The notes below the pieces were generated by a model. It saw only the letters and a list, made by a program, of their open reading frames with translations. It was not told where the DNA came from and ran no database searches. Positions 1 to 64,000 of a stretch of DNA of 64,000 bases are shown piece by piece; position 1 is the first letter of the stretch, and each line of letters starts with the position of its first letter. Origin of the DNA: an uncultured Gemmatimonadota bacterium. Its GTDB lineage: Bacteria > Gemmatimonadota > Gemmatimonadetes > Gemmatimonadales > Gemmatimonadaceae. The translations under genes were made by a program, and so were the position numbers. Where the stretch lies: NCBI GenBank assembly GCA_902825965.1, contig CADEDA010000005.1, positions 127,409-191,408 of the forward strand. The letters run 5' to 3'.

Positions 1-21
1 GAGGACGCGCAGATCCGTCAT
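1..21 (-). CDS. Start of a further polysaccharide-locus gene (cut by window edge)
   Basis: An ATG at 19-21 on the minus strand overlaps the TGA of the next glycosyltransferase (18-20) in the same ATGA arrangement used between most genes of this operon. Only seven codons (MTDLRVL) lie inside the window. That start would suit a GT-B glycosyltransferase beginning with a first beta strand, but seven residues cannot show this. The overlap makes the start likely; the product is unknown. Confidence 0.45.
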
Positions 22-968
22 GCGACCCGCCGGGGATGCCGGAAGGTCTGGCGCGCCGCCGCGCGCCCCGCGCGCGCGGCCTGCCAGGCATCGCGCGCCC
101 ACGGATGCCCCTGCAGCGCGAGCCGCAGTGCCGCGAGCACGCCCGGGTTGGACGTGGTCCCGACGGCAGCCGCGAAGCAGCGATACACGAGGCCGTACAC
201 GCCCCGCTGATGCTCCAGCAGCAGGAGCGTCTCGTTGTGCACCGCATCCGCGAACGCCGCCGCCCCGAACGTGCCGCGATGGAACTGGTCGTCGCCCGTG
301 CGCGGCGCCACGTGGTGTTCGACGGCGATCGCCGGGTCGTACACCAGCCGCCAACCGGCGCGGCGCATCGGCAGGCAGAGCGCCAGTTCCCAGTGCACCT
401 GTGCCCCGCTGCCGCGCAGGCGGTCGTCGAACCCGACCTCCCGCAGCAGCTCGGCGCGGAACGCGCAGTTCACACCCTTGAGGACATCGACGTCGCGCGC
501 CGGCCCCGCGCCGAGGTGGTGGTTCCCGATCACGCGGCCGAACCATTGCACGCGGCCCACCACAGGCGCGTCGCCGCGCTCGAGCGGCTGCCAGTCGCGC
601 CCGCCGGCGCCGGCGATGCGCGGGTCCCGCGCGAAGGTCGCGATGAGCCGCTCGATCCAGTCCTCGCGCGGTTCGGCGTCGTCATCGGTGAGGGCGATCA
701 GTGCCGTCGTCGCACAGCCGACGCCGTGCCGCATCGCGGCGATCACCCCCTGCGCGTGGATGGTCTCCAGCCGCACACGCACTGCCGCGTCGAACCGCAC
801 GGCCCTGGCGGCGGCGATGGTCGCGTCGTCGCCGTGGCGCAGCACCACGATGACCTCGTCGGGTTGCCGGCGTTGTCCGTTGAGCGCTCGGAGGCATCGC
901 GCGAGGGCCTCCGGTCGCTGCCACGCCGGGACCACGACTGCGATGGTGGCGCGCGGGGCGGGGCTCAT
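18..968 (-). CDS. Family 2 glycosyltransferase (GT-A fold)
   Basis: A 316-residue cytoplasmic glycosyltransferase that probably adds a sugar to the growing lipid-linked repeat unit. The N-terminus has the GT2 nucleotide-binding strand (VVVPAWQRPEALARCL, residues 11-26). An acidic DDD triplet at 95-97 (ALTDDDAEP) is the expected metal and nucleotide-sugar site. No membrane segment is obvious. The ATG at 966-968 was chosen because it overlaps the preceding gene's stop by ATGA and the GT2 fold starts directly after it; the frame is open further upstream but that stretch runs inside the neighbouring gene. Donor and acceptor sugars cannot be told from sequence. Confidence 0.88.
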   Translation of the reverse strand: MSPAPRATIAVVVPAWQRPEALARCLRALNGQRRQPDEVIVVLRHGDDATIAAARAVRFDAAVRVRLETIHAQGVIAAMRHGVGCATTALIALTDDDAEPREDWIERLIATFARDPRIAGAGGRDWQPLERGDAPVVGRVQWFGRVIGNHHLGAGPARDVDVLKGVNCAFRAELLREVGFDDRLRGSGAQVHWELALCLPMRRAGWRLVYDPAIAVEHHVAPRTGDDQFHRGTFGAAAFADAVHNETLLLLEHQRGVYGLVYRCFAAAVGTTSNPGVLAALRLALQGHPWARDAWQAARAGRAAARQTFRHPRRVA

Positions 969-1939
969 CGCGGCAAGCTCCCCGGCGCCGGCGCGAACCG
1001 CTGCTGCGCGACCGCCGTCGGATCGGGCTGCGGGAACTCCGTCCGTGCCACGCGCTCCCACGCGGCGAAGTGCCACTCGACCGTTCCCAACTCGGCCAGC
1101 AACGACCCCAGGGCGCGGAGGGAGTCCGCACTCCAGGGCAGCGACCGCACGATGCCCAGGCGCAGCGACGCGACACCGCGCAGCAGCCGCCACTTGAGCG
1201 GCGCCGGCGCGCCGTGTTTCACCAAGTAGCGCACCTCGGCCGCGCGCAGCATCCCCAGCTTCACGCCGGAGGGCTGGCGACGAGGCGGGTGGTCCACCAG
1301 GGCCTCGGGCACCCACTGCATGCGCACGCCGGCGGCCTTGAGGCGTTCACGCAGGTCCTGGTCTTCCATGTGCGCGACGCGGAATCCTTCGTCGAATCCG
1401 CCGAGGGCGCGGAAGCGCGCGGCGCGCAGCGCGATGTTGCAGGACCAGAAGAGTCCGCCGCGCTCGTTGACCGGCGCGTAGAACATCGGCGTGCCGAACC
1501 CCGCCGCGCAGGTCGTGCGCCCCTCGAGGGCCTCCACCTCCGCATCGGCAGCGGCGGCACGGTCGTAGGCGGCGAGCCATTCGCGCGACGGCAGCGTGTC
1601 ATCGTCGGTGAAGGCCAACCAGCGCCCGCGCGCGGCACTCGCACCGTGATTGCGGTTCGCCGCCGGACCACGCGCCGGTCCCGGCAGCCACCGTGCCCAG
1701 GGATATGTCCTCGCGAGCAGTGCCTGCGTCGCCGGATTGCGCGCGTCATCGCTGACGATCACCTCGTAGGCCGCCGCGTCGAGCGACTGGGCGCCCGGCG
1801 CAAGGCGGTCGAGACAAGCGGTGAGCGTGGCGTGGCGATCATAGGTCGGGATCACGACCGACCAGCGCGGAGCGCCGAACGGAGCGTCGGGCGATGCGCC
1901 GAGCGGAGCGCCGAGCGGTGCGTGTGCGGCGGTGCTCAT
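965..1939 (-). CDS. Family 2 glycosyltransferase (GT-A fold)
   Basis: A 324-residue GT2 enzyme. Residues 27-35 (SVVIPTYDR) form the first strand, and DDD at 112-114 (FTDDDTLPSREW) is the metal/donor site. A downstream segment with GGFDEGFRVAHMEDQDL resembles the ED(Q/E)D acceptor-side motif common in GT2 enzymes. The first 25 residues are a low-complexity Ala/Pro/Gly run built from repeats of APLGA, unusual for the family and likely disordered. The start at 1939 overlaps the stop of the upstream GT4 gene by ATGA. It belongs to the polysaccharide operon; its sugar specificity is unknown. Confidence 0.88.
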   Translation of the reverse strand: MSTAAHAPLGAPLGASPDAPFGAPRWSVVIPTYDRHATLTACLDRLAPGAQSLDAAAYEVIVSDDARNPATQALLARTYPWARWLPGPARGPAANRNHGASAARGRWLAFTDDDTLPSREWLAAYDRAAAADAEVEALEGRTTCAAGFGTPMFYAPVNERGGLFWSCNIALRAARFRALGGFDEGFRVAHMEDQDLRERLKAAGVRMQWVPEALVDHPPRRQPSGVKLGMLRAAEVRYLVKHGAPAPLKWRLLRGVASLRLGIVRSLPWSADSLRALGSLLAELGTVEWHFAAWERVARTEFPQPDPTAVAQQRFAPAPGSLPR

Positions 1940-3060
1940 GGGCGCGCCGCCGCGCGATGGAACATCGCCACGTACTCCGGGCCCAGCGCCGACCAGGCGA
2001 AGCGCCGTCGCACGTCGTCGTGCCGCGCTTGGGCACTGGCGGCATCCACCGGCCACTGTCGCAGGCGCTGCAGGCCCGCGGTGGCCGACGCGACATCGGT
2101 GATGGCGTGCCGCAGTCCCGCATCGGCGATCACGTAGCGCGTGGTGGCGTCGTCGTGGGCGAGCAGGGGCAGCCCGGCGCCGATCGCCTCGACGTACGCC
2201 AACCCGAAGCCCTCGCCGTGCGACAGCAATGCGGCGCGGTCGGCCGCGACGTAGGCGAGTGTCATCCGATCACGGGTCAGGATCTCCCAGCGCCAGTGGG
2301 TGCCGAGCGCAGCCGTGGCATGTGCACTGAGTCCCGGTCGATCGGGTCCGTCCGCGCCGACGAGATGCAGGAACGGCCGCGGCGACGGCAGGGCCGCGAC
2401 CGCGTCGATGAGCAGGTGCGTGCGCTTGATCGCGCGGTCCAGCTGGCCCACGCTGAGCAGCACCTCGCCCTGCTCCGGCAGGTGCAGCGTGCGCCGGGCC
2501 GCGAGCCGCTCCGCGGCCGTGGGTGGTCGCCACGCCGGATCGAAGTCGACCCCGTGCGGCAGCGCGGTCTGGCGATCGGCGGGCTCCCCGCGCGCCAGTG
2601 CGGCCTCCCGCGCGGCGGGCGTGAGCAGCTGCACATGGTCGCAACGCGTGAACGGCTTGGTGGTGTTGCCGCCGTTGTAGAACAGCATGCGCCAGCCGCC
2701 ACCGACGCGCCGGCGCCAGTGCCAGATCGCGTTGCCGAAGTTGAGATCGGCGAAGTAGAGCAGGTCCGGCGCCTCGCGACGCAGCGTGGGCAGATACGCG
2801 GCCGCGAAGCTCACCTGCTCCACATAATAGGGATCGTGCCGCGTGAGTGCACCGAGGGCCCGGGCGCCCCAGGAGCGCCGAGGCAGGTTGCGGATCACGC
2901 GTTCACCGGGCTGGTGCCCGTTCCATCCACCCGCGAACACCGTGAGTGCGATGGACGGTTCGTGCCGCAACGCCGCCGCGAGGCTCCGCGTGAACGTCTC
3001 GAACCCGCGCGCCTCGCGCCCGAGCCCGGTGCAGACGAAGTGGACGCGCAGCGGCGCCAT
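1936..3060 (-). CDS. Family 4 (GT-B) glycosyltransferase
   Basis: A 374-residue retaining GT-B glycosyltransferase. The N-terminal domain opens with RVHFVCTGLGREARGFE (residues 5-21), a typical acceptor-side glycine-rich loop. The C-terminal domain has SVGQLDRAIKR (203-213) and an E-x7-E motif (E283 and E291 in GEGFGLAYVEAIGAG), the hallmark of GT4 donor binding. The start at 3060 lies 4 bases from the stop of the next gene upstream. The frame reads further back, but that part lies antisense-free inside the neighbouring coding sequence and lacks family similarity. It is likely to add one sugar of the exopolysaccharide repeat. Confidence 0.9.
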   Translation of the reverse strand: MAPLRVHFVCTGLGREARGFETFTRSLAAALRHEPSIALTVFAGGWNGHQPGERVIRNLPRRSWGARALGALTRHDPYYVEQVSFAAAYLPTLRREAPDLLYFADLNFGNAIWHWRRRVGGGWRMLFYNGGNTTKPFTRCDHVQLLTPAAREAALARGEPADRQTALPHGVDFDPAWRPPTAAERLAARRTLHLPEQGEVLLSVGQLDRAIKRTHLLIDAVAALPSPRPFLHLVGADGPDRPGLSAHATAALGTHWRWEILTRDRMTLAYVAADRAALLSHGEGFGLAYVEAIGAGLPLLAHDDATTRYVIADAGLRHAITDVASATAGLQRLRQWPVDAASAQARHDDVRRRFAWSALGPEYVAMFHRAAARP

Positions 3061-3064
3061 CGGA

Positions 3065-3958
3065 TCAGGCACGGAACCAGCGGCGCGCCGCACCGGCGGC
3101 CGCACGCGTGAACAGCACACCCGGATACCGACGGAACGCCGCCGCGAACGCCGCCGACGCTTCCTCGCGGTCGCCGGCCTCGGCTGCTCGGGCGGCCTCG
3201 ACCATGATCGCCTGCGCCTTCAGCATCTCGATGCGTTGTTCCGCGCGCCAGCGGTCGAACGGGGTGAGCGCCTTGAGGTAGCGCGCACGGATGATGTCCC
3301 ACTCCGCCTCGAACAGCTGCCCCTCGGCCACCGTCTTGCTCGCCGCGTGGAAGCGGTAGCCCGCGACCGGACGCTGGAGCGGCAGGCAGCGCTCGCCACG
3401 CGCCATGAAGGACGCGTAGAGGTTGATGTCGAACAGGTAGCGCAGCGACTCATCGAACCCGCCGACCGCGCTGAGCAGGTCGCGCGACCAGATGTGCCCC
3501 GGTTGCGCCATCTGGAAGCGCGACGTGAGCAGGTCGAGCATGGTGGCGGGCACCTGCGGCAGGTGCCACTCGTGCACCGGCGCATCGCTGGTACCGAAGC
3601 CGATCACCCCGCCCGCGACCCATTTCGCCTCCGGATGCCGGGCGAGCGCGTCGAGCAGCGACTGGAGCGCACCGGGGAGATAGACGTCGTCGCTGTTGAG
3701 GTACGCGACCCAGGTGCCGGTGGCGAGCGCCAGGCCCTTGTTGATCGCGTGCGACTGCCCGCGGTCCTTCTCCGAGACCCACCAAGTGAGGTGCTCCTCG
3801 TAGCGCTTGATCACCTCGACGCTGTCGTCGGTGCTGCCGCCGTCGACGACGATGTACTCCAGGTCCGTGATGCCTTGCGACAGCACGGAATCCATGGTCT
3901 CGGCGAGGAACTGCCCCTGGTTGTAGGACGGCGTGATGACGGTCAGCAGCGGTGTCAT
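3065..3958 (-). CDS. Family 2 glycosyltransferase, WcaA/WcaE-like
   Basis: A 297-residue GT2 enzyme with a very clear N-terminal domain: VITPSYNQGQFL (7-18), VVDGGSTDDS (37-46) and AYLNSDDVYLPGAL (85-98), where NSDD is the DXD-like metal site. The motif GQSHAINKG (67-75) is typical of the subfamily that transfers sugars in colanic-acid-like polymers. The C-terminal 70 residues are helical and Ala/Glu-rich. The ATG at 3958 overlaps the methyltransferase stop by ATGA. It functions within the polysaccharide operon; donor specificity is not determinable. Confidence 0.91.
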   Translation of the reverse strand: MTPLLTVITPSYNQGQFLAETMDSVLSQGITDLEYIVVDGGSTDDSVEVIKRYEEHLTWWVSEKDRGQSHAINKGLALATGTWVAYLNSDDVYLPGALQSLLDALARHPEAKWVAGGVIGFGTSDAPVHEWHLPQVPATMLDLLTSRFQMAQPGHIWSRDLLSAVGGFDESLRYLFDINLYASFMARGERCLPLQRPVAGYRFHAASKTVAEGQLFEAEWDIIRARYLKALTPFDRWRAEQRIEMLKAQAIMVEAARAAEAGDREEASAAFAAAFRRYPGVLFTRAAAGAARRWFRA

Positions 3959-4797
3959 GCGACTTTCCTTGCGATGAACAGGCGGGTGTCCGCGACCTCG
4001 TGCCGTGCGCGCTCCCACACGGTGCGGTCGAATCGCGGTTCGTAGGCGAGGTGGTCCTCGACCACCAGCGCGGGGCAGCCGGCGGCCTGCAGGCGGGACT
4101 CCACCTGTGACCACTCGATGTGATCGTCCGGCCAGATGTGCAGGTCGCCCTCGGGCATCCAGCGCGGATCGCGCCAGCGCTGCCAGACGAGGAGCGGCCG
4201 CACCCGGGCCCAGTATCGGCGCGGATCGAGGAAACGCGTCCATGACTTGGCCGGCCACACCACCGCGGTCGCGAAGAAGCGCTCCAGCGCAGGACTCGGC
4301 GCCCAGTACGCCGGCGCCTTCTCGTGCTCGATCAGCAGCACGCCGCCGGGCCGCAGCACACGCGCGCACTCCTCCACCAGCGCGAGGTAGTCCGGCACAT
4401 GGTGCAGCACCGAGTACGCGGCGACCAGGTCCATGCTCCCGGTCGCGAACTCGCGCAGGTCGCTGCCGTTGAGTGGCTGCGTGCGCAGGCGGCCCGCGCC
4501 GCCCAGCCGCTGCGCGAGTGCGGCCAGCATGCCCGTCGAGAGGTCCGTGGCGAGCACGGTGCCCGGGTGCGCCAGCAACTTCTCGGTGAGGTTGCCCGTC
4601 CCGGCACCGATCTCGAGCATCACACGTTCCGCGGGTGCGGTCGCCGTGGCGACCAGGCCCACCGCGCGCGCCACGGCCGCCACCAAGCGTGCCTGCTCGA
4701 CGTCGTTGAAGATCTCCGGGTGCCGTGCATCGTACGCACCCGTGATCCTGTCATGCGCCGCGCGGTTCTCGGCGATACGCCGCGCGGCCGTGGTCAT
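3955..4797 (-). CDS. Class I SAM-dependent methyltransferase
   Basis: A 280-residue protein with a Rossmann methyltransferase core. MLEIGAGTGNLTEKLL (60-75) is SAM-binding motif I, ATDLSTGMLAAL is motif II, and DLVAAYSVLHHVPDY with RVLRPGGVLLIEHEK are the later methyltransferase motifs. The second half has no recognised domain. Its position between the polymerase/ligase-like gene and glycosyltransferases, with ATGA overlaps on both sides, suggests it methylates a sugar of the repeat unit or caps chain ends, but a lipid or small-molecule substrate is not excluded. Confidence 0.85.
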   Translation of the reverse strand: MTTAARRIAENRAAHDRITGAYDARHPEIFNDVEQARLVAAVARAVGLVATATAPAERVMLEIGAGTGNLTEKLLAHPGTVLATDLSTGMLAALAQRLGGAGRLRTQPLNGSDLREFATGSMDLVAAYSVLHHVPDYLALVEECARVLRPGGVLLIEHEKAPAYWAPSPALERFFATAVVWPAKSWTRFLDPRRYWARVRPLLVWQRWRDPRWMPEGDLHIWPDDHIEWSQVESRLQAAGCPALVVEDHLAYEPRFDRTVWERARHEVADTRLFIARKVA

Positions 4798-6293
4798 CGG
4801 AATCGCATCTGCGACGCGCGGTACGCCATGGTGGCCCCCGACGCGAGGTTGTAGGCGTGGGCCGAGACGCCGAACCCGATGAGCACCCAGAACAGCGTGC
4901 CTGCGGCACCGGTGAAGATCTCGGAGATGAGCAGGCTGGCCAGCAGCGCCGCCGCGCCCGACCGCACCGCGTTGGCGAAGGGATCGAACTGTGCGTCCGC
5001 CAGGCGCATGCCCTGTACGACGATGCCGAAGAGGCCGAGGAAGAACATGAGGCCGCCGGGCCAGCCGAAGAGGTAGAACACCTCGAGCAGCCCGTTCTCG
5101 AAGTTGCGGATGCCGCCGCTGCGGCGCGCCGTCACGGCGCTGCCGGTGGCGCCGAGCCCCGCACCTTCGGCGTAGTCGAGCACCAGCGCGTACCCGGCGC
5201 GGGCCACGAGCAGGCGGCTGCGCACCGAGGAGTCACCGCCACCGGTGGTCAACGACGTGATGCGCGAGGCGATGCCTTCGCGGAACCGCGGGATGGTGAT
5301 CACCGGCAACGAGAGGATCGCGACCACGGCGATCGTGATCCAGTTGCGCGGCAGGCGACGCACCGGCTGCGTGATGAACTGCAGCACCAGCCCGAGCAGG
5401 AAGCCGAGCCAGGCGGTGCGGATGCGCGAGAGCAACAGGCCGATGAAGCCCAGCACCAGCGCCGGCAGGCGTCCGCGCACGTCGGCCGAGAGCAGGAGGA
5501 GCAGGGCCACCTCCATCACCACGGCGAAGGTGCCGGGCATGGTCATGGAGCCGAACACGCGGAGCGCGAACGGCTCCGGCGCGCCGATCGACTGCAGGTC
5601 GGTGCCGATCATCCACAGCCGGTCCCAGGGCGGCAGGATCGCGAACTGCACGATGCCGTACAGCGCGGCCGGCCCCGCGGCCCAGGCGAGTGTGCGCAGC
5701 AGGGTCTGCCGCATCTCCGGATACAACCGCCAGTGCAGCGCCGTGTGCAGGCCGACCAGCGCCGGCGACAGCCACGCGAGATACGCGTAGAACGCCGGCA
5801 CGACGCCGTTGCGCAGTGCGCCCACGAGGAACCCGTAGGTCACCGCCGCGATCACGAGCAGCGCCGGCGCGAACAGCGTCCCGCGCAGCTCCCGTGCGAA
5901 GCGGATCACCGTCCACACCGCGACGGTGCTGGCCAGCACCGGTGCCGCGAGCGCCAGGCTCTGCGGCAGGTAGCCGTGATGGAAGTCGAGGATGCGCCGC
6001 ACCAGCGGCGTGTAGAACCACAGCGTCACGATGAACGCGAGGTAGCCGCTCGGGCGACGCGTCACCAGCGCGAAGGCGGTGGCCGCGGCGGCCACGGCCC
6101 AGAGGGGCGCGAACGCACGTCCCCCCGCCCCGGCGAGTCCCGCGGCCGTGAGGGCGAGGAACGCCGTCAGCGCGATGGTGGGCAGCGACGGGATCGACGA
6201 GCGGTCGCGGGCGACCGCAGGTGCCGGCGGCGGCGCGGGCGGCACCGGCAGCGTCGGGGCGAGTGTCGGGGCGGGCATCGGGTGCATCGTCAC
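4794..6293 (-). CDS. O-antigen ligase / polymerase-like membrane protein
   Basis: A 499-residue polytopic inner-membrane protein with roughly ten to twelve hydrophobic segments. A long periplasmic loop in the C-terminal half contains the stretch around GAGLGATGSAVTARR. This topology fits the Wzy/WaaL (O-antigen ligase) superfamily, which polymerises repeat units or transfers polymer to an acceptor. The N-terminus is a Pro/Ala-rich cytoplasmic tail of about 35 residues. The GTG at 6293 has a GAGG sequence 5 bases upstream; an in-frame ATG at 6287 is the alternative. Polymerase and ligase roles cannot be separated by sequence; in this locus polymerase (Wzy) seems likelier. Confidence 0.82.
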   Translation of the reverse strand: MTMHPMPAPTLAPTLPVPPAPPPAPAVARDRSSIPSLPTIALTAFLALTAAGLAGAGGRAFAPLWAVAAAATAFALVTRRPSGYLAFIVTLWFYTPLVRRILDFHHGYLPQSLALAAPVLASTVAVWTVIRFARELRGTLFAPALLVIAAVTYGFLVGALRNGVVPAFYAYLAWLSPALVGLHTALHWRLYPEMRQTLLRTLAWAAGPAALYGIVQFAILPPWDRLWMIGTDLQSIGAPEPFALRVFGSMTMPGTFAVVMEVALLLLLSADVRGRLPALVLGFIGLLLSRIRTAWLGFLLGLVLQFITQPVRRLPRNWITIAVVAILSLPVITIPRFREGIASRITSLTTGGGDSSVRSRLLVARAGYALVLDYAEGAGLGATGSAVTARRSGGIRNFENGLLEVFYLFGWPGGLMFFLGLFGIVVQGMRLADAQFDPFANAVRSGAAALLASLLISEIFTGAAGTLFWVLIGFGVSAHAYNLASGATMAYRASQMRFR

Positions 6294-6300
6294 CCGTGCC

Positions 6301-6990
6301 TCAGCGGACCGTCGGCGGGACCTTCTTCGGGCGCGAGTCGCGCGTCGCCGGCATCAACCCGCGCTCGCGCAACGTGCGCCGCAAGCGCCGCCGGGCCGAG
6401 GAGACCGCGTAGCCGAGGAGGCTGATCGCCACCGTGGATGCCGTGCCATGCACGAACAGCGAGAACGGCGCGAATCCGCCGTTGCCGAGTTCCACGGGCA
6501 GTGCGCCGGTCGGGGTCGCCGGGGTCGCCATGCCGTTCAGCCGCTCCAACAGCGAGACATCCACGCCCCAGATCATCACCGGCAGGGTGGTGGTGAATCC
6601 CGACGACAAGGCCGGATCGCTCGCACGGAAGATGAACATCACGCCGAGCCAGAGCCCCACCAGCATCAACGTGCTGAGGTACAGCAGTCGCGAGTTGAGC
6701 CCGCGGCGGCGCGGGGCGCGACGGCGTCCCGACCACGAGGTGTCGAGTAGCCACCAGGTGGCGAACGACACCACGAGGCTGATGCCGAACACCAGCGGTG
6801 CCGCGAGCAGTTCCACCGCGAGCAGCACCAGACCGACCAGCGTGGCCGCACCGAACTGCCCCGACGACGGGGGCCGGTCGGCGCCGGCATCGAAGATGTC
6901 CGGCACGAGTTCCGGCTCCGCCTCGTCCACGACGGGCGTGCCGCCGCGCGAGCGGCGCATCGGACGACCGGGCCCGAACTCAGCGACCAT
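6301..6990 (-). CDS. Unknown membrane protein of the polysaccharide locus
   Basis: A 229-residue protein with about five hydrophobic helices. Two lie close together around residues 45-85 (GAATLVGLVLLAVELLAAPL and the stretch after it), and others around LYLSTLMLVGLWLGVMFIF and SLFVHGTASTVAISLLGYA. The C-terminus is strongly basic (RRRLRRTLRERG) and probably cytoplasmic. I do not recognise a family. The start at 6990 overlaps the end of the tyrosine-kinase gene by 11 bases; ATG at 6960 is an alternative. Its place between the Wzc-like and Wzy/WaaL-like genes suggests a role in polymer assembly or export, but this is inference. Confidence 0.7.
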   Translation of the reverse strand: MVAEFGPGRPMRRSRGGTPVVDEAEPELVPDIFDAGADRPPSSGQFGAATLVGLVLLAVELLAAPLVFGISLVVSFATWWLLDTSWSGRRRAPRRRGLNSRLLYLSTLMLVGLWLGVMFIFRASDPALSSGFTTTLPVMIWGVDVSLLERLNGMATPATPTGALPVELGNGGFAPFSLFVHGTASTVAISLLGYAVSSARRRLRRTLRERGLMPATRDSRPKKVPPTVR

Positions 6991-9343
6991 AGTCGTAGTA
7001 GTAGCCGTAGCCGAGCCGGTACCGCGAGCTGCGCCGGAACTCCACGTCGTTCAGCACCGCGCCGGCCAGGTTGACCTGCACGTTGCGCAACTGCGCCACC
7101 GCGAACCGCAGCTCCTCGCGTTCGGTGCGGTCCGCGCGCGCCACGAGCAGCAGTGCGTCGGCCTGCGCGCCGATGAGCGCACCATCCGTGAAGAGGTTCA
7201 GCGGCGGCGTGTCGAGCAGCACGTAGTCGTACTGCTGACGCAGGCGCTCGAACAGCGGCTGCAGGCGCTGGGCGACCAGCAGGTCGGCGGGGTTCACGCT
7301 CGGCGCCGAGCCCAGCGGGAGCACGTCGATCGTGCCGCCGCCTTCCATCGCCACGCGCCGGATGCACTCACCCGGCGAGGCCTGCCCGTACATGAGGTCG
7401 AAGAAACCCGGGGCCGGCGGGATGCCGAACACATCGTGCACCGTGCCACGCCGCGTCTCGGCGTCGATCAGGATCACACGCTGGCCCTGGTGGGCCAGCG
7501 TCACCGCGAGGTTCACCGCGGTGGTGGTCTTGCCGTCGCCCGGCAACGCGCTGGTCACCACGATGACGCGCGGCGCCTTGGGCGGCGTGAGGTAGTTGAG
7601 GTTGGTGCGCAGCGAGCGGTAGGCCTCGGCCGCCGGCGTGTGGTAGTCGCGACCGGCCGCCGGACCGCCTTCGCGGGGTGCATCACCACCGCTGCCGACG
7701 CTGGTCGGTGGGCCCAATCGGTACATCCCCGTCTTCATCTGCTGCTGCAGGTTGGGGATGATGCCCACCACCGCGACGCCCGCGAGGGCCGCGAGGTCCT
7801 GCTCCGTACGGATCGTCGTGTCGAGCCATTCCCGCAGGAAGGCGATGCTCACGCCCACCACCAGGCCGGCCAGCACCGCGATCGCGAAGATGATCGACTT
7901 GGACTGCGAGATCATCGCCGGCGCGCCGGCCGCCTCGTCGAGCACCTGCGCCGACGAGTCCTGCACCGCGGCCGTGATCTCCGCCTCCTTGAGCCGCGAC
8001 TGCACCATCATCGAGAGGTCCTCGAGCACGCGGCGGCCGCGTTCGAGACGCTCGAACGTGAGCTGCTGCTCGGGGATCTTCTTGCGGGCCTCCTCGAGGC
8101 TGGAGACGCGGTCGTCGAGCACGGCGATCTGCGCGTTCACGCTCCCGAGGAAGCGCCGCGCCCGGTCCTCGATGACGTCCTGCACCGCGTCGATGCGCCG
8201 GTCGAGCGCCTGCACGTCGGGGTCGGTGGGCATGCGGCGCGCGAGCAGGATGTTCCGCTCGTCCACGAGCAGGCCCAGGCGTTCCACCTCCGACTCCGCG
8301 ATGCGGGCGTCGCTGAACGCGTCCGTGGACAGGATGCGCTCCAGCAGCTCGCGGCGGCGCGTGAGCGAGTCCACCGCGCTCGGTCCCGTGAGCGCCATCT
8401 GCAACTGCTCGCGGATGCCGCGCAACGTGGCCGCGGCGCTCTTGAGGTCGTTGATCTCGGTGAAGAAGTACTGCGCCTGGTCGGTCGGCGTGGTGATGCC
8501 CTGCGTGAGCAGGTAGTTGCGGACCTGGCCCTCGGCGTCGAACAACTGTTCGTTGAGCGAGCTCAGCTGTGCCTGCAGGTAGGTGACCGTGGAGCGGGCA
8601 CTCACCCGCTCGAGGTCCATCTTGCGCTGCACGAAACGGTGCGCGACGACGTTGGGGATCTCGCGCGTGAGTTCGGGGTCGGTGCCGCGGAACGCGATGC
8701 GCAGCACGTTGGCGTCGCGATTGGTCTGCGAGACCTCCAGCGCGCCGCGGAGGGCGTTCGCGACCGAGAGGCGGTCGACCAGCACGAACGAGAGCCGTTC
8801 CTCGAGGCGCCCGGCGGCGGAGAGCCGCAGCTGCATGCCCGGCAGGGTGATCGGCAGGGTGTCGGAGAAGATCCCGAGCACGGAGTCCTGCGGGAACGCG
8901 CGCACCTCGTAGCCGCCACGCAGCCGCTGGAACCGGTACTCCAGGTTCGGCGCCGAGTCCGCGATCACGGCCCAGGCGACCACCGCGGAGCGCGGCGTGC
9001 GCTGCGGCTGCACCACCGCGAGCCGCAGGCCGAGCGAGTCGACGACCTCGAGGGCGAGGTTGCGGCTCGTGATGATCTCGGTGGAGGTCGCGAGCAGCTG
9101 CTGGTAGTCCGTGCCGAAGAACATCTGGCCGGACATCGCGCCTGCGTTGGGTTCGTCGATCCGGACCGTCACCTCGGCGAGGTACAGCGGCTCGACGCGG
9201 CGTGCGGCCACCACACCGGCGGCCACCGCGAGGCCCACGCAGACCACGATGATCCAGGCACTGCGGGCGATCGTCTGCCAACCCCGGCGCAGGTCGAGCG
9301 GGGTGTTCGGTTCCACCGGAACGGGCATCGGGAGGTTCGTCAT
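6980..9343 (-). CDS. Wzc-like chain-length protein fused to a bacterial tyrosine kinase
   Basis: A 787-residue inner-membrane protein. It has a transmembrane helix at 27-46, a periplasmic Wzz domain with long coiled-coil stretches (about 240-460), a second helix at 484-503, and a C-terminal BY-kinase. Kinase motifs are Walker A (ALPGDGKTT, 599-607), a Walker A-prime-like LIDAETRR (624-632) and Walker B (YVLLDTPP, 707-714). The tail carries six tyrosines (Y775, 779, 781-783, 785), the usual autophosphorylation cluster. The second acidic residue of Walker A-prime is Glu where Asp is usual. It should set polymer length and couple polymerisation to the Wza-like exporter; the PHP phosphatase nearby is the expected antagonist. 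Confidence 0.93.
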   Translation of the reverse strand: MTNLPMPVPVEPNTPLDLRRGWQTIARSAWIIVVCVGLAVAAGVVAARRVEPLYLAEVTVRIDEPNAGAMSGQMFFGTDYQQLLATSTEIITSRNLALEVVDSLGLRLAVVQPQRTPRSAVVAWAVIADSAPNLEYRFQRLRGGYEVRAFPQDSVLGIFSDTLPITLPGMQLRLSAAGRLEERLSFVLVDRLSVANALRGALEVSQTNRDANVLRIAFRGTDPELTREIPNVVAHRFVQRKMDLERVSARSTVTYLQAQLSSLNEQLFDAEGQVRNYLLTQGITTPTDQAQYFFTEINDLKSAAATLRGIREQLQMALTGPSAVDSLTRRRELLERILSTDAFSDARIAESEVERLGLLVDERNILLARRMPTDPDVQALDRRIDAVQDVIEDRARRFLGSVNAQIAVLDDRVSSLEEARKKIPEQQLTFERLERGRRVLEDLSMMVQSRLKEAEITAAVQDSSAQVLDEAAGAPAMISQSKSIIFAIAVLAGLVVGVSIAFLREWLDTTIRTEQDLAALAGVAVVGIIPNLQQQMKTGMYRLGPPTSVGSGGDAPREGGPAAGRDYHTPAAEAYRSLRTNLNYLTPPKAPRVIVVTSALPGDGKTTTAVNLAVTLAHQGQRVILIDAETRRGTVHDVFGIPPAPGFFDLMYGQASPGECIRRVAMEGGGTIDVLPLGSAPSVNPADLLVAQRLQPLFERLRQQYDYVLLDTPPLNLFTDGALIGAQADALLLVARADRTEREELRFAVAQLRNVQVNLAGAVLNDVEFRRSSRYRLGYGYYYDYGR

Positions 9344-9350
9344 CGTGCGC

Positions 9351-10004
9351 TCATTGCTGGCCGATGAGGAACACGATCGACACCACCGAGGCGATGATCG
9401 TCGACACGGCCGCGACCGTGGTCACCTGGCGCTGGTTGCGGATCCACCAGGACTGGTCCTGCACGAAGATCGCGTCGCCGCTGCGGATGTTGAGTGCGCC
9501 CAGCGACTGCTCGACCGTGAGTTCGACCTCGGTGCCGTCGTAGCGCAGCAGCTTCACGCGCGGCACGCCCTCCGCCCCCACCGTGCCACCGGCGCGGGCG
9601 ATCAACTGGATCGTGGTGGACGTGGGGTCCACGGGATACACGCCCGGCGAGCGCACCGAGCCGAAGATCGGCAGCGGCCGGATGAGGCGCGCATCCACCG
9701 GCGTGCCCACGATGCGGGTGCGGTACATCGCGACCAGCAGGCTGTTCAGGGAGTCACCCGTGAGCCCCGCGACCTTCATGCGGCCCAGGGCGGGGATGAT
9801 CGCGGTCCCGTCGTTCTGCACGAAGACCTCGCCCGAGAGCTCCGGCTCGCGCCAGACGCTGATCCGGATCTGGTCTCCCGGCTGCGTCGTCCACGGCTCG
9901 AGCATCGCGGCCGGCAACGGCGCGATCGGGCGCGGACGGGACGGGCCACAAGCGATGAGGAGCGCGCTCGCCACGAGCGCGCTCCGCCGGAGCATGGGGG
10001 GCAT
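9351..10004 (-). CDS. Wza-like polysaccharide export lipoprotein
   Basis: A 217-residue lipoprotein. The signal peptide ends in the lipobox LLIAC (C19). The export domain reads TQPGDQIRISVWREPELSG with VQNDGTAIIPALG (about 38-75), followed by one SLBB segment (SVRSPGVYPVDPTSTTIQLI, about 112-131). A C-terminal hydrophobic helix (VAAVSTIIASVVSIVFLIG) ends the protein. It is much shorter than the 379-residue E. coli Wza, consistent with a single SLBB domain. ATG 10004 was chosen because it gives a compact lipoprotein signal; ATG 9995 is a close alternative. It lies 7 bases upstream of the Wzc-like gene, its likely partner across the periplasm. Confidence 0.9.
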   Translation of the reverse strand: MPPMLRRSALVASALLIACGPSRPRPIAPLPAAMLEPWTTQPGDQIRISVWREPELSGEVFVQNDGTAIIPALGRMKVAGLTGDSLNSLLVAMYRTRIVGTPVDARLIRPLPIFGSVRSPGVYPVDPTSTTIQLIARAGGTVGAEGVPRVKLLRYDGTEVELTVEQSLGALNIRSGDAIFVQDQSWWIRNQRQVTTVAAVSTIIASVVSIVFLIGQQ

Positions 10005-10113
10005 GGCGGAGAGGGTCACATGAGGGCGAACAAACGACGGCATCACGGGGAATACGATTGAGCGGAACCGGACGAAACACCCCCCGCGCGCCACGCGCCG
10101 CGCCGACCGGCGG

Positions 10114-11616
10114 TCAGTACGCCCCCTTCATGGAGAGCACCGCCGGGATCGTGCGCACCAGGATCCAGAGGTCGCGCCACACGGTCCAGCCGCGGATGTA
10201 GGCCGCATCGAGCCGCACGACCGCCTCGAAATCCGTGATCGCGTTCCGGCCGCTGACCTGCCACGGCCCGGTGATGCCCGGCAGCACCTCGAACCGGATG
10301 AAATGGTGCGGCTGGTACCGCTCCACCTCCGACGGCAGGGCCGGTCGAGGACCCACCAGCGACATCTCGCCGCGCAGCACGTTCCAGAGCTGCGGCAGTT
10401 CGTCGAGGCTCGACCGGCGGAGGAAGCGCCCCACGGCCGTGAGCCGTGGGTCGCCCTTGATCTTGAACAGCGGATCGGCCGCGTACTGGTTCGCCTGCGT
10501 CAACGCGGCCTGCTGTGCTTCAGCGTCGGCCACCATGGTGCGGAACTTGAAGAGGGTGAACGGGTCGCCGCCCAGCCCCACTCGCGTCTGCAGGAAGAAC
10601 ACCGGGCCCCGCGAGGTCAGCCGGATGGCGAGTGCGATGAGCAGCACCAGCGGCGCGCCCACCACGAGCCCCACCACCGCACCGACCGTATCCACGAGGC
10701 GCTTGAGCACCAGCTGCACGCCCACCAGCGCCGGGCGGCTCAACAACGCCAGCGGCTCGGCGCGGCGCAGGAGGAAACTCGGCTCGTCGAGACGCTGGAA
10801 CGCCCGACGGCGCGTCGCGAAGACGCGGCAGCCCGCACTGGATGCGGCGATCATGAGACTCTGCAGCGCCGCGTCCTCCACCGGCCCCACCAGCACGATC
10901 GCGTCCGCGCCCGACGCCGAGAGCGCCTCGTAGAGCTCGCCGGGGCCATGCGGCCGATCGGTGGGCCAGTCCGCCGACAGCGCGAAGAACGCCGGCGTCC
11001 CGTGGCCCGGTGTGCCGTCGCCGCTGCGCTTCTGCCAGTCGGCGCGCACACCGTCGATCACCCCCGCCGGCCCCACGATGAGCGTACGGGCCGGCTCCAG
11101 CGCCCGCGGATCCACCGCCCGCAACGCGTGCGCGAGGATGCGCCGCTGGATGATCAGCGCGAACACGAGCACGGCGAGGACGAGCGTGAGCGCCGTCGCG
11201 CGCGGCACGAGGAACGCGGTCCAGATCTCCGTCCAGCGCGGCAGCGCGAGCCCCAGCAGCAGTGCCGCGAGGATCCGGCCGGAGTGCGCCTCGCGCTCCG
11301 TATAGGAGTAGCTGCGCGTGGCCACGAGGCAGAACACGAGTGCGGTGAGGCGGCGCGCGAGCGGGACGGGCTCGCCCGGGAGCAGGAACCCGAGGAAGGC
11401 ATCGCCGTCCGGTCCGAGCAGCGGCCCCAGCGCCGCGAGCGGCAGCATCGACAGGACCACGAAGACGCCGGCAAGCGTGACGAAGTCCGACGCGACCATC
11501 ACCGCCCCGTACCACACCTCGCGCCAGAACCGTCGGCGCTGCAGGCGGACCGCCCGGTGGCGGGCGCCGAGCCGGGCGATGTGGGCAGATCCGTCGCGGG
11601 GTGTCTCGATCGGCAT
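10114..11616 (-). CDS. Undecaprenyl-phosphate sugar-1-phosphate transferase (WcaJ/WbaP family)
   Basis: A 500-residue membrane enzyme that starts each repeat unit by moving a sugar-1-phosphate onto undecaprenyl phosphate. The N-terminal half has several transmembrane helices and a CoA-binding-like Rossmann region. The last 200 residues are the bacterial sugar-transferase domain: KRLVDTVGAVVGL, FKFRTMVADAE, LRRSSLDELPQLWNVLRGE, SLVGPRPALP and LPGITGPWQVSGRN. It is probably the first gene of the polysaccharide operon. ATG 11616 is preferred over TTG 11655 because a GATAAT -10-like hexamer (11655-11660) overlaps the latter. The sugar (glucose or galactose is common) is not determined. Confidence 0.92.
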   Translation of the reverse strand: MPIETPRDGSAHIARLGARHRAVRLQRRRFWREVWYGAVMVASDFVTLAGVFVVLSMLPLAALGPLLGPDGDAFLGFLLPGEPVPLARRLTALVFCLVATRSYSYTEREAHSGRILAALLLGLALPRWTEIWTAFLVPRATALTLVLAVLVFALIIQRRILAHALRAVDPRALEPARTLIVGPAGVIDGVRADWQKRSGDGTPGHGTPAFFALSADWPTDRPHGPGELYEALSASGADAIVLVGPVEDAALQSLMIAASSAGCRVFATRRRAFQRLDEPSFLLRRAEPLALLSRPALVGVQLVLKRLVDTVGAVVGLVVGAPLVLLIALAIRLTSRGPVFFLQTRVGLGGDPFTLFKFRTMVADAEAQQAALTQANQYAADPLFKIKGDPRLTAVGRFLRRSSLDELPQLWNVLRGEMSLVGPRPALPSEVERYQPHHFIRFEVLPGITGPWQVSGRNAITDFEAVVRLDAAYIRGWTVWRDLWILVRTIPAVLSMKGAY

Positions 11617-11773
11617 GCGCAGGTGGGACGCGGACTGCGGAGTGGAGGTGTTCAATTATCGGCCGGCGATTACTTTCTCTCGACCGAGTCGTCCGTTCTT
11701 ACGAGCGAGACGCACAGTACGCGCTGAACGTCTCATTTCCGACGAACACCCGACCCAACCCGCGACCTCGATC
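11617..11773. promoter_or_regulatory. Divergent control region of the polysaccharide operon and PilT-like gene
   Basis: This 157-base region separates two divergent genes. Its only AT-rich core is 11651-11680. On the minus strand it contains GATAAT (11660-11655), a fair -10 hexamer for the polysaccharide operon without a convincing -35. The same place holds an imperfect inverted repeat ATCG-GCCGG-CGAT (11658-11670), which would sit at the -10 element and could be an operator. No clear promoter was found for the plus-strand gene. Confidence 0.35.
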
Positions 11774-12949
11774 GTGCTCAACTCGCAGAAGGGGAACGAG
11801 CCGGTCCGCGTGGATCCCGCCGCGGCCATCGACCCGCGCGTGCGCCTCAGCGCCTCGCCCGCCGAGGTCGAGCGCCTCCGCAAGATCCTCATGGAGGCGG
11901 TGTCGCGGAATGCCACGGACATCCATATCCGGGCCGGCGACGTCGTGTATGCCCGCGTGGACGGCGACCTCGTCCCGCTCGACACCTCCGTGCTCTCGGC
12001 GCTCAACACGTACGAGATGACGATGCACATCCTCGCCACGTCGGCCAACACGCCCGACATCGACGAGGTGCACGACTATTCTGGCCCGTGGAGCGCGCCG
12101 GGCATCGGACGCTTCCGGCTGAGCCTGCTCAAGCAGCGCTCGAGCTTCATGATCGTGCTGCGGGTCATCCCCGACACGCTCCCCACCTTCGATTCCCTGT
12201 CGCTCCCCGGGGCGCTCGCGTCGATCGCACTCGCCGACTTCGGGCTCATCCTCGTCGCCGGCACCCCCGGCGCCGGGCGGTCCTCGACGGTCGCGGCGTT
12301 CGTGAACCATCTCAACACCAAGAGCCCGCGCCGCCGGCACATCGTCTCGGTCGAGCAGGCGATCCGCTACCTGCACAAGAACCACGGCTGCGCGGTGACA
12401 CAGCGCGAGATCGGGATCGACACCGACTCCTACCTCACCGGCGTGCGGGCAGCGATGGACCAGGACGCCGACGTGATCGTCATCGGCGACCTCGCGACCC
12501 CCGAACTCGTGGAGCTCGCCGTGCGCGCGGCCGAGCAGGGCCGCCTGGTGATCGCCAAGGTGCGTGCCACGGACAGCACCACCGCCATCCGCACGCTGCT
12601 CGCGAACTTCTCGCCCGACCGCCAGGATTCCGCGCGGCTGCAGCTCACCGAGCTGCTGCGCGGCGTCGTCGCACAGCGCCTCCTGCCGCGGGCCGACAGT
12701 CGCGGCCGCGTGGCCGCCGCCGAGGTGCTGCTCATGACGCCGGCGGTGCGTGACGTGCTCGCCGACGCGGGCCGCCTCTCGGAACTGCGCCAGACGCTGA
12801 GCGAGGGACGCGCGCAGTACGGCACGCAGACCTTCGACCAGCACCTCGCGGACCGGGTCATCGCCGGCCAGGTGTCGTTCGAGGTCGCCGTCACGCTCGC
12901 GACCAACTCGCTGGACTTCGAACTGCAACTCCGCGGCCTGCGGCGCTGA
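11774..12949 (+). CDS. PilT-like secretion ATPase homologue with degraded catalytic motifs
   Basis: A 391-residue homologue of PilT along its full length: the N-terminal domain motif ATDIHIRAGDVVYARVDGDL, then the RecA-like ATPase core. The catalytic motifs depart from the family. Walker A is GTPGAGRSST, with Arg for the essential Lys. The Asp box reads VEQAIRYLH where PilT has IEDPIEYVH. Walker B reads VIVIGDLAT where PilT has VGEMRD, and the His box reads AKVRATDS where PilT has GTLHTSSA. It is therefore probably a weak or inactive ATPase. No pilus genes are near; it is divergent from the polysaccharide operon, so a regulatory or scaffold role is possible. The GTG at 11774 begins the recognisable protein; no strong ribosome site is seen. 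Confidence 0.82.
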   Translation: MLNSQKGNEPVRVDPAAAIDPRVRLSASPAEVERLRKILMEAVSRNATDIHIRAGDVVYARVDGDLVPLDTSVLSALNTYEMTMHILATSANTPDIDEVHDYSGPWSAPGIGRFRLSLLKQRSSFMIVLRVIPDTLPTFDSLSLPGALASIALADFGLILVAGTPGAGRSSTVAAFVNHLNTKSPRRRHIVSVEQAIRYLHKNHGCAVTQREIGIDTDSYLTGVRAAMDQDADVIVIGDLATPELVELAVRAAEQGRLVIAKVRATDSTTAIRTLLANFSPDRQDSARLQLTELLRGVVAQRLLPRADSRGRVAAAEVLLMTPAVRDVLADAGRLSELRQTLSEGRAQYGTQTFDQHLADRVIAGQVSFEVAVTLATNSLDFELQLRGLRR

Positions 12950-12993
12950 ACGCCCGCCAGCCGCGTGCGGCCACGTGCGGCCGCTGCGTTCAG
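12946..12993. terminator. Nested hairpin between convergent genes, likely bidirectional terminator
   Basis: An outer 8-bp inverted repeat, CTGAACGC (12946-12953) and GCGTTCAG (12986-12993), includes both facing stop codons. Inside it is a second stem, GCGGCC (12967-12972) and GGCCGC (12979-12984), with a 6-base loop. No T-run follows on either strand, so termination efficiency is uncertain. Confidence 0.5.
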
Positions 12994-13829
12994 TCGCTCC
13001 CGGCCACCTTCCGCAGCAGGCGCTCCCAGATCGACCGCGCCGCGCGTGCCTCCACCGGCGCGACCGGCAACGGTCCCTGCCCCGCGAGCATCCGCGCCGG
13101 ATTCTCCACGGTGAGGCGCGTCGCCTGCGCCGCCGCCCCGCGCTTCTCGAGCAGCTCCACCGCCCGCGCCGTCGAGGGCGTGCCGCGCGCGTGGTGGTCG
13201 CTGGAGAGATAGTCCACCCAACCGGACTGCAGCAGCGCGAACGCGACCAGCTGCGCGCGGTCGCCGTGCTGCCCCAACAACGACCCGGCGTTCACCTGCA
13301 GCAGGGCACCCGCCGCCCGGCACCGCGAGAGCACGGAGAGCCGCGTGTCGTGGTTGCGGTACCGCTCGGGGTGCGCGATCACCGGGCGCCAGCCCTTCTG
13401 CCGCAGGTTGTGCATCGCCCACTCCGCGTTCGGCGGCAGCTGCATCGCCGGGAACTCGCAGAGCACGAACGCACCACCCGCGAGCCGGATCCGCGGGTCG
13501 CGGAGGTCGGGGTCGGGTTCGTCGAGCATGAGCTCCACGCCGCGGAGGAGGCGCGGGAACTTCACCGCCGGCTCCGCGAGCACCGCGGCATCGCGCGCGG
13601 CGTTCAGCTCCGCCCACGCCGTGTCGAACGCGCCCAGCCGCGCCGCCAAGGCCGGCGGCGACTTGGTGAGCGACGCGTCGAAGTGCGGCGTGGTGAGCAC
13701 CGTCTCGGCGCCCTGCGCCGCGAACGCCCGCAGCGCCTCGATGGCCTGCGCGGCCGTCTGCGCGCCGTCGTCCACGGCGGGCATGAGGTGATTGTGGAAG
13801 TCGATGAAGCCCTGCGCCGCCGATGCCAT
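12990..13829 (-). CDS. CpsB/YwqE-type PHP protein-tyrosine phosphatase
   Basis: A 279-residue PHP-fold metal-dependent phosphatase. FIDFHNHLMPAVDDG (8-22) carries the first metal histidines. TTPHFDAS, a conserved GVELML, IAHPERY and the closing SSDHHARG supply the others, matching the order in CpsB, CapC and YwqE. These enzymes dephosphorylate the tyrosine cluster of BY-kinases, so the probable substrate is the Wzc-like protein encoded at 6980-9343. The ATG at 13829 shares its A with the TGA of the upstream fucose-synthase gene (TGATG), indicating co-transcription and translational coupling. Confidence 0.88.
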   Translation of the reverse strand: MASAAQGFIDFHNHLMPAVDDGAQTAAQAIEALRAFAAQGAETVLTTPHFDASLTKSPPALAARLGAFDTAWAELNAARDAAVLAEPAVKFPRLLRGVELMLDEPDPDLRDPRIRLAGGAFVLCEFPAMQLPPNAEWAMHNLRQKGWRPVIAHPERYRNHDTRLSVLSRCRAAGALLQVNAGSLLGQHGDRAQLVAFALLQSGWVDYLSSDHHARGTPSTARAVELLEKRGAAAQATRLTVENPARMLAGQGPLPVAPVEARAARSIWERLLRKVAGSD

Positions 13830-14767
13830 CAGAGGGGGACGTTCGCGCGGAACCACTGCACCGTGTTCGCGAGGCCGGTCGCGAAGTCCGTCGTGGCGCG
13901 GAAGCCGAAGGCCCGTTCCGCCCGCGAGGTGTCGAGCCCGCGCCGCGGTTGGCCGTTGGGCTTGCTCGTGTCCCACACGATCCGCCCGCGGAAGCCCGTC
14001 GCGTCGGCGATCACCGGCGCGAGGTCGCGGATCGCGATCTCCATCCCGCTGCCGAGGTTCATCGGCTCACCCGCGTCGTACGATTCCGTCGCTCGCACGA
14101 TGCCCTCGGCCGCGTCGTCGACGTAGAGGAACTCCCGCGTCGCCGACCCGTCGCCCCAGAGCACCACCTCGTCGCGCGCGGCCCGACGCGCCTCCTCCAT
14201 CTTGCGGATCATCGCGGGGATCACGTGCGACGACTCGGGGTCGAAGTTGTCGCCCGGACCGTAGAGGTTCACCGGCAGCAGGTGGATCGCGTTCATTCCG
14301 TACTCGGCGCGGTAGGCCTGCGACTGCACCAGCAACATCTTCTTCGCGAGGCCGTACGGCGCGTTGGTCTCCTCCGGATAGCCGTTCCAGAGCTCCTCCT
14401 CGCGGAACGGCACCGGCGTGAACTTGGGGTAGGCGCAGATCGTCCCGATGCCGACGAACTTCTCGACGCCGTGCTTGCGCGCCTGCTCGAGCGTCTCCAC
14501 GCCCATCACGAGGTTGTCGAAGAAGAAACGACCCGGATGCGCGCGGTTCGCGCCGATGCCGCCCACCACCGCCGCCAGGTGGACGACGACGTCGGGCCGC
14601 AGCGTCCCGTACATCGCGATCACCTGCTGCTTCTCACGCAGGTCGAACTCGGCCGAGCGCGGCGCGAACACCTCGGCGCAGCCCCGGGCGCGCAATGCCG
14701 CGACCACGCGCCGCCCGAGGAAGCCGGAGCCTCCGGTCACCACCACGCGCTTGCCACGCAGGTCCAT
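13829..14767 (-). CDS. fcl: GDP-L-fucose synthase
   Basis: A 312-residue NADPH-dependent epimerase/reductase that converts GDP-4-keto-6-deoxymannose to GDP-L-fucose. TGGSGFLG (11-18) binds the cofactor. [11 protein letters not shown] and PYGLAKKM place the active-site residues T109, C111, Y138 and K142, two positions after S107, C109, Y136 and K140 of the E. coli enzyme; the serine is replaced by threonine. [19 protein letters not shown] and REFLYVDD are further signatures of the family. No GDP-mannose dehydratase is in the window, so its substrate must come from a gene elsewhere. It probably supplies fucose for the neighbouring polysaccharide locus. Confidence 0.92.
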
Positions 14768-14813
14768 GCGCGCAATCTACGGGCGGCGCGCGCCACTCAC
14801 CACGGGGCCGTGA

Positions 14814-16166
14814 TCAGAGCAGGCCGAGCTCGAAACGCAGCGCCGAGCTCAGCGACGGATGCAGGAAGCGGAACCCGGTGCGCTCGAGTACGGCGGGCCG
14901 CACGCGCTGGCTGGCGAGGATCGTTCCCTCCGCCATCGCACCGAACAGCGCCTGCAAGGCGAACGCGGGCACCGGCGCCAGCGTCGGTCGATGCAGCACA
15001 CGGCCCAGCGTCTCGGTGAACGTCGCGTTCGTCACCGGCTCCGGGCCCACCACGTTCATCGCGCCCGCGACCGCTTCCTCCTGGATCGCGTGGTGCACGG
15101 CGCCCACCCAGTCCTCGCGCGAGATCCAGCTCATCCACTGCCGACCGGAGCCCAGGCGCCCGCCCGCACCGAGCTGGAACGGCAGCAGCATCTTCCCCAG
15201 CGCCCCCCCGGAAGGATTGAGCACCAGTCCCGTGCGCAGGAGCACCACGCGTACTCCCGCCTCGCGCGCCGGCGCAGTGGCGGCCTCCCACTCGCGGCCG
15301 ACCTCGGCGAGGAAGTCATCGCCGCTCGCGCTGGTCTCGTCGAGCCACGCGTCGCCGCGGCTGCCGTAGATGCCGATCGCCGACGCACTCACCAACACGC
15401 GCGGCTTCACCGCCGATCGTGCGATCGCCTCCGCGAGGAGTCGCGTGCCCCGCACCCGGCTGTCGCGGATCGCCCGACGGTTCGCCTCCGTCCAGCGCTC
15501 CGCGACCGAACTCCCCGCGAGATGGATGACCGTGTCGATGCCGTCGAGCGCCGCGGCATCGAGGGTGCCGGCTGCCGGGTCCCATCGCACGTCGCTGCCG
15601 CTGCCACGCCCGATCCGCCGCACCCGATGCCCGCCGGTGGTGAGGAACGGCAGCAGCGCGGCGCCGAGGAACCCGCTCGCGCCCGTGATCGCGACGTGGC
15701 GTGGGCCGCGGGCCGCGTACGCGGCGTGACGCTCCAGGTCGGCACGGGTGAGCGCGTGCCGCCAGGCGAGGAGACGCTCGAGGCGCTCGCGCGTGAACGT
15801 GTCGGCCACCAGCGCGCCGAACGGCGGCAGCGGCAGCCGGTAGGTGATGCGGTCCTCGAGCACGCTCGCGTCCGGCCCGGCGGGCTCCATCAGGTGGCGG
15901 TGCTCCCAGGCGGCGAAGGGCCCCTGGCGCTGCACGTCGGAGAACTCGCGCCCGGCGACGTAGCCGCGGTGCTCCAGGTCCCAGCGCGTGGTGACCGGCC
16001 CCACCGGCACCGCCAACGAGACGGTGGCGCCGTCGCGGATGCCGCCGGCGCGGTCGAGCACACGGGCCGGCATGAACCCTGGGGTGAGCCGTTCGAACGC
16101 GCCGGGCCGTTCATGCCAGGCGAACAACGCCTCCGCCGACACCGGCATCGGCGTGCGACGACTCAC
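14814..16166 (-). CDS. SRPBCC domain fused to a TIGR01777-type sugar epimerase-like protein
   Basis: A 450-residue fusion. Residues 1-150 form an SRPBCC/START-like lipid- or cyclase-type domain (VSRRTPMPVSAEALFAWHER). Residues 157-450 form an extended SDR domain of the YfcH/SulA-like TIGR01777 family with TGASGFLG (161-168), VIHLAGSSVAERW and SASAIGIYG. The final C-terminal segment matches the family-specific tail. The GTG at 16166 is chosen because it overlaps the preceding stop by GTGA and supplies the first strand of the SRPBCC domain. Substrates of this family are not established; a link to cell division seen in cyanobacteria is not evident here. Confidence 0.87.
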   Translation of the reverse strand: MSRRTPMPVSAEALFAWHERPGAFERLTPGFMPARVLDRAGGIRDGATVSLAVPVGPVTTRWDLEHRGYVAGREFSDVQRQGPFAAWEHRHLMEPAGPDASVLEDRITYRLPLPPFGALVADTFTRERLERLLAWRHALTRADLERHAAYAARGPRHVAITGASGFLGAALLPFLTTGGHRVRRIGRGSGSDVRWDPAAGTLDAAALDGIDTVIHLAGSSVAERWTEANRRAIRDSRVRGTRLLAEAIARSAVKPRVLVSASAIGIYGSRGDAWLDETSASGDDFLAEVGREWEAATAPAREAGVRVVLLRTGLVLNPSGGALGKMLLPFQLGAGGRLGSGRQWMSWISREDWVGAVHHAIQEEAVAGAMNVVGPEPVTNATFTETLGRVLHRPTLAPVPAFALQALFGAMAEGTILASQRVRPAVLERTGFRFLHPSLSSALRFELGLL

Positions 16167-16783
16167 TGTGGTGGATTGTCCACTCTTCTCCAGAGATACC
16201 ACGACGCCACCGTGCGATAGGGAGACCACACCGCGCCGATCTTCGCCAGCCGCTCCTCGGACGGGAGCTTCCGCAGACCGTACAGCTGCTGCACCGCCTT
16301 CTTCACGCCCAGGTCGAGCACCGGCAGCACGTCCGGACGTCCGAGCCGGAACATGAGGAACATCTGCGCCGTCCACTCCCCGATGCCCCGCACCTGCGTG
16401 AGCGCCTCGATCACCTCGTGGTCCTGGAGCGTGTGCAACGTCCGTTCCGGGAACGCGCCCGAGGTCGCGTGGCGCGCGAGGTCCTTGATGTACTCCACCT
16501 TGCGGCCGGAGAGTCCGACCGCGCGCAGTTTCGCATCCGCCGTCCGCAGCACCCGCGCCGGTGCCGGCATCGTCCCGCCGTAGAGCGCCAGTACCCGGGC
16601 CCAGATGGTGCCGGCCGCGGCCCCGGAGAGCTGTTGGTACACGATCGAACGCGCGATGTGGTCGAAATGGGTCCCGGCGCGCTCGGCCGAGAGGGTGCAG
16701 GGCCCCACCTCGGCGATCCAGCGGCCGAGGACCGGGTCGACGGACGTGAGGTGGGCGATCGCCTTCGCATGCCGTGGCGGCAT
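16163..16783 (-). CDS. AlkA-like DNA-3-methyladenine glycosylase II (HhH-GPD)
   Basis: A 206-residue base-excision repair glycosylase that removes alkylated bases from DNA. IVYQQLSGAAAGTIWARV is the conserved helix of AlkA-type enzymes. The helix-hairpin-helix is LTQVRGIGEWTAQMFLMF, followed by the catalytic aspartate in LPVLDLGVKKA. It lacks the N-terminal domain of E. coli AlkA, as do many short bacterial homologues. ATG 16783 is used; a GTG at 16786 overlapping the upstream stop is equally possible. It lies in a run of tightly packed genes with the receiver protein and the adenine methylase. Confidence 0.9.
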   Translation of the reverse strand: MPPRHAKAIAHLTSVDPVLGRWIAEVGPCTLSAERAGTHFDHIARSIVYQQLSGAAAGTIWARVLALYGGTMPAPARVLRTADAKLRAVGLSGRKVEYIKDLARHATSGAFPERTLHTLQDHEVIEALTQVRGIGEWTAQMFLMFRLGRPDVLPVLDLGVKKAVQQLYGLRKLPSEERLAKIGAVWSPYRTVASWYLWRRVDNPPQ

Positions 16784-17175
16784 CACTCGGTCTCCAGGGC
16801 GTCGCGCAACTGCGCGACGAGTTCATCCATGTCGAACGGCTTCTGCACGAACCCCACATCGGCCCCGATCGCGCGGCGCAGGCGGTCGCGGTCGTCGAGA
16901 TAGCCGCTCATCATCAGGACCGTGGGCGGATGCGACGTCGCCAGCACCGCCTGCGCCAGCGCCACGCCGTCCATCTCCGGCATCACCACGTCCGTGAGGA
17001 TGAGGTCCACGACCTCGAGCGCCGCCTGCATCACGTCCAGCGCGCGTCGCCCGTCCTCGGCCGTGAGCACGCGGAATCCCGCGAACTCCAGCGAGAGGCG
17101 CAACACGCGGCGCACGGTCTCGTCGTCGTCCACGACCAGCACGGTCGGGAGCACCGGTCCCGTGGCGTCCGTCAT
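16783..17175 (-). CDS. Stand-alone CheY-like receiver protein
   Basis: A 130-residue single receiver domain. The acidic pocket is VVDDDE (15-20), the phosphoacceptor is D62 in LTDVVMPEMDG, the switch residue is S91 in MMSGY, and the conserved lysine is K113 in QKPFD. There is no output domain, so it probably signals by protein contact or phosphotransfer. No histidine kinase is adjacent. It begins one base before the methylase stop region and overlaps the glycosylase start, so expression is probably coupled to DNA metabolism genes, although a functional link is not shown. Confidence 0.9.
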   Translation of the reverse strand: MTDATGPVLPTVLVVDDDETVRRVLRLSLEFAGFRVLTAEDGRRALDVMQAALEVVDLILTDVVMPEMDGVALAQAVLATSHPPTVLMMSGYLDDRDRLRRAIGADVGFVQKPFDMDELVAQLRDALETE

Positions 17176-18222
17176 TCAGCTCGCCGCCTGCAACGGTTCC
17201 GCGATCGCCGCCGCGTCCGGGCCGGCGATGAACAACCACTCCGTGTTGCGCAGGTGGCTCACCTCGCCCACGCGTTCGCCACGCAGGTTGTGGATGCCGA
17301 TCCGCGCGCCCACGTAGCGCGGCGAGTCCACCGGCACCATCGCCACCTCGCCGAAGCGCTCCGCGAGCAACGTGCGGATCGCGGCATCGGTGAGGAACCC
17401 CTCGTTGCTGAACGAGAGGATGCAGTGCCGTGCGCGCAGGCCGAGCACCACCGCCCGGAGCGCGTCCCACGCGGCCCCACGGAGGTTGAACTCGCTCTTG
17501 GTGGTGCGCACGTCGAGGCGCTTGCGGGCCACGCCGTAGGGTTCCGGCGCATCCCCACGCACCACCGTCTCCCAGATGTGGTAGTTGGCGTAGTACGAAT
17601 GCTGGTTGTACGGCGGGTCGAGGTACGCGACGTCATAGTCCACGTCGCGCGCCACGCATCGGCGGGCGTCCTCGCAGTGCACGCGGCCGCTGCCCGCGAG
17701 CAGGGTCGGTGCGCGCAGGCGCAGCGGCCGATGGCTGCGCGGGGACCACTGCTTGAGGTAGGCCATCTGCAGCCCGGTGGTCGAGTCCACGCGGTCAGCC
17801 GCCTCGAGCAGCGCCGTCAAGGCGATCGCGCGTTCCGTCGGCGTCCGCGCCAAGCGGTCGATCCCGGCGCGGATCGCATCGATCCGCGCGCCGTTCGCCG
17901 GCTGGAAGTAGCGCGCCTCCTCGCAGAAGGTGCGCGTCACGTACCCGCGGTGCGCGGGCAGTGCATCGAGTTCCTGCAGCAACGCGTCCACGCGGGCCGG
18001 GTCCACCGCCGCCGCGTCCGTCGCGATGTAGGTCTCGCCCAACACCGCGCTGTAGGTCGCGATGTCGTTGGCCGTCACCGTGAACCCGGCGGCCTTGAGG
18101 CCCTGCGCGACGCGCGTGGTGCCCGTGAAGAGGTCGAGCGCGCGGCGCGCGCCCGGGATCGCACGCGCCAACGCGACGATCTGCGGCACCAGCCGGCGCT
18201 TGGACCCGAGATACTTGATCAT
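17176..18222 (-). CDS. D12-class adenine-specific DNA methyltransferase, solitary
   Basis: A 348-residue N6-adenine methylase. MIKYLGSKRRLVPQI is the conserved N-terminal motif, LFTGTTRVAQGLKAAG (31-46) is the SAM-binding FxGxxxV motif, and DPPY at 202-205 (YLDPPYNQHSY) is the catalytic motif. The order is that of Dam and FokI-type alpha-class methylases. No restriction endonuclease gene adjoins it: neighbours are a receiver protein and an ADP-ribosylglycohydrolase. It may be an orphan regulatory methylase or part of a split system. Its recognition sequence cannot be predicted. Confidence 0.88.
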   Translation of the reverse strand: MIKYLGSKRRLVPQIVALARAIPGARRALDLFTGTTRVAQGLKAAGFTVTANDIATYSAVLGETYIATDAAAVDPARVDALLQELDALPAHRGYVTRTFCEEARYFQPANGARIDAIRAGIDRLARTPTERAIALTALLEAADRVDSTTGLQMAYLKQWSPRSHRPLRLRAPTLLAGSGRVHCEDARRCVARDVDYDVAYLDPPYNQHSYYANYHIWETVVRGDAPEPYGVARKRLDVRTTKSEFNLRGAAWDALRAVVLGLRARHCILSFSNEGFLTDAAIRTLLAERFGEVAMVPVDSPRYVGARIGIHNLRGERVGEVSHLRNTEWLFIAGPDAAAIAEPLQAAS

Positions 18223-18265
18223 CGCGGTACCATCGGCAGCGACATCGCCGCGCCTCCAGCGACGC

Positions 18266-19225
18266 TCACGCGTCGCTGCGCGGGCGCTCGAACACGAGTC
18301 GCTCCGCGTATTCCTCGATCAGCGAACGCTTCACGAGCTGGATCCGCCATTCTGCGGGGATCGCCGAGGCGCCGTAGTAGGCGCCGGCCAGCTGGCCGTA
18401 GACCGCTGCCGTGGTGTCGGCGTCCTCGCCGAGGTTCGCGGCCGCGAGCACGCCGGTGGCGAAGTCATCCGTGGCGGCGAACGCCCACAGCGCGGCCTCC
18501 AGCGACTCCACCACGTAGCCGCTGCCGCGCACGTCCGGCGGCATGCGCCGGTGATACGATCCGTGTGCGACCTCGGCGACCTCGGCCATGAGCGGCTCGT
18601 CCTGGTACGCACTCGGCACCGGCGACCAGAGCGGGGAGAGCAGCGTGGCCTTGGGCACGTTGTTGAGTGCGCCGGCGATGAGCCCCGCGAAGTAGCGACA
18701 GGCGTCGATCGCCGCCGCCGTGCCGTGCGTGGTCCGCGAACTCGCCGCCGCCGCCGCCATCGCCGACGCGGGATTGCCGGCGTGCCAGATCACCACCGGC
18801 GCGATGCGCATGAGCGAGCCGTTGCCCGCCGTGCGCGGGTCCGTGAGCCCGGCATACGGCTCACCCGAGCGCTCGTACCGCTCCAACGCCTGCCGCACCG
18901 TGTCGCCGATGTCCACGCACTTGCCCGTGCTGCTCAGGTGTCCCTGGCGGTACCAGCGCAGGTAGCGCTCCATCTGGTCGCGTGCGTCGAAGCGCCCACA
19001 GGTCACCAGCGACTCGGCCAGACAGAGCGCCATCGAGGTGTCGTCGGTCCACTCGCCGGGCCCCAGACCGTGGAAGCCACCACCGCGCATGCCCGTGACC
19101 GGTTCGAAACTGCCCGGCGCCTGGAACTCCACCGCCGCCCCCAACGCATCACCGACGGCGAGCCCAAGCAGGCTCCCCTTGGCGCGATCCATCAAGGCGG
19201 GCTGGACAGCAGGTTGACGGAGCAT
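18266..19225 (-). CDS. ADP-ribosylglycohydrolase (DraG/ARH family)
   Basis: A 319-residue all-helical binuclear-metal hydrolase that removes ADP-ribose from proteins or small molecules. LLGLAVGDALGAAVEF, EWTDDTSMALCLAESL and LGEDADTTAAVYGQLAGAYYG are the three family blocks carrying the metal-binding aspartates and threonine. No ADP-ribosyltransferase is nearby, so the substrate is unknown. ATG 19225 is used; ATG 19192, nearer the conserved domain, is an alternative. The gene is divergent from fadN across a 161-base region. Confidence 0.9.
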   Translation of the reverse strand: MLRQPAVQPALMDRAKGSLLGLAVGDALGAAVEFQAPGSFEPVTGMRGGGFHGLGPGEWTDDTSMALCLAESLVTCGRFDARDQMERYLRWYRQGHLSSTGKCVDIGDTVRQALERYERSGEPYAGLTDPRTAGNGSLMRIAPVVIWHAGNPASAMAAAAASSRTTHGTAAAIDACRYFAGLIAGALNNVPKATLLSPLWSPVPSAYQDEPLMAEVAEVAHGSYHRRMPPDVRGSGYVVESLEAALWAFAATDDFATGVLAAANLGEDADTTAAVYGQLAGAYYGASAIPAEWRIQLVKRSLIEEYAERLVFERPRSDA

Positions 19226-19295
19226 GCGATCCGGGTGGGGGTGACTGCGGTTGGCCCAAGCTAGCCCCGGGGACAGGCGCCGACCAGCCATGTTC

Positions 19296-19312
19296 TCACT
19301 AGCTTCCAGTGA
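19296..19312. promoter_or_regulatory. Inverted repeat in the ADP-ribosylglycohydrolase/fadN divergent region
   Basis: TCACT (19296-19300) and AGTGA (19308-19312) form a 5-bp inverted repeat with a 7-base spacer in the middle of the 161-base region between divergent genes. It is a candidate operator for a fatty-acid regulator but is short and could be chance. No convincing -35/-10 pair was seen for either gene. Confidence 0.25.
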
Positions 19313-19386
19313 CAGGTCCGGAGCCATGCGACGGCCTGGCGGTCCCTGGCCGCTCCCCCCGCATCACCACCATCTCGGAGTTCGTA

Positions 19387-21723
19387 ATGCGGATCACGAA
19401 AGTCGGCGTCATCGGCGCCGGCGCGATGGGGGCCGGCATCGCCGCCCTCGCCGCGAGTGCCGGTGTGCCCGTCGTCCTGCTCGACATCCCCGGCAGCGAC
19501 GACCCCAAGTTCCCCGACCGCTCCAAGCCCGCCCGCGAGGGGCTCGAGCGCACCCGGAAGGCCAAACCCGCCGCCTTCCTCGATGCCGCCGCCCACGCGC
19601 GCATCACCGTCGGCAACACCGCCGACCATCTCGAACTGCTCGCCGACTGCAGCTGGATCTGCGAAGCGATCATCGAGAAGCCCGAGCCCAAGCAGGAACT
19701 CTTCGCCAAGCTCGAACGCATCGCGCCCGAGGCCATCGTCACGTCCAACACCTCGGGCATCCCGATGGCGATCCTGCTCAAGGGTCGCAACGCGAAGTTC
19801 CGCGAACGCTTCCTCGGCACGCACTACTTCAATCCGCCGCGCTACATGCACCTGCTCGAGCTCATCCCCACGGGGGAGACGTCGCGCGAGGTGCTCGAGA
19901 GCATGCGGCACTTCCAGGAGCGCATCCTCGGCAAGGGCATCGTGCTCGCGAAGGATGTGCCCGGGTTCGTCGCCAATCGCCTCGGCGTGCACGGCATGGT
20001 CGTCGCCGGCCGACTGATGGTGCAGCACGACCTGAGCATCCCCGAGGTCGACACGCTCACCGGCGCGTTCATCGCGCGCGCCAAGACCGCGACCTTCCGC
20101 ACCGGCGATCTCTCCGGACTCGACGTGCTCGTGCACGTCACCGCCGGACTCTCGCAGACCACGGGCGAGGATCTCGCCCTCGTGCCCTTCGTGCACGAAC
20201 TCGTGAAGAGCGGTCGCTTGGGTGACAAGACCAAGGCCGGCTTCTACAAGAAGGACGGCAAGGAGATCCTCGCGCTCGACTGGAAGACACTCGAGTACAC
20301 GGATCAAGGACGCTTCACCACCGAGGAGATCGACCGGATCTCCAAGCTCCCGCCCGCCGCGCGTGTGGCGAAAGCCAAGGACATCGGCGGCAAACACGGC
20401 GAGTTCCTGCGCGACCTGCTCGTGGAGCAGTTCACCTACGCGTGCGCACTCGCCCCGCAGCTCGCGTACGATGTGGCCGCGATCGATCGCGCGATGGAGT
20501 GGGGCTACGGCTGGGAGATGGGCCCCTTCCGCACCATGGATGCGATGGGCCTCGACTGGCTCCGCGCCGAGATGACCAAACGCGGCAAGACCGTGCCGCC
20601 GATGCTCGCCAAGGCCGGCGCGTCGTTCTACTCGGTCGACACCACGGGTGCGGCACCGGTGGAGATGATCCCCGCACTCGACAAGGACGCACGCATCGCG
20701 GTGCCGCCCATCCCCGGGCAGATCTCGCTCGCCCTGCTCCGCCAGGCCAACAAGGTCGTGAAAGAGAATCCCGAGGCACGCCTCGTCGACCTCGGCGACG
20801 GTGTGCTCTGCCTCGAGTTCTGCGGCAAGATGAACACGCTTGGCGCCGGCGTGATGGACATGGCCGCCATCGCGCTCGACACCGTGGGCAAGGGCAAGTA
20901 CCACGGCCTCGTCATCGGCAACGACGACCCGCGCACCTTCACCGCCGGCGCGAATCTCGCCGGTGTGGGTCAGGTGGTGCAGGCCGGCGACTGGAAGACC
21001 GTCGAAGCGATGGTGAAGCGGTTCCAGGATACCGTGATGTCGTTCCGCTTCGCGCCGTTCCCCGTGGTCGCGGCGCCGTTCGGTCTCACACTCGGCGGCG
21101 GCACGGAGATCTCGCTGCACTGCGACCGCATCCAGGCGCACGCCGAGCTGTACATGGGCTTGGTGGAAGTGGGTGTGGGCCTGATACCCGGCGGCTGCGG
21201 CACCAAGGAGCTCGCCTTCCGCTTCACCAAGGCACTCGAGGCCTACGACGAAGCCGATCCGTTCGAGGGCATCAAGCGCGCGTTCAAGCTCATCGCGCTC
21301 GCGCAGACGAGCACCTCGGCGCATGAAGCACGGGCGATGGGTTTCCTGCGGCCGCACGCCGACCGCATCTCGATGAATCGCGACACCCTGCTGGCCGACG
21401 CCAAGGCGCGCGTGATCGATCTCGCCGCGGACTACGTCGCGCCACTGCCGCGGACGATGACCGCACTGGGCAAGGCGGGCGTGGGCAACCTCGATTACGC
21501 ACTGTGGTCGTTCCAGGAGGCGGGGCAGGCGTCGGCGTACGATGTTCGACTGGGGCACGAGATCGCCGTCGTCTTGTGTGGCGGGGATGGACCCGCCCGC
21601 GAGGTGACGGAGCAGGACCTGCTCGATCTCGAGCGCGATGCCTTCCTGCGACTCCTCGGCACCAAGGAGACGCAGGAGCGGATCATGCACATGCTGACCA
21701 CCGGCAAGCCCCTGAGGAACTGA
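19387..21723 (+). CDS. fadN: Bifunctional 3-hydroxyacyl-CoA dehydrogenase / enoyl-CoA hydratase
   Basis: A 778-residue beta-oxidation enzyme with the dehydrogenase first and the hydratase last, the order of Bacillus FadN and opposite to FadB. VGVIGAGAMGAGIAALAA (6-23) binds NAD. EAIIEKPEPKQELF, GTHYFNPPRYMHLLELI and VANRLGVHGM are dehydrogenase signatures. The hydratase half has FTAGANLAGV and the oxyanion-hole GLTLGGGTEISLHCD. The ATG at 19387 has GGAG six bases upstream. It is followed after two bases by fadA, so the pair makes the last three steps of fatty-acid oxidation. Acyl-CoA dehydrogenase is provided by a separate operon at 25884-27062. Confidence 0.94.
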   Translation: MRITKVGVIGAGAMGAGIAALAASAGVPVVLLDIPGSDDPKFPDRSKPAREGLERTRKAKPAAFLDAAAHARITVGNTADHLELLADCSWICEAIIEKPEPKQELFAKLERIAPEAIVTSNTSGIPMAILLKGRNAKFRERFLGTHYFNPPRYMHLLELIPTGETSREVLESMRHFQERILGKGIVLAKDVPGFVANRLGVHGMVVAGRLMVQHDLSIPEVDTLTGAFIARAKTATFRTGDLSGLDVLVHVTAGLSQTTGEDLALVPFVHELVKSGRLGDKTKAGFYKKDGKEILALDWKTLEYTDQGRFTTEEIDRISKLPPAARVAKAKDIGGKHGEFLRDLLVEQFTYACALAPQLAYDVAAIDRAMEWGYGWEMGPFRTMDAMGLDWLRAEMTKRGKTVPPMLAKAGASFYSVDTTGAAPVEMIPALDKDARIAVPPIPGQISLALLRQANKVVKENPEARLVDLGDGVLCLEFCGKMNTLGAGVMDMAAIALDTVGKGKYHGLVIGNDDPRTFTAGANLAGVGQVVQAGDWKTVEAMVKRFQDTVMSFRFAPFPVVAAPFGLTLGGGTEISLHCDRIQAHAELYMGLVEVGVGLIPGGCGTKELAFRFTKALEAYDEADPFEGIKRAFKLIALAQTSTSAHEARAMGFLRPHADRISMNRDTLLADAKARVIDLAADYVAPLPRTMTALGKAGVGNLDYALWSFQEAGQASAYDVRLGHEIAVVLCGGDGPAREVTEQDLLDLERDAFLRLLGTKETQERIMHMLTTGKPLRN

Positions 21724-21725
21724 CC

Positions 21726-22895
21726 ATGACCAACGAAGTCGTGATCGTATCGGCCGCTCGCAGCGCAGTCGCTCGCGGCAAGAAGGATGGTTCGCTCGCG
21801 GCCACACACCCCGTCGATCTCTCCGCCGAGGTCATGAAGGCCATCGTGGGGCGCGTGAGGTTCGACGCGAGCCGGATCGATGATGTGATCTGGGGCTGCG
21901 CCATGCCCGAGGCGGGTCAGGGCTTGAATCACGCGCGGCTCGCCGCGCTGCGCGCCGGACTGCCGGTGGAGGTCTCCGCCATGACGGTGAACCGCTTCTG
22001 TTCGAGCGGCCTGCAGACCATCGCACTCGGCGCGCAGGCGATCCTGAGCGGCATGAACGATGTGATCCTGGCGGGCGGCGTGGAGATGATGAGCGCCGTG
22101 CCCATGTCCGGATTTCACACGCGGCTGCACCCCGAGATGACCGAAGCGAACATCGGCATGGGCTTCACCGCGGAGCGTGTGGCCAAGCGCTGGGGCATCA
22201 CGCGGCAGATGCAGGACGAGTTCGCGCTGGGTTCGCAGCAGAAGGCCGCAGCGGCGCAGGCCGCGGGTGTCTTCAATGAACAGATCGTGCCGATCACCGT
22301 GGAGAAGGTGAAGTGGAGCGGCGCGAAGAAGACGACGGAGAAGGTCGCATTCGCCACGGACGAGATGGTGCGTGCGGGCACGACCATCGAGGGGCTCGCG
22401 AAGTTGCCGCCCGCCTTCAAGCCGGGTGGCACCGTCACCGCGGGCAACGCATCGCCGCTCTCGGATGGTGCGGCGGGTGTGTTGATGATGACACGCGCCA
22501 AGGCCGAGTCGCTTGGGCTCACGCCGATGGCGCGGTTCGTCACGTTCGCGACGGCGGGTGTGGAGCCCGACGTGATGGGTGTCGGGCCGGTGAAGGCCGT
22601 GCCCAAGGCGCTCGCGCGCGCGGGGATGAAGCTCGACGACATGAAGGTGATCGAGTTCAATGAAGCGTTCGCGGCGCAGGCGCTCGCGGTGATCAAGGAT
22701 CTCGAGATGGACACGTCGCGCGTGAACGTGAACGGTGGGGCGATCGCGCTGGGGCACCCGTTGGGGGCGAGCGGGGCGAAGCTGACCGTGCAGCTGCTGC
22801 ACGAACTCAAGCGACGCGGTGGGGGCACGGGGATGGTGACGATGTGCATCGGCGGTGGCATGGGAGCCGCTGGCATCTTCGAGGTTTATTCGTAG
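21726..22895 (+). CDS. fadA: Acetyl-CoA acyltransferase (3-ketoacyl-CoA thiolase)
   Basis: A 389-residue thiolase that splits 3-ketoacyl-CoA to acetyl-CoA and a shortened acyl-CoA. The nucleophile is C92 in NRFCSSGLQ. EFNEAFAAQ, NGGAIALGHPLGASGA and the second catalytic cysteine in TMCIGGGMGAA complete the active site. The length is normal for the family. The ATG at 21726 is two bases after the fadN stop, so the two subunits of the multienzyme complex are made together. Confidence 0.95.
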   Translation: MTNEVVIVSAARSAVARGKKDGSLAATHPVDLSAEVMKAIVGRVRFDASRIDDVIWGCAMPEAGQGLNHARLAALRAGLPVEVSAMTVNRFCSSGLQTIALGAQAILSGMNDVILAGGVEMMSAVPMSGFHTRLHPEMTEANIGMGFTAERVAKRWGITRQMQDEFALGSQQKAAAAQAAGVFNEQIVPITVEKVKWSGAKKTTEKVAFATDEMVRAGTTIEGLAKLPPAFKPGGTVTAGNASPLSDGAAGVLMMTRAKAESLGLTPMARFVTFATAGVEPDVMGVGPVKAVPKALARAGMKLDDMKVIEFNEAFAAQALAVIKDLEMDTSRVNVNGGAIALGHPLGASGAKLTVQLLHELKRRGGGTGMVTMCIGGGMGAAGIFEVYS

Positions 22896-22916
22896 GAATC
22901 GCGGCGCGCTTCTTGC

Positions 22917-22933
22917 CGCTCCTTCGTGGAGCG
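22917..22933 (+). terminator. Short hairpin after fadA
   Basis: CGCTCC and GGAGCG form a 6-bp stem with the loop TTCGT, 21 bases after the fadA stop. No T-run follows. It may terminate fadNA or only weaken read-through into the small gene at 22981. Confidence 0.35.
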
Positions 22934-22980
22934 CCGTCCGACCACCCCCACCCGCCATCCTCCTTCCGCCCATCGACGCC

Positions 22981-23322
22981 ATGATCCAGATCGCCAGCCC
23001 GGACCATCTCGCCCGCGTCACCGCGATGACGCGCGCCGCGAAGCTCGATGCCCTCGAGCAGGAGATCCTGGCGCGCGCGCCGCGCCCCGCCGCGCGCGTG
23101 CACGTGTCGCTCTCCCCGGTGGAGAGCCGCAGCGCCTTCCTCTCGTACGTGCGCCTCGCCGGGCCAAAGGAGGACGTGCTGGATTTTGCCGCCGTGCTCT
23201 TCGACGAGGTGAAGGGCATGGTTCGTCCCGACGGCACGCTGCCTCTCACGCTCAGCGCCATCGAGAGCGAGAGTTCCGAGCACCTGCAGATCGTGATCGC
23301 GCGGGAGATGTACGAGGGCTAA
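22981..23322 (+). CDS. Small protein of unknown family, copy 1 of a tandem pair
   Basis: A 113-residue soluble protein with no family I recognise. It is paralogous to the gene at 23489-23851. Shared blocks are ILARAPRPAAR/IRARAPRPAAR, DVLDFAA, DEVKGMVRPDG, the LPL after it, and AIESESSEH near the C-terminus. The predicted pattern is a helix, strand, strand, helix, strand order rich in acidic residues, with no signal peptide or membrane segment. The start at 22981 gives a compact protein, though no strong ribosome site precedes it. It lies 85 bases after fadA on the same strand. Function unknown. Confidence 0.75.
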   Translation: MIQIASPDHLARVTAMTRAAKLDALEQEILARAPRPAARVHVSLSPVESRSAFLSYVRLAGPKEDVLDFAAVLFDEVKGMVRPDGTLPLTLSAIESESSEHLQIVIAREMYEG

Positions 23323-23351
23323 GCCTGTCCAGCTTGCGCGTGGATGGTCCG

Positions 23352-23393
23352 ACGGGTGGGGTGCGCGCGCTGTCTCGGCGCTGCCCCACCCGT
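23352..23393 (+). terminator. Strong hairpin between the two paralogous small genes
   Basis: ACGGGTGGGG (23352-23361) and CCCCACCCGT (23384-23393) pair perfectly over 10 bp, with a 22-base loop that itself has GCGC complementarity. It is 30 bases after the stop of copy 1 and before the promoter region of copy 2, so it should separate the two transcripts. It lacks a clear T-run. Confidence 0.55.
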
Positions 23394-23439
23394 TCAGGTA
23401 GCCGCCCCACCTGACCGGCTCGCTTGTCCGCCCAGAGGG

Positions 23440-23459
23440 CTTGTGAAATGTTTCACAAG
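23440..23459. promoter_or_regulatory. Perfect Rex- or CRP-like palindrome upstream of small-protein copy 2
   Basis: CTTGTGAAATGTTTCACAAG is a perfect palindrome with 9-bp arms around a central TG. It contains the published Rex operator form TTGTGAA-N4-TTCACAA and also the CRP form TGTGA-N6-TCACA. It is centred 39 bases upstream of the ATG at 23489. A possible -35 (TTGTCC, 23424-23429) would put the -10 inside the palindrome, which suits a repressor such as Rex better than a CRP activator. The cognate regulator is not in the window. Confidence 0.7.
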
Positions 23460-23488
23460 TCGATCCACCCCTCTCTGGAGCCCCGCAC

Positions 23489-23851
23489 ATGAGCAGCGCC
23501 ACCGTCGCCACGCCCCCGCGCCTCACCACGACGCCGTCCGATCGCGCGAACGCGATGGCGCGCGCCGAACGCCTCGACGCCATCGAAGCCGAGATCCGCG
23601 CACGCGCACCGCGGCCCGCCGCGCGACTGCACATCTCGCTCTCCAATCCGCCCATCCGCACCGTGTACCAGGCGCAGATGCGCATCGCGGGCAACCGCGA
23701 CGACGTCCTCGACTTCGCGGCCGCGCTCTACGACGAGGTGAAGGGCATGGTCCGGCCGGATGGCTCGCTGCCCCTCTCGGTCCAGGCCATCGAGAGCGAG
23801 TCGAGCGAGCACATCCAACTCCTCCTCGTGCGCGACCTCTACGAGGCCTGA
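23489..23851 (+). CDS. Small protein of unknown family, copy 2 of a tandem pair
   Basis: A 120-residue paralogue of the protein at 22981-23322, with a Thr/Pro-rich N-terminal extension of about 15 residues (SSATVATPPRLTTTPSD). The last 95 residues align without large gaps, with identical blocks ARAPRPAAR, DVLDFAA, DEVKGMVRPDG and AIESESSEH. No membrane segment or metal-binding motif is seen. The ATG has GGAG eight bases upstream. Unlike copy 1 it has its own promoter region with a near-ideal Rex/CRP-like palindrome. Its 3-prime end overlaps the convergent VOC gene by 13 bases. Function unknown. Confidence 0.8.
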   Translation: MSSATVATPPRLTTTPSDRANAMARAERLDAIEAEIRARAPRPAARLHISLSNPPIRTVYQAQMRIAGNRDDVLDFAAALYDEVKGMVRPDGSLPLSVQAIESESSEHIQLLLVRDLYEA

Positions 23852-24228
23852 GCGATCGGCCGCTGCTCCGCGATCCCGATGAGGTTCCGCTCGGGATCGC
23901 GGCAGAAGCACATCCAGATCTCGTGCGTGGCCGTCTTGCCCACGAGGTGCGGCTCGTCGTCGAACGGGACGCCCCGCGCCTGCAGCGCCGCGTGGGTCGC
24001 ACGGCAATCCGCGACATCGAAGTACAGGATGGAGTTCGGATGGTCGAACTCCGCCGCACTCGGCGTCGTAAGCATCAACCGCACGCCGCCGGCGTCGAAG
24101 AACGCCATCCCCGACATCGCGAACTGCAGCGGAAGGCCGAGGCCGTCCCGGTAGAACGGCACGGCACGGTCCACGTCGTGCTGCACCAGGGCGATCTGCT
24201 GCAGGCGGCCCAGTCGAATCCCGTCCAT
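23839..24228 (-). CDS. VOC-family (glyoxalase/bleomycin-resistance-like) protein
   Basis: A 129-residue single-domain VOC protein. LQQIALVQHDVDRAVPFYRD at the N-terminus is the first beta-alpha motif, AFFDAGGVRLML the central strand, and FCRDPERNLIGIAE the C-terminal strand with the metal-ligand glutamate. The presumed first ligand position is glutamine or histidine near IALVQHD, so metal binding is uncertain. A strong ribosome site (GGGGAGGGGTG) directly precedes the ATG at 24228. It is divergent from a MarR regulator across an 81-base region with a palindromic operator, so it is probably that regulator's target. Substrate unknown. Confidence 0.85.
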   Translation of the reverse strand: MDGIRLGRLQQIALVQHDVDRAVPFYRDGLGLPLQFAMSGMAFFDAGGVRLMLTTPSAAEFDHPNSILYFDVADCRATHAALQARGVPFDDEPHLVGKTATHEIWMCFCRDPERNLIGIAEQRPIAQAS

Positions 24229-24273
24229 CACCCCTCCCCCGCGGATCCGGCCCCCGCACCGGACGGCACGGAC

Positions 24274-24304
24274 TTGCCAGATAGTTAGCAATGCTAAATA
24301 TTAT
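24274..24304 (+). promoter_or_regulatory. MarR operator within the marR promoter
   Basis: TTAGCA (24285-24290) and TGCTAA (24292-24297) form a perfect 13-base palindrome around one A, a typical MarR-box form. It lies between a -35-like TTGCCA (24274-24279) and a -10-like TATTAT (24299-24304, 19-base spacing). Transcription would start near 24310, at the ATG itself, so the message may be leaderless. Binding here could repress both the regulator and the divergent VOC gene. Confidence 0.6.
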
Positions 24305-24309
24305 CGGAC

Positions 24310-24837
24310 ATGGCTTCCCCGCGCGCAAGGCCCCCGCAGCCGCGTCCGCCGGCGCCCCACCCGCTCGCCGAACCGCTGCACCGGGCCGCCCTGCACCTCC
24401 TGCGACTCCTCCGCCGCGCCGACGACGCCAGTGGCGTCTCCCCGGCACGGCTCTCCGCGCTCTCGGTCCTCGTGTTCGGCGGCCCCTGCACGCTGGGCGC
24501 GCTCGCCGCAGCCGAGGGGGTCAGTGCCCCGACGATGTCTCGGCTCGTCGCCGAGCTCGAGCGCGAGGGCTACCTGCGCCGCCGCATCGACCGCAACGAT
24601 GCACGACGCGCGCAGCTGGACGCGACGGCGAAGGCGCAGCGCCTCCTGCACGCCGGTCGTACACGGCGCCTCGAGGCGCTCGGGGCCGCGTTGGCGACCC
24701 TGGACCGCACGCAACACGCCGCGCTCCCGGGAGCCCTCGCGGCACTCGAGGCCGTCAACCGCGCCCTCGCGGCCCAGCGCACGCCGCGCCCCAGCGGCGG
24801 CGACTCCCCCGCACGCGCCCGGCGCCGCTTCGATTGA
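24310..24837 (+). CDS. MarR-family transcriptional regulator
   Basis: A 175-residue winged-helix regulator. LTLGALAAAEGVSAPTMSRLVAELEREGYLRRR carries the recognition helix and wing (quoted in part: GVSAPTMSRLVAELEREGYL), and RNDARRAQLDATAKAQRLL follows as the wing and linker. Both ends are Pro/Arg-rich and longer than usual. No ribosome site is visible before the ATG at 24310, and the likely promoter places the start of transcription at or next to it. It probably autoregulates and controls the divergent VOC gene through the palindrome at 24285-24297. The inducer is unknown. Confidence 0.88.
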   Translation: MASPRARPPQPRPPAPHPLAEPLHRAALHLLRLLRRADDASGVSPARLSALSVLVFGGPCTLGALAAAEGVSAPTMSRLVAELEREGYLRRRIDRNDARRAQLDATAKAQRLLHAGRTRRLEALGAALATLDRTQHAALPGALAALEAVNRALAAQRTPRPSGGDSPARARRRFD

Positions 24838-24838
24838 T

Positions 24839-25873
24839 TCAGCGCGCCGCGACGGCGCTGCCCATCTCCGCGAGCAAGCGCACCGCGTCGCCCAGGCGCG
24901 CGAACCGCTCGTCACGCGTCAGCCCCTGCCGGTACCGCGCGTGGATCTGCTGCGCGATCACGGCGATCTTGAACAAGCCGAACGCGTGGTACCAGGTCGC
25001 ACTGCGCATCGCGCGCCCGGACTTCTCCAGATAGCGCGCCCACAACTGCGCACGCGTGAGGTTGCCCGGCAGCGCGGTCATGCCGAGCCCGAGCGCCTGG
25101 AACGCCGGGTGGTCGCCGGACTCCACCCAGTACCCGAGCGATGTGCCCACGTCGAGCAGCGGATCGCCCAGCGTCGCCATCTCCCAGTCGAGCACGGCGA
25201 CGATGCGCCCCGGCTGCGCCGGGTCGAGCACGAGGTTGTCGTACTTGTAGTCATTGTGCACCAGGCAGGCGCCCGACTCGCCCGGTTGCGACGCCGCGAG
25301 CCAGGTGGCCAGCGATTCCATCATCGGCACGTCGTCACTGCGCGCGCGCTGCCAGCGCTCGGTCCAGCCGTCGACCTGCCGGCCGACGTACCCCATCGGC
25401 CGTCCCAAGCCGCCGATCACGGGATCCGACGGCGTCGCACCGTGGATCGCGACGAGGGTGTCCACGAAGGCTTCGCTCAGACGCGCGAACTCGGCCGCAC
25501 CCCAGCCCGCCGGCGCCGTGGCGCCGCGCAGGATGAGGCCTTCCATGCGCTCCATCACATAGAACGGCGCGCCGATCACCGACGGGTCCTCGCAGGTGAC
25601 GAAGGCCCGCGGGGCCGGCACGCCGCGGAGCTCGAGCACCGAGAGGATGCGCGCCTCGCGCGGCATGTCGTGTGCCCGCCCGCCCTGCACGCCGAGCGGA
25701 GGCCGGCGGAGCACCGCCTCCCCGCGGCTCGTGCGCAGCAGGTACGTGAGGTTGGAGAATCCGCCCGGGTACCGCGTCACCGCCTGCACACGGCCCAGTG
25801 ACGGCATGGCGTCCGCGAGCCACGCGTTGAGCGTGTCGAGTGGCAGATCCTCGCCCGCAGCCGGCGTCGTCAT
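24839..25873 (-). CDS. Aminoglycoside-phosphotransferase-fold protein, ACAD10/11 kinase-like
   Basis: A 344-residue phosphotransferase of the APH fold. PGGFSNLTYLL is the nucleotide loop, VLRRPP holds the lysine/arginine position, VHNDYKYDNLVLD is the Brenner-type catalytic loop, and VLDWEMATLGDPLLDVG supplies the metal-binding aspartate. This subfamily resembles the kinase part of ACAD10/ACAD11, which phosphorylates 4-hydroxyacyl-CoA before elimination and beta-oxidation. It is the last gene of an operon with an acyl-CoA dehydrogenase (10-base gap) and a dienoyl-CoA-reductase-like enzyme, which strongly supports a role in oxidising unusual acyl-CoAs. Confidence 0.88.
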   Translation of the reverse strand: MTTPAAGEDLPLDTLNAWLADAMPSLGRVQAVTRYPGGFSNLTYLLRTSRGEAVLRRPPLGVQGGRAHDMPREARILSVLELRGVPAPRAFVTCEDPSVIGAPFYVMERMEGLILRGATAPAGWGAAEFARLSEAFVDTLVAIHGATPSDPVIGGLGRPMGYVGRQVDGWTERWQRARSDDVPMMESLATWLAASQPGESGACLVHNDYKYDNLVLDPAQPGRIVAVLDWEMATLGDPLLDVGTSLGYWVESGDHPAFQALGLGMTALPGNLTRAQLWARYLEKSGRAMRSATWYHAFGLFKIAVIAQQIHARYRQGLTRDERFARLGDAVRLLAEMGSAVAAR

Positions 25874-25883
25874 GCTCGCGCCC

Positions 25884-27062
25884 TCATCGCGCCGCCTTGG
25901 GCATGCCGGCGGCCTCGAGGATGCGCCGCGCCACGGCACTCTTGTGCACCTCATCAGGCCCGTCGTAGATGCGGGCGCCACGTTCGTGCCGGTACCAGTA
26001 GGCCAGCGGCGTGTCGTCGGTCATGCCGAGTGCGCCGTGCACCTGGATCGCGCGGTCGAGCACCCGCTGCAGCACGCCCGCGACGTGGAACTTGATGAGC
26101 GAGATGCCGTCGCGGGCCTCGTGTGCACCATCGCGCGCGATGCGCGCCGCGACGTCGAGCACGAGGAGTCGCGCCGCGTCCAGCTCCGCGCGGCACTCGG
26201 CGATGCCGTGCTGCACCGCCTGCTGCCGTCCCAACCGCTCGCCCGGGGCGAGGTCGCGCGTCGCGGCGCGTTGCACCATCAAGCGGAACGCCCGCTCGCT
26301 GATGCCGAGCCAGCGCATGCAGTGGTGGATGCGGCCCGGCCCCAGGCGCTCCTGCGCGAGGGCGAAGCCCTGCCCTTCCTCGCCGATGCGGTGGTCCACC
26401 GGCACGCACACCCGGTCGAACCGCAACTCGGCGTGGCTCGCGTAGTCGCTGCCGACGTCCCCCATCACCGGGATGTTGCGCACGAACGTGAGCCCGGGAC
26501 TGTCCATGGGCACGATGATCTGGCTGGCGCGCCGATGCGGCGCGGCAGCGGGGTCGGTCACCGCCATCACGATGGCGAAGGCGGCGCCATCCGCCGACGA
26601 GGTGAACCATTTGTGTCCGGTGAGCTCGTACGCGTCGCCCACCCGCGTGGCGCGCGTCTCCAGCCAGACCGGGTTGGAGCCGGCGGACGCCGGTTCCGTC
26701 ATGGCGAAGCAACTGCGGATCTCGCCCCGGGCGAGCGGCACGAACCAGCGGTCCCGCTGCGCCGCGCTGCCGTGCGCGAGCAGCAACTCCTGGTTGCCGA
26801 TGTCGGGGGCGTTGCAGTTGAACAGGTAGTGCCCGAGGGGACTCTCGCCGAGCACGGCGCTCACGTGCGCGAACTCCACCAGCGAGAGCCCCATGCCCCC
26901 GTGCGCGCGCGGCAGGTGCGGCGCCCAGAGCCCGCGTCGCTTCACCTCGTCGCGCAGCGCCCGCAGCGTCGGCAGCAACGTGCGGAACGGTTGCGACAGG
27001 AACGCCGCCTCCAGCGGGAAGGCCTCGGTCTCGAGGAAGGCGCGGAACGCGTCGGTGTTCAC
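25884..27062 (-). CDS. Acyl-CoA dehydrogenase (ACAD10/11-like)
   Basis: A 392-residue flavoenzyme. CFAMTEPASAGSNP and YELTGHKWFTSSADGAAFAIVM are the FAD- and substrate-binding blocks, RLGPGRIHHCMRWLG is the helix of the catalytic domain, and IQVHGALGMTDDTPLAYWYR with GPDEVHK closes the fold. This pattern (MTEP, GRIHHCMR) is that of the ACAD10/11 group. The GTG at 27062 overlaps the stop of the upstream reductase by GTGA, which decides the start. It provides the first oxidation step for the fadNA-encoded enzymes, or for the hydroxyacyl substrates suggested by the adjacent phosphotransferase. Confidence 0.92.
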   Translation of the reverse strand: MNTDAFRAFLETEAFPLEAAFLSQPFRTLLPTLRALRDEVKRRGLWAPHLPRAHGGMGLSLVEFAHVSAVLGESPLGHYLFNCNAPDIGNQELLLAHGSAAQRDRWFVPLARGEIRSCFAMTEPASAGSNPVWLETRATRVGDAYELTGHKWFTSSADGAAFAIVMAVTDPAAAPHRRASQIIVPMDSPGLTFVRNIPVMGDVGSDYASHAELRFDRVCVPVDHRIGEEGQGFALAQERLGPGRIHHCMRWLGISERAFRLMVQRAATRDLAPGERLGRQQAVQHGIAECRAELDAARLLVLDVAARIARDGAHEARDGISLIKFHVAGVLQRVLDRAIQVHGALGMTDDTPLAYWYRHERGARIYDGPDEVHKSAVARRILEAAGMPKAAR

Positions 27063-27922
27063 GTCGCCTTGCGCGCCGACGCCTCGAGGGCGGCCCACTG
27101 CTCCGGCGTCAGCGAACCCATCCACGCGAACTGGCCGGCGCCCTTCAGCTTCTCGCCGCCGTCGATGGTGATGCAGTCCCCGTTGATGTACTGCGCGGCA
27201 TCCGAGAGGAGGAACGCGGCGAGACTGGTGAGTTCGTCGAGTGCACCGGGCCGCCGCAGCGGGATGCGGTCGATGGCCGCGTCGAGCAGCGAGGGATCGG
27301 GCAGCAGGCGGTCCCAGGCGCCCTTGGTCGGGAACGGTCCCGGGGCGATCGCGTTGCAGGTGATGCCGCGCGGTCCCCACTCGACCGCCAACGAGCGTGT
27401 CATCGCGAGCACGCCCGCCTTGGCGGCCGCCGATGGCACCACGTAGGCCGAGCCACCCTCGGCATACGTGGTCACGATGCTCAGCACCCGTCCCTTGCGG
27501 TTCGCGGCGAGCCAGCGCTTGCCCAGCGCGAGGGTGCAGTAGAGCGAGCCGTGCAGCACGATGCCGAGCACCGCATCCACCGCCCGATGCGAGAGCCGCT
27601 CGGTGGGCGACGCGATGTTGCCGGCGGCGTTGTTGACGAGCCCATCGATGCCGTCGAAGTGCTCCCACGCGGTCGCGACCATGCGCTCCACGGCCTCGGG
27701 ATCGCGCACGTCACACGCGATCGGCAGCACCGTCCCGCCGTGCGCCGCCATCATCTCGTCCGCCGCCGTGCGCAGCAGGGCCTCGCGGCGCGACGCGATG
27801 ATCACCCGCGCGCCGAGCTGCAGGAAGCGCTCGCCCATCGCGCGACCGAGCCCCGTGCCGCCGCCGGTGATGAGGATGCGGCGGTCGCGGAGCAGTGTGG
27901 GGGAGAACGTCGGATCGGTCAC
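27059..27922 (-). CDS. 2,4-dienoyl-CoA-reductase-like short-chain dehydrogenase
   Basis: A 287-residue SDR. LITGGGTGLGRAMG (17-30) binds the cofactor and NNAAGN is the core motif. The segment TTYAEGGSAYVVPSAAAK has a Tyr and Lys separated by 15 residues, as in mitochondrial DECR1, not the usual YxxxK; WGPRGITCNAIAPGPFPTKGA also matches that family. It should reduce polyunsaturated enoyl-CoAs with NADPH. It heads an operon with the acyl-CoA dehydrogenase and the phosphotransferase. The ACAD10/11-like neighbours and this enzyme together fit oxidation of unsaturated or hydroxylated fatty acids. Confidence 0.88.
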   Translation of the reverse strand: MTDPTFSPTLLRDRRILITGGGTGLGRAMGERFLQLGARVIIASRREALLRTAADEMMAAHGGTVLPIACDVRDPEAVERMVATAWEHFDGIDGLVNNAAGNIASPTERLSHRAVDAVLGIVLHGSLYCTLALGKRWLAANRKGRVLSIVTTYAEGGSAYVVPSAAAKAGVLAMTRSLAVEWGPRGITCNAIAPGPFPTKGAWDRLLPDPSLLDAAIDRIPLRRPGALDELTSLAAFLLSDAAQYINGDCITIDGGEKLKGAGQFAWMGSLTPEQWAALEASARKAT

Positions 27923-27962
27923 GTCGCGTGGGGGTCGGATGGGTGGGCGCGCCGCGCCGGCC

Positions 27963-29471
27963 TCACTTGGCCCGTGCGCGGCGCACGATCTCCTTCACCT
28001 CGGCCAGCAGCGTGGGGCCGTGATAGGGCGTGCCGCCCTTCACCGTCCACTGCACGCCGCCGGTCGGCACTTCCCTGCCATCCACGATCTTGGTCGTGCC
28101 CGTCGGATAGAGGACCTTGAGGTCCTCGAGCGGATTGCCGTCCACGACGATCAGGTCCGCGAGGTAGCCGGCGCGCACGCGCCCGAGGCGCTGCTCCTCG
28201 CCCATGACCTTCGCCGCATTGCCCGTGCAGTGCTCGATGATCTTGAGCGGATGGAACCCGGCCTCGGCGTGCAGTTCCATCTCGCGGATGAGGCCGAAGC
28301 CGTACATCTGGTAGATGAAGCCCGCGTCGTCACCACAGGCGATCGTGCCGCCCTTCTGCTCGAACGACCGCAGTGCCGCCATCCAGATGCGGTAGTTCTC
28401 CTTCCAATGGACCTCGTCCGTCGAGCTCCAGCCGATGAAGTACGAGCCGTGGTTCGCCGGGTCCGGCTTGAAGTACTCCTCGAGCGAGGGATGCAGGTAG
28501 TCGCGGAACCACGGCTGCGTCTGCGCACGCTGCAGGTCGCGGCTGGCTTCGTAGATGTCGAGCGTCGGCACCCAGGCGACGCTGGCCTTCACCATGGACG
28601 CCAGCACCGTGTCGAGCAGCGCCGGGTCGGCCTCGCGCCAGAGGCGGCCCGCCCAGCGGAAGCGATCGGTCTCGTCGTTGTAGTTGTAGTCGCTGGGGAA
28701 GTTCTGCCGCTTGCTGCGGATCGCCGCGTCCGGGATGCCGTACCAGTGCTCGATCGTCGTCGTCCCGCCGGCGATGTCGTCCCAGACGTTGGTCTCCTCG
28801 ACGCCCACGTGGTGCGCGACGCGCAGCCCGACCTGCTTCGCCTCGTCGAGCATCGCGCGCAGGATGTCGCGGTCCAGCCCCGTGATCTTGATGCCGTCGG
28901 CGCCCTGCGCCTTGAGGGCCCGTACCCGTTCGCGTGCCTGCGTCGGCGTGCGCGCACCGCCGAACCGCAGGTACGCGTGGATCCGCGGCGACACGGCGCC
29001 GGACTTCTCGGCTTCGCGCGCGGCCAGCAGCTGCTGGTTGTTGTCCGCGCCCACCTCGCGCACCGTCGTGATGCCGGAGGCGAGCCAGAGCTTGAGGGTG
29101 TAGTCGTACGGCTGCGCGCGGCCGGCGCGCTCCGACTGCAGGTGCGCATGCGCGTTGATGAGCCCCGGGAGCACGAACTTGCCGCTGGCGTCGATCTCGG
29201 CGTCCGCCTGCGGGCGCCGCGCGCGGCCCGAGGCCACCGCCACCGGGTCGAGGTAGACGATCTGCGCGATCGTGTCGCCGACGATGAGGATGTCGGCGGG
29301 TCCGCGGGCCGGCGTGCCGTTGCCGTCGACGATCGTCGCGTTGCGGATCGCGAGCCGTGCGACCTTGGCGTTGTGGCGCGCGGCGGGCGTGCCCTGCGCC
29401 GCCAGCGTCGAGGAAGCGACCGCGCTCAGCGCAGCCGCGCCGGCGACGAGGGAAAGGACGTGACGGCGCAA
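27963..29471 (-). CDS. Exported amidohydrolase
   Basis: A 502-residue exported metal-dependent hydrolase of the imidazolonepropionase/prolidase-like group. The signal peptide is RRHVLSLVAGAAALSAVASS with a cleavage site near LAAQ. The metal set is intact: HxH in LINAHAHL, the lysine in GADGIKITG, histidines in RVAHHVGVEE and TIEHWYG, and the aspartate in CGDDAGF. The TTG at 29471 is chosen because GGAG lies eight bases upstream and the signal peptide starts at once; TTG 29498 is an alternative. Substrate unknown; peptides or lactams are possible. It is followed by no co-directional partner within 40 bases. Confidence 0.86.
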   Translation of the reverse strand: MRRHVLSLVAGAAALSAVASSTLAAQGTPAARHNAKVARLAIRNATIVDGNGTPARGPADILIVGDTIAQIVYLDPVAVASGRARRPQADAEIDASGKFVLPGLINAHAHLQSERAGRAQPYDYTLKLWLASGITTVREVGADNNQQLLAAREAEKSGAVSPRIHAYLRFGGARTPTQARERVRALKAQGADGIKITGLDRDILRAMLDEAKQVGLRVAHHVGVEETNVWDDIAGGTTTIEHWYGIPDAAIRSKRQNFPSDYNYNDETDRFRWAGRLWREADPALLDTVLASMVKASVAWVPTLDIYEASRDLQRAQTQPWFRDYLHPSLEEYFKPDPANHGSYFIGWSSTDEVHWKENYRIWMAALRSFEQKGGTIACGDDAGFIYQMYGFGLIREMELHAEAGFHPLKIIEHCTGNAAKVMGEEQRLGRVRAGYLADLIVVDGNPLEDLKVLYPTGTTKIVDGREVPTGGVQWTVKGGTPYHGPTLLAEVKEIVRRARAK

Positions 29472-29476
29472 GGACC

Positions 29477-29497
29477 TGGCTCCGAAGGGTGGAGCCA
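29477..29497 (-). other. mRNA hairpin that would mask the amidohydrolase ribosome site
   Basis: On the minus strand TGGCTCC and GGAGCCA pair over 7 bp with a 7-base loop (29484-29490). The 3-prime arm contains the GGAG ribosome site used by TTG 29471. Folding would block initiation there, while TTG 29498 lies just at the base of the stem. It may be translational control or chance. Confidence 0.3.
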
Positions 29498-29552
29498 AAG
29501 GATAGGGACGGAGGGCGGACGGCGGAAGTCGCCGCCGCCCGCCCTCCCGTAC

Positions 29553-30083
29553 TCACACCGTCGCCGGTGCCGCCGCCACGGCCTGCGCTTCGATGTGGAG
29601 CTTCACCTCGTTGGAGACGAGGACACCGCCGAACTCGAGTGCCTGGTTCCACGTGAGCCCGAAGTCCTCGCGGGAGAGCTTGCCCGACGCGGCCAGCGAG
29701 GTGCGCTTGTTGCCCCAGGGATCCGTCACGGTCTGCGAGATGCCGCCCGTGAGCGTGATCGACTTGGTGACGCCGCGGATGGTCATGTCGCCGACGATCG
29801 TGAGGTCGTCGCCGCTGCCCGTGATCCGGGTCGACTTGAACGTCAGCTTCGGGTGGTTGGCCACATCGAAGAAGTCCGGCGACTTGAGATGCCCATCGCG
29901 CTGCTCGTTGTTGGTGAACACGCTCGCTGCGTCGATCTCCATCGCGACCGCGGTCGGCACGCCGGCGTCGTTGGTCTCGCCGGTGGCGGTGAAGCTGTTG
30001 AAGCGGCCCTTGACGGTGGAGATCGCCATGTGCTTGACGGAGAACTCGACGAGGGCGTGGGTGGGGTCAATGGTCCAAAGCAT
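29553..30083 (-). CDS. YceI-family lipocalin-like protein (cytoplasmic form)
   Basis: A 176-residue YceI domain. MLWTIDPTHALVEFSVKHM starts the barrel, followed by VKGRFNSFTATGE, DGHLKSPDFFDVANHPKLTF and REDFGLTWN, the standard order of the family. YceI proteins bind polyisoprenoid or other hydrophobic molecules; many are periplasmic, but this one has no signal peptide. A gene of this type often accompanies MhqR/MhqO-like quinone-resistance genes, which lie just upstream here on the same strand. The exact ligand is unknown. Confidence 0.9.
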   Translation of the reverse strand: MLWTIDPTHALVEFSVKHMAISTVKGRFNSFTATGETNDAGVPTAVAMEIDAASVFTNNEQRDGHLKSPDFFDVANHPKLTFKSTRITGSGDDLTIVGDMTIRGVTKSITLTGGISQTVTDPWGNKRTSLAASGKLSREDFGLTWNQALEFGGVLVSNEVKLHIEAQAVAAAPATV

Positions 30084-30094
30084 GATTCGGGGCT

Positions 30095-30152
30095 CGTGTG
30101 GTGAGGTGTGGGTGGTGTGGTGTGACGTGTGAGGCAGCGTGTGCGCTGTGGT
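30095..30152. repeat. GT-rich low-complexity leader
   Basis: The plus strand is almost only G and T (repeats of GTGTG and GGTGTG), so the transcript of the yceI gene would have a CA/CC-rich, unstructured leader just upstream of its ATG. No promoter hexamers were recognised in the 137-base gap (30084-30220). Confidence 0.5.
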
Positions 30153-30220
30153 ATCTGCGCGCCGTGGTGGCTCCCCCTTGGGTGCGACGACCGATGCTCC
30201 GCCGACCGCCCTTCGTGCTG

Positions 30221-31285
30221 CTACTTGAGCGGTCCGAGCTCCCCTTCGATCGCGGCACGGTGCGGCTCGAGCCACGCGGGCAGCTTGAGTGATTCGCCGA
30301 GCGTGGCGACGGGTTCGTCCACGGCGAAGCCGGGTCCGTCGGTCGCGATCTCGAGCAGCTGGCCATCCGGCGCCGAGAAGTAGATCGACTGGAAGTACTG
30401 GCGATCCATGACCGGCGAGACCTCGAGGCCGATGGACAGCAGGTGCTCCCGCCAGGCGAGCTGCTCCGTCGCGTCCTTGGCGCGGAACGCGACGTGGTGC
30501 GTTTGGCCGATGCCCCCGCGGGCCTTGGGATGCCGCGGCGACCAACCGAAGAGCGTCCACGCGCTGCCCGGGAGCACGCGAGTGCCTTCGTAGTTCGCCC
30601 AGAACCAGTGCGGCGTGTCGGGATCGTCCTGATTGATGGTCTTCTTCACGAGCTTCAGGCCCAGCGCCTGTTCGTAGAAGTCGCTCGCGCGCTCGATGTC
30701 GTCGGTCATGCCCGTGATGTGGTGCAATCCCGTGAGGACCATGTCCGGCGTGATCCCTGGCACGGGTTCCGGATGCGTGGTCGCCGCGATCAGCGCTTCG
30801 TTGCGCCCGCCGGGCAGCTGCGAATCCTTCTGCTGCATCACACCGCGGCCCAGCGCCTCGATGGGCTCATCGAGCGTGTAGCCCGGCCCGGCCGTCGCGA
30901 TCTCGAGCACCTGACCGTCGGGGTCACGGAAGTACAGCGACGTGAAGTAGCCGCGCGGCATGGGCCCGCTCACGGGCATGCCCAGGTCGGTGAGCCGCCG
31001 CTTCCACTTGAGCAGCGCCTCATACGTGGGCACTGAGAAGGCGAGATGGTGCACGCCACCCACGCCGTAGCGTCCCCGGGGTGCCTGCGCCCACTCGAAG
31101 AACGTCACGATGGTGCCGGGTGCGCCGGTCTCGTCGCCGAAGTAGAGGTGGTAGGCCCCGGGATCGTCGAAGTTGACGGTCTGCTTCACCAAGCGGAGTC
31201 CGAGCACGTCGTGGTAGAACGCGAGCGTGCGCCGGGCGTCGGAGGCGACGAGCGTGATGTGGTGGAACCCGAGGGTGGACAGCAT
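30221..31285 (-). CDS. MhqO-like ring-cleaving dioxygenase (double VOC domain)
   Basis: A 354-residue extradiol-type dioxygenase with two VOC halves. GFHHITLVASDARRTLAFYH (6-25) and GLHHITGMTDDIERASDFYE begin each half with the metal-ligand histidine pair. GGVHHLAFSVP and QTHHVAFRAKD give the second histidines, while DGQVLEIAT and DGQLLEIAT carry the glutamates. This matches PcpA/MhqO enzymes that open hydroquinone rings. A GAGG sequence lies five bases before the ATG at 31285. A consensus promoter and an operator matching that of the neighbouring MarR gene lie upstream, so it is probably induced by quinones or phenolics. Confidence 0.9.
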   Translation of the reverse strand: MLSTLGFHHITLVASDARRTLAFYHDVLGLRLVKQTVNFDDPGAYHLYFGDETGAPGTIVTFFEWAQAPRGRYGVGGVHHLAFSVPTYEALLKWKRRLTDLGMPVSGPMPRGYFTSLYFRDPDGQVLEIATAGPGYTLDEPIEALGRGVMQQKDSQLPGGRNEALIAATTHPEPVPGITPDMVLTGLHHITGMTDDIERASDFYEQALGLKLVKKTINQDDPDTPHWFWANYEGTRVLPGSAWTLFGWSPRHPKARGGIGQTHHVAFRAKDATEQLAWREHLLSIGLEVSPVMDRQYFQSIYFSAPDGQLLEIATDGPGFAVDEPVATLGESLKLPAWLEPHRAAIEGELGPLK

Positions 31286-31307
31286 TATAACCTCAGCTTG
31301 TTAATAG

Positions 31308-31348
31308 CTTATGACTGAGATATTAAGTGCAGAAAGAAAGACTGTCAA
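31308..31348 (-). promoter_or_regulatory. Promoter and MarR-type operator of the mhqO-like gene
   Basis: On the minus strand TTGACA (31348-31343, consensus -35) and TAATAT (31325-31320, -10) are 17 bases apart. Directly overlapping the -10 and start site is ATCT-N6-TAAG (31321-31308), the same half-site pair as in front of the MarR gene (31922-31937). The position fits simple repression. Confidence 0.7.
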
Positions 31349-31416
31349 GGGCACGACGGATTCCCGCCGATGGGTTGGGGAGCGGACGTGGAGCGAGTCC
31401 GCTCCGCCCGCCCCTC

Positions 31417-31923
31417 TCACCCTTCCTCCGCCCCTCGGTCCTTGAGGCCCTCCGCCTCGTGTCCAAGGGTGCGGAGCAGGTCGATCGCCTGCCGCTGCTG
31501 GGCGAGCCCCAGCCCACTCATCGCCCGCCGAATGGCCTCGGCGTGCGCCGGGAAGATCTCCGCCATGAACGCCTTGCCGGCCGGGGTGAGGGCCGCGTAG
31601 CGCGCACGACGGTCGCTCTCGCAGAGACGGCGTTCCACGTAGCCGCGCTTCTCCAGGCGGTCCACCAGGAACGTCGTGCCGCCGCTCGAGACGAGCGTGC
31701 GTTTCTGCACTTCGCCGAGCAGCAGCGGTCCTTTGTGATAGAGGGTCTCGAGTACACCGAACTCCGCGGGCGTCAGTCCGTGCCGTTCGATGTCGGCCGT
31801 CGAATGTGCCGTGACTGACGCCGCGGCCCGCGCGAGGATCACCCAGAGCTTCAACGCCGTCGCCGTCGGCACATCGGCCGGCGGTGCCGCGGGTTGGTCG
31901 GTAGGGCTCTGGGTGGTTTTCAT
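31417..31923 (-). CDS. MhqR-like MarR-family regulator
   Basis: A 168-residue MarR regulator close in pattern to B. subtilis MhqR: ATALKLWVILARAAASV, then IERHGLTPAEFGVLETLYHKG, the helix-turn-helix region LGEVQKRTLVSSGGTTFLVD, and RLEKRGYVERRLCESDRR as the wing. It probably represses the mhqO-like dioxygenase and itself, and is released by electrophiles such as quinones. A cysteine is present in the wing (LCESD). The promoter suggests the message starts only a few bases before the ATG at 31923. The gene lies 40 bases after the protease gene stop on the same strand. Confidence 0.88.
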   Translation of the reverse strand: MKTTQSPTDQPAAPPADVPTATALKLWVILARAAASVTAHSTADIERHGLTPAEFGVLETLYHKGPLLLGEVQKRTLVSSGGTTFLVDRLEKRGYVERRLCESDRRARYAALTPAGKAFMAEIFPAHAEAIRRAMSGLGLAQQRQAIDLLRTLGHEAEGLKDRGAEEG

Positions 31924-31960
31924 CTTACTGATAAGATAATCTAGTTAGTTCACCAGTCAA
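31922..31960 (-). promoter_or_regulatory. Promoter and palindromic operator of the mhqR-like gene
   Basis: On the minus strand TTGACT (31960-31955) and TATCTT (31938-31933) form a -35/-10 pair with a 16-base spacer. ATCTTA-CTGA-TAAGAT (31922-31937) is a perfect 16-base palindrome over the -10 and the start codon. Transcription would begin about three bases before the ATG, implying an almost leaderless message. Autorepression is likely. Confidence 0.65.
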
Positions 31961-31963
31961 CCG

Positions 31964-35305
<3,342 letters not shown>

Positions 35306-35391
35306 CGGTTCTCCGGGGACGATGGACGTGGGGAACCTACGACGCGTGGAGTCCGCTTGTCCACGCTCGGGTGACCGCGCACATTGCCCTG

Positions 35392-37536
35392 ATGACGCGA
35401 CGACTCCTGGTGCTGCTCTGCCTCCTCACCTCACCGGCGCTCGCGCAGTCGCCGCGCCTCCTCCCGGCGCCGCGTGAGCTCATCCGCGCCGAGTCCCCGC
35501 TGCGGTTCCGCGCCACACTGACGTTCGGTGCGCTGGGCAACGCCGCGGACCGCAGTGCGGCGCGCGAGTTCATCGACAGCATGCGGGAGCGCGGCGTGCG
35601 GGCGGACCTCTCGACGACGGAGCGCGCGTGGCCGATCGAGATCCACCGCACGGGATCCTCGGGTGCGGCGCAGGTGCTCGCGGCGGCGATGACGGCGTTC
35701 GAACCCGCGATGGAGGCCGAAGGGTACGTGCTCATCGCCACCGAGCGCGGGGCGAACCTCGTCGCCGCCACGGACGCCGGGGTGTTCTACGGCCTGCAGA
35801 CGCTCAAGCAATTGTTCACCGGTGCGGGGGAGCAGGTGCAGTTCACCCCGGCGGCGATCCGCGACTGGCCGGCGATGCGCTGGCGCGGCGTGCACGACGA
35901 CCTCTCGCGCGGTCCGGTACCGACTCTCGAGTACCAGAAGCGGCAGATCCGGCTGCTCGCCTCGCTCAAGGTGAACGTGTTCTCGCCGTACTTCGAGCAC
36001 ACGCTCGCGTTCCGCAGCCATCCGCTGCTCGCACCGCCGGGCGGCGCGATGACCCGTGCCGACGTGCGCGAGCTGGTCGAGTACGCGCAGCGCTACCACG
36101 TGCTGATCATCCCCGAGCAGCAGACGTTCGGCCACCTGCATCACGCGCTCAAGTACGAGCTCTACGCGCCGCTCGCCGAGACGACACACGGCCACGTGCT
36201 CGCCCCGGGGCAGCCGGGCTCGTTGCAGTTCGTGCGCGAGACGGTCGCGGAGATCGACTCGTTGTTCCCGGGACCGTTCCTCCACCTCGGCGCGGACGAG
36301 ACGTTCGAGCTGGGCAAGGGACAGACCAAGGCCCGCGTGGACTCGCTCACGATCGGCCCGGTGTACGTGCAGTACCTCAAGGACATCGAGGCCACGCTGC
36401 GCGCCAACCGCCTGGGCGAAGGCCGTCGCTTCCTCTTCTGGGGCGACATCGCGATGAACCACCCGAAGCTCGTCGCCGAGTTGCCGCGGGACATGATCGC
36501 GGTGGGCTGGGACTACGGGCAGCGCGACAAGTTCGACAAGTACCTCAAGCCGTTCCGCGATGCGGGCATGGAGACCTGGATCGCGCCGGGGGTGAGCAAC
36601 TGGAACCGCGTGTGGCCCAACTACGCCGCCGCGCTGCCCAACATCCAGGGCTTCGCGCGCGAGGGCCAGGCGGGCGGTGCGACCGGCATGCTGAACACGA
36701 CGTGGGACGATAACGGCGACGCGATCTTCAACCAGGCCTGGTACGGACTGGCCTTCGGTGCCGCGGCCGCCTGGCAGCCCGGGGAGTCGAGCATCCCGCG
36801 CTTCCAGGACGCGTTCGGCCTGCAGTTCCACGGCGACACCACCGGCAAGCTGGACGCCGCGCAGCGCCACCTGACGGCGGCACACCAGGCGCTGCAGGAA
36901 TCCAAGGCCGGCGACGGGTCGAGCTACCTGTTCTTCGTGGATCCGTTCACGGACGAGGGTGTGCTCGAGCTGCTGCGCCTCCGGCCGCATCTCGCCGCGG
37001 TGCGGGTGCAGGCCGAGTCGGCGCTGGTGCTCATCGCGCAGGCCCGGACCCAGCGGCACCTGCGCGAGCCCGACGTCCTGGATGCGATGGAGCTCGGCGC
37101 GCGCCGGCTCGACTGGACGGCGGCCAAGTTCCAGTTCGCGGACGAGATCGTCACCGCGTTCGTGAAGGCCACCGACCCCACGCGCACCGATGTGAGCTGG
37201 GTGGACCTGGCCGAGCTCTCGGGCATCAACGGCCGGCTGCAGGACATGCGCGACGGCTATGTGCTCACACGCGAGCTGTTCGAACGTTCATGGCGTGCGG
37301 AGAATCGCCCGTACTGGCTGCAGAACAACCTCGCGCGCTACGACGCGGAGATCGCGACCTGGGTGCAGCGGATCAACGCGATGGACCAGGCACGCCGGCG
37401 GTTCGCGCGGGAGCGGAAGCTCCCGACGGCGGAACAGCTGGGGATCCCTCGGGCGCTGCTGCCGGCGCCGGGAGGCTCCGGCGCTCCAGCGGGCGCAACG
37501 TCGGGACCGAATCGCCCGGGGCGCGCTCGACCCTGA
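35392..37536 (+). CDS. Exported glycoside hydrolase family 20 enzyme
   Basis: A 714-residue exported hexosaminidase-like protein. The signal peptide is TRRLLVLLCLLTSPALAQS. GVFYGLQTLKQLF is the family-20b domain end, RGVHDDLSRGPVPT starts the TIM barrel, and HLGADETFELGKG has the catalytic Asp-Glu pair of GH20. The expected action is substrate-assisted removal of terminal N-acetylhexosamine from chitin or peptidoglycan fragments. The C-terminal 250 residues are helical with no recognised domain. ATG 35392 starts the signal peptide. The final 54 codons overlap the convergent lipoprotein gene and end in a Gly/Pro/Arg tail. Confidence 0.9.
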   Translation: MTRRLLVLLCLLTSPALAQSPRLLPAPRELIRAESPLRFRATLTFGALGNAADRSAAREFIDSMRERGVRADLSTTERAWPIEIHRTGSSGAAQVLAAAMTAFEPAMEAEGYVLIATERGANLVAATDAGVFYGLQTLKQLFTGAGEQVQFTPAAIRDWPAMRWRGVHDDLSRGPVPTLEYQKRQIRLLASLKVNVFSPYFEHTLAFRSHPLLAPPGGAMTRADVRELVEYAQRYHVLIIPEQQTFGHLHHALKYELYAPLAETTHGHVLAPGQPGSLQFVRETVAEIDSLFPGPFLHLGADETFELGKGQTKARVDSLTIGPVYVQYLKDIEATLRANRLGEGRRFLFWGDIAMNHPKLVAELPRDMIAVGWDYGQRDKFDKYLKPFRDAGMETWIAPGVSNWNRVWPNYAAALPNIQGFAREGQAGGATGMLNTTWDDNGDAIFNQAWYGLAFGAAAAWQPGESSIPRFQDAFGLQFHGDTTGKLDAAQRHLTAAHQALQESKAGDGSSYLFFVDPFTDEGVLELLRLRPHLAAVRVQAESALVLIAQARTQRHLREPDVLDAMELGARRLDWTAAKFQFADEIVTAFVKATDPTRTDVSWVDLAELSGINGRLQDMRDGYVLTRELFERSWRAENRPYWLQNNLARYDAEIATWVQRINAMDQARRRFARERKLPTAEQLGIPRALLPAPGGSGAPAGATSGPNRPGRARP

Positions 37537-37942
37537 AGACGGCGTTGTCCGGCGTGTATTGCCGATTCAGCAGCGAGGAGTCGATGCGGGCGGTCCGCAG
37601 GGTGAGCGCGGCGGGGATGATCTTCCCGCGCGTCTCGAACACCATGAGATAGAAGTGGTCCGAGGTCTCGATCCGCCGCGACATCTCCGGGAGCCAGGCG
37701 TCGCCCATGATCGCCGCGAGCGTCGACTCCTGCGCGCGCGGTCCCGCGATGTAGAGTCGGTCGAACGCGAAGGGCACCTCGATGAACACGCGCAGCGTGG
37801 CGGTGTCGCCGCGCGCGAGCGCCGCGGCGATGGCGTCGCGGAGATCGGACTCGGTCTTCTCGAGCCGGTTCGGCAGGCAGGCCGCGCTGAGACACAGCGC
37901 GACGGCGGACAGGGCGAGCGCGGGGGACCGTCGACGGACCAT
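37373..37942 (-). CDS. Lipoprotein of unknown function
   Basis: A 189-residue lipoprotein with signal peptide VRRRSPALALSAVALCLSAA ending at a lipobox cysteine (LSAAC, C24). The mature part has RNRLEK-like helix starts, ARGDTATLRVFIEVPFAFDRLYI and a strand-rich middle (DHFYLMVFETRGKIIPAALT). No family is recognised. The last 40 residues are Pro/Ala-rich and lie antisense to the end of the GH20 gene (164-base convergent overlap). The ATG at 37942 directly precedes the signal sequence. It is divergent from the BNR-repeat gene. Confidence 0.7.
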   Translation of the reverse strand: MVRRRSPALALSAVALCLSAACLPNRLEKTESDLRDAIAAALARGDTATLRVFIEVPFAFDRLYIAGPRAQESTLAAIMGDAWLPEMSRRIETSDHFYLMVFETRGKIIPAALTLRTARIDSSLLNRQYTPDNAVFRVERAPGDSVPTLRPLERRSLPAPAAAPEGSPAVPPSGASAPARTAGVPGPSR

Positions 37943-38136
37943 CGGAACGTCCTCTGGGGTGCGTGACGGGGGGAACGCGTCCAATCTGCGTCCTGCGCCG
38001 CGGCGCGGCCAGCACGCGCGCCACTGGCGCGCCACGTCGGCGATCCCCGCACGGCGCCAACGCTCGCCCACGGCATGACGTAGCTTCTGGTTGCACCCGC
38101 AGTCGTCGTTTCCCACCCCCAGCCGAGAACCACCGT

Positions 38137-41100
38137 ATGCGATTCCACCGGTATCTGTCGGCCGTCGCCGGCGCCGCGGCGTTGGTCGCCGCGCCCGTTG
38201 CCGCGCCCGTCGCCGCGCAGACGATCGACCAGGCCGTCATCGACGGCTTGCGATGGCGCCAAGTCGGTCCCGCGAACATGTCGGGCCGCATCGCGGATGT
38301 CGAAGGCATCCCGCACCCGTCCAAGACCTTCTTCGTGGCCGCCGCTGCCGGCGGCGTGTGGAAGACGACGAACAACGGCGTGACCTTCCGCCCGGTGTTC
38401 GACAACTACGGCGTGGCCTCGCTCGGCGACCTCGCGATCGCGCCGAGTGACACGAACATCCTGTACCTCGGCACCGGCGAGCCCAACTCGCGCAACTCCA
38501 TCTCGCCGGGCGGCGGGGTGTTCAAGTCCGTCGACGGCGGTCTGACGTGGAAGTTCTCGGGCCTGAAGGAGACGCAGCACATCGGTCGCATCCAGGTCCA
38601 TCCGACCAATCCCAACGTCGCGTGGGTCGCGGCGCTCGGCGCGGCCTGGGCGACGAACAAGGAGCGGGGGCTCTACAAGACCACGGACGGCGGCACCACC
38701 TGGCAGCTCAAGAAGTTCATCAACGACTCGACGGGCTTCGTGGACGTCGACCTCGACCCGCGCAACCCGGACGTGCTCTGGGCGACGAGCTACCAGCGCC
38801 TGCGCGGCCCCTACTTCCTCAGGTCCGGTGGCGCCGGGTCGGCGCTCTGGAAGTCCACCGACGGCGGTGAGACCTGGACCGAGGTGAAGGGAGGCGGGTT
38901 CCCGGCGACGATGAAGGGTCGCATGGAGATCGCGATCGCCCCGTCCAACGGCGACATCATGTACGTGATGGTCGAGGCCGACAGCATGCCGAACCCCAAG
39001 CCGGCGGCCGGCAGCAAGGCGCAGACGCTGAACAGCGGCCTGTACCGCTCGGCGGACGGCGGGAAGACCTGGGAGCGCACCGCGCCCGACAACGTGCGGC
39101 CGTTCTACTACTCGCAGGTGCGCGTGCATCCCAAGAACCCGGACCGCGTGTGGTTCTCGTCCACGCCGGTGAAGGTGTCAGACGAGGGCGGCAAGAACGC
39201 GCGCAATGCGACCGTGGGCCTGCATGTCGACCATCATGCGCACTGGATCGATCCGGTGGATCCGCAGCGCCACATCGTCGGCAACGACGGCGGCATCGGC
39301 ATCTCCAACGACAACGGCGGCAACTACATCTTCCCCAACACGTTCGCGATCGGGCAGTTCTACAACGTGTCGTACGACCTGGGCGTGCCGTACCGCGTGT
39401 GCGGCGGCCTCCAGGACAACGGCTCGTGGTGCGGCCCGAGCCGGCGCCGGCAGGGCGCGATCACCAACGCGATGTGGTTCACCATCGGCGGCGGCGACGG
39501 GTTCGTGACGGCGCAGGACCCGACCAACCCGGACGTCGCGTACAGCGAGTCGCAGGGCGGCAACATGGGCCGCTACATCATCTCGGCCGGCCAGCGCACG
39601 GCGCTGCGCAAGCCGAACTACCGCGACACGTACATGATGTGGGAGGACAGCATCATGAACGTGCGCGGCGACACGATGGTGAAGCCGACGCCGGCGCAGG
39701 CCAAGCTGATCGGGGAGCTCCGCGCGCGGCAGCGGGCCGATTCCATCGGCCTCACGCTGCGCTGGAACTGGAACACGCCGTTCTTCATCTCCGCGCACAA
39801 CAACAAGGTCCTGTACATGGGATCGAACCGCGTGATGAAGAGCGTCAAGCAGGGCGACGAGATGTTCCCCATCTCGGACGACCTCTCGTACGCGGACACC
39901 ATGAAGATCCGCGTCTCGACGCGGACCACCGGCGGCATCACCATCGACGCGACCGGCGCGGAGACCTTCGGCACGATCGTCTCGCTCAACGAATCGACGA
40001 TCCGCCCCGGCTACCTCTACGCCGGCACCGATGACGGACGGCTGTGGATGACCGCGAACGACGGCGGCGCGTGGACGGAGCTCACGGCCAATGTGAAGGG
40101 GGTGCCGGCCGGCACCTACGTGTCGCGCATCGAGCCCTCGCACCACGACCTCAACACGTTCTACGTGAGCTACGACAACCATCGTCGTGGCGACTTCACG
40201 CCGTACCTGTTCGTGACCAACGACGCCGGCCGCAGCTTCCGCTCGCTGGCGGGGGGCCTGCCCAAGGGCGGCCCGGACTTCGTGCACGTGGTGCGCGAGG
40301 ACTGGAAGAACCCCGACCTGCTGTTCGTCGGCACCGACGTGGGCGCCTACGTGTCGGGCGACCGCGGGGCCAGCTGGCAGAAGTTCATGACCGGCCTGCC
40401 GAACGTGCCGGTGCACGACCTGCAGATCCATCCGCGGGACGCGGAGCTGATCGCCGGCACGCATGGCCGGTCGATCATGATCGTCGACATCGCGCCGCTG
40501 CAGCAGATGACGAAGACCGTGGCCGCGATGCCGGCCTACCTCTTCGCGCCGCGGGTGGCGATGCAGTGGGGCGAAGCGCCGGTGGGTGGCGAGAGCACGG
40601 GCCACCAGCTGTTCCAGGCGCCGAGTCCACAGTACGGCGCGGACATCTGGTACCGGCTGACGAAGGCCGGCGGTCCCACGCGCATCGTGATCCAGGATGC
40701 GAAGGGCGACACGCTGCAGACGCTCACCGGCTTGGGCAGTGCGGGCGTGCATCGTGTGACCTGGGGCTATCAGGGACGGCCTGCCCCGCGCGCCGCACTC
40801 AAGGGCGCGGCACTGCGTGACTCGATCCTGCAGGCGCGCCGGATGGTGGCGGCGTTCGATTCGATCGAGAAGGCCGGCACGGTGCCGAAGCCGGCGCTCG
40901 ACCAGATCCGTCGTGCGATGGAAGGCGGCGCGCAGGGCCAGCAGGCGTTGGCCCGCATGTTCGGCTTCGGCGGTGGCGGCGGCGGTGGTGGTGGCGGTGG
41001 ATTCGGCGGCGGCGCCGGCCCGCAGCGCTGGGTCGAGCGGCCCGGTGAATCGGCTCCGACCCCGGCGGCGGGTGCCGGTGGTCGCGGGGCCGGAGGCGCA

Positions 41101-41409
41101 GGCGGTGGTGCGGCGGGCGGTGCGGGTGGCCCGGGTGCCGCGATGGGCCTCGATCAGTCTCAGCTGTTCGACATCATGCGCGCCGTGGGCGTGACGCAGG
41201 GCGGCGGCGGTGGTGGCGGCGGATTCGGTGGGGGTGGTGCGGGGGCGGTGGAGCCGGGCGACTACCTCGTGTCGATGACCGTCGACGGGCAGACCTACAA
41301 GCAGACGCTGCGCGTGGAACGGCGCGCGGGCGGCGGCGCGAGCGGCTTCCCCTTCGAAGTCGAGGAGATGATGAAGGCATACGAGCGCTGGATGCGCGAC
41401 CGCCACTAG
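38137..41409 (+). CDS. Exported VPS10/BNR-repeat beta-propeller protein
   Basis: A 1090-residue secreted protein. The signal peptide (RFHRYLSAVAGAAALVAAPV) ends near AAQT. The body has repeated Asp-box motifs, including SVDGGLTWK, TTDGGTTWQ, STDGGETWT, SADGGKTWE and SGDRGASWQ, typical of sialidase-fold and VPS10-like ten-bladed propellers. A C-terminal beta domain (GDYLVSMTVDGQTYKQTLRVERR) follows two glycine-rich linkers. Proteins of this kind are abundant in Gemmatimonadota and Acidobacteriota; their substrates are unknown, and no sialidase arginine triad is evident. A strong terminator follows the gene. Confidence 0.87.
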   Translation: MRFHRYLSAVAGAAALVAAPVAAPVAAQTIDQAVIDGLRWRQVGPANMSGRIADVEGIPHPSKTFFVAAAAGGVWKTTNNGVTFRPVFDNYGVASLGDLAIAPSDTNILYLGTGEPNSRNSISPGGGVFKSVDGGLTWKFSGLKETQHIGRIQVHPTNPNVAWVAALGAAWATNKERGLYKTTDGGTTWQLKKFINDSTGFVDVDLDPRNPDVLWATSYQRLRGPYFLRSGGAGSALWKSTDGGETWTEVKGGGFPATMKGRMEIAIAPSNGDIMYVMVEADSMPNPKPAAGSKAQTLNSGLYRSADGGKTWERTAPDNVRPFYYSQVRVHPKNPDRVWFSSTPVKVSDEGGKNARNATVGLHVDHHAHWIDPVDPQRHIVGNDGGIGISNDNGGNYIFPNTFAIGQFYNVSYDLGVPYRVCGGLQDNGSWCGPSRRRQGAITNAMWFTIGGGDGFVTAQDPTNPDVAYSESQGGNMGRYIISAGQRTALRKPNYRDTYMMWEDSIMNVRGDTMVKPTPAQAKLIGELRARQRADSIGLTLRWNWNTPFFISAHNNKVLYMGSNRVMKSVKQGDEMFPISDDLSYADTMKIRVSTRTTGGITIDATGAETFGTIVSLNESTIRPGYLYAGTDDGRLWMTANDGGAWTELTANVKGVPAGTYVSRIEPSHHDLNTFYVSYDNHRRGDFTPYLFVTNDAGRSFRSLAGGLPKGGPDFVHVVREDWKNPDLLFVGTDVGAYVSGDRGASWQKFMTGLPNVPVHDLQIHPRDAELIAGTHGRSIMIVDIAPLQQMTKTVAAMPAYLFAPRVAMQWGEAPVGGESTGHQLFQAPSPQYGADIWYRLTKAGGPTRIVIQDAKGDTLQTLTGLGSAGVHRVTWGYQGRPAPRAALKGAALRDSILQARRMVAAFDSIEKAGTVPKPALDQIRRAMEGGAQGQQALARMFGFGGGGGGGGGGGFGGGAGPQRWVERPGESAPTPAAGAGGRGAGGAGGGAAGGAGGPGAAMGLDQSQLFDIMRAVGVTQGGGGGGGGFGGGGAGAVEPGDYLVSMTVDGQTYKQTLRVERRAGGGASGFPFEVEEMMKAYERWMRDRH
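40970..41015. repeat. Glycine-codon repeat in the BNR protein, first block
   Basis: A run of GGC/GGT codons encodes about eleven consecutive glycines followed by FGGG. It joins the propeller to a C-terminal region and is a likely site of slippage. Confidence 0.7.
41200..41248. repeat. Glycine-codon repeat in the BNR protein, second block
   Basis: A second glycine-codon run (GGGGGGGGFGGGGAG) precedes the C-terminal beta domain. It resembles the first block and could recombine with it. Confidence 0.65.
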
Positions 41410-41437
41410 TCGCGCACGCAGCCGCAGCACCACACGG

Positions 41438-41471
41438 CACCCGGATCGGACGACGTTGTCCGATCCGGGTG
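41438..41471 (+). terminator. Strong terminator after the BNR-repeat gene
   Basis: CACCCGGATCGGAC (41438-41451) and GTCCGATCCGGGTG (41458-41471) form a perfect 14-bp stem with the loop GACGTT, 29 bases after the stop. A T-containing stretch (TTCGTCTTCC) follows. Confidence 0.85.
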
Positions 41472-41562
41472 TTCGTCTTCCGGGACCCGGAGTCCTTGCG
41501 CACCTGCCGCCAAGCCCGGGCGGCACCGCTAGTCCGGTCGCGACGGGACTGTAGTTTGCAGC

Positions 41563-43281
41563 ATGCCCAATCGCAGCCAGTCCTTCCTGCTCGCCGCCGC
41601 AGGTGCCGCCGTCCTCGGCTGGTGGTCGACCGCCACGCCGACGCCGCTGCCGCTCGACGCGCCGGCCGCCGAGTTCTCCGCTGCGCGCGCGATGGTGGAC
41701 ATCCGCGCCATCGCCAGTGTGCCGCACGCCACCGGGAGTCCGGCATTGGCCGAGGCGCGCCGGCACCTCGGCACACGCCTCTCGGCGCTCGGCTTCAGCT
41801 GGCGGGAGACCACCTTTCCCGTCCCACCACGGGCGGCGGCACGCTTGCGCCGCATGGGTGGCGACTCCGTGCCCACGGGGGTGAATCTCGTGGCATGGCG
41901 ACGGGGCGCCGACACCCTCGCGCCGGCCGTCGGCCTCATGGCGCACTACGACGGCGTGGTGGGCTCTCCCGCCGCAGCGGACGACGCGTTCGGCGTGGCG
42001 GCGGCCCTCGAGATCGCACGCGCGATCCCGCGCGAGTCGCAACGGCGCGACCTCGTCCTGATCTTCACCGACGCCGAGGAGATCGGCCTCTCGGGTGCGG
42101 AAGCCTTCTTCGCCGCGGACAGCACGGCCGATCCGCTCGCCGCCCGGCTGGGCGTGCTCATCAACCTCGAGTCACGCGGCGGCAGCGGTCGCGCGATGAT
42201 GTTCCAGACCGATGCCGCGAACGGGGGGCTGATGCGCCTGTACCGCGACGTCGTGCACGACCCCGCGGCGAACTCCGTGGCGGTGAGCATCTACGAACGC
42301 CTGCCCAACAACACCGACTTCACGCCGGCGCTTGCGCGCGGCGTACGCGGCTACAACATCGCGAACCTCGGCGATGCCCGGCTCTACCACTCACCGCTGG
42401 CCACGCCCGACGCGGTGGACGCGGGCACCGTACAACACCTGGGGGCGCAGGCACTCGATCTCACCCGCGCACTCGTCACCGCCGACACGCTGCCGGCCGC
42501 CGCGACCGCTGCGGTGTTCAGCGACATCCTCGGCGTGCTGATGATCAGCTACGCCCCGGCCACCGGATGGATCCTGCTCGCCGTCGCGGCGACACTGCTC
42601 GGCTTCGCTGCCTACCACCGCCGGTTCGACTGGTCGGTCCGTTCGGCCGCGGGCGCGGCGTTCGACGGCGTCGCGGCCTGCGTGGTCGCGGGCCTGCTGC
42701 TGTTCGCCGTCAACCTGCTCTCGCTCACCGACCTGCGCCCCGAAGCGGCCTACTATGACCGGCTCGCCGCGTTGCCGCGCCTCGAGTGGCAAGCGGGCTG
42801 TCTGGTGCTGGCGACCGTGCTCGCGTCATCGGCGACCTGGGCGCGCAGCGACGCGAGCCGCGCGCTCGGGGCCGGCGTCCTCAGCCTCGTGTTGGGCACG
42901 GTGACGCAGATGGTGCTCCCCGGTGGCGGTCCGCTGTTCAGCTGGCCCCTGCTCGCGGCAGCACTGTCGTTCTTCGTGCAGAGCGTGGCGGCGCCGGACT
43001 CCGGTGCCGCGCGGCTCGTCTCGACCGTGATCGCCGCGATCGGGCTGGCGTGGCTGGGCGGATTCGCACACTTCCTGCTGCTGGGTGTGGGTGCGGACCT
43101 GCCGTCGGCGATCGTCGCGCTGCTCATCCCCGCGCTCGCGCTGCTGGCGCCCATCATGCCCCAGTGGTCGCGCCCGCGCACGTTGACGGCGTCGGCGGCG
43201 CTCGTCGTCGCAGCGGTTGGGCTCGCGTTGTGGGTGCGACTCGATGCCGTGGCCGACAGTGTGGCGGTGTACGCCCGATGA
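41563..43281 (+). CDS. M28-family peptidase with C-terminal membrane domain
   Basis: A 572-residue membrane-bound aminopeptidase resembling ERMP1/Fxna. An N-terminal signal or anchor helix precedes the di-zinc domain: H128 in MAHYDG, D141 in the AADDAFG block, the EE pair 172-173 in DAEEIGLSG, a glutamate in INLESRG and a late histidine in LYHSP. About nine hydrophobic helices follow from residue 325. The active site should face the periplasm. Release of N-terminal residues from exported peptides is the likely role, fitting the cluster of secreted hydrolases here. Confidence 0.9.
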   Translation: MPNRSQSFLLAAAGAAVLGWWSTATPTPLPLDAPAAEFSAARAMVDIRAIASVPHATGSPALAEARRHLGTRLSALGFSWRETTFPVPPRAAARLRRMGGDSVPTGVNLVAWRRGADTLAPAVGLMAHYDGVVGSPAAADDAFGVAAALEIARAIPRESQRRDLVLIFTDAEEIGLSGAEAFFAADSTADPLAARLGVLINLESRGGSGRAMMFQTDAANGGLMRLYRDVVHDPAANSVAVSIYERLPNNTDFTPALARGVRGYNIANLGDARLYHSPLATPDAVDAGTVQHLGAQALDLTRALVTADTLPAAATAAVFSDILGVLMISYAPATGWILLAVAATLLGFAAYHRRFDWSVRSAAGAAFDGVAACVVAGLLLFAVNLLSLTDLRPEAAYYDRLAALPRLEWQAGCLVLATVLASSATWARSDASRALGAGVLSLVLGTVTQMVLPGGGPLFSWPLLAAALSFFVQSVAAPDSGAARLVSTVIAAIGLAWLGGFAHFLLLGVGADLPSAIVALLIPALALLAPIMPQWSRPRTLTASAALVVAAVGLALWVRLDAVADSVAVYAR

Positions 43282-43362
43282 AGCCGATCCGTCAGCGCGG
43301 CGCCGCATCCGCATCATGACCAGCAACCTGGACGGCGCGACCATGTGCTCCGCGGCGATCCC

Positions 43363-44307
43363 ATGACCGGCCGCCCGTCCCAACCCGTCCGCCCCGCGCG
43401 CAGCTCGCGGCGATCGCAGAAGGTCGTCCAGCTCAAGCCGGTCATCGTGAGCGTCGGCGAGATCCTCTGGGACCGCTTCCCCAAGGAGGCGCAGCTGAGC
43501 GGCGCACCGGCGAACGTCGCGATCCATGCGGCCGCGCTCGGCGCGGAGTCGTGGCTGGTGAGTGCGGTCGGGAACGACTCGCTCGGCAACATGGCGTACA
43601 ACCGGCTCGACGAGGCGGGAGTGCACCGCGCGACGGTGCCGCAGATCCGCTCGTACCACACCGGCACCGTGCTCATGAAGCCCGATGCGAAGGGCACGAT
43701 GAAGTACGACTTCGCCGAGAACGTCGCGTGGGACCACATGAGCTGGTCGCCGCAGGTCGAGCGGGTGGTGAAGCGCGCCGAGGCACTGAGCTTCGGGACC
43801 CTCGCGCAACGCACCCTGCAGTCGCGCGACACCGTGCGGCACGCGGCGGGGGCGACGCCCCCGCGGGCCTGGCGACTGTTCGACGTGAACCTACGCCAGG
43901 ATTTCTACGATTCGGAGACCATCCGGACCTCGCTGACGCTCGCGAACGCGGTCAAGATGAACGAACGCGAGCTCCCCGAGGTCGCGCGCCGCTGCGGCGT
44001 GCGCGGTGCGACCGATGCCGACGTGCTGCTCGCCCTCTGCGACAAGTTCGCGTTGCGACTCGCCGTGCTCACACGCGGCACACGGGGCGCCCTGCTCCGC
44101 TCGCACACCCTCGCGGTGGAGGTCTCGGCGCCGCAGCTGCCCGTGGTCGATTTCGTCGGGTCGGGCGAGGCGTTCACGGCCGCACTCTTGGTGGGGCTGG
44201 TCGAGGGCCTCTCCTTGGACCAGGTGGGGACGAAGGCCTGCGCGCTCGCGGCCTACGTGCGTTCGCAGCCGCCGGCCACGCCCCCCATCCCGCCCGAGTA
44301 CCGCTGA
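43363..44307 (+). CDS. PfkB-family carbohydrate kinase, fructokinase-like, with altered active site
   Basis: A 314-residue ribokinase-fold protein. VSVGEILWDRF, LSGAPANVAIHAAALGAESW and SAVGNDSLG are the sugar-binding N-terminal blocks of bacterial fructokinases. VNLRQDFYDSETI and AVLTRGTRGALL follow normally. The anion-hole/catalytic motif DTxGAGD is replaced by DFVGSGEAFTAAL, so the general base Asp is Glu and GAGD reads GSGE. Activity may be reduced or altered. The N-terminal 25 residues are a basic Pro/Ser tail. ATG 43363 is preferred over GTG 43345. It lies between the peptidase and the PadR operator region and is not obviously in an operon with either. Confidence 0.85.
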   Translation: MTGRPSQPVRPARSSRRSQKVVQLKPVIVSVGEILWDRFPKEAQLSGAPANVAIHAAALGAESWLVSAVGNDSLGNMAYNRLDEAGVHRATVPQIRSYHTGTVLMKPDAKGTMKYDFAENVAWDHMSWSPQVERVVKRAEALSFGTLAQRTLQSRDTVRHAAGATPPRAWRLFDVNLRQDFYDSETIRTSLTLANAVKMNERELPEVARRCGVRGATDADVLLALCDKFALRLAVLTRGTRGALLRSHTLAVEVSAPQLPVVDFVGSGEAFTAALLVGLVEGLSLDQVGTKACALAAYVRSQPPATPPIPPEYR

Positions 44308-44316
44308 CCGGAACGC

Positions 44317-44372
44317 TCTCCTTGACGGCTTAGGAGAGACTCGCCATTGTTCTCCTATCCCGCTTAGGAGAA
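44317..44372 (+). promoter_or_regulatory. Two tandem PadR-type operators with embedded promoter
   Basis: TCTCCT-N9-AGGAGA occurs twice, at 44317-44337 and 44351-44371, 34 bases apart. The second has longer arms (TTCTCCTA/TAGGAGAA, 44350-44372). A -35 TTGACG (44322-44327) lies in the first site, and a -10-like CATTGT (44345-44350) lies 17 bases on, between the sites. The second site also includes the TAGGAG ribosome site of the padR GTG. Autorepression at transcription start is expected. Confidence 0.75.
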
Positions 44373-44375
44373 CGT

Positions 44376-44717
44376 GTGGCCACGCAAGCCGAACTGCTGC
44401 CCGGCAACCTCGACCTCGTCATCCTCAAGGCCATCTCGCTCGGTGACGTCCACGGCTACGGCGTGCTGTTGCGCATCGAACAGATCTCCCACGGTGCGAT
44501 CCTCGTGCAGCAGGGTGCGCTGTATCCGGCCCTCTACCGGCTCGAGCACCGGGGGCTGATCAGCAGCACCTGGGGCACATCCGAGAACAACCGCCGCGCC
44601 AAGTACTATCGGCTCACCGCCCTCGGCGAACGCGAGTTCCGGCAGCAGCGGACGAGCTGGACGCGGCTCGCCGACGCGATCGCCCTCGCCCTCACGGCAA
44701 CGCCGCAGGAAGTCTGA
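44376..44717 (+). CDS. PadR-family transcriptional regulator
   Basis: A 113-residue PadR winged-helix protein. PGNLDLVILKAISLGDVHGYG is the first helix pair, ILVQQGALYPALYRLEHRGL the recognition helix region, and RAKYYRLTALGE the wing. The GTG at 44376 follows a strong TAGGAG five bases upstream. It lies two bases ahead of the ADOP permease gene, the usual pairing in Acidobacteria and Gemmatimonadota, so the permease is its likely target. Two tandem palindromes upstream are the likely binding sites. Confidence 0.93.
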   Translation: MATQAELLPGNLDLVILKAISLGDVHGYGVLLRIEQISHGAILVQQGALYPALYRLEHRGLISSTWGTSENNRRAKYYRLTALGEREFRQQRTSWTRLADAIALALTATPQEV

Positions 44718-44719
44718 GC

Positions 44720-47419
44720 GTGTCGGGGCCCCCGGGTTGGGCAGCGGTCGCCGGCGCGCTCGCGCGCCTGCGGTCCTGGTATCGGAGCATCGTCCATCGC
44801 GACGCCACCGAGCGGGCGATCCGCGAGGAGTTCGAGCAGCACATCGCGCTGCACACCGAGCGCCTCGTGCGCGAGGGCCTCGCACCCGACGCGGCAGCGC
44901 GGCAGGCGCGTGTGGCGTTCGGGCATGCGGAGTCGCATCGCGAGGACGCACGCGCATCGCGCGGACTCCGCTGGTACGACCAGCTGCGCGTCTCCGCGCT
45001 CGACGTGAAGCTCGGGCTGCGCATGCTCGCCAAACACCCGGTGATCAGTGTCGCCGCGGTGCTCGCACTCGCGGTGGGCATCCCCGTCGGGCTGGCACCG
45101 TCGCACATCGCCGCGGCCGTCGAAGCGCCGTTGCCCGGCGATCCGGCGCATCGCATCCGCGCGATCCGCTATTGGGACCCGGCGGCGGTCGCGGTCGCCG
45201 CGACGACCACGAGCGAGTTCGCGTACTGGTCGCGCGAGTTGCGGAGCTTCAGCGCACTCGCGGCGTTCCGCGCGTCTCCCATCCAGGTCGCGCTGGACGA
45301 TGGTCGGCCCGAGCCGCTGGAGGCAGCCCAGGTCTCGGCGGCGACCTTCGCCGTCCTCGGCGTGGTACCGCAGCGCGGGCGGGCGCTGCATCCAGACGAC
45401 TTCGTTCCCGGGGCCGCCCCGGTGGTGCTCATCGGTGCGCAAGTGTGGCGCACGCGGTTCGCGAGCGACCCGGCGGTGGTCGGCCGCGTGATCCGCGTGG
45501 GGCGGGAGTTGAGCACCGTCGTCGGCGTGATGCCCGAGGGGTTCCGGTTCCCGTCGTACGCACAACTGTGGCTGCCGATGCGACTCGACGCGACGGCGCA
45601 GGCCGGCGGCGGTGCCACCGTCCAGATCGTCGGGCGGCTCGCCCAAGGACACACCGCGGAACAGGCGCAGGCCGAGCTGGAACGTCTTGTGCCGCCACTG
45701 ACGGTGGACGCGAGCGACGCGGAGCGGCGTGCACGGCTGCGACCGGAGGTCGTCCCCTTCGGCCTGCTGTTCATGGGACTCCCGGCCGGCGGCCTCGACG
45801 CCATGCCCGAGTACTATCTCGCGCAGCTCCTCATGCTGGTGGTGTTGCTGGTGGCCTGCGGCAACGTCGCGATGCTCGTCTTCGCGCAGACGGCGACGCG
45901 CTTCAAGGAGATCGCCGTCCGGTCGGCGCTCGGGGCGAGCCGCACCCGCATCGTGTCGCAGATCTTCGCGGAGACGTTCCTGCTCGCGCTGCTCTCGGCG
46001 GCGCTGGGGGTGTTCCTCGTGGACTGGGCGTTGGGGCACGTGAACCTCGCGGCCATCGGCGGACAGACGGCGATGCCGTACTGGTTGACCCTGCGCGTGA
46101 CCTCGGGCACGGTGGTCCGCGCGGTGCTCCTGGCGACGCTCAGTGCGACGGCTGCGGGTGTGATCCCGGCGATCGGGATCACCGGTCGTGCGGTGTATCA
46201 GCACATGCGCGGCGGGAGCGGCGTGCGATTCGGCCGCCTCACGGGGGTGCTCGTGGTCGCGGACATCGCGGTCGCCGTGGCGGCGGTCGGGCTGTCGCTC
46301 GCGATCGTGCGGCAGGTGACCGACATGCAGGGCCTGGCCGCGGCAGCGGGGATCCCGGCGGCGGACTACCTCGCGGTGGAGTTCCGGCCCTCGGACGCGG
46401 CCGCGACAGACTCCGGACGCTCGGCACGGGCACTCGTGACCGCGCTCGGCGCCGAACCCGGCGTGCGCGGGGTCGCGGTCGCGAATGCGCTGCCGTTGAT
46501 GGAGCAGCCCTCGCGCCCGATCGAAGTGGCAGGCGGCGACGCCGAGGCCACCGGTGCACAGGAGTGGGTGCGGACCGTCGCGGCCGACGTCGACTACTTC
46601 CGAGGACTCGGGCAAGTGGTGCTGCAGGGCCGGGATTTCGACCGGAACGACCTCGAAGGCCAGGATCGCCATGTGATCGTCAACACGGCCTTCGTCACGC
46701 AGTTGCTCGGCGGTCGCGAGCCGATCGGCGCGCGACTGCGATTCGCCGCACGCGGTGCGGCGGCGGCGAGTGCGTGGCATGAGATCGTCGGTGTGGTGCC
46801 GCACCTGGGGATCAATGCCGTGAATGCCGAACGCGGGGCGGCGGTGTACGTCCCGACCGCACTGGATGCGATCACACCGATGCACGTCGCACTGCACGTG
46901 GGCGCCGCGCCGATGCGTCTGGGACCCCGCGTCCGGGAGATCGCGCAGGCGGTCGCGCCGGACCTGTACATGGCGAGTCCCACCGCGCTCACCGAATTCC
47001 GGCAGGGCGACTGGTACCTGGTGCTCGGACTCGGCGGTGGGCTCAGCGTGCTCGCCTTCGTGCTCGTGGCGCTTGCCGCGTCGGGGTTGTTCGCGATGCT
47101 CTCGCTCACCGTGACCGAGCGCACGCGCGAGATCGGCATCCGCGCGGCGCTCGGCGCGAGTCCGCGCGTGCTGGTGTGGACCGTGTTGCGGCGCTCGTTG
47201 CTGCAGATCGGGCTCGGCGCCGCACTCGGATTGCCGCTCGCGGCCTACTTCGTCTCGACCGTCGTCGGGGAGTCGGCTGCGTCACCGCTGTGGGCGCTGC
47301 TCATCGCCACGGGCCTCGCCTTCGGCATCGTGCTGCTGGTGGCGGCGGTGTCCTGCGCGGTCCCGATGCGGCGCGTGCTCGCCATCGAGGCGAGCATCGC
47401 GATGCGTGCGGAGGCGTAG
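44720..47419 (+). CDS. ADOP-type ABC permease (MacB/FtsX duplicated)
   Basis: An 899-residue inner-membrane permease. An N-terminal soluble region (ATERAIREEFEQHIALHTER) characteristic of the ADOP family precedes the first helix near LGLRMLAKHPVISVAAVLA. Two copies of periplasmic MacB_PCD plus FtsX membrane modules follow; the last ends around VTERTREIGIRAALGASPR. The four-helix clusters lie near residues 370-490 and 770-890. No ATPase gene is adjacent, as is normal for these orphan permeases. The GTG start is two bases after padR. Function unknown; lipid, peptide or antibiotic efflux is inferred only from MacB homology. Confidence 0.9.
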   Translation: MSGPPGWAAVAGALARLRSWYRSIVHRDATERAIREEFEQHIALHTERLVREGLAPDAAARQARVAFGHAESHREDARASRGLRWYDQLRVSALDVKLGLRMLAKHPVISVAAVLALAVGIPVGLAPSHIAAAVEAPLPGDPAHRIRAIRYWDPAAVAVAATTTSEFAYWSRELRSFSALAAFRASPIQVALDDGRPEPLEAAQVSAATFAVLGVVPQRGRALHPDDFVPGAAPVVLIGAQVWRTRFASDPAVVGRVIRVGRELSTVVGVMPEGFRFPSYAQLWLPMRLDATAQAGGGATVQIVGRLAQGHTAEQAQAELERLVPPLTVDASDAERRARLRPEVVPFGLLFMGLPAGGLDAMPEYYLAQLLMLVVLLVACGNVAMLVFAQTATRFKEIAVRSALGASRTRIVSQIFAETFLLALLSAALGVFLVDWALGHVNLAAIGGQTAMPYWLTLRVTSGTVVRAVLLATLSATAAGVIPAIGITGRAVYQHMRGGSGVRFGRLTGVLVVADIAVAVAAVGLSLAIVRQVTDMQGLAAAAGIPAADYLAVEFRPSDAAATDSGRSARALVTALGAEPGVRGVAVANALPLMEQPSRPIEVAGGDAEATGAQEWVRTVAADVDYFRGLGQVVLQGRDFDRNDLEGQDRHVIVNTAFVTQLLGGREPIGARLRFAARGAAAASAWHEIVGVVPHLGINAVNAERGAAVYVPTALDAITPMHVALHVGAAPMRLGPRVREIAQAVAPDLYMASPTALTEFRQGDWYLVLGLGGGLSVLAFVLVALAASGLFAMLSLTVTERTREIGIRAALGASPRVLVWTVLRRSLLQIGLGAALGLPLAAYFVSTVVGESAASPLWALLIATGLAFGIVLLVAAVSCAVPMRRVLAIEASIAMRAEA

Positions 47420-47427
47420 CGGGGCGG

Positions 47428-48222
47428 CTACTTGAGTGTGATGCTCACCGGGCAGTGGTCGCTGCCCATGACGTCGGCGTGGATCGCGGCGGCCGTCACC
47501 TGCTTGGCGAGCGCCTTGGACACCAGGACGTAGTCGATGCGCCACCCGATGTTCCGGGCGCGGCAGTTCGCCCGCAGGCTCCACCAGGAGTAGTGGCCGT
47601 TGCCCTGCTTGAACAGGCGCAGCGTGTCCACGAAGCCGGCATCGAGGAAGGCCTGGAAGCCGGCGCGCTCCTCGTCGGTGAAACCCTTGTTGCCGACGTT
47701 CGGCTTGGGATTCGCGAGGTCGAGTTCGGTGTGCGCGACGTTGAGGTCGCCGCAGAAGATGACCGGCTTCTTCTTCTCCAGCGCCTTGCAGTGGGCGAGG
47801 AAGGCGGGGTCCCACTGCTTCTGGCGCAGCGGCAGCCGGCTGAGGTCGTCCTTCGCGTTGGGCGTGTAGACCGTGACGACGTAGTACTTCGGGTACTCGG
47901 CCGTGATGACTCGCCCTTCGTCGGCCGCATCGTTGCCTGCCGCGTCGACCTGCGGGTACTTCTTCGCGACGGCCTTCGTGAAGCCGTTGGTCACCGCGAT
48001 CGGCCGCGTGCGCGTGAAGATCGCGGTCCCCGAGTAGCCCTTGGTGGCGGCGGAGTTCCAGTACTCGTGGTAGTCCGGGAGGTCGGCGACCACCTGGTCG
48101 CGCTCCGCCTTGGTCTCCTGGAGGCAGAGGATGTCAGGTCTGTGCTTCGCGATGAACTTGGCGAAGTCGCCCTTCTTGATCACGGCGCGCAGGCCGTTGA
48201 CGTTCCAGGAGTAGAGTTTCAT
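47428..48222 (-). CDS. xthA: Exodeoxyribonuclease III (AP endonuclease)
   Basis: A 264-residue Mg-dependent nuclease that cuts at abasic sites and trims 3-prime ends. MKLYSWNVNGLRAVIK starts the fold, CLQETKAE has the metal glutamate, YSGTAIFTR and VVTVYTPNAKDD follow, and GDLNVAHTELDLANP contains the catalytic Asp and Asn. IGWRIDYVLVS and the terminal GSDHCPV give the Asp-His pair. The length is normal. It is convergent with the ADOP permease gene (8-base gap) and divergent from the alpha/beta hydrolase across 261 bases. Confidence 0.96.
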   Translation of the reverse strand: MKLYSWNVNGLRAVIKKGDFAKFIAKHRPDILCLQETKAERDQVVADLPDYHEYWNSAATKGYSGTAIFTRTRPIAVTNGFTKAVAKKYPQVDAAGNDAADEGRVITAEYPKYYVVTVYTPNAKDDLSRLPLRQKQWDPAFLAHCKALEKKKPVIFCGDLNVAHTELDLANPKPNVGNKGFTDEERAGFQAFLDAGFVDTLRLFKQGNGHYSWWSLRANCRARNIGWRIDYVLVSKALAKQVTAAAIHADVMGSDHCPVSITLK

Positions 48223-48303
48223 GCGCTCCGGTGCGATGCGGGTCGGCGGGCGCCGTGCGCCCCGCTGGAAGATGCCGACCATCGCAGGAAAGCGCGACCG
48301 GAC

Positions 48304-48377
48304 CCGGCATTCCGTGGTGCCCGGCGCATCCCGTGGTGCCAGCTGCATCCCGCGGTGCCCGGCGCCTCCCGTGGTGT
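48304..48377. repeat. Four tandem 17-19 base repeats
   Basis: The unit CCGGCGCATCCCGTGGTGC occurs at 48304-48320 (17 bases, shorter), 48321-48339, 48340-48358 and 48359-48377 with a few substitutions. It fills the centre of the 261-base gap between xthA and the alpha/beta hydrolase. The remainder of the gap (48223-48303 and 48378-48483) shows no clear promoter. Confidence 0.75.
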
Positions 48378-48483
48378 TCCGAGTACCCGCGTCACTGGTG
48401 GGAATGCTGTGACGACCCTTGGTACAGAGGGGTACGGGCACATGCGGTCGCGCACGCAGGTCCAACCCCCACCGGTGGTCGTG

Positions 48484-49428
48484 ATGCCACGACGGATTCT
48501 CCCGTTCCTCCTCGCGCTCGGCGTGTCGGTGCTGCCGGTAGCGCTCGACGCACAGCAACCCGCGCCCGTGGTGGAGGGACGTATCGCCGTCGGCGCCGCA
48601 TCGCTGTACACGCGGGTGACCGGCAGGGGCACGCCGGTGATCGTGCTGCACGGCGGACCGGATTTCGACCTCGGCTACATGCTCCCCGAGCTCGATCGCC
48701 TGGCGGACCGGTACACGCTTCATTACTACGACCAGCGCGGGCGCGGGAAGTCCGCCGCGAACGTGCGGCCCGAGGAGCTGTCCCTCGCGACCGACCTCGA
48801 GGATCTCGACCGTGTCCGCCGCCACTTCGGCCTCGACTCGGTGGTGTTGCTCGGGCACTCCTGGGGCGCCGTGCTCGCACTCGAATACGCGACGCGATAC
48901 CCCGCGCACGTGTCCGGACTCATCCTGCTCAATCCGGCGCCGGTCGAGGCCCGCGTCCTCACCGACGTCCGCCGTCTCTATCTCGAGCGGCTGGGAACGG
49001 AGATGGACCGCCAACGTGCGATCGCCACAAGCCCGGGATACCAGCAGGCGGACCCCGAGGCCGTGGCGGCGCGGTACCGGATCCACTTCAAGCCGTCGCT
49101 GTATCGGGAGGCGGACTACGAGCGCATGATGGCACGCATGCGCGCGGGATTCATCGCGCAAGGCAGCCAGGGCATCCTCACCGCTCGCGCGGTCGAGGAC
49201 CGGCTCATGACAGACACTTGGGCGCGCCCGGAGTACGACCTCACGCCGCAGCTCCGCAACCTGCGGGTCCGCACGCTCGTCGTGGCCGGCGAGCACGACT
49301 TCATGCTGCTGGCCGCCCAGCGCATCGCAGCTGCGCTCCCCAACGCCGAACTCGTGTCCGTGCCCCGGTGCGGGCACTTCGCGTTCCTCGAGTGCGCCGA
49401 CGCGTTCCTCGGGCGCCTACGCCCGTAG
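48484..49428 (+). CDS. Exported alpha/beta hydrolase, proline-iminopeptidase-like
   Basis: A 314-residue serine hydrolase. The signal peptide [20 protein letters not shown] ends near [15 protein letters not shown] is the oxyanion-hole motif, [10 protein letters not shown] is typical of proline iminopeptidases, [13 protein letters not shown] holds the nucleophile serine, and an aspartate in GEHDFM and the histidine in RCGHFAF complete the triad. Likely substrates are peptides or esters in the periplasm. ATG 48484 begins the signal peptide; GTG 48481 and ATG 48442 are alternatives. It overlaps the convergent DUF2200 gene by 12 bases. Confidence 0.88.
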
Positions 49429-49767
49429 GATCTTCTCCATCGCCTTTCCCTTCGCCAGCTCGTCCACGAGTTTGTCGAGGTAGCGGATCTTCTGCATCAG
49501 CGGGTCCGCGACGTCCTCCACCCGCACGCCGCAGACGACGCCGGTGATGCGCGACGCGTTCGGGTGGAGGCGCGGCGCCTCGGCGAAGAAGGTGCGGAGG
49601 TCGACGCCGCGCGTGATCTGCTGCTTCAGCCCGGCGGCCGTGTACCCGGTGAGCCAGCGGACCACCGTGTCCACCTCCTCCTGCGTGCGACCCTTCTTGG
49701 TGGCCTTCTGCACGTACATCGGGTAGATGGACGCGAACTTGTACTGGAACACCCGCTCGAGATTCAT
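49417..49767 (-). CDS. DUF2200 family protein
   Basis: A 116-residue protein matching DUF2200 over its length: [56 protein letters not shown] and [20 protein letters not shown]. It is soluble, with no known activity. Family members are widespread in bacteria. The ATG at 49767 overlaps the DUF2256 stop by ATGA, so the two are translationally coupled. Its 3-prime end overlaps the alpha/beta hydrolase by 12 bases. Confidence 0.93.
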
Positions 49768-49901
49768 TTGGTCCTCCGGCATCGTTCGCTGCAGAAGCGC
49801 ACCTGCGGCCAGTCGCGTGCCCACTTCTTGCGCCAGGTGAACGGACGTCCGCAGCGCGCGCAGGTCTTGGTGGGAAGGTCGGACTTCTTGACGCCCTTCA
49901 T
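49764..49901 (-). CDS. DUF2256 zinc-finger-like small protein
   Basis: A 45-residue protein of the DUF2256 family: [19 protein letters not shown], then the WRKKWARDW segment and [11 protein letters not shown]. The pattern C-x2-C and C-x3-C suggests a small zinc ribbon. It overlaps the upstream formylglycine-enzyme gene by ATGA (49898-49901) and the downstream DUF2200 gene by ATGA. Function unknown; in other genomes it is found near photolyase-type genes, but none is present here. Confidence 0.9.
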
Positions 49902-51016
49902 GGCGCTGGGCTCCTCGCCCGCAGGGAGTCGACGGTGAGCACCACACGGAACCCGATGTGCGACGCGCCGGTGTCGGGCGCCCCGGTGCCACGCGCACTC
50001 ACGCGATAGCCACGGCAGTAGACGTCGCTGCAGAGGAACGACCCGCCACGGATGACGCGCATCGGCTCCCCCTCGGATCGCGGGTCGCTGCCGGTCGCGG
50101 GACCCTGCGGGTCCCGCGTCACGCCGGAGCCCGCGCGGCTCGCGTAGGTGTCGGCGCGATACCAGTCCGCGGTCCATTGCCAGACGTTGCCGGCCATGTC
50201 GTACAACCCGAACGCGTTCGGCGCGAAGCTCCCCACCGCGACCGGTTCGGCCGGATGCTGCGGGAAGTCGCCCTGGTAGATATGCGCCTGCGGGTGCGCG
50301 GAGTCGTGGGCGGCGTCACCCCAGGCATGCGCGGCACGTGGGCGACCGCCACGCGCCGCATACTCCCATTCCGCTTCCGTGGGCAGGCGGCCACCCCGCC
50401 ACCGCGCGTACGCCATGGCGTCCGCCCACGCGACCTGCACGACCGGGAATCGTTCCTTGCCCTGCAGGTCGCTGCGCGGGCCGCGCGGGTGCCGCCAGTT
50501 CGCGCCCGGCACCCAGCGCCACCAGCGATCCACCGCCCGCAGGTCGACCGCACCGGTCACCGGAGTGAAGACCAGCGATCCCGGCACGAGCAGCTCCGCC
50601 GGAGGCGGCGGCGTACCCGCCGGCAGACCGCGCAGGATCTCCTCGCGCGATGGGGCACGCTCGGCCACCGTGACGTACCCGGTCGCCTCGACGAATCGCG
50701 CGAACTCCGCGTTCGTCACGGTCGTCGCCCCCATGTAGAACCCCGTGACACGCACGCGGTGCACCGGTCGCTCGTGGGCGAGCGCGAACGGTCCGTCGTC
50801 ACCCATCTCGAAGGTGCCCCCGGGCACCCACACCATGCCTGCGGGCGCCGGCAGCGGCGCGGGCCCTTCGTCGCGCGACGTCGCCGGCTCGGCGCCAGGC
50901 GAACACGCGAGCGCGCCGCCGAGCAGGACGCTGCCGAGCAGGACGCTCAAGAGGACGGTCGCTCCAAGCGCGCGTGGCGCATCGACGCGCGAGTGCAGGC
51001 AGGACACGTGAGGCAC
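49898..51016 (-). CDS. Formylglycine-generating enzyme with export signal
   Basis: A 372-residue FGE-sulfatase domain protein that should oxidise a sulfatase cysteine to formylglycine. [15 protein letters not shown] starts the fold, [32 protein letters not shown] and [20 protein letters not shown] follow. The two copper-binding cysteines are present, at about 329 and 334, as in human and Streptomyces enzymes. Unusually the protein begins with a hydrophobic segment and a lipobox-like LLGGALAC, so it would be exported and lipid-anchored. The GTG at 51016 is used; GTG 51007 is an alternative. It is divergent from a sulfatase gene 49 bases away, its likely substrate. Confidence 0.9.
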
Positions 51017-51065
51017 TGCGCGAATGTAGCGGCCACCCCCCGGCGGACGCTATGATTGCGCGCGT

Positions 51066-52499
51066 ATGCGTCCGCGACTCCGCGCACTCCTTCCGTTACT
51101 GGTCCTGCTGCCGCTCCTCGGCACCTGCGGCCGTGCGACGGCGGCGCGCCCCAACATCGTCTTCGTGCTCGTGGACGACCTGCGCTGGGACGACATCGCC
51201 GTGGCGGGGCATCCGTTCGTCGAGACACCGCACATCGACCGGCTGGCGGCGGAGGGCGCGCGCTTCCTCAACGCCTTCGCGGCGACCCCGCTGTGTTCGC
51301 CGAGTCGCGCGAGCATCCTCACCGGACAGTACGTGAGGACCAACGGCATCCTCGACAACACGGCGCGCGACTCCACCAGCCATCGGCTGGCGACGTTCGC
51401 GATCCCGCTGGCCGCGGCAGGCTATCGCACCGGCTTCTTCGGCAAGTGGCACATGGGCAACGACGACTCGCCGCGGCCGGGCTGGTCGCGCTGGGTGGCG
51501 ATGCGCGGGCAGGGGGAAGCCGTGGATCCATCGCTCAACGTCGATGGTGCGCGGCGCGTGGTGCCGGGCTACGTGACCGACGTGCTCACCGATCAGGTAC
51601 TGGACTTCCTGCGTACGCCGAGCGAGGCGCCGTTCATGGTGTTCCTCGCCCACAAGGCGCTGCATCCCAACATCCTGCAGCGCAACGACGGCACGCGCGG
51701 TGCGATGGCGGCGGGGCAGCCCGAGGGATTCGTGCCGGCTCCGCGGCACGCCGGTCGGTACGCGAACGCCACCGTACCACGACGGCCCAACGCGACCGTC
51801 GCCCCGACGCGGAAGCCCGCCCTCGCGCAGGTGATCCCGGGCCTGCCGCCACTCTCCCCGGCCACCGGCACCAGCGATCGTGACATCCGCGCGCGGCTCG
51901 AGATGCTGCTCGGCGTGGACGAATCCCTCGGCCGCATCCTCGCGACGCTCGATGCGATGCAGGCGCTCGACAACACCCTCATCGTGTTCACCAGCGACCA
52001 CGGCTACTTCTACGGCGAGCACGGACTCGACCAGGAGCGCCGGCTCGCGTACGAGGAGACGGCCCGCATCCCGCTGCTCATCCGCTTCCCGCGCCTCGCG
52101 CGTGCCGGCAGCACACCGGCGCAGCTGGTCCAGACCATCGACTTCGCGTCCACGGTGCTGGCGGTGGCCGGCGTGAGGGACAGCGTGCCCCGGCAAGGCC
52201 TGTCCTTGGTGCCCGTGCTCGACGGCAGCGCCACCGACTGGCGGCACTCGCTGCTGCTCGAGTACACGAGCGACATCGTCTTCCCGCGCATCCGCCGCAT
52301 GGGCTACGATGCCGTGCGCACCGAGCGCCATACGTACATCGAGTACCGCGAGCTGCCGGGCATGGAGGAGCTCTACGACCTGGAGCGCGATCCGTACCAG
52401 CTGGACAACCTGATGGGGACGGCGCGCGGCGACTCGCTGGTGCCGGCACTGCGTGCGGAGCTGGCGCGCCTGCGCACGGCGGCGTTGCCCGCGCGCTGA
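51066..52499 (+). CDS. Exported formylglycine-dependent sulfatase
   Basis: A 477-residue sulfatase. A hydrophobic N-terminus (LRALLPLLVLLPLLGTCG) acts as a signal or anchor. PNIVFVLVDDLRWDD provides metal aspartates, and C77 in PLCSPSRASILTGQY (C-x-P-x-R) is the residue oxidised to formylglycine. GKWHMG and VFTSDHGYFYGEHG are the later catalytic motifs. It cleaves sulfate esters, possibly from polysaccharides. The divergent gene at 49898-51016 encodes a formylglycine-generating enzyme, making an evident pair. Between residues 235 and 280 there is a Pro/Arg-rich insertion. Substrate unknown. Confidence 0.92.
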   Translation: MRPRLRALLPLLVLLPLLGTCGRATAARPNIVFVLVDDLRWDDIAVAGHPFVETPHIDRLAAEGARFLNAFAATPLCSPSRASILTGQYVRTNGILDNTARDSTSHRLATFAIPLAAAGYRTGFFGKWHMGNDDSPRPGWSRWVAMRGQGEAVDPSLNVDGARRVVPGYVTDVLTDQVLDFLRTPSEAPFMVFLAHKALHPNILQRNDGTRGAMAAGQPEGFVPAPRHAGRYANATVPRRPNATVAPTRKPALAQVIPGLPPLSPATGTSDRDIRARLEMLLGVDESLGRILATLDAMQALDNTLIVFTSDHGYFYGEHGLDQERRLAYEETARIPLLIRFPRLARAGSTPAQLVQTIDFASTVLAVAGVRDSVPRQGLSLVPVLDGSATDWRHSLLLEYTSDIVFPRIRRMGYDAVRTERHTYIEYRELPGMEELYDLERDPYQLDNLMGTARGDSLVPALRAELARLRTAALPAR

Positions 52500-52511
52500 G
52501 CGCGCCTCAGC

Positions 52512-53225
52512 TCACGGCACGTCCATGCGCCGCAGCCGGCGCACGGTCAACCAGGTGAACACCACCACCGCGACCACGCAGAGCGCGACCACCACCGGGA
52601 ACGGCGGCAGCGCGAGTGACGGGAACCGCCGCGGGTCGAGTCCGTTGACCACCGCGAGTGCGTAGTGGCGCAGGCTGAGCAGGCGCACGCCGGCCACGAA
52701 CCCGGAGAACAGCCCTTCCCAGATCACCACGTAGAGCAGTCCGATGCCGATCGCCTGCGTGGTCACCAGCCCGAGCCAGGTGAAGAGCGACGCGTACAGC
52801 GCGACCGCGACCAGCATGCCGATGGTCAGGGCCGTGGTCGCGACCGGATCGCCCACGTACGCGATGTGCGCCGTGACGGCCGCACTGACCGCCACGAACG
52901 GGCCGGCCACCGTGAGTGCCGCCAGCAGCTTGGGGATCGCGATCTGCCAGCGCGGCACCGGCGACAGCACGAGGTTGGCCAGGGTACGGTCCTCGATCTC
53001 ATTGGCGAACGAGACCCCGGCCAGCGCGAGCACCACCAAGGGGATGATCGCCCCGGCGAACATCGCGCCGATCACGCCGCCCTCGAACTCGCGCACCGAC
53101 GGGGCGCGGTCGAGGCTCAGCATGAGCGCGGCGATCGCCACCGGCATCGCCGACAGGGCGGTCAGCACGAGCAGGCGCCAGCGCCCGGTGAGCTGGCGCA
53201 GGGTGAGATGGTACACGGCACTCAT
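52512..53225 (-). CDS. ABC-2 type permease
   Basis: A 237-residue polytopic membrane protein with about six helices. The conserved region VSFANEIEDRTLANLVLSPV is the coupling segment typical of ABC-2 permeases, analogous to NosY. It is last in an operon and lies 3 bases after the second ATPase gene, so it probably forms a transporter with it. Substrate unknown. Confidence 0.87.
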   Translation of the reverse strand: MSAVYHLTLRQLTGRWRLLVLTALSAMPVAIAALMLSLDRAPSVREFEGGVIGAMFAGAIIPLVVLALAGVSFANEIEDRTLANLVLSPVPRWQIAIPKLLAALTVAGPFVAVSAAVTAHIAYVGDPVATTALTIGMLVAVALYASLFTWLGLVTTQAIGIGLLYVVIWEGLFSGFVAGVRLLSLRHYALAVVNGLDPRRFPSLALPPFPVVVALCVVAVVVFTWLTVRRLRRMDVP

Positions 53226-53228
53226 CGC

Positions 53229-54158
53229 TCAGCCCCCCACCAGGTAACCGAACACGCTCTCCAGCGAGTCGTCGAGTGGTTCCACCCGACGCAGCCGGAT
53301 CCCCTCGCGCTGGGCGAGACGCGGCAACTCCACTTGCAGGGCCTGCACCTGTCGGCTCAACACCACCAGCGCGCCGTCCGGATCCACCTGCACGGCTTCC
53401 ACCGAGGGCAGCCCGACGATCGCCGCCGCGAGCGCCCGCGGGGCATCGGCGACGATGCGCACGTGATACGGCCGTTGGTCCAGCGCCGCACGGATCGCGC
53501 GGAACCCGCCCGACGCCGCCAGCTTGCCGTTCACGATGAGCAGCACGGTGTCGGCGAGCTCCTCGACCTCCTCGAGGATGTGCGACGAGAGCACGATGGT
53601 GCAGCCCGTGCCGGCGAGATGCTGCAGCAGCCGCTTGAAGTGCACGCGCTGCCGCGGATCGGCGCCGTTGAGCGGCTCGTCGAGGATGAGCACCTCCGGC
53701 GAGTGCACCACGGTCGCGGCGAGCCGCATGCGCTGGCGCATGCCGCGGGAGTACGTGTCCATGCGGCGATGCTGGGCATCCACCAGGTCCACCAGCGCGA
53801 TGGCCCGATCCACCGCCTGTTCGAGGTCCGGCACGCGGCGCAGTTCCCCCATGAGCGTCACGAACTGGCGCCCGGTCATGAAGCCGTAGACCGTCTCGTG
53901 CTCCGACATGACGCCGATCCGGCGGTAGAGCGCCGGGTTATCGCGCACGGGTTCGCCGAACATGGTCACGCGGCCGCTCGACACCTCCGCCAACCCCGTC
54001 ATCATCCGCAGCAGCGTCGTCTTGCCGGCGCCGTTGGGACCGAGCAGTCCGGTGATGCCCGGCTGCACGTCGAAGCTCACGTCGCTCACGGCCACCACGC
54101 TGCCGTACCAGCGCGAGACACCCTCCACACGGATCACGGCCGCCCGGGGATCGCTCAT
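53229..54158 (-). CDS. ABC transporter ATPase (second of two)
   Basis: A 309-residue ATPase. GPNGAGKTTLLRMM is Walker A, YSRGMRQRMRLAA the signature, and VLILDEPLNGADP Walker B. The H-loop is SSHILEE. The C-terminal 80 residues form the accessory domain of drug- or copper-type exporters. The ATG at 54158 overlaps the upstream permease by ATGA. It probably pairs with the permease at 52512-53225, and perhaps also the one at 54155-55072. Confidence 0.92.
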   Translation of the reverse strand: MSDPRAAVIRVEGVSRWYGSVVAVSDVSFDVQPGITGLLGPNGAGKTTLLRMMTGLAEVSSGRVTMFGEPVRDNPALYRRIGVMSEHETVYGFMTGRQFVTLMGELRRVPDLEQAVDRAIALVDLVDAQHRRMDTYSRGMRQRMRLAATVVHSPEVLILDEPLNGADPRQRVHFKRLLQHLAGTGCTIVLSSHILEEVEELADTVLLIVNGKLAASGGFRAIRAALDQRPYHVRIVADAPRALAAAIVGLPSVEAVQVDPDGALVVLSRQVQALQVELPRLAQREGIRLRRVEPLDDSLESVFGYLVGG

Positions 54159-55072
54159 GGCGTCATCCGGCGGTAGCGCGACCACAGGACCGTCGTCGCG
54201 AGTGCGGTGGTGAGGGCCCACCAGCCCACCAGCATCGTGCTCCCCAGCTCCCGGGCGGGGGCGTCCTCGGTCAACTCGGTCGTGGCGCCGAAGAACACGT
54301 CGTTCACGTGCAGCGGGATGTTGGTGACATTGAACATGGAGACCCATTGGCCGACCGCCCCGGGCAGTTCCTGCGCGAGTCCGGCCGTGAAGGGTGTGGT
54401 GATGGCGAACAGGCCGACGAGGAAGACGGACGCATACGCCCGTCGCGAGGTGAACGACGCCACGAGCAGCGCGAGCGAGGTCAGGTACGTCGCCATCGCC
54501 ACGCCGGCCCCCAGGAACCGCGGCACGTCGAGCCAGTGCGTGCGGAAGTAGACCATCGGCTCGAGATCGCCGAGGACCAGGCCGATGAACAGGATGGTCT
54601 GCGGCAGCAGCGCCGCGAGCAGCATCACCACGAGGAACGCGGACCAGCGGGCCATCACGTAGTCGCTGCCGGTGAGCGGGCGGACCAGGTAGAGGCTCAG
54701 CACGCCGTCGCGCCGGTCGCGGCAGAGGAGCTCCGGAGCCGCCAGGGCCGCGAACGCGAAGAGCAGCATGCTCGCGAACGCGTTGAAGTCGCCGTGTGAG
54801 GGCAGGTTCGCACGCTCGGCCGCCCCCTGACCGGCGATCCGGTCCGCGGCGCCGGCGATGAGGGCCATGATCAGCGCAATCAGGCAGAGCAGGCTGATGA
54901 ACGTCCACGGCAGCAGTTTGGCCCGCGGACCGCGGCCGAGGCCGAAGGCGATGCGCAGTCCATCCTTGAAGACGGCTCGACGCGGGCGCTGCCGGCCTTC
55001 GCGCGGACCGTCATACCGCTGATACCCGATGTCGAAGACGGTACCGCCCTGCACCAGTGGTTCGCGGCTCAT
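54155..55072 (-). CDS. ABC-2 type permease (first of two)
   Basis: A 305-residue polytopic membrane protein. The cytoplasmic N-terminus (GGTVFDIGYQRYDGPREG) is typical of this permease type, and ELLCRDRRDGVLSLYLVRPLTGSDY is the coupling helix region. About six helices follow. It sits between the two ATPase genes with 4-base overlaps on both sides. It probably works with the ATPase encoded immediately upstream. Substrate unknown. Confidence 0.87.
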   Translation of the reverse strand: MSREPLVQGGTVFDIGYQRYDGPREGRQRPRRAVFKDGLRIAFGLGRGPRAKLLPWTFISLLCLIALIMALIAGAADRIAGQGAAERANLPSHGDFNAFASMLLFAFAALAAPELLCRDRRDGVLSLYLVRPLTGSDYVMARWSAFLVVMLLAALLPQTILFIGLVLGDLEPMVYFRTHWLDVPRFLGAGVAMATYLTSLALLVASFTSRRAYASVFLVGLFAITTPFTAGLAQELPGAVGQWVSMFNVTNIPLHVNDVFFGATTELTEDAPARELGSTMLVGWWALTTALATTVLWSRYRRMTP

Positions 55073-55986
55073 GCGGGGGCCCCTCCGCGCTCGAAGAGTT
55101 CCGTGAGCGCCCGCCGACGCGGGGCCATGCGGCGCAGCGGCGCACCCGAGGCCACCAGCGCATCACGCACGATGTCGTAGATCGATTCATCCACGCCCGA
55201 CAGGACCAGGCCGCCGGCATCCTCGCTGGCCGTGACACCGCGGGCCGCGAGCGCCGCGATCAACCCCTCGCGCCCGTGATCCACCTCGATGAACACGGTC
55301 TCCATCTCGCGCGTGAATCCGGCGACCTCGCCATGGTGGACCACGTGCCCGCCGTTGATCACGATGATGCGGTCGCAGGTGCGCTCCACGTCACCCATCA
55401 GGTGCGACGAGAACAGCACGCTGATGCCGAACTCGCGATGCGTCTTCCGGATGAGGTCGAGCATCTCCTCGCGCCCGGCCGGGTCGAGCCCCGCCGTCGG
55501 TTCGTCGAGGAACACCACCGCGGGGTCGTGCACGAGCGACTGCGCGAGCTTCACGCGCTGCTTCATGCCGGTGGAGTAGCCGCCGATCGCGCGGTAGCGC
55601 TCCTCGAACAGCCCGGTGTGCCGCAGCGTGTCCGCTGCACGGGTCCGCGCGACCTTCGGCGGCAACCCGCTCACCTCCGCCATGTGCGTCAGGAACTCGG
55701 CCGCGCTCACCTGGCTCGGCAGGCAATCGTGCTCCGGCATGTAGCCCAGCCGCGCGCGCACGGTGATGTCGGCATTGGCGTCCTGTCCGAGTACAAGCGC
55801 ACGGCCGCTGGTAGGACGCAGCAGGCCCAACAGGATCTTGATCGCGGTGCTCTTGCCCGCGCCGTTCTCGCCCAGGATGCCCGTGATGCCGTCGTCGACG
55901 GTGAAGCTCACATCGTCGAGCGCACGCACCCCGTTCGGGTAGTCCTTGGTGAGGTGCTCGGCAGCGAGGATGCCCGGTGCCGTCAT
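55069..55986 (-). CDS. ABC transporter ATPase (first of two)
   Basis: A 305-residue ATPase. GENGAGKSTAIKILLG is Walker A, YSTGMKQRVKLAQSLVHD the signature, VVFLDEPTAGLDP Walker B, and SSHLMGD the H-loop. A C-terminal accessory domain of about 80 residues is present. It overlaps the Sel1-lipoprotein gene and the permease gene by ATGA each. The family includes NosF- and CcmA-like exporters; the cargo is unknown. Confidence 0.93.
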   Translation of the reverse strand: MTAPGILAAEHLTKDYPNGVRALDDVSFTVDDGITGILGENGAGKSTAIKILLGLLRPTSGRALVLGQDANADITVRARLGYMPEHDCLPSQVSAAEFLTHMAEVSGLPPKVARTRAADTLRHTGLFEERYRAIGGYSTGMKQRVKLAQSLVHDPAVVFLDEPTAGLDPAGREEMLDLIRKTHREFGISVLFSSHLMGDVERTCDRIIVINGGHVVHHGEVAGFTREMETVFIEVDHGREGLIAALAARGVTASEDAGGLVLSGVDESIYDIVRDALVASGAPLRRMAPRRRALTELFERGGAPA

Positions 55987-56909
55987 GGTGTGGCCCTCGC
56001 TGGCGGGCAGGCCTTGCGGTATCCGAGGTCGCAGGCCTGCTGGCGCGCCTGCGTGGCGCGCTCGGCATCGCGGAAGGCCCCCGCGCCGGTCTCGTACAGC
56101 AGCGAGAGTCGATAGCAGCCTTCGCCGTCCCGGCGCTGGCAGGCGCTGCGATACTGCCGCGCCGCCATCTGGTAGTCCACGGGCCCCGCGCGGCCCTCCT
56201 CGGCGAAGCGCCCGAGTTGCACACAGGCCGCCGCATCGTCCGTACAGCCACGCGTGAACAGTGTCTTCGCGATCGAATCGTTCCGCGGCGTGCCCACACC
56301 GTCAGCGTGTAGCTGGCCGAGTCCGGTGCAACCGACCGTCGCCGCATCGCGGCAACTCCGCTCGAAGAGCGCACGGGCGTGTACCGGGTCCGGCCGCACC
56401 CCGTCGCCGCTCCGGTGCAGCGTTCCGAGCTCGGCGCAGCCCAAGGCATCGGCGGCGTCGCAGGCCTTGGTGAGCAACCCGACGGCGACGCCGATGTCGC
56501 GCGTGCTGCCCGTGTCGCGGACCATGAGGCGGCCGAGGTTGGCGCATCCGGATGGGGCCCCGGCCTCGCAACCGCGGGCCAGCAAGGCGCGCGCTTGCGC
56601 GGTGTCGCGCTTCACCCCACGCCCGACGAGCTGCATGAGGCCCAGCGACGCACATCCGTCGCCGAATCGCTGCTCGCAGGCGAGCTGGAACAATCGCGCG
56701 GCCTCGGCCTCGTCGCGCAACACGTGGTGACCGTCACGATATCGGCCTCCGAGCGTACTGCAGTCCGCCGCGGTCCCCGCGGCACAGGCCTCGCGCAGAC
56801 GCACGACCTCGGCGTGCCCTTCGGAACAGCCGCCGAACGACAGCAGCGTGAGGACCATCAGCGCGAGGGCGTGCAAGCCGGCGCGCGAGAGACGGAGGTG
56901 GGATGCCAT
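55983..56909 (-). CDS. Cysteine-rich Sel1-repeat lipoprotein
   Basis: A 308-residue lipoprotein. The signal peptide ends in the lipobox SFGGC (C28). The mature protein is a row of Sel1-like repeats, each with a cysteine pair spaced by six or seven residues: ACEQRFGDGC, GCEAGAPSGC, ACDAADALGC, SCRDAATVGC, ACQRRDGEGC and similar, eight pairs in all. This matches the Helicobacter cysteine-rich (Hcp) fold, where the pairs form disulfides in each repeat. It is the first gene of the double ABC-transporter operon, overlapping the first ATPase by ATGA. A role as a periplasmic binding or scaffold partner is inferred. Confidence 0.87.
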   Translation of the reverse strand: MASHLRLSRAGLHALALMVLTLLSFGGCSEGHAEVVRLREACAAGTAADCSTLGGRYRDGHHVLRDEAEAARLFQLACEQRFGDGCASLGLMQLVGRGVKRDTAQARALLARGCEAGAPSGCANLGRLMVRDTGSTRDIGVAVGLLTKACDAADALGCAELGTLHRSGDGVRPDPVHARALFERSCRDAATVGCTGLGQLHADGVGTPRNDSIAKTLFTRGCTDDAAACVQLGRFAEEGRAGPVDYQMAARQYRSACQRRDGEGCYRLSLLYETGAGAFRDAERATQARQQACDLGYRKACPPARATP

Positions 56910-56958
56910 CGTCGGGGGGCGAAGGACGCGTTGCGGGTTCTGGCTGGTACGGCCCGAG

Positions 56959-56986
56959 CCGAGGCTGGGTTTCGCCCAGCCCTCGG
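56959..56986 (-). terminator. Hairpin between alpha/beta hydrolase and Sel1 genes
   Basis: CCGAGGCTGGG (56959-56969) pairs with CCCAGCCCTCGG (56975-56986) with one bulged C and loop TTTCG. It lies in the 104-base gap after the hydrolase stop (minus strand) and before the Sel1 gene, so it may end the hydrolase transcript. No U-run was seen. Confidence 0.5.
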
Positions 56987-57013
56987 CCCGGACCTGCGCC
57001 CGCCCCCCGGTGA

Positions 57014-57928
57014 CTACGGCTGCAGCAGGCGTCGCACCTCGGCGATGACCTCCGGCAACATCGCGATGTCCGCGTGATCGCCACGCGGCAACACCACCTT
57101 GCGGACGTTCGGCCACCAGCGCGCGATGCGCTCCGTGCCGGGAACGAGCGCGCGGTCGTCGCGGCCGACGATCGCCAGCGCGGGGACACGCAGTGCCGCG
57201 ATGCGGGCCGAGTCCGGCACGAGCGCCGGGAGCGCCGCGATGGACGCGATGAGCGACGGCCCGTCATTGAGCGTCTCGAGCTCCTTGGCCACCGGCACGA
57301 TCACGGAGTCGGGCCAGGTCGGCAAGATCTCCGTGAAGAACGAGGTCAGGCCGTTGCCGCGCTGCAGCTCGCGGAGATGCGGCGCGATCCAGGTTGCGAG
57401 CGCGGCGGAGTCGGGCCAGAACGGTCCCGCGACCAACGCCGCACTGTGGACACGCCGGGGCGCACGCAGCGCGACGTTCGCCGTGATCACCGCTCCCATG
57501 GAGTAGCCGACGACGTGTGCCGCGTCGACGCCGAGATGGTCCATCAGGGCCAGCACGTCGTCCACCATCCGGTGACCGTAGTCCGATGGCTGCGCGAACT
57601 TGCTGCTCTTGCCGAAGCCGCGGAGGTCGGGCACGATCACGCGGTGGCTGCGCGCGAGCGAGTCCGCCATCGCGGCCCACATCTCGACGCGGTCGGTATA
57701 GCCGTGCAGCAGGAGCACCGGTGTCCCCTGGCCCACCTCGCGATAGCGGATCCGCACCGCGCGTGTCGTCATGTAGCGGTCGGGGGCATCGAGCAGGGCG
57801 AGCGGGGCGGCGGTGGCCGCCGGTTGGGCGGCGAGTGCGGGAACGATGCAGCTGAGGCTGGCGGCGAGGACGGGCGCGCTGAAGCGCGCGAGCGACCACC
57901 GACGCGCGCCAAGGCGGACGCGGATCAT
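57014..57928 (-). CDS. Exported alpha/beta hydrolase
   Basis: A 304-residue hydrolase. The signal peptide (ending near PALAAQP) is followed by VLLLHGYTDRVEMWAAMADS and VIVPDLRGFGKSS. The nucleophile is the serine of GYSMGAVITANVALRAP, the acid is the aspartate of VGRDDRALVPG, and the base is the histidine of GDHADI. It resembles haloperoxidase/esterase-like enzymes. ATG 57928 begins the signal peptide. It is followed by a hairpin, then the Sel1 lipoprotein gene; a shared transcript is possible. Substrate unknown. Confidence 0.88.
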   Translation of the reverse strand: MIRVRLGARRWSLARFSAPVLAASLSCIVPALAAQPAATAAPLALLDAPDRYMTTRAVRIRYREVGQGTPVLLLHGYTDRVEMWAAMADSLARSHRVIVPDLRGFGKSSKFAQPSDYGHRMVDDVLALMDHLGVDAAHVVGYSMGAVITANVALRAPRRVHSAALVAGPFWPDSAALATWIAPHLRELQRGNGLTSFFTEILPTWPDSVIVPVAKELETLNDGPSLIASIAALPALVPDSARIAALRVPALAIVGRDDRALVPGTERIARWWPNVRKVVLPRGDHADIAMLPEVIAEVRRLLQP

Positions 57929-58088
57929 GGGAGCACCTGGACGGTGTGGGATGTGCGGGAGACGGCGGGCATCGCCGCCGCATGTCAGAGGGAGTTGCGC
58001 CGGATACCCGCAGCGACCGACAGACCTCGCCCGCGCGATGTCGTGCACGCCGCCGCACGAACGCACGACGCATGAGTGCATGAACGCA

Positions 58089-58119
58089 CGAACGCCCGCC
58101 GGATCCCGGCGGGCGTTCG
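58089..58119 (-). terminator. Strong terminator of the amidohydrolase operon
   Basis: CGAACGCCCGCCGG (58089-58102) and CCGGCGGGCGTTCG (58106-58119) form a perfect 14-bp stem with a 3-base loop (ATC), 39 bases after the stop at 58159 of the minus-strand gene. Direct repeats of GAACGCACGA surround it (58056-58093). The rest of the 230-base gap (57929-58158) shows no promoter that I could identify. Confidence 0.75.
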
Positions 58120-58158
58120 GTCCTGCGTACCGTCGCGCGCCGTGAGGCGCGCGTGGAA

Positions 58159-59592
58159 TCAGAACGTGATCTTCTTCGACTGCTGCTTGATCTTCTCCAT
58201 GTACTTCTTGAAGAAGTGCTTCTGGATGTCGTTCATGTCGATCTCGCGGCCCTGGATGTAGGACTGGATGATCTCCGACGTCATGTCCAGCGGCGTGCCG
58301 CTGGTGATGAGCAGCGTGGCCTGCTTGCCGACCTCGAGCGAGCCCACCTTGTCGTCGATGCCCATGAACTGCGCCGCGTTGATCGTGACGGCCTTGAGTG
58401 CCTCGTCCTCAGGCAGTCCGAACGCCACGGCGACACCGGCTTCCCAGGGCAGGCGATAGCTGTAGAGACCGCCCGACCCGCCGGCGATCGCGAAGCGCAC
58501 CCCCGCCTCGTAGAGCTTGGCCGGTGTACTGTACGCGCCGTCGTAGCCCTCGTGGTTGCGTTCCGGTGCGGCCATCGTGGAGGTGAGGATCACCGGGATG
58601 TTCTCGGCCTTGAGCCGCTCGGCCACGTGGATCGCATCGCGCCCGCCGCGGATCACGAGGCGCACCTTCTCCTCCTTCGCCCAGGTGATCGCGTCGTTGA
58701 TCTGCGCGACGCCCTCGGCCGCGACCACGACCGGGATCTCGCCCTTGATGGCCGGCAGCATCGCCGCGTAGCGCGAATCCGTGCGCACCGCCTGGCCGGC
58801 GGCGATCGCATCACCGTAGGCCCGCGCCTCGGCGAAGAAGTCCTTGATCGACTGCACCTGCTCGGCGTAGGTCTTGGGTGCCGGCTGCGGGCGCGCGCCC
58901 GGCGCTCCCGGCGGCGGGCCGCCACCGAAGCGCCGCGGACGCGCATTGGGATCCGGCCAGTTGACGTTGAGCGCGGCCGCGCCCTTCATCGACATCTCCT
59001 CCCAGGTCCAGCCCTCGAGCGACATCGCCGAGGAGAGGCCGGAGATGAGGCCGCCTTCGGGCGTGCTGAACGCGACGAGCACACCGGCCGACCGCGTCGT
59101 GCCGATGTGCCGGCTCTCGGCATTCACCGCGATCTCGGCCCGCACGTTGGGGTTGAAGTCGCCGAGCTCGGTGATGTCGTTGGAGACCTCGACCGCACCG
59201 ATCTCGGTGATGCCGACCGTGCTGTAGGCGTCGATGAGTCCGGGATAGATGTGCTTCCCGGACACGTCGACGATCTTGGCACCACGCGGCGCGGCCACCT
59301 CCGCACCCCCGATGGCGGTGATCTTGCCGCGGTCGAGCACGATGGTGCCGTTCTGGATCGTGCCCTTGGTCACTGTGTGGATGGTGGCACCCCGCAGCAC
59401 CACCGGCTCGGTCTGCGGGGGCATCGTCATGCCGACCTGCGCCACCGCGTCCCGGCTCACGAGGGCCGTGGAGGCCACCGCGGTGAGCGCAAGCGCCATC
59501 GCCCGCGTCGCGACCCGGTGCATCCCGTGCCGCATCGCGCGGCGGGTCGTGCTCTCGGTTCCGTTCATGGTCGTTGTCGTGTTGAGGGTCAT
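58159..59592 (-). CDS. Exported amidohydrolase-fold protein lacking the HxH metal motif
   Basis: A 477-residue exported amidohydrolase-like protein. The N-terminal signal is long, with a hydrophobic core at MALALTAVASTALV ending near DAVAQ. The barrel starts normally (KHIYPGLIDAYSTVG), but the place of the metal-binding HxH is AYS. Later segments, such as VVVAAEGVAQINDAITWAKE and LVIRGGRDAIHVAERLKAE, keep the fold. KVGSLEVGKQATLLITSGTPL is the C-terminal composite domain. It may be a non-catalytic partner of the 1001-residue protein two bases upstream, or use other ligands. The C-terminus is lysine-rich. Confidence 0.85.
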   Translation of the reverse strand: MTLNTTTTMNGTESTTRRAMRHGMHRVATRAMALALTAVASTALVSRDAVAQVGMTMPPQTEPVVLRGATIHTVTKGTIQNGTIVLDRGKITAIGGAEVAAPRGAKIVDVSGKHIYPGLIDAYSTVGITEIGAVEVSNDITELGDFNPNVRAEIAVNAESRHIGTTRSAGVLVAFSTPEGGLISGLSSAMSLEGWTWEEMSMKGAAALNVNWPDPNARPRRFGGGPPPGAPGARPQPAPKTYAEQVQSIKDFFAEARAYGDAIAAGQAVRTDSRYAAMLPAIKGEIPVVVAAEGVAQINDAITWAKEEKVRLVIRGGRDAIHVAERLKAENIPVILTSTMAAPERNHEGYDGAYSTPAKLYEAGVRFAIAGGSGGLYSYRLPWEAGVAVAFGLPEDEALKAVTINAAQFMGIDDKVGSLEVGKQATLLITSGTPLDMTSEIIQSYIQGREIDMNDIQKHFFKKYMEKIKQQSKKITF

Positions 59593-59594
59593 GG

Positions 59595-62500
59595 TCAGTT
59601 GCGCCCCGGTGTGCGGCCGCGCGCCGGGCCGGCGCCGGCCGGCGGCTCCGACGCCCCGGCGGTGAGGATCGCCTGGATGAGCTGCGCGCGCTGCTTCGCG
59701 ATCTCCGTCCGCAGCTTCGCGTCCTCCTCGAGCGAGAAGTACATGCGCCCTTCCACCCAGGTCTGCTCGGCCTTGGTGAACTGCGAGAGCGGGTTGCCGT
59801 TCCAGATCACGAAGTCGGCATCCTTGCCGGCCTCGAGCGAGCCGATGCGGTTGTCGATCGCGACGGCCTTCGCCGCCTGGTTGGTCACCGTCGACAGTGC
59901 CTGCACGTCCGTGAGGCCCGAGCGCAGGAGCTTGCCCGCCTCCCAGTTCATGCGCGTGGAGATCTCGGCGTCGTCGGAATGCAGCGAGGTGACGACCCCC
60001 GCCTCCATGAGCAGGCGCGCGTTGTACGACGTGGCGTCGTACGACTCGAGCTTGAAGGCGCCCCAGTCGCTCCACACCACGGCCGCGACCCCGGCGTCCT
60101 TGAGTTCATTGGCGATCTTGTACGCCTCCACGCCGTGCTGCAGCGTCTGGATGCGGAAGCCGAACTCCTGCGCCAGCCGCACCAGCGCCAGGAACTCGTC
60201 GGCGCGGTAGCCGTGCGACGAGACGAGGAGCTTCTGGTTGAGGATGTCGAGGATCGCCTCCATGCGCAGGTCGCGGCGGGGCGGCAGCCCGGTCTTCTCG
60301 GTCTCCCAACGCTTCCACTCCTTCTCGTAGTCCCGCGCCGCGAGGAAGTGGTCGCGGATGATCTCCTGCACGCCCATGCGGGTGTTCGGGTAGCGATTCG
60401 GGCTGCGCTTGGGGTTCTCGCCGAGGGCGAACTTCACCGTGCGCGGCGCCCCGTCGATCTTGAGCTCGTCGGGCAGCAGGCCCCAGCGCGACTTGATGAA
60501 CACGTTCTCGCCGCCGATCGGGTTGGCGGACCCGTGCTTCACCATGGCCGTCGTGAGTCCGCCCGCCAACTGGCGGTACATCCAGATGTTGTTGTGCGTC
60601 ACCACGTCGCCCATGCGCACTTCCGGCACGATCGCGAAGCCGGACTCGTTCACCGAGCTCACGCCGGCGTGCGAGTGCGGATCGATGAGCCCCGGCGTCA
60701 CGTGCTTGCCCGTGGCGTCGATCACCACGGCGCCGCGCGGCGCGCTGAGCCCCTTGCCCACCTGGGCGACCTTGCCGGCACGCACGAGCAGGTCGGCGTT
60801 CTCCAGCTTGCCCTGCGCACCCTGCGTCCACACGGTGGCGTTGCGCACCAGGACCACGGCCGGCTGCTCCGGCGCCGTCGCGCGGCCGTACTCCATCATC
60901 GGGCGGATCCACGGCAGGTCGATCTGCGGCACCTTCTTCGCGACCGTGCCGCGCGCGGCCGTCTCGACCGTCTCGGTGCGCGTGCCCTTGAACGAGGGAT
61001 CGGTGCCGTTGGGCAGCGAGGTCCAGCCGTACACCTGCTCACCACTCACCGACCCGGCCATGAGCACGGTGCCTTCGTAGCCGAGCTGCTCGCCGGGGAA
61101 GGTGACCTCGAGACGCCCCGTCTCCGAGACCACCCGGACGTTCGCGAGATTGATCGGACGACGTCCCTCGCGTTCGATCGTGCCGCGGATGCGGTTGATC
61201 GGACCTTCGAGCCGCAGCGTGGCCTTGAAGCCATCCGCGTCATCGGAGGTGATGGCCCAGGTGCCGCGCGGATCGATCTGCGGCGGGCGGGTGATGCCGT
61301 AACGCGTGCCCTGCACCCACACGTCACGCACCGTCGCATCCTCCGTGAACAGGTCGCCCTCGCTGACGACGAGGTTGGCGACCTTGCCCACAGCGATGGT
61401 GCCGTGCGTGCGCTCGATGCCGAGCCAGGCGGCCGGCGTCGTCGTGAGGGCGGCCAGCGCCTTGTCGGCGGCGAGGCCGCGCGCCACGGCGATGCGCAGG
61501 TTGGGCAGGAACTGCGTGAGCGTCGAGAGGCCGTCGGTCGTGAGCGCGAACGACACGCCGGCGTTGGCCAGCTGCGCCGGGTTGGTCGGCGCGAGGTACC
61601 AGTGCCGCAACGTGGTCAGCGACGCGTTCAGCGCGAGCTCGGGGCTCGAGACGTCCGGCGCGTCGGGGAAGTTCAGCGGCAGGATCAGCGGCTGGGTGCG
61701 GCCCTTGAGCACGTCGACGAGCCGATACTCCGTGCCGTTCCCGCGGAACCAGGGCGTGAGCTTGTACTCGGTCGCGATGCGCTGCGCCCGCAGGTAGTCC
61801 TCCTCGCTCTCGGTCTGGAACAGCACCGGCTGCTTGCCCTGCACCACCGGGGCGAGCGCGCCCAGCGCCTCGCTGCGCTCCGGCGGCAGGATCGCCCGGC
61901 CGCTCGCCTCGTACGCGGCGTTCGCCCGGATGTACCACTCGGCGTCCATCAGCGTCTGCCGCATGAGGGCGACGGTGCCCATGCTCGAGTTGGGATACAT
62001 CCCGCCGAGCTGGAACGAACGCTGGAAGCCGATGGCCTGCACGAGGTCGGCGCGCAGCACGCGCTCACGCACGCCGGCATCGGAGAGGTTCACCACCGAG
62101 GCCGTGCCGCGGAAGATGCCCTGCTTGGGGACGGCAAGGGCGGCGCCGAACCCGAGCGAGCGCAGGGCAACGCGCCGCGTCGAGTCATCCTTGAGGTTGG
62201 TGGTGGTGCTGAACCACGCGCGCACCTGCGGATTCCAGTGCGTGGGCCCCACGTCGCCCCCCTGCGGCACCGCATCCATGCCGAGATCGGCGTGCGCGTC
62301 GATGAAGCCGGGGTAGATGGTCTGGCCCTTGAGGTCCCACACCCGCGCGCCCGCAGGGGCGCGGAGGTTCCGGCCGACGGCCGTGATGAGACCGTTCCGG
62401 ATGACGACGGTCGCGCTGTCGAGCACCTGCCCCGGTGCCGTGACCACGCGCGCACCGACCAGTGCGTGGTAGCCGGTCCCGTTGTCGCGGAGTCCGGTGA

Positions 62501-62600
62501 CGGGTTCGAGTCGCGAGGATTGCTGGGCGGCGAGTCCACCGGCCGGCAGCGCACCGGCGAGGAGGAGGCCGAGGCCCAGGAGCGGACGGAATGCTCTCAC
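59595..62600 (-). CDS. Exported two-domain amidohydrolase
   Basis: A 1001-residue exported protein with two amidohydrolase domains in one chain. The signal peptide is RAFRPLLGLGLLLAGALPAG. The first domain begins TIYPGFIDAHADLG, with HAD where HxH is expected. Its end is TIAVGKVANLVVSEGDLF. After a beta-rich linker (about 500-620) the second domain begins HVTPGLIDPHSHAGV with intact HxH. It retains LLVSSHGYRADE, RIQTLQHGVEAYK and LHSDDAEIS, so it is probably the active half. The GTG at 62600 has GGAG six bases upstream. The next gene encodes a single-domain homologue two bases on, forming one operon. Confidence 0.9.
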   Translation of the reverse strand: MRAFRPLLGLGLLLAGALPAGGLAAQQSSRLEPVTGLRDNGTGYHALVGARVVTAPGQVLDSATVVIRNGLITAVGRNLRAPAGARVWDLKGQTIYPGFIDAHADLGMDAVPQGGDVGPTHWNPQVRAWFSTTTNLKDDSTRRVALRSLGFGAALAVPKQGIFRGTASVVNLSDAGVRERVLRADLVQAIGFQRSFQLGGMYPNSSMGTVALMRQTLMDAEWYIRANAAYEASGRAILPPERSEALGALAPVVQGKQPVLFQTESEEDYLRAQRIATEYKLTPWFRGNGTEYRLVDVLKGRTQPLILPLNFPDAPDVSSPELALNASLTTLRHWYLAPTNPAQLANAGVSFALTTDGLSTLTQFLPNLRIAVARGLAADKALAALTTTPAAWLGIERTHGTIAVGKVANLVVSEGDLFTEDATVRDVWVQGTRYGITRPPQIDPRGTWAITSDDADGFKATLRLEGPINRIRGTIEREGRRPINLANVRVVSETGRLEVTFPGEQLGYEGTVLMAGSVSGEQVYGWTSLPNGTDPSFKGTRTETVETAARGTVAKKVPQIDLPWIRPMMEYGRATAPEQPAVVLVRNATVWTQGAQGKLENADLLVRAGKVAQVGKGLSAPRGAVVIDATGKHVTPGLIDPHSHAGVSSVNESGFAIVPEVRMGDVVTHNNIWMYRQLAGGLTTAMVKHGSANPIGGENVFIKSRWGLLPDELKIDGAPRTVKFALGENPKRSPNRYPNTRMGVQEIIRDHFLAARDYEKEWKRWETEKTGLPPRRDLRMEAILDILNQKLLVSSHGYRADEFLALVRLAQEFGFRIQTLQHGVEAYKIANELKDAGVAAVVWSDWGAFKLESYDATSYNARLLMEAGVVTSLHSDDAEISTRMNWEAGKLLRSGLTDVQALSTVTNQAAKAVAIDNRIGSLEAGKDADFVIWNGNPLSQFTKAEQTWVEGRMYFSLEEDAKLRTEIAKQRAQLIQAILTAGASEPPAGAGPARGRTPGRN

Positions 62601-62706
62601 GTGGTACTCCGTGCGTGACGGTCGTGACCGCAGGGCGACCGTCAGAGGGTCGGGGAATCGCGGCGCCTGCTTCGCCTGAGGACGCGTCGGGGTGGACGCT
62701 TCTTCT

Positions 62707-62738
62707 ATAGTATGGGGGTAACGGACGAGGCGCGGCAA
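62707..62738 (-). promoter_or_regulatory. Possible promoter of the amidohydrolase operon
   Basis: On the minus strand TTGCCG (62738-62733) and CATACT (62714-62709) form a weak -35/-10 pair with an 18-base spacer, in the only AT-rich part of the 182-base gap. TACTAT just after it is an alternative -10. Confidence 0.35.
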
Positions 62739-62782
62739 ACGTTGCGGGTGGGGACGCCACCCGCCGGCCGCGGACGCTCCCC

Positions 62783-63955
62783 TCAGGCCCCGATGCGCGC
62801 CGCCAGTGCGGCGACGGCGGGGCGGTGCTCCGCCGGCGATTCCTCGACGAAGATCGCCTGCCCGGCCGCGCTCAGGCTCGTGCCGTACGGCGGGCCCAGC
62901 AGGTGCAATCGCAGCAGGATGCGCGACATCGCCTCGGGTCCGACGAGGTCGGCGATATCGAGGATCGCATGGAGCCCGCTGTTGGTCGCAAGGCCAGGGA
63001 CCCAACCGCGGGTCTCCGTCCAACTGGCGGGATCGGCCGAGTGGCCGTTGGCGCGGTTGTGCCCGTAGAGCTCGATGTACTGCGTGATCCGCTCGTGCCC
63101 CATGTAGGAGTGGCCGAGCTCATGCGGGATGATCTGCTGGAAGCCCATCATCCCCGTGCGCCAGCGCGCGTCGTACGTGCCGCGGTCCTCGAGACTCAGC
63201 ATCCCGCCGCCACCCGAGGACCCCACGACGAATCCGTATTGGATGTGCACGGCGTCGTGCGGGAACCGGCGCTGCAGCAACTCCTCGAGATGGGGCAGCA
63301 CCGCGAGCGCCCGCTGCAGCGCGGCGGCGGCCTCCGCGCGCATCGACTCCTCAGGGAACCCGAGCACCACTTGCAGGGGATCCCCGTTGCCGTGCGCCGC
63401 CGTGACCCAGTGGTAGCGACCGGCCGCGGCCATCGCGGCCAGCATGCCGGCATCCCCCACGATGCGGAGTTTCTGCTGCAGGTACTCCGCGTTCCCGGGA
63501 TTCCGCGGCAGGGCGTCGAGCAGTTGCTGCCGCAGCACGCGCTGGGACGCCGCAAGGCGGTCGAAGAACGCCAAGACCGGCGCCGCCGCGTCGGACGCGG
63601 TCACCTGGTGCGAGGACGTGGCGCTCACCGTCGCCGCCTCGCTCGAGAACGCATCCACACGCACGGTCGCGGGACCGACCTGCGTGGCCAGGAGCTCCGT
63701 CCGGAATCGCGCCTCGAGCAGGACATGACGCTGCGCCTGGTACGTCAGCACGACGCTGTCCACGCGAGCGCTGCCGCTGACCTCGCCGGCGATGCTGACG
63801 GTCGTCAGCGCGGCGGTCTGGGGAGCGACCGGTGCCAAGGTGACGCTCATGGTCTTGGCCGGCGTGGTCGGTGGATCCGACTCACCCCCGCAGGCCGCCA
63901 GCCCCACGACGCACAGGACAGACGACGCGAACCGTTCGATCCTCGGGATCCGCAT
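62783..63955 (-). CDS. Lipoprotein with HELGH zinc-peptidase motif
   Basis: A 390-residue lipoprotein. The lipobox is GLAAC (C22). The N-terminal 100 residues are Thr/Val/Ala-rich and strand-forming, like an Ig-like spacer. The C-terminal domain has HELGHSYMGHE (278-288), an HExxH zincin signature; a third zinc ligand may be the His or Glu that follows, or a residue in YIELYGHN. No larger family is recognised. The ATG at 63955 is preferred over TTG 63961. It lies 182 bases upstream of the amidohydrolase operon on the same strand. A cell-surface peptidase is the best guess. Confidence 0.75.
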   Translation of the reverse strand: MRIPRIERFASSVLCVVGLAACGGESDPPTTPAKTMSVTLAPVAPQTAALTTVSIAGEVSGSARVDSVVLTYQAQRHVLLEARFRTELLATQVGPATVRVDAFSSEAATVSATSSHQVTASDAAAPVLAFFDRLAASQRVLRQQLLDALPRNPGNAEYLQQKLRIVGDAGMLAAMAAAGRYHWVTAAHGNGDPLQVVLGFPEESMRAEAAAALQRALAVLPHLEELLQRRFPHDAVHIQYGFVVGSSGGGGMLSLEDRGTYDARWRTGMMGFQQIIPHELGHSYMGHERITQYIELYGHNRANGHSADPASWTETRGWVPGLATNSGLHAILDIADLVGPEAMSRILLRLHLLGPPYGTSLSAAGQAIFVEESPAEHRPAVAALAARIGA

Positions 63956-64000
63956 GGTCAAGACAGTCTATGCGCGGGACCGAGGCGTCGCACGACACGG

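Follow-up and report, generated by a model that had tools for sequence, protein, structure and literature searches.

The consensus TTGTGAA-N4-TTCACAA has been tested by experiment as an operator of Rex in Streptomyces avermitilis (rex, atp, cyd, nuo; PMC5355995) as well as in Staphylococcus aureus (PMC2883068). The Gemmatimonadaceae genome that holds the DNA analysed here (G000; all coordinates refer to the window, i.e. the whole analysed stretch of 64,000 nucleotides) resembles the Rex regulons of these two organisms in the motif itself, and also in that rex, respiratory and ATP-synthase genes are among the predicted targets. The difference is that the predicted targets in G000 additionally include an orphan gene of the Gemmatimonadaceae and a cytochrome c7/molybdopterin operon. 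For this Gemmatimonadota genus, no Rex regulon was found in the literature searched.

The rex gene of G000 reaches 253 bits with the NCBIfam equivalog model NF003992, whose cut-off is 226, and matches Pfam PF06971 and PF02629. Three exact TTGTGAA-N4-TTCACAA sites are present in the 4.07-Mb genome: one lies 16 nt before the rex start, one lies before the orphan gene that we term copy B, and the third stands ahead of a cytochrome c7 gene that is followed by a molybdopterin oxidoreductase gene in a respiratory operon. By our own naming, this operon begins in a way that resembles the start of an alternative complex III or Qrc operon. A site with a single mismatch is found before atpA in G000, in its sister species G297, and in G255, another member of the genus. 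All 17 genomes of the genus have one or more exact sites, and rex, the cytochrome c7/molybdopterin operon and atpA make up the predicted core Rex regulon of the genus (G000:C6 (L093), C10 (L094), C51 (L111)).

An orphan protein pair and its neighbours

Copy A (22981..23322, + strand) encodes 113 aa and copy B (23489..23851, + strand) 120 aa. Both open reading frames begin with ATG and end with TAA or TGA at these coordinates, and the start of A at 22981 is backed by the N-terminus kept in G297; an obvious Shine-Dalgarno sequence was not seen ahead of A. While B is orthologous to the gene that the genus otherwise has in single copy, A is retained only in G000 and G297, where it is 96% identical. 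A sequence-only reading of this DNA had described a tandem duplication with four exact blocks common to both proteins, and this holds in both respects: A and B are paralogues with 62% identity over 102 aa (E = 3.9e-38), and ARAPRPAAR, DVLDFAA, DEVKGMVRPDG and AIESESSEH occur in both in the same order. As the whole-genome search of G000 moreover gave no third copy, the next match having an E-value of 0.155, the likeness of A and B is not a matter of chance.

The predicted proteins are soluble, with about 12-13 kDa and a pI of 5.3-5.6, and contain neither cysteine nor tryptophan. The same reading could not assign them to a family and had proposed profile and structure searches, which gave no confident match to any described family: no profile of Pfam, NCBIfam or PHROGs scored above its curated cut-off, and none even at E 10 except for one chance-level PHROG match, PDB sequences gave no match, and Foldseek comparisons of the models with the PDB and with viral models gave nothing at E <= 0.001. 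The AlphaFold2 models of A (pLDDT 83) and B (pLDDT 81) have the same predicted fold, in which a long helix is followed by beta-beta-alpha-beta-beta. This predicted topology has a vague likeness to ribosomal protein eS24 or to a part of H-NOX (Foldseek E 0.05-0.3, TM-score 0.3-0.4). The top Foldseek matches for A were protein kinases with a TM-score of about 0.2, which is meaningless. Judged by the models, A and B may be seen as a family of small cytoplasmic proteins with a predicted alpha-beta-beta-alpha-beta-beta fold. As to their role, we guess that they assist or tune energy or acyl-CoA metabolism, with the orphan B being grouped with energy metabolism because of the Rex-matching operator before it.

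Upstream of A lie two genes of beta-oxidation, namely a 3-hydroxyacyl-CoA dehydrogenase/enoyl-CoA hydratase fusion (FadB/FadJ-like; 19387..21723, + strand; Pfam 3HCDH_N, 3HCDH and ECH_1, NCBIfam FadB-type models) and an acetyl-CoA acyltransferase (thiolase, FadI/FadA-like; 21729..22895, + strand; Pfam Thiolase_N/C, TIGR01930 over cut-off). On the other side, a convergent glyoxalase/VOC-domain gene (23839..24231, - strand; PF00903), which is a conserved neighbour by synteny, shares 13 bp with the end of B. Within the genus, the family gene is found downstream of the beta-oxidation pair, mostly adjoining it directly but at a distance of 1.7 to 6.9 kb in some genomes, and the convergent VOC-domain gene often comes next. 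As A begins 85 nt after the thiolase stop and has no recognised promoter of its own, it is presumably co-expressed with the beta-oxidation genes in G000. Linkage to thiolase does not extend to all lineages: it holds within 7 kb in all genus members read and is absent in G148 and G215, two genomes of other genera. In G297, thiolase and A are set apart by 6.9 kb of inserted DNA that carries RHS-repeat fragments and a HipA-like gene (L062 3575-10475). Given this insertion and the lack of linkage in both distant genera, A may be linked to the operon only incidentally.

The region between the copies

The strong G+C hairpin that had been reported to split the two copies (23352..23393, + strand) is real, with -33.1 kcal/mol and z = -5.1, and is conserved in G297 (z = -4.8). 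We rejected its assignment as a Rho-independent terminator because it has no T-run; another way of ending transcripts could remain. The hairpin is followed by an imperfect inverted repeat, TCAGGT-N9-ACCTGA (23394..23414), which is a palindrome with 9-bp arms in G297. This longer G297 counterpart, TCAGGTAGG-AGG-CCTACCTGA, may be a second operator.

Beyond the repeat and 30 nt ahead of the B start codon lies the predicted Rex operator TTGTGAAATGTTTCACAA (23441..23458), an exact palindrome with 9-bp arms if 23440-23459 is counted. Even with three mismatches allowed, it is the sole match in the window, where chance would give 0.19 matches at this stringency. The palindrome had been ascribed to the second copy only, correctly so, as A has none, and it had been called Rex/CRP-like; this description can be narrowed to a Rex-type site, since the same exact motif precedes rex and the respiratory operon and, with one mismatch, atpA. 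In G297 the site is perfect, with a symmetrical change of the two central bases (ATGT to ACAT), and the interval that holds it is 75% identical overall between the two species. A sigma-70-type promoter was not recognised. No Rex site was found before the nine single-copy orthologues, which show at least 6 mismatches; either the lineage with A acquired the operator or the other lineages lost it, and acquisition is the simpler assumption. In G255 (L009), a different perfect palindrome, CTTGCACC-TTTT-GGTGCAAG, is located some 58 nt ahead of the B orthologue, nearly where the Rex site stands in G000, and is possibly the operator of another regulator.

Could the palindrome be due to chance or belong to another regulator of the CRP/FNR type, and the pair be an ordinary recent tandem duplicate that is heading for loss? 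We regard this as rather improbable. Base composition lets about 0.0003 exact sites be expected per genome, compared with the three that were found, rex among them, and the reversed control pattern gave 0 sites in G000. CRP/FNR sites have the forms TGTGA-N6-TCACA and TTGAT-N4-ATCAA and are thus looser or different, whereas the outer TT/AA and the inner AA/TT letters of the palindrome fit Rex. The idea of a transient duplicate draws on the fact that most of the genus has one copy and that three genomes have lost the gene, but it conflicts with the strong purifying selection on A and B and with the tree, which rejects a recent duplication.

Age, retention and spread of the family

In the comparison of G000 with G297, A has a dN/dS of 0.039 (bootstrap 0.011-0.091) and B one of 0.148 (bootstrap 0.071-0.274), which is within or below the 0.06-0.19 of three neighbours (thiolase, VOC and phosphotransferase-family genes). 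These values are far from one and indicate purifying selection, in agreement with the earlier claim that selection retains both copies, and because they are so low, A and B can be taken as functional protein-coding genes in both species. In the genus tree, A lies outside all B sequences with a support of 100/100, and a single clade of A and B from G000 and G297 is rejected with an AU p of 0.005, in a test that rests on a short protein and on a long A branch, which could mislead the tree. Because a recent clade of A and B is rejected, the duplication is probably old, i.e. older than the split from G255, with A having been lost elsewhere. The dS between A and B is unusable as a clock at 70% G+C and near saturation. 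That A keeps more ancestral letters than B is not supported, with 6 columns being A-like and 11 B-like at equal HMM scores.

The position of A outside all B sequences and its absence from the rest of the genus would also be compatible with a gain of A by horizontal transfer from an unsampled relative, whereby A came to lie beside a resident B and no old duplication with subsequent losses took place. We consider this unlikely, as the tandem position favours a duplication in place, as no A-type donor is found among the 179 genomes of the family, and as the long A branch may itself have distorted the tree.

Within the genus, 11 of 17 genomes contain homologues, namely A together with B in two and a lone B-type gene in nine. 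Three others have lost the gene, and three are uninformative, either because a thiolase match is missing (G280, G301) or because the contig stops within thiolase (G296); several genomes are incomplete, and absences in these are weak. A look at other Gemmatimonadota for similar paralogue pairs, as had been suggested, revealed that the pair is not general, since most of the genus has one copy and the A-type gene occurs, among the 17 genomes, only in the two sister species. The gene is dispensable, as it has been lost cleanly in G197 and G299, where thiolase abuts the VOC gene, and has decayed in G261 to a remnant of about 25 codons between thiolase and the VOC gene (L061 around 6080-6160).

Outside the genus, a tandem pair of homologues occurs in G148 and a single homologue in G215, and no others were found among 298 sampled genomes of the phylum. 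These distant homologues are 34-39% identical and have a common core of R-x-P-R and G-x-x-x-x-VLD[FY]-x-A-x-L, but unlike A and B they are located away from beta-oxidation genes and have no Rex site; the genes that surround the G148 pair are unrelated (L055 6859-7562). Marginal profile matches in G403, G127, G411, G001 and G075 turned out on reading to be chance matches in unrelated frames. A pattern scan of one-per-species bacterial genomes, which detects close relatives only, gave matches only in the Gemmatimonadaceae and their phylum. Viral contigs and plasmids that were searched contained no homologues, so that viral or plasmid carriage gained no support. As far as searched, the family thus appears to be restricted to the Gemmatimonadaceae.

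Might A and B be subunits of one hetero-oligomer, or might A modulate B, such that Rex would tune the A:B ratio? Both are kept and constrained in the two species that have A, they have the same predicted fold, and G148 has a second tandem pair of distant homologues. Nevertheless, nine species manage with a single gene, and the G148 pair has other surroundings and may have arisen by a separate duplication, so that we would give this possibility little weight.

A probable redox-controlled second copy

We consider it rather probable, without being assured of it, that A and B are old, lineage-restricted paralogues, usually located by beta-oxidation genes, and that B became Rex-regulated, and thereby NADH-induced, in the lineage of G000 and G297. 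In both species, B would have a promoter region to itself, with a Rex operator in it. Rex in its NAD+-bound form would keep B repressed, and rising NADH, be it by oxygen limitation or by an electron overflow such as that from beta-oxidation, would release B together with the respiratory and ATP-synthase operons. Copy A, which has no Rex site, is probably read through from the beta-oxidation operon in G000, and the hairpin after A would separate the two transcription units. Rex binding, NADH induction and separate expression of A and B are what we infer from the sequence. It would go much further, and appears very unlikely to us, that A is made with the beta-oxidation enzymes and B is added at high NADH, with both acting on the same target, whereby a lineage-specific small protein would sense or adjust how fatty-acid oxidation is coupled to respiration; if true, this would be a redox-tuned switch for which no precedent has been described.

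From the operator it can be predicted when B is produced and what controls it, and this makes an otherwise unassignable pair testable. With the sister species and the nine single-copy relatives, nature provides a comparison of one gene in the states that precede and follow its entry into a redox regulon. Together with rex, the respiratory operon and ATP synthase, the predicted sites provide a first sketch of the Rex regulon in this Gemmatimonadota genus.
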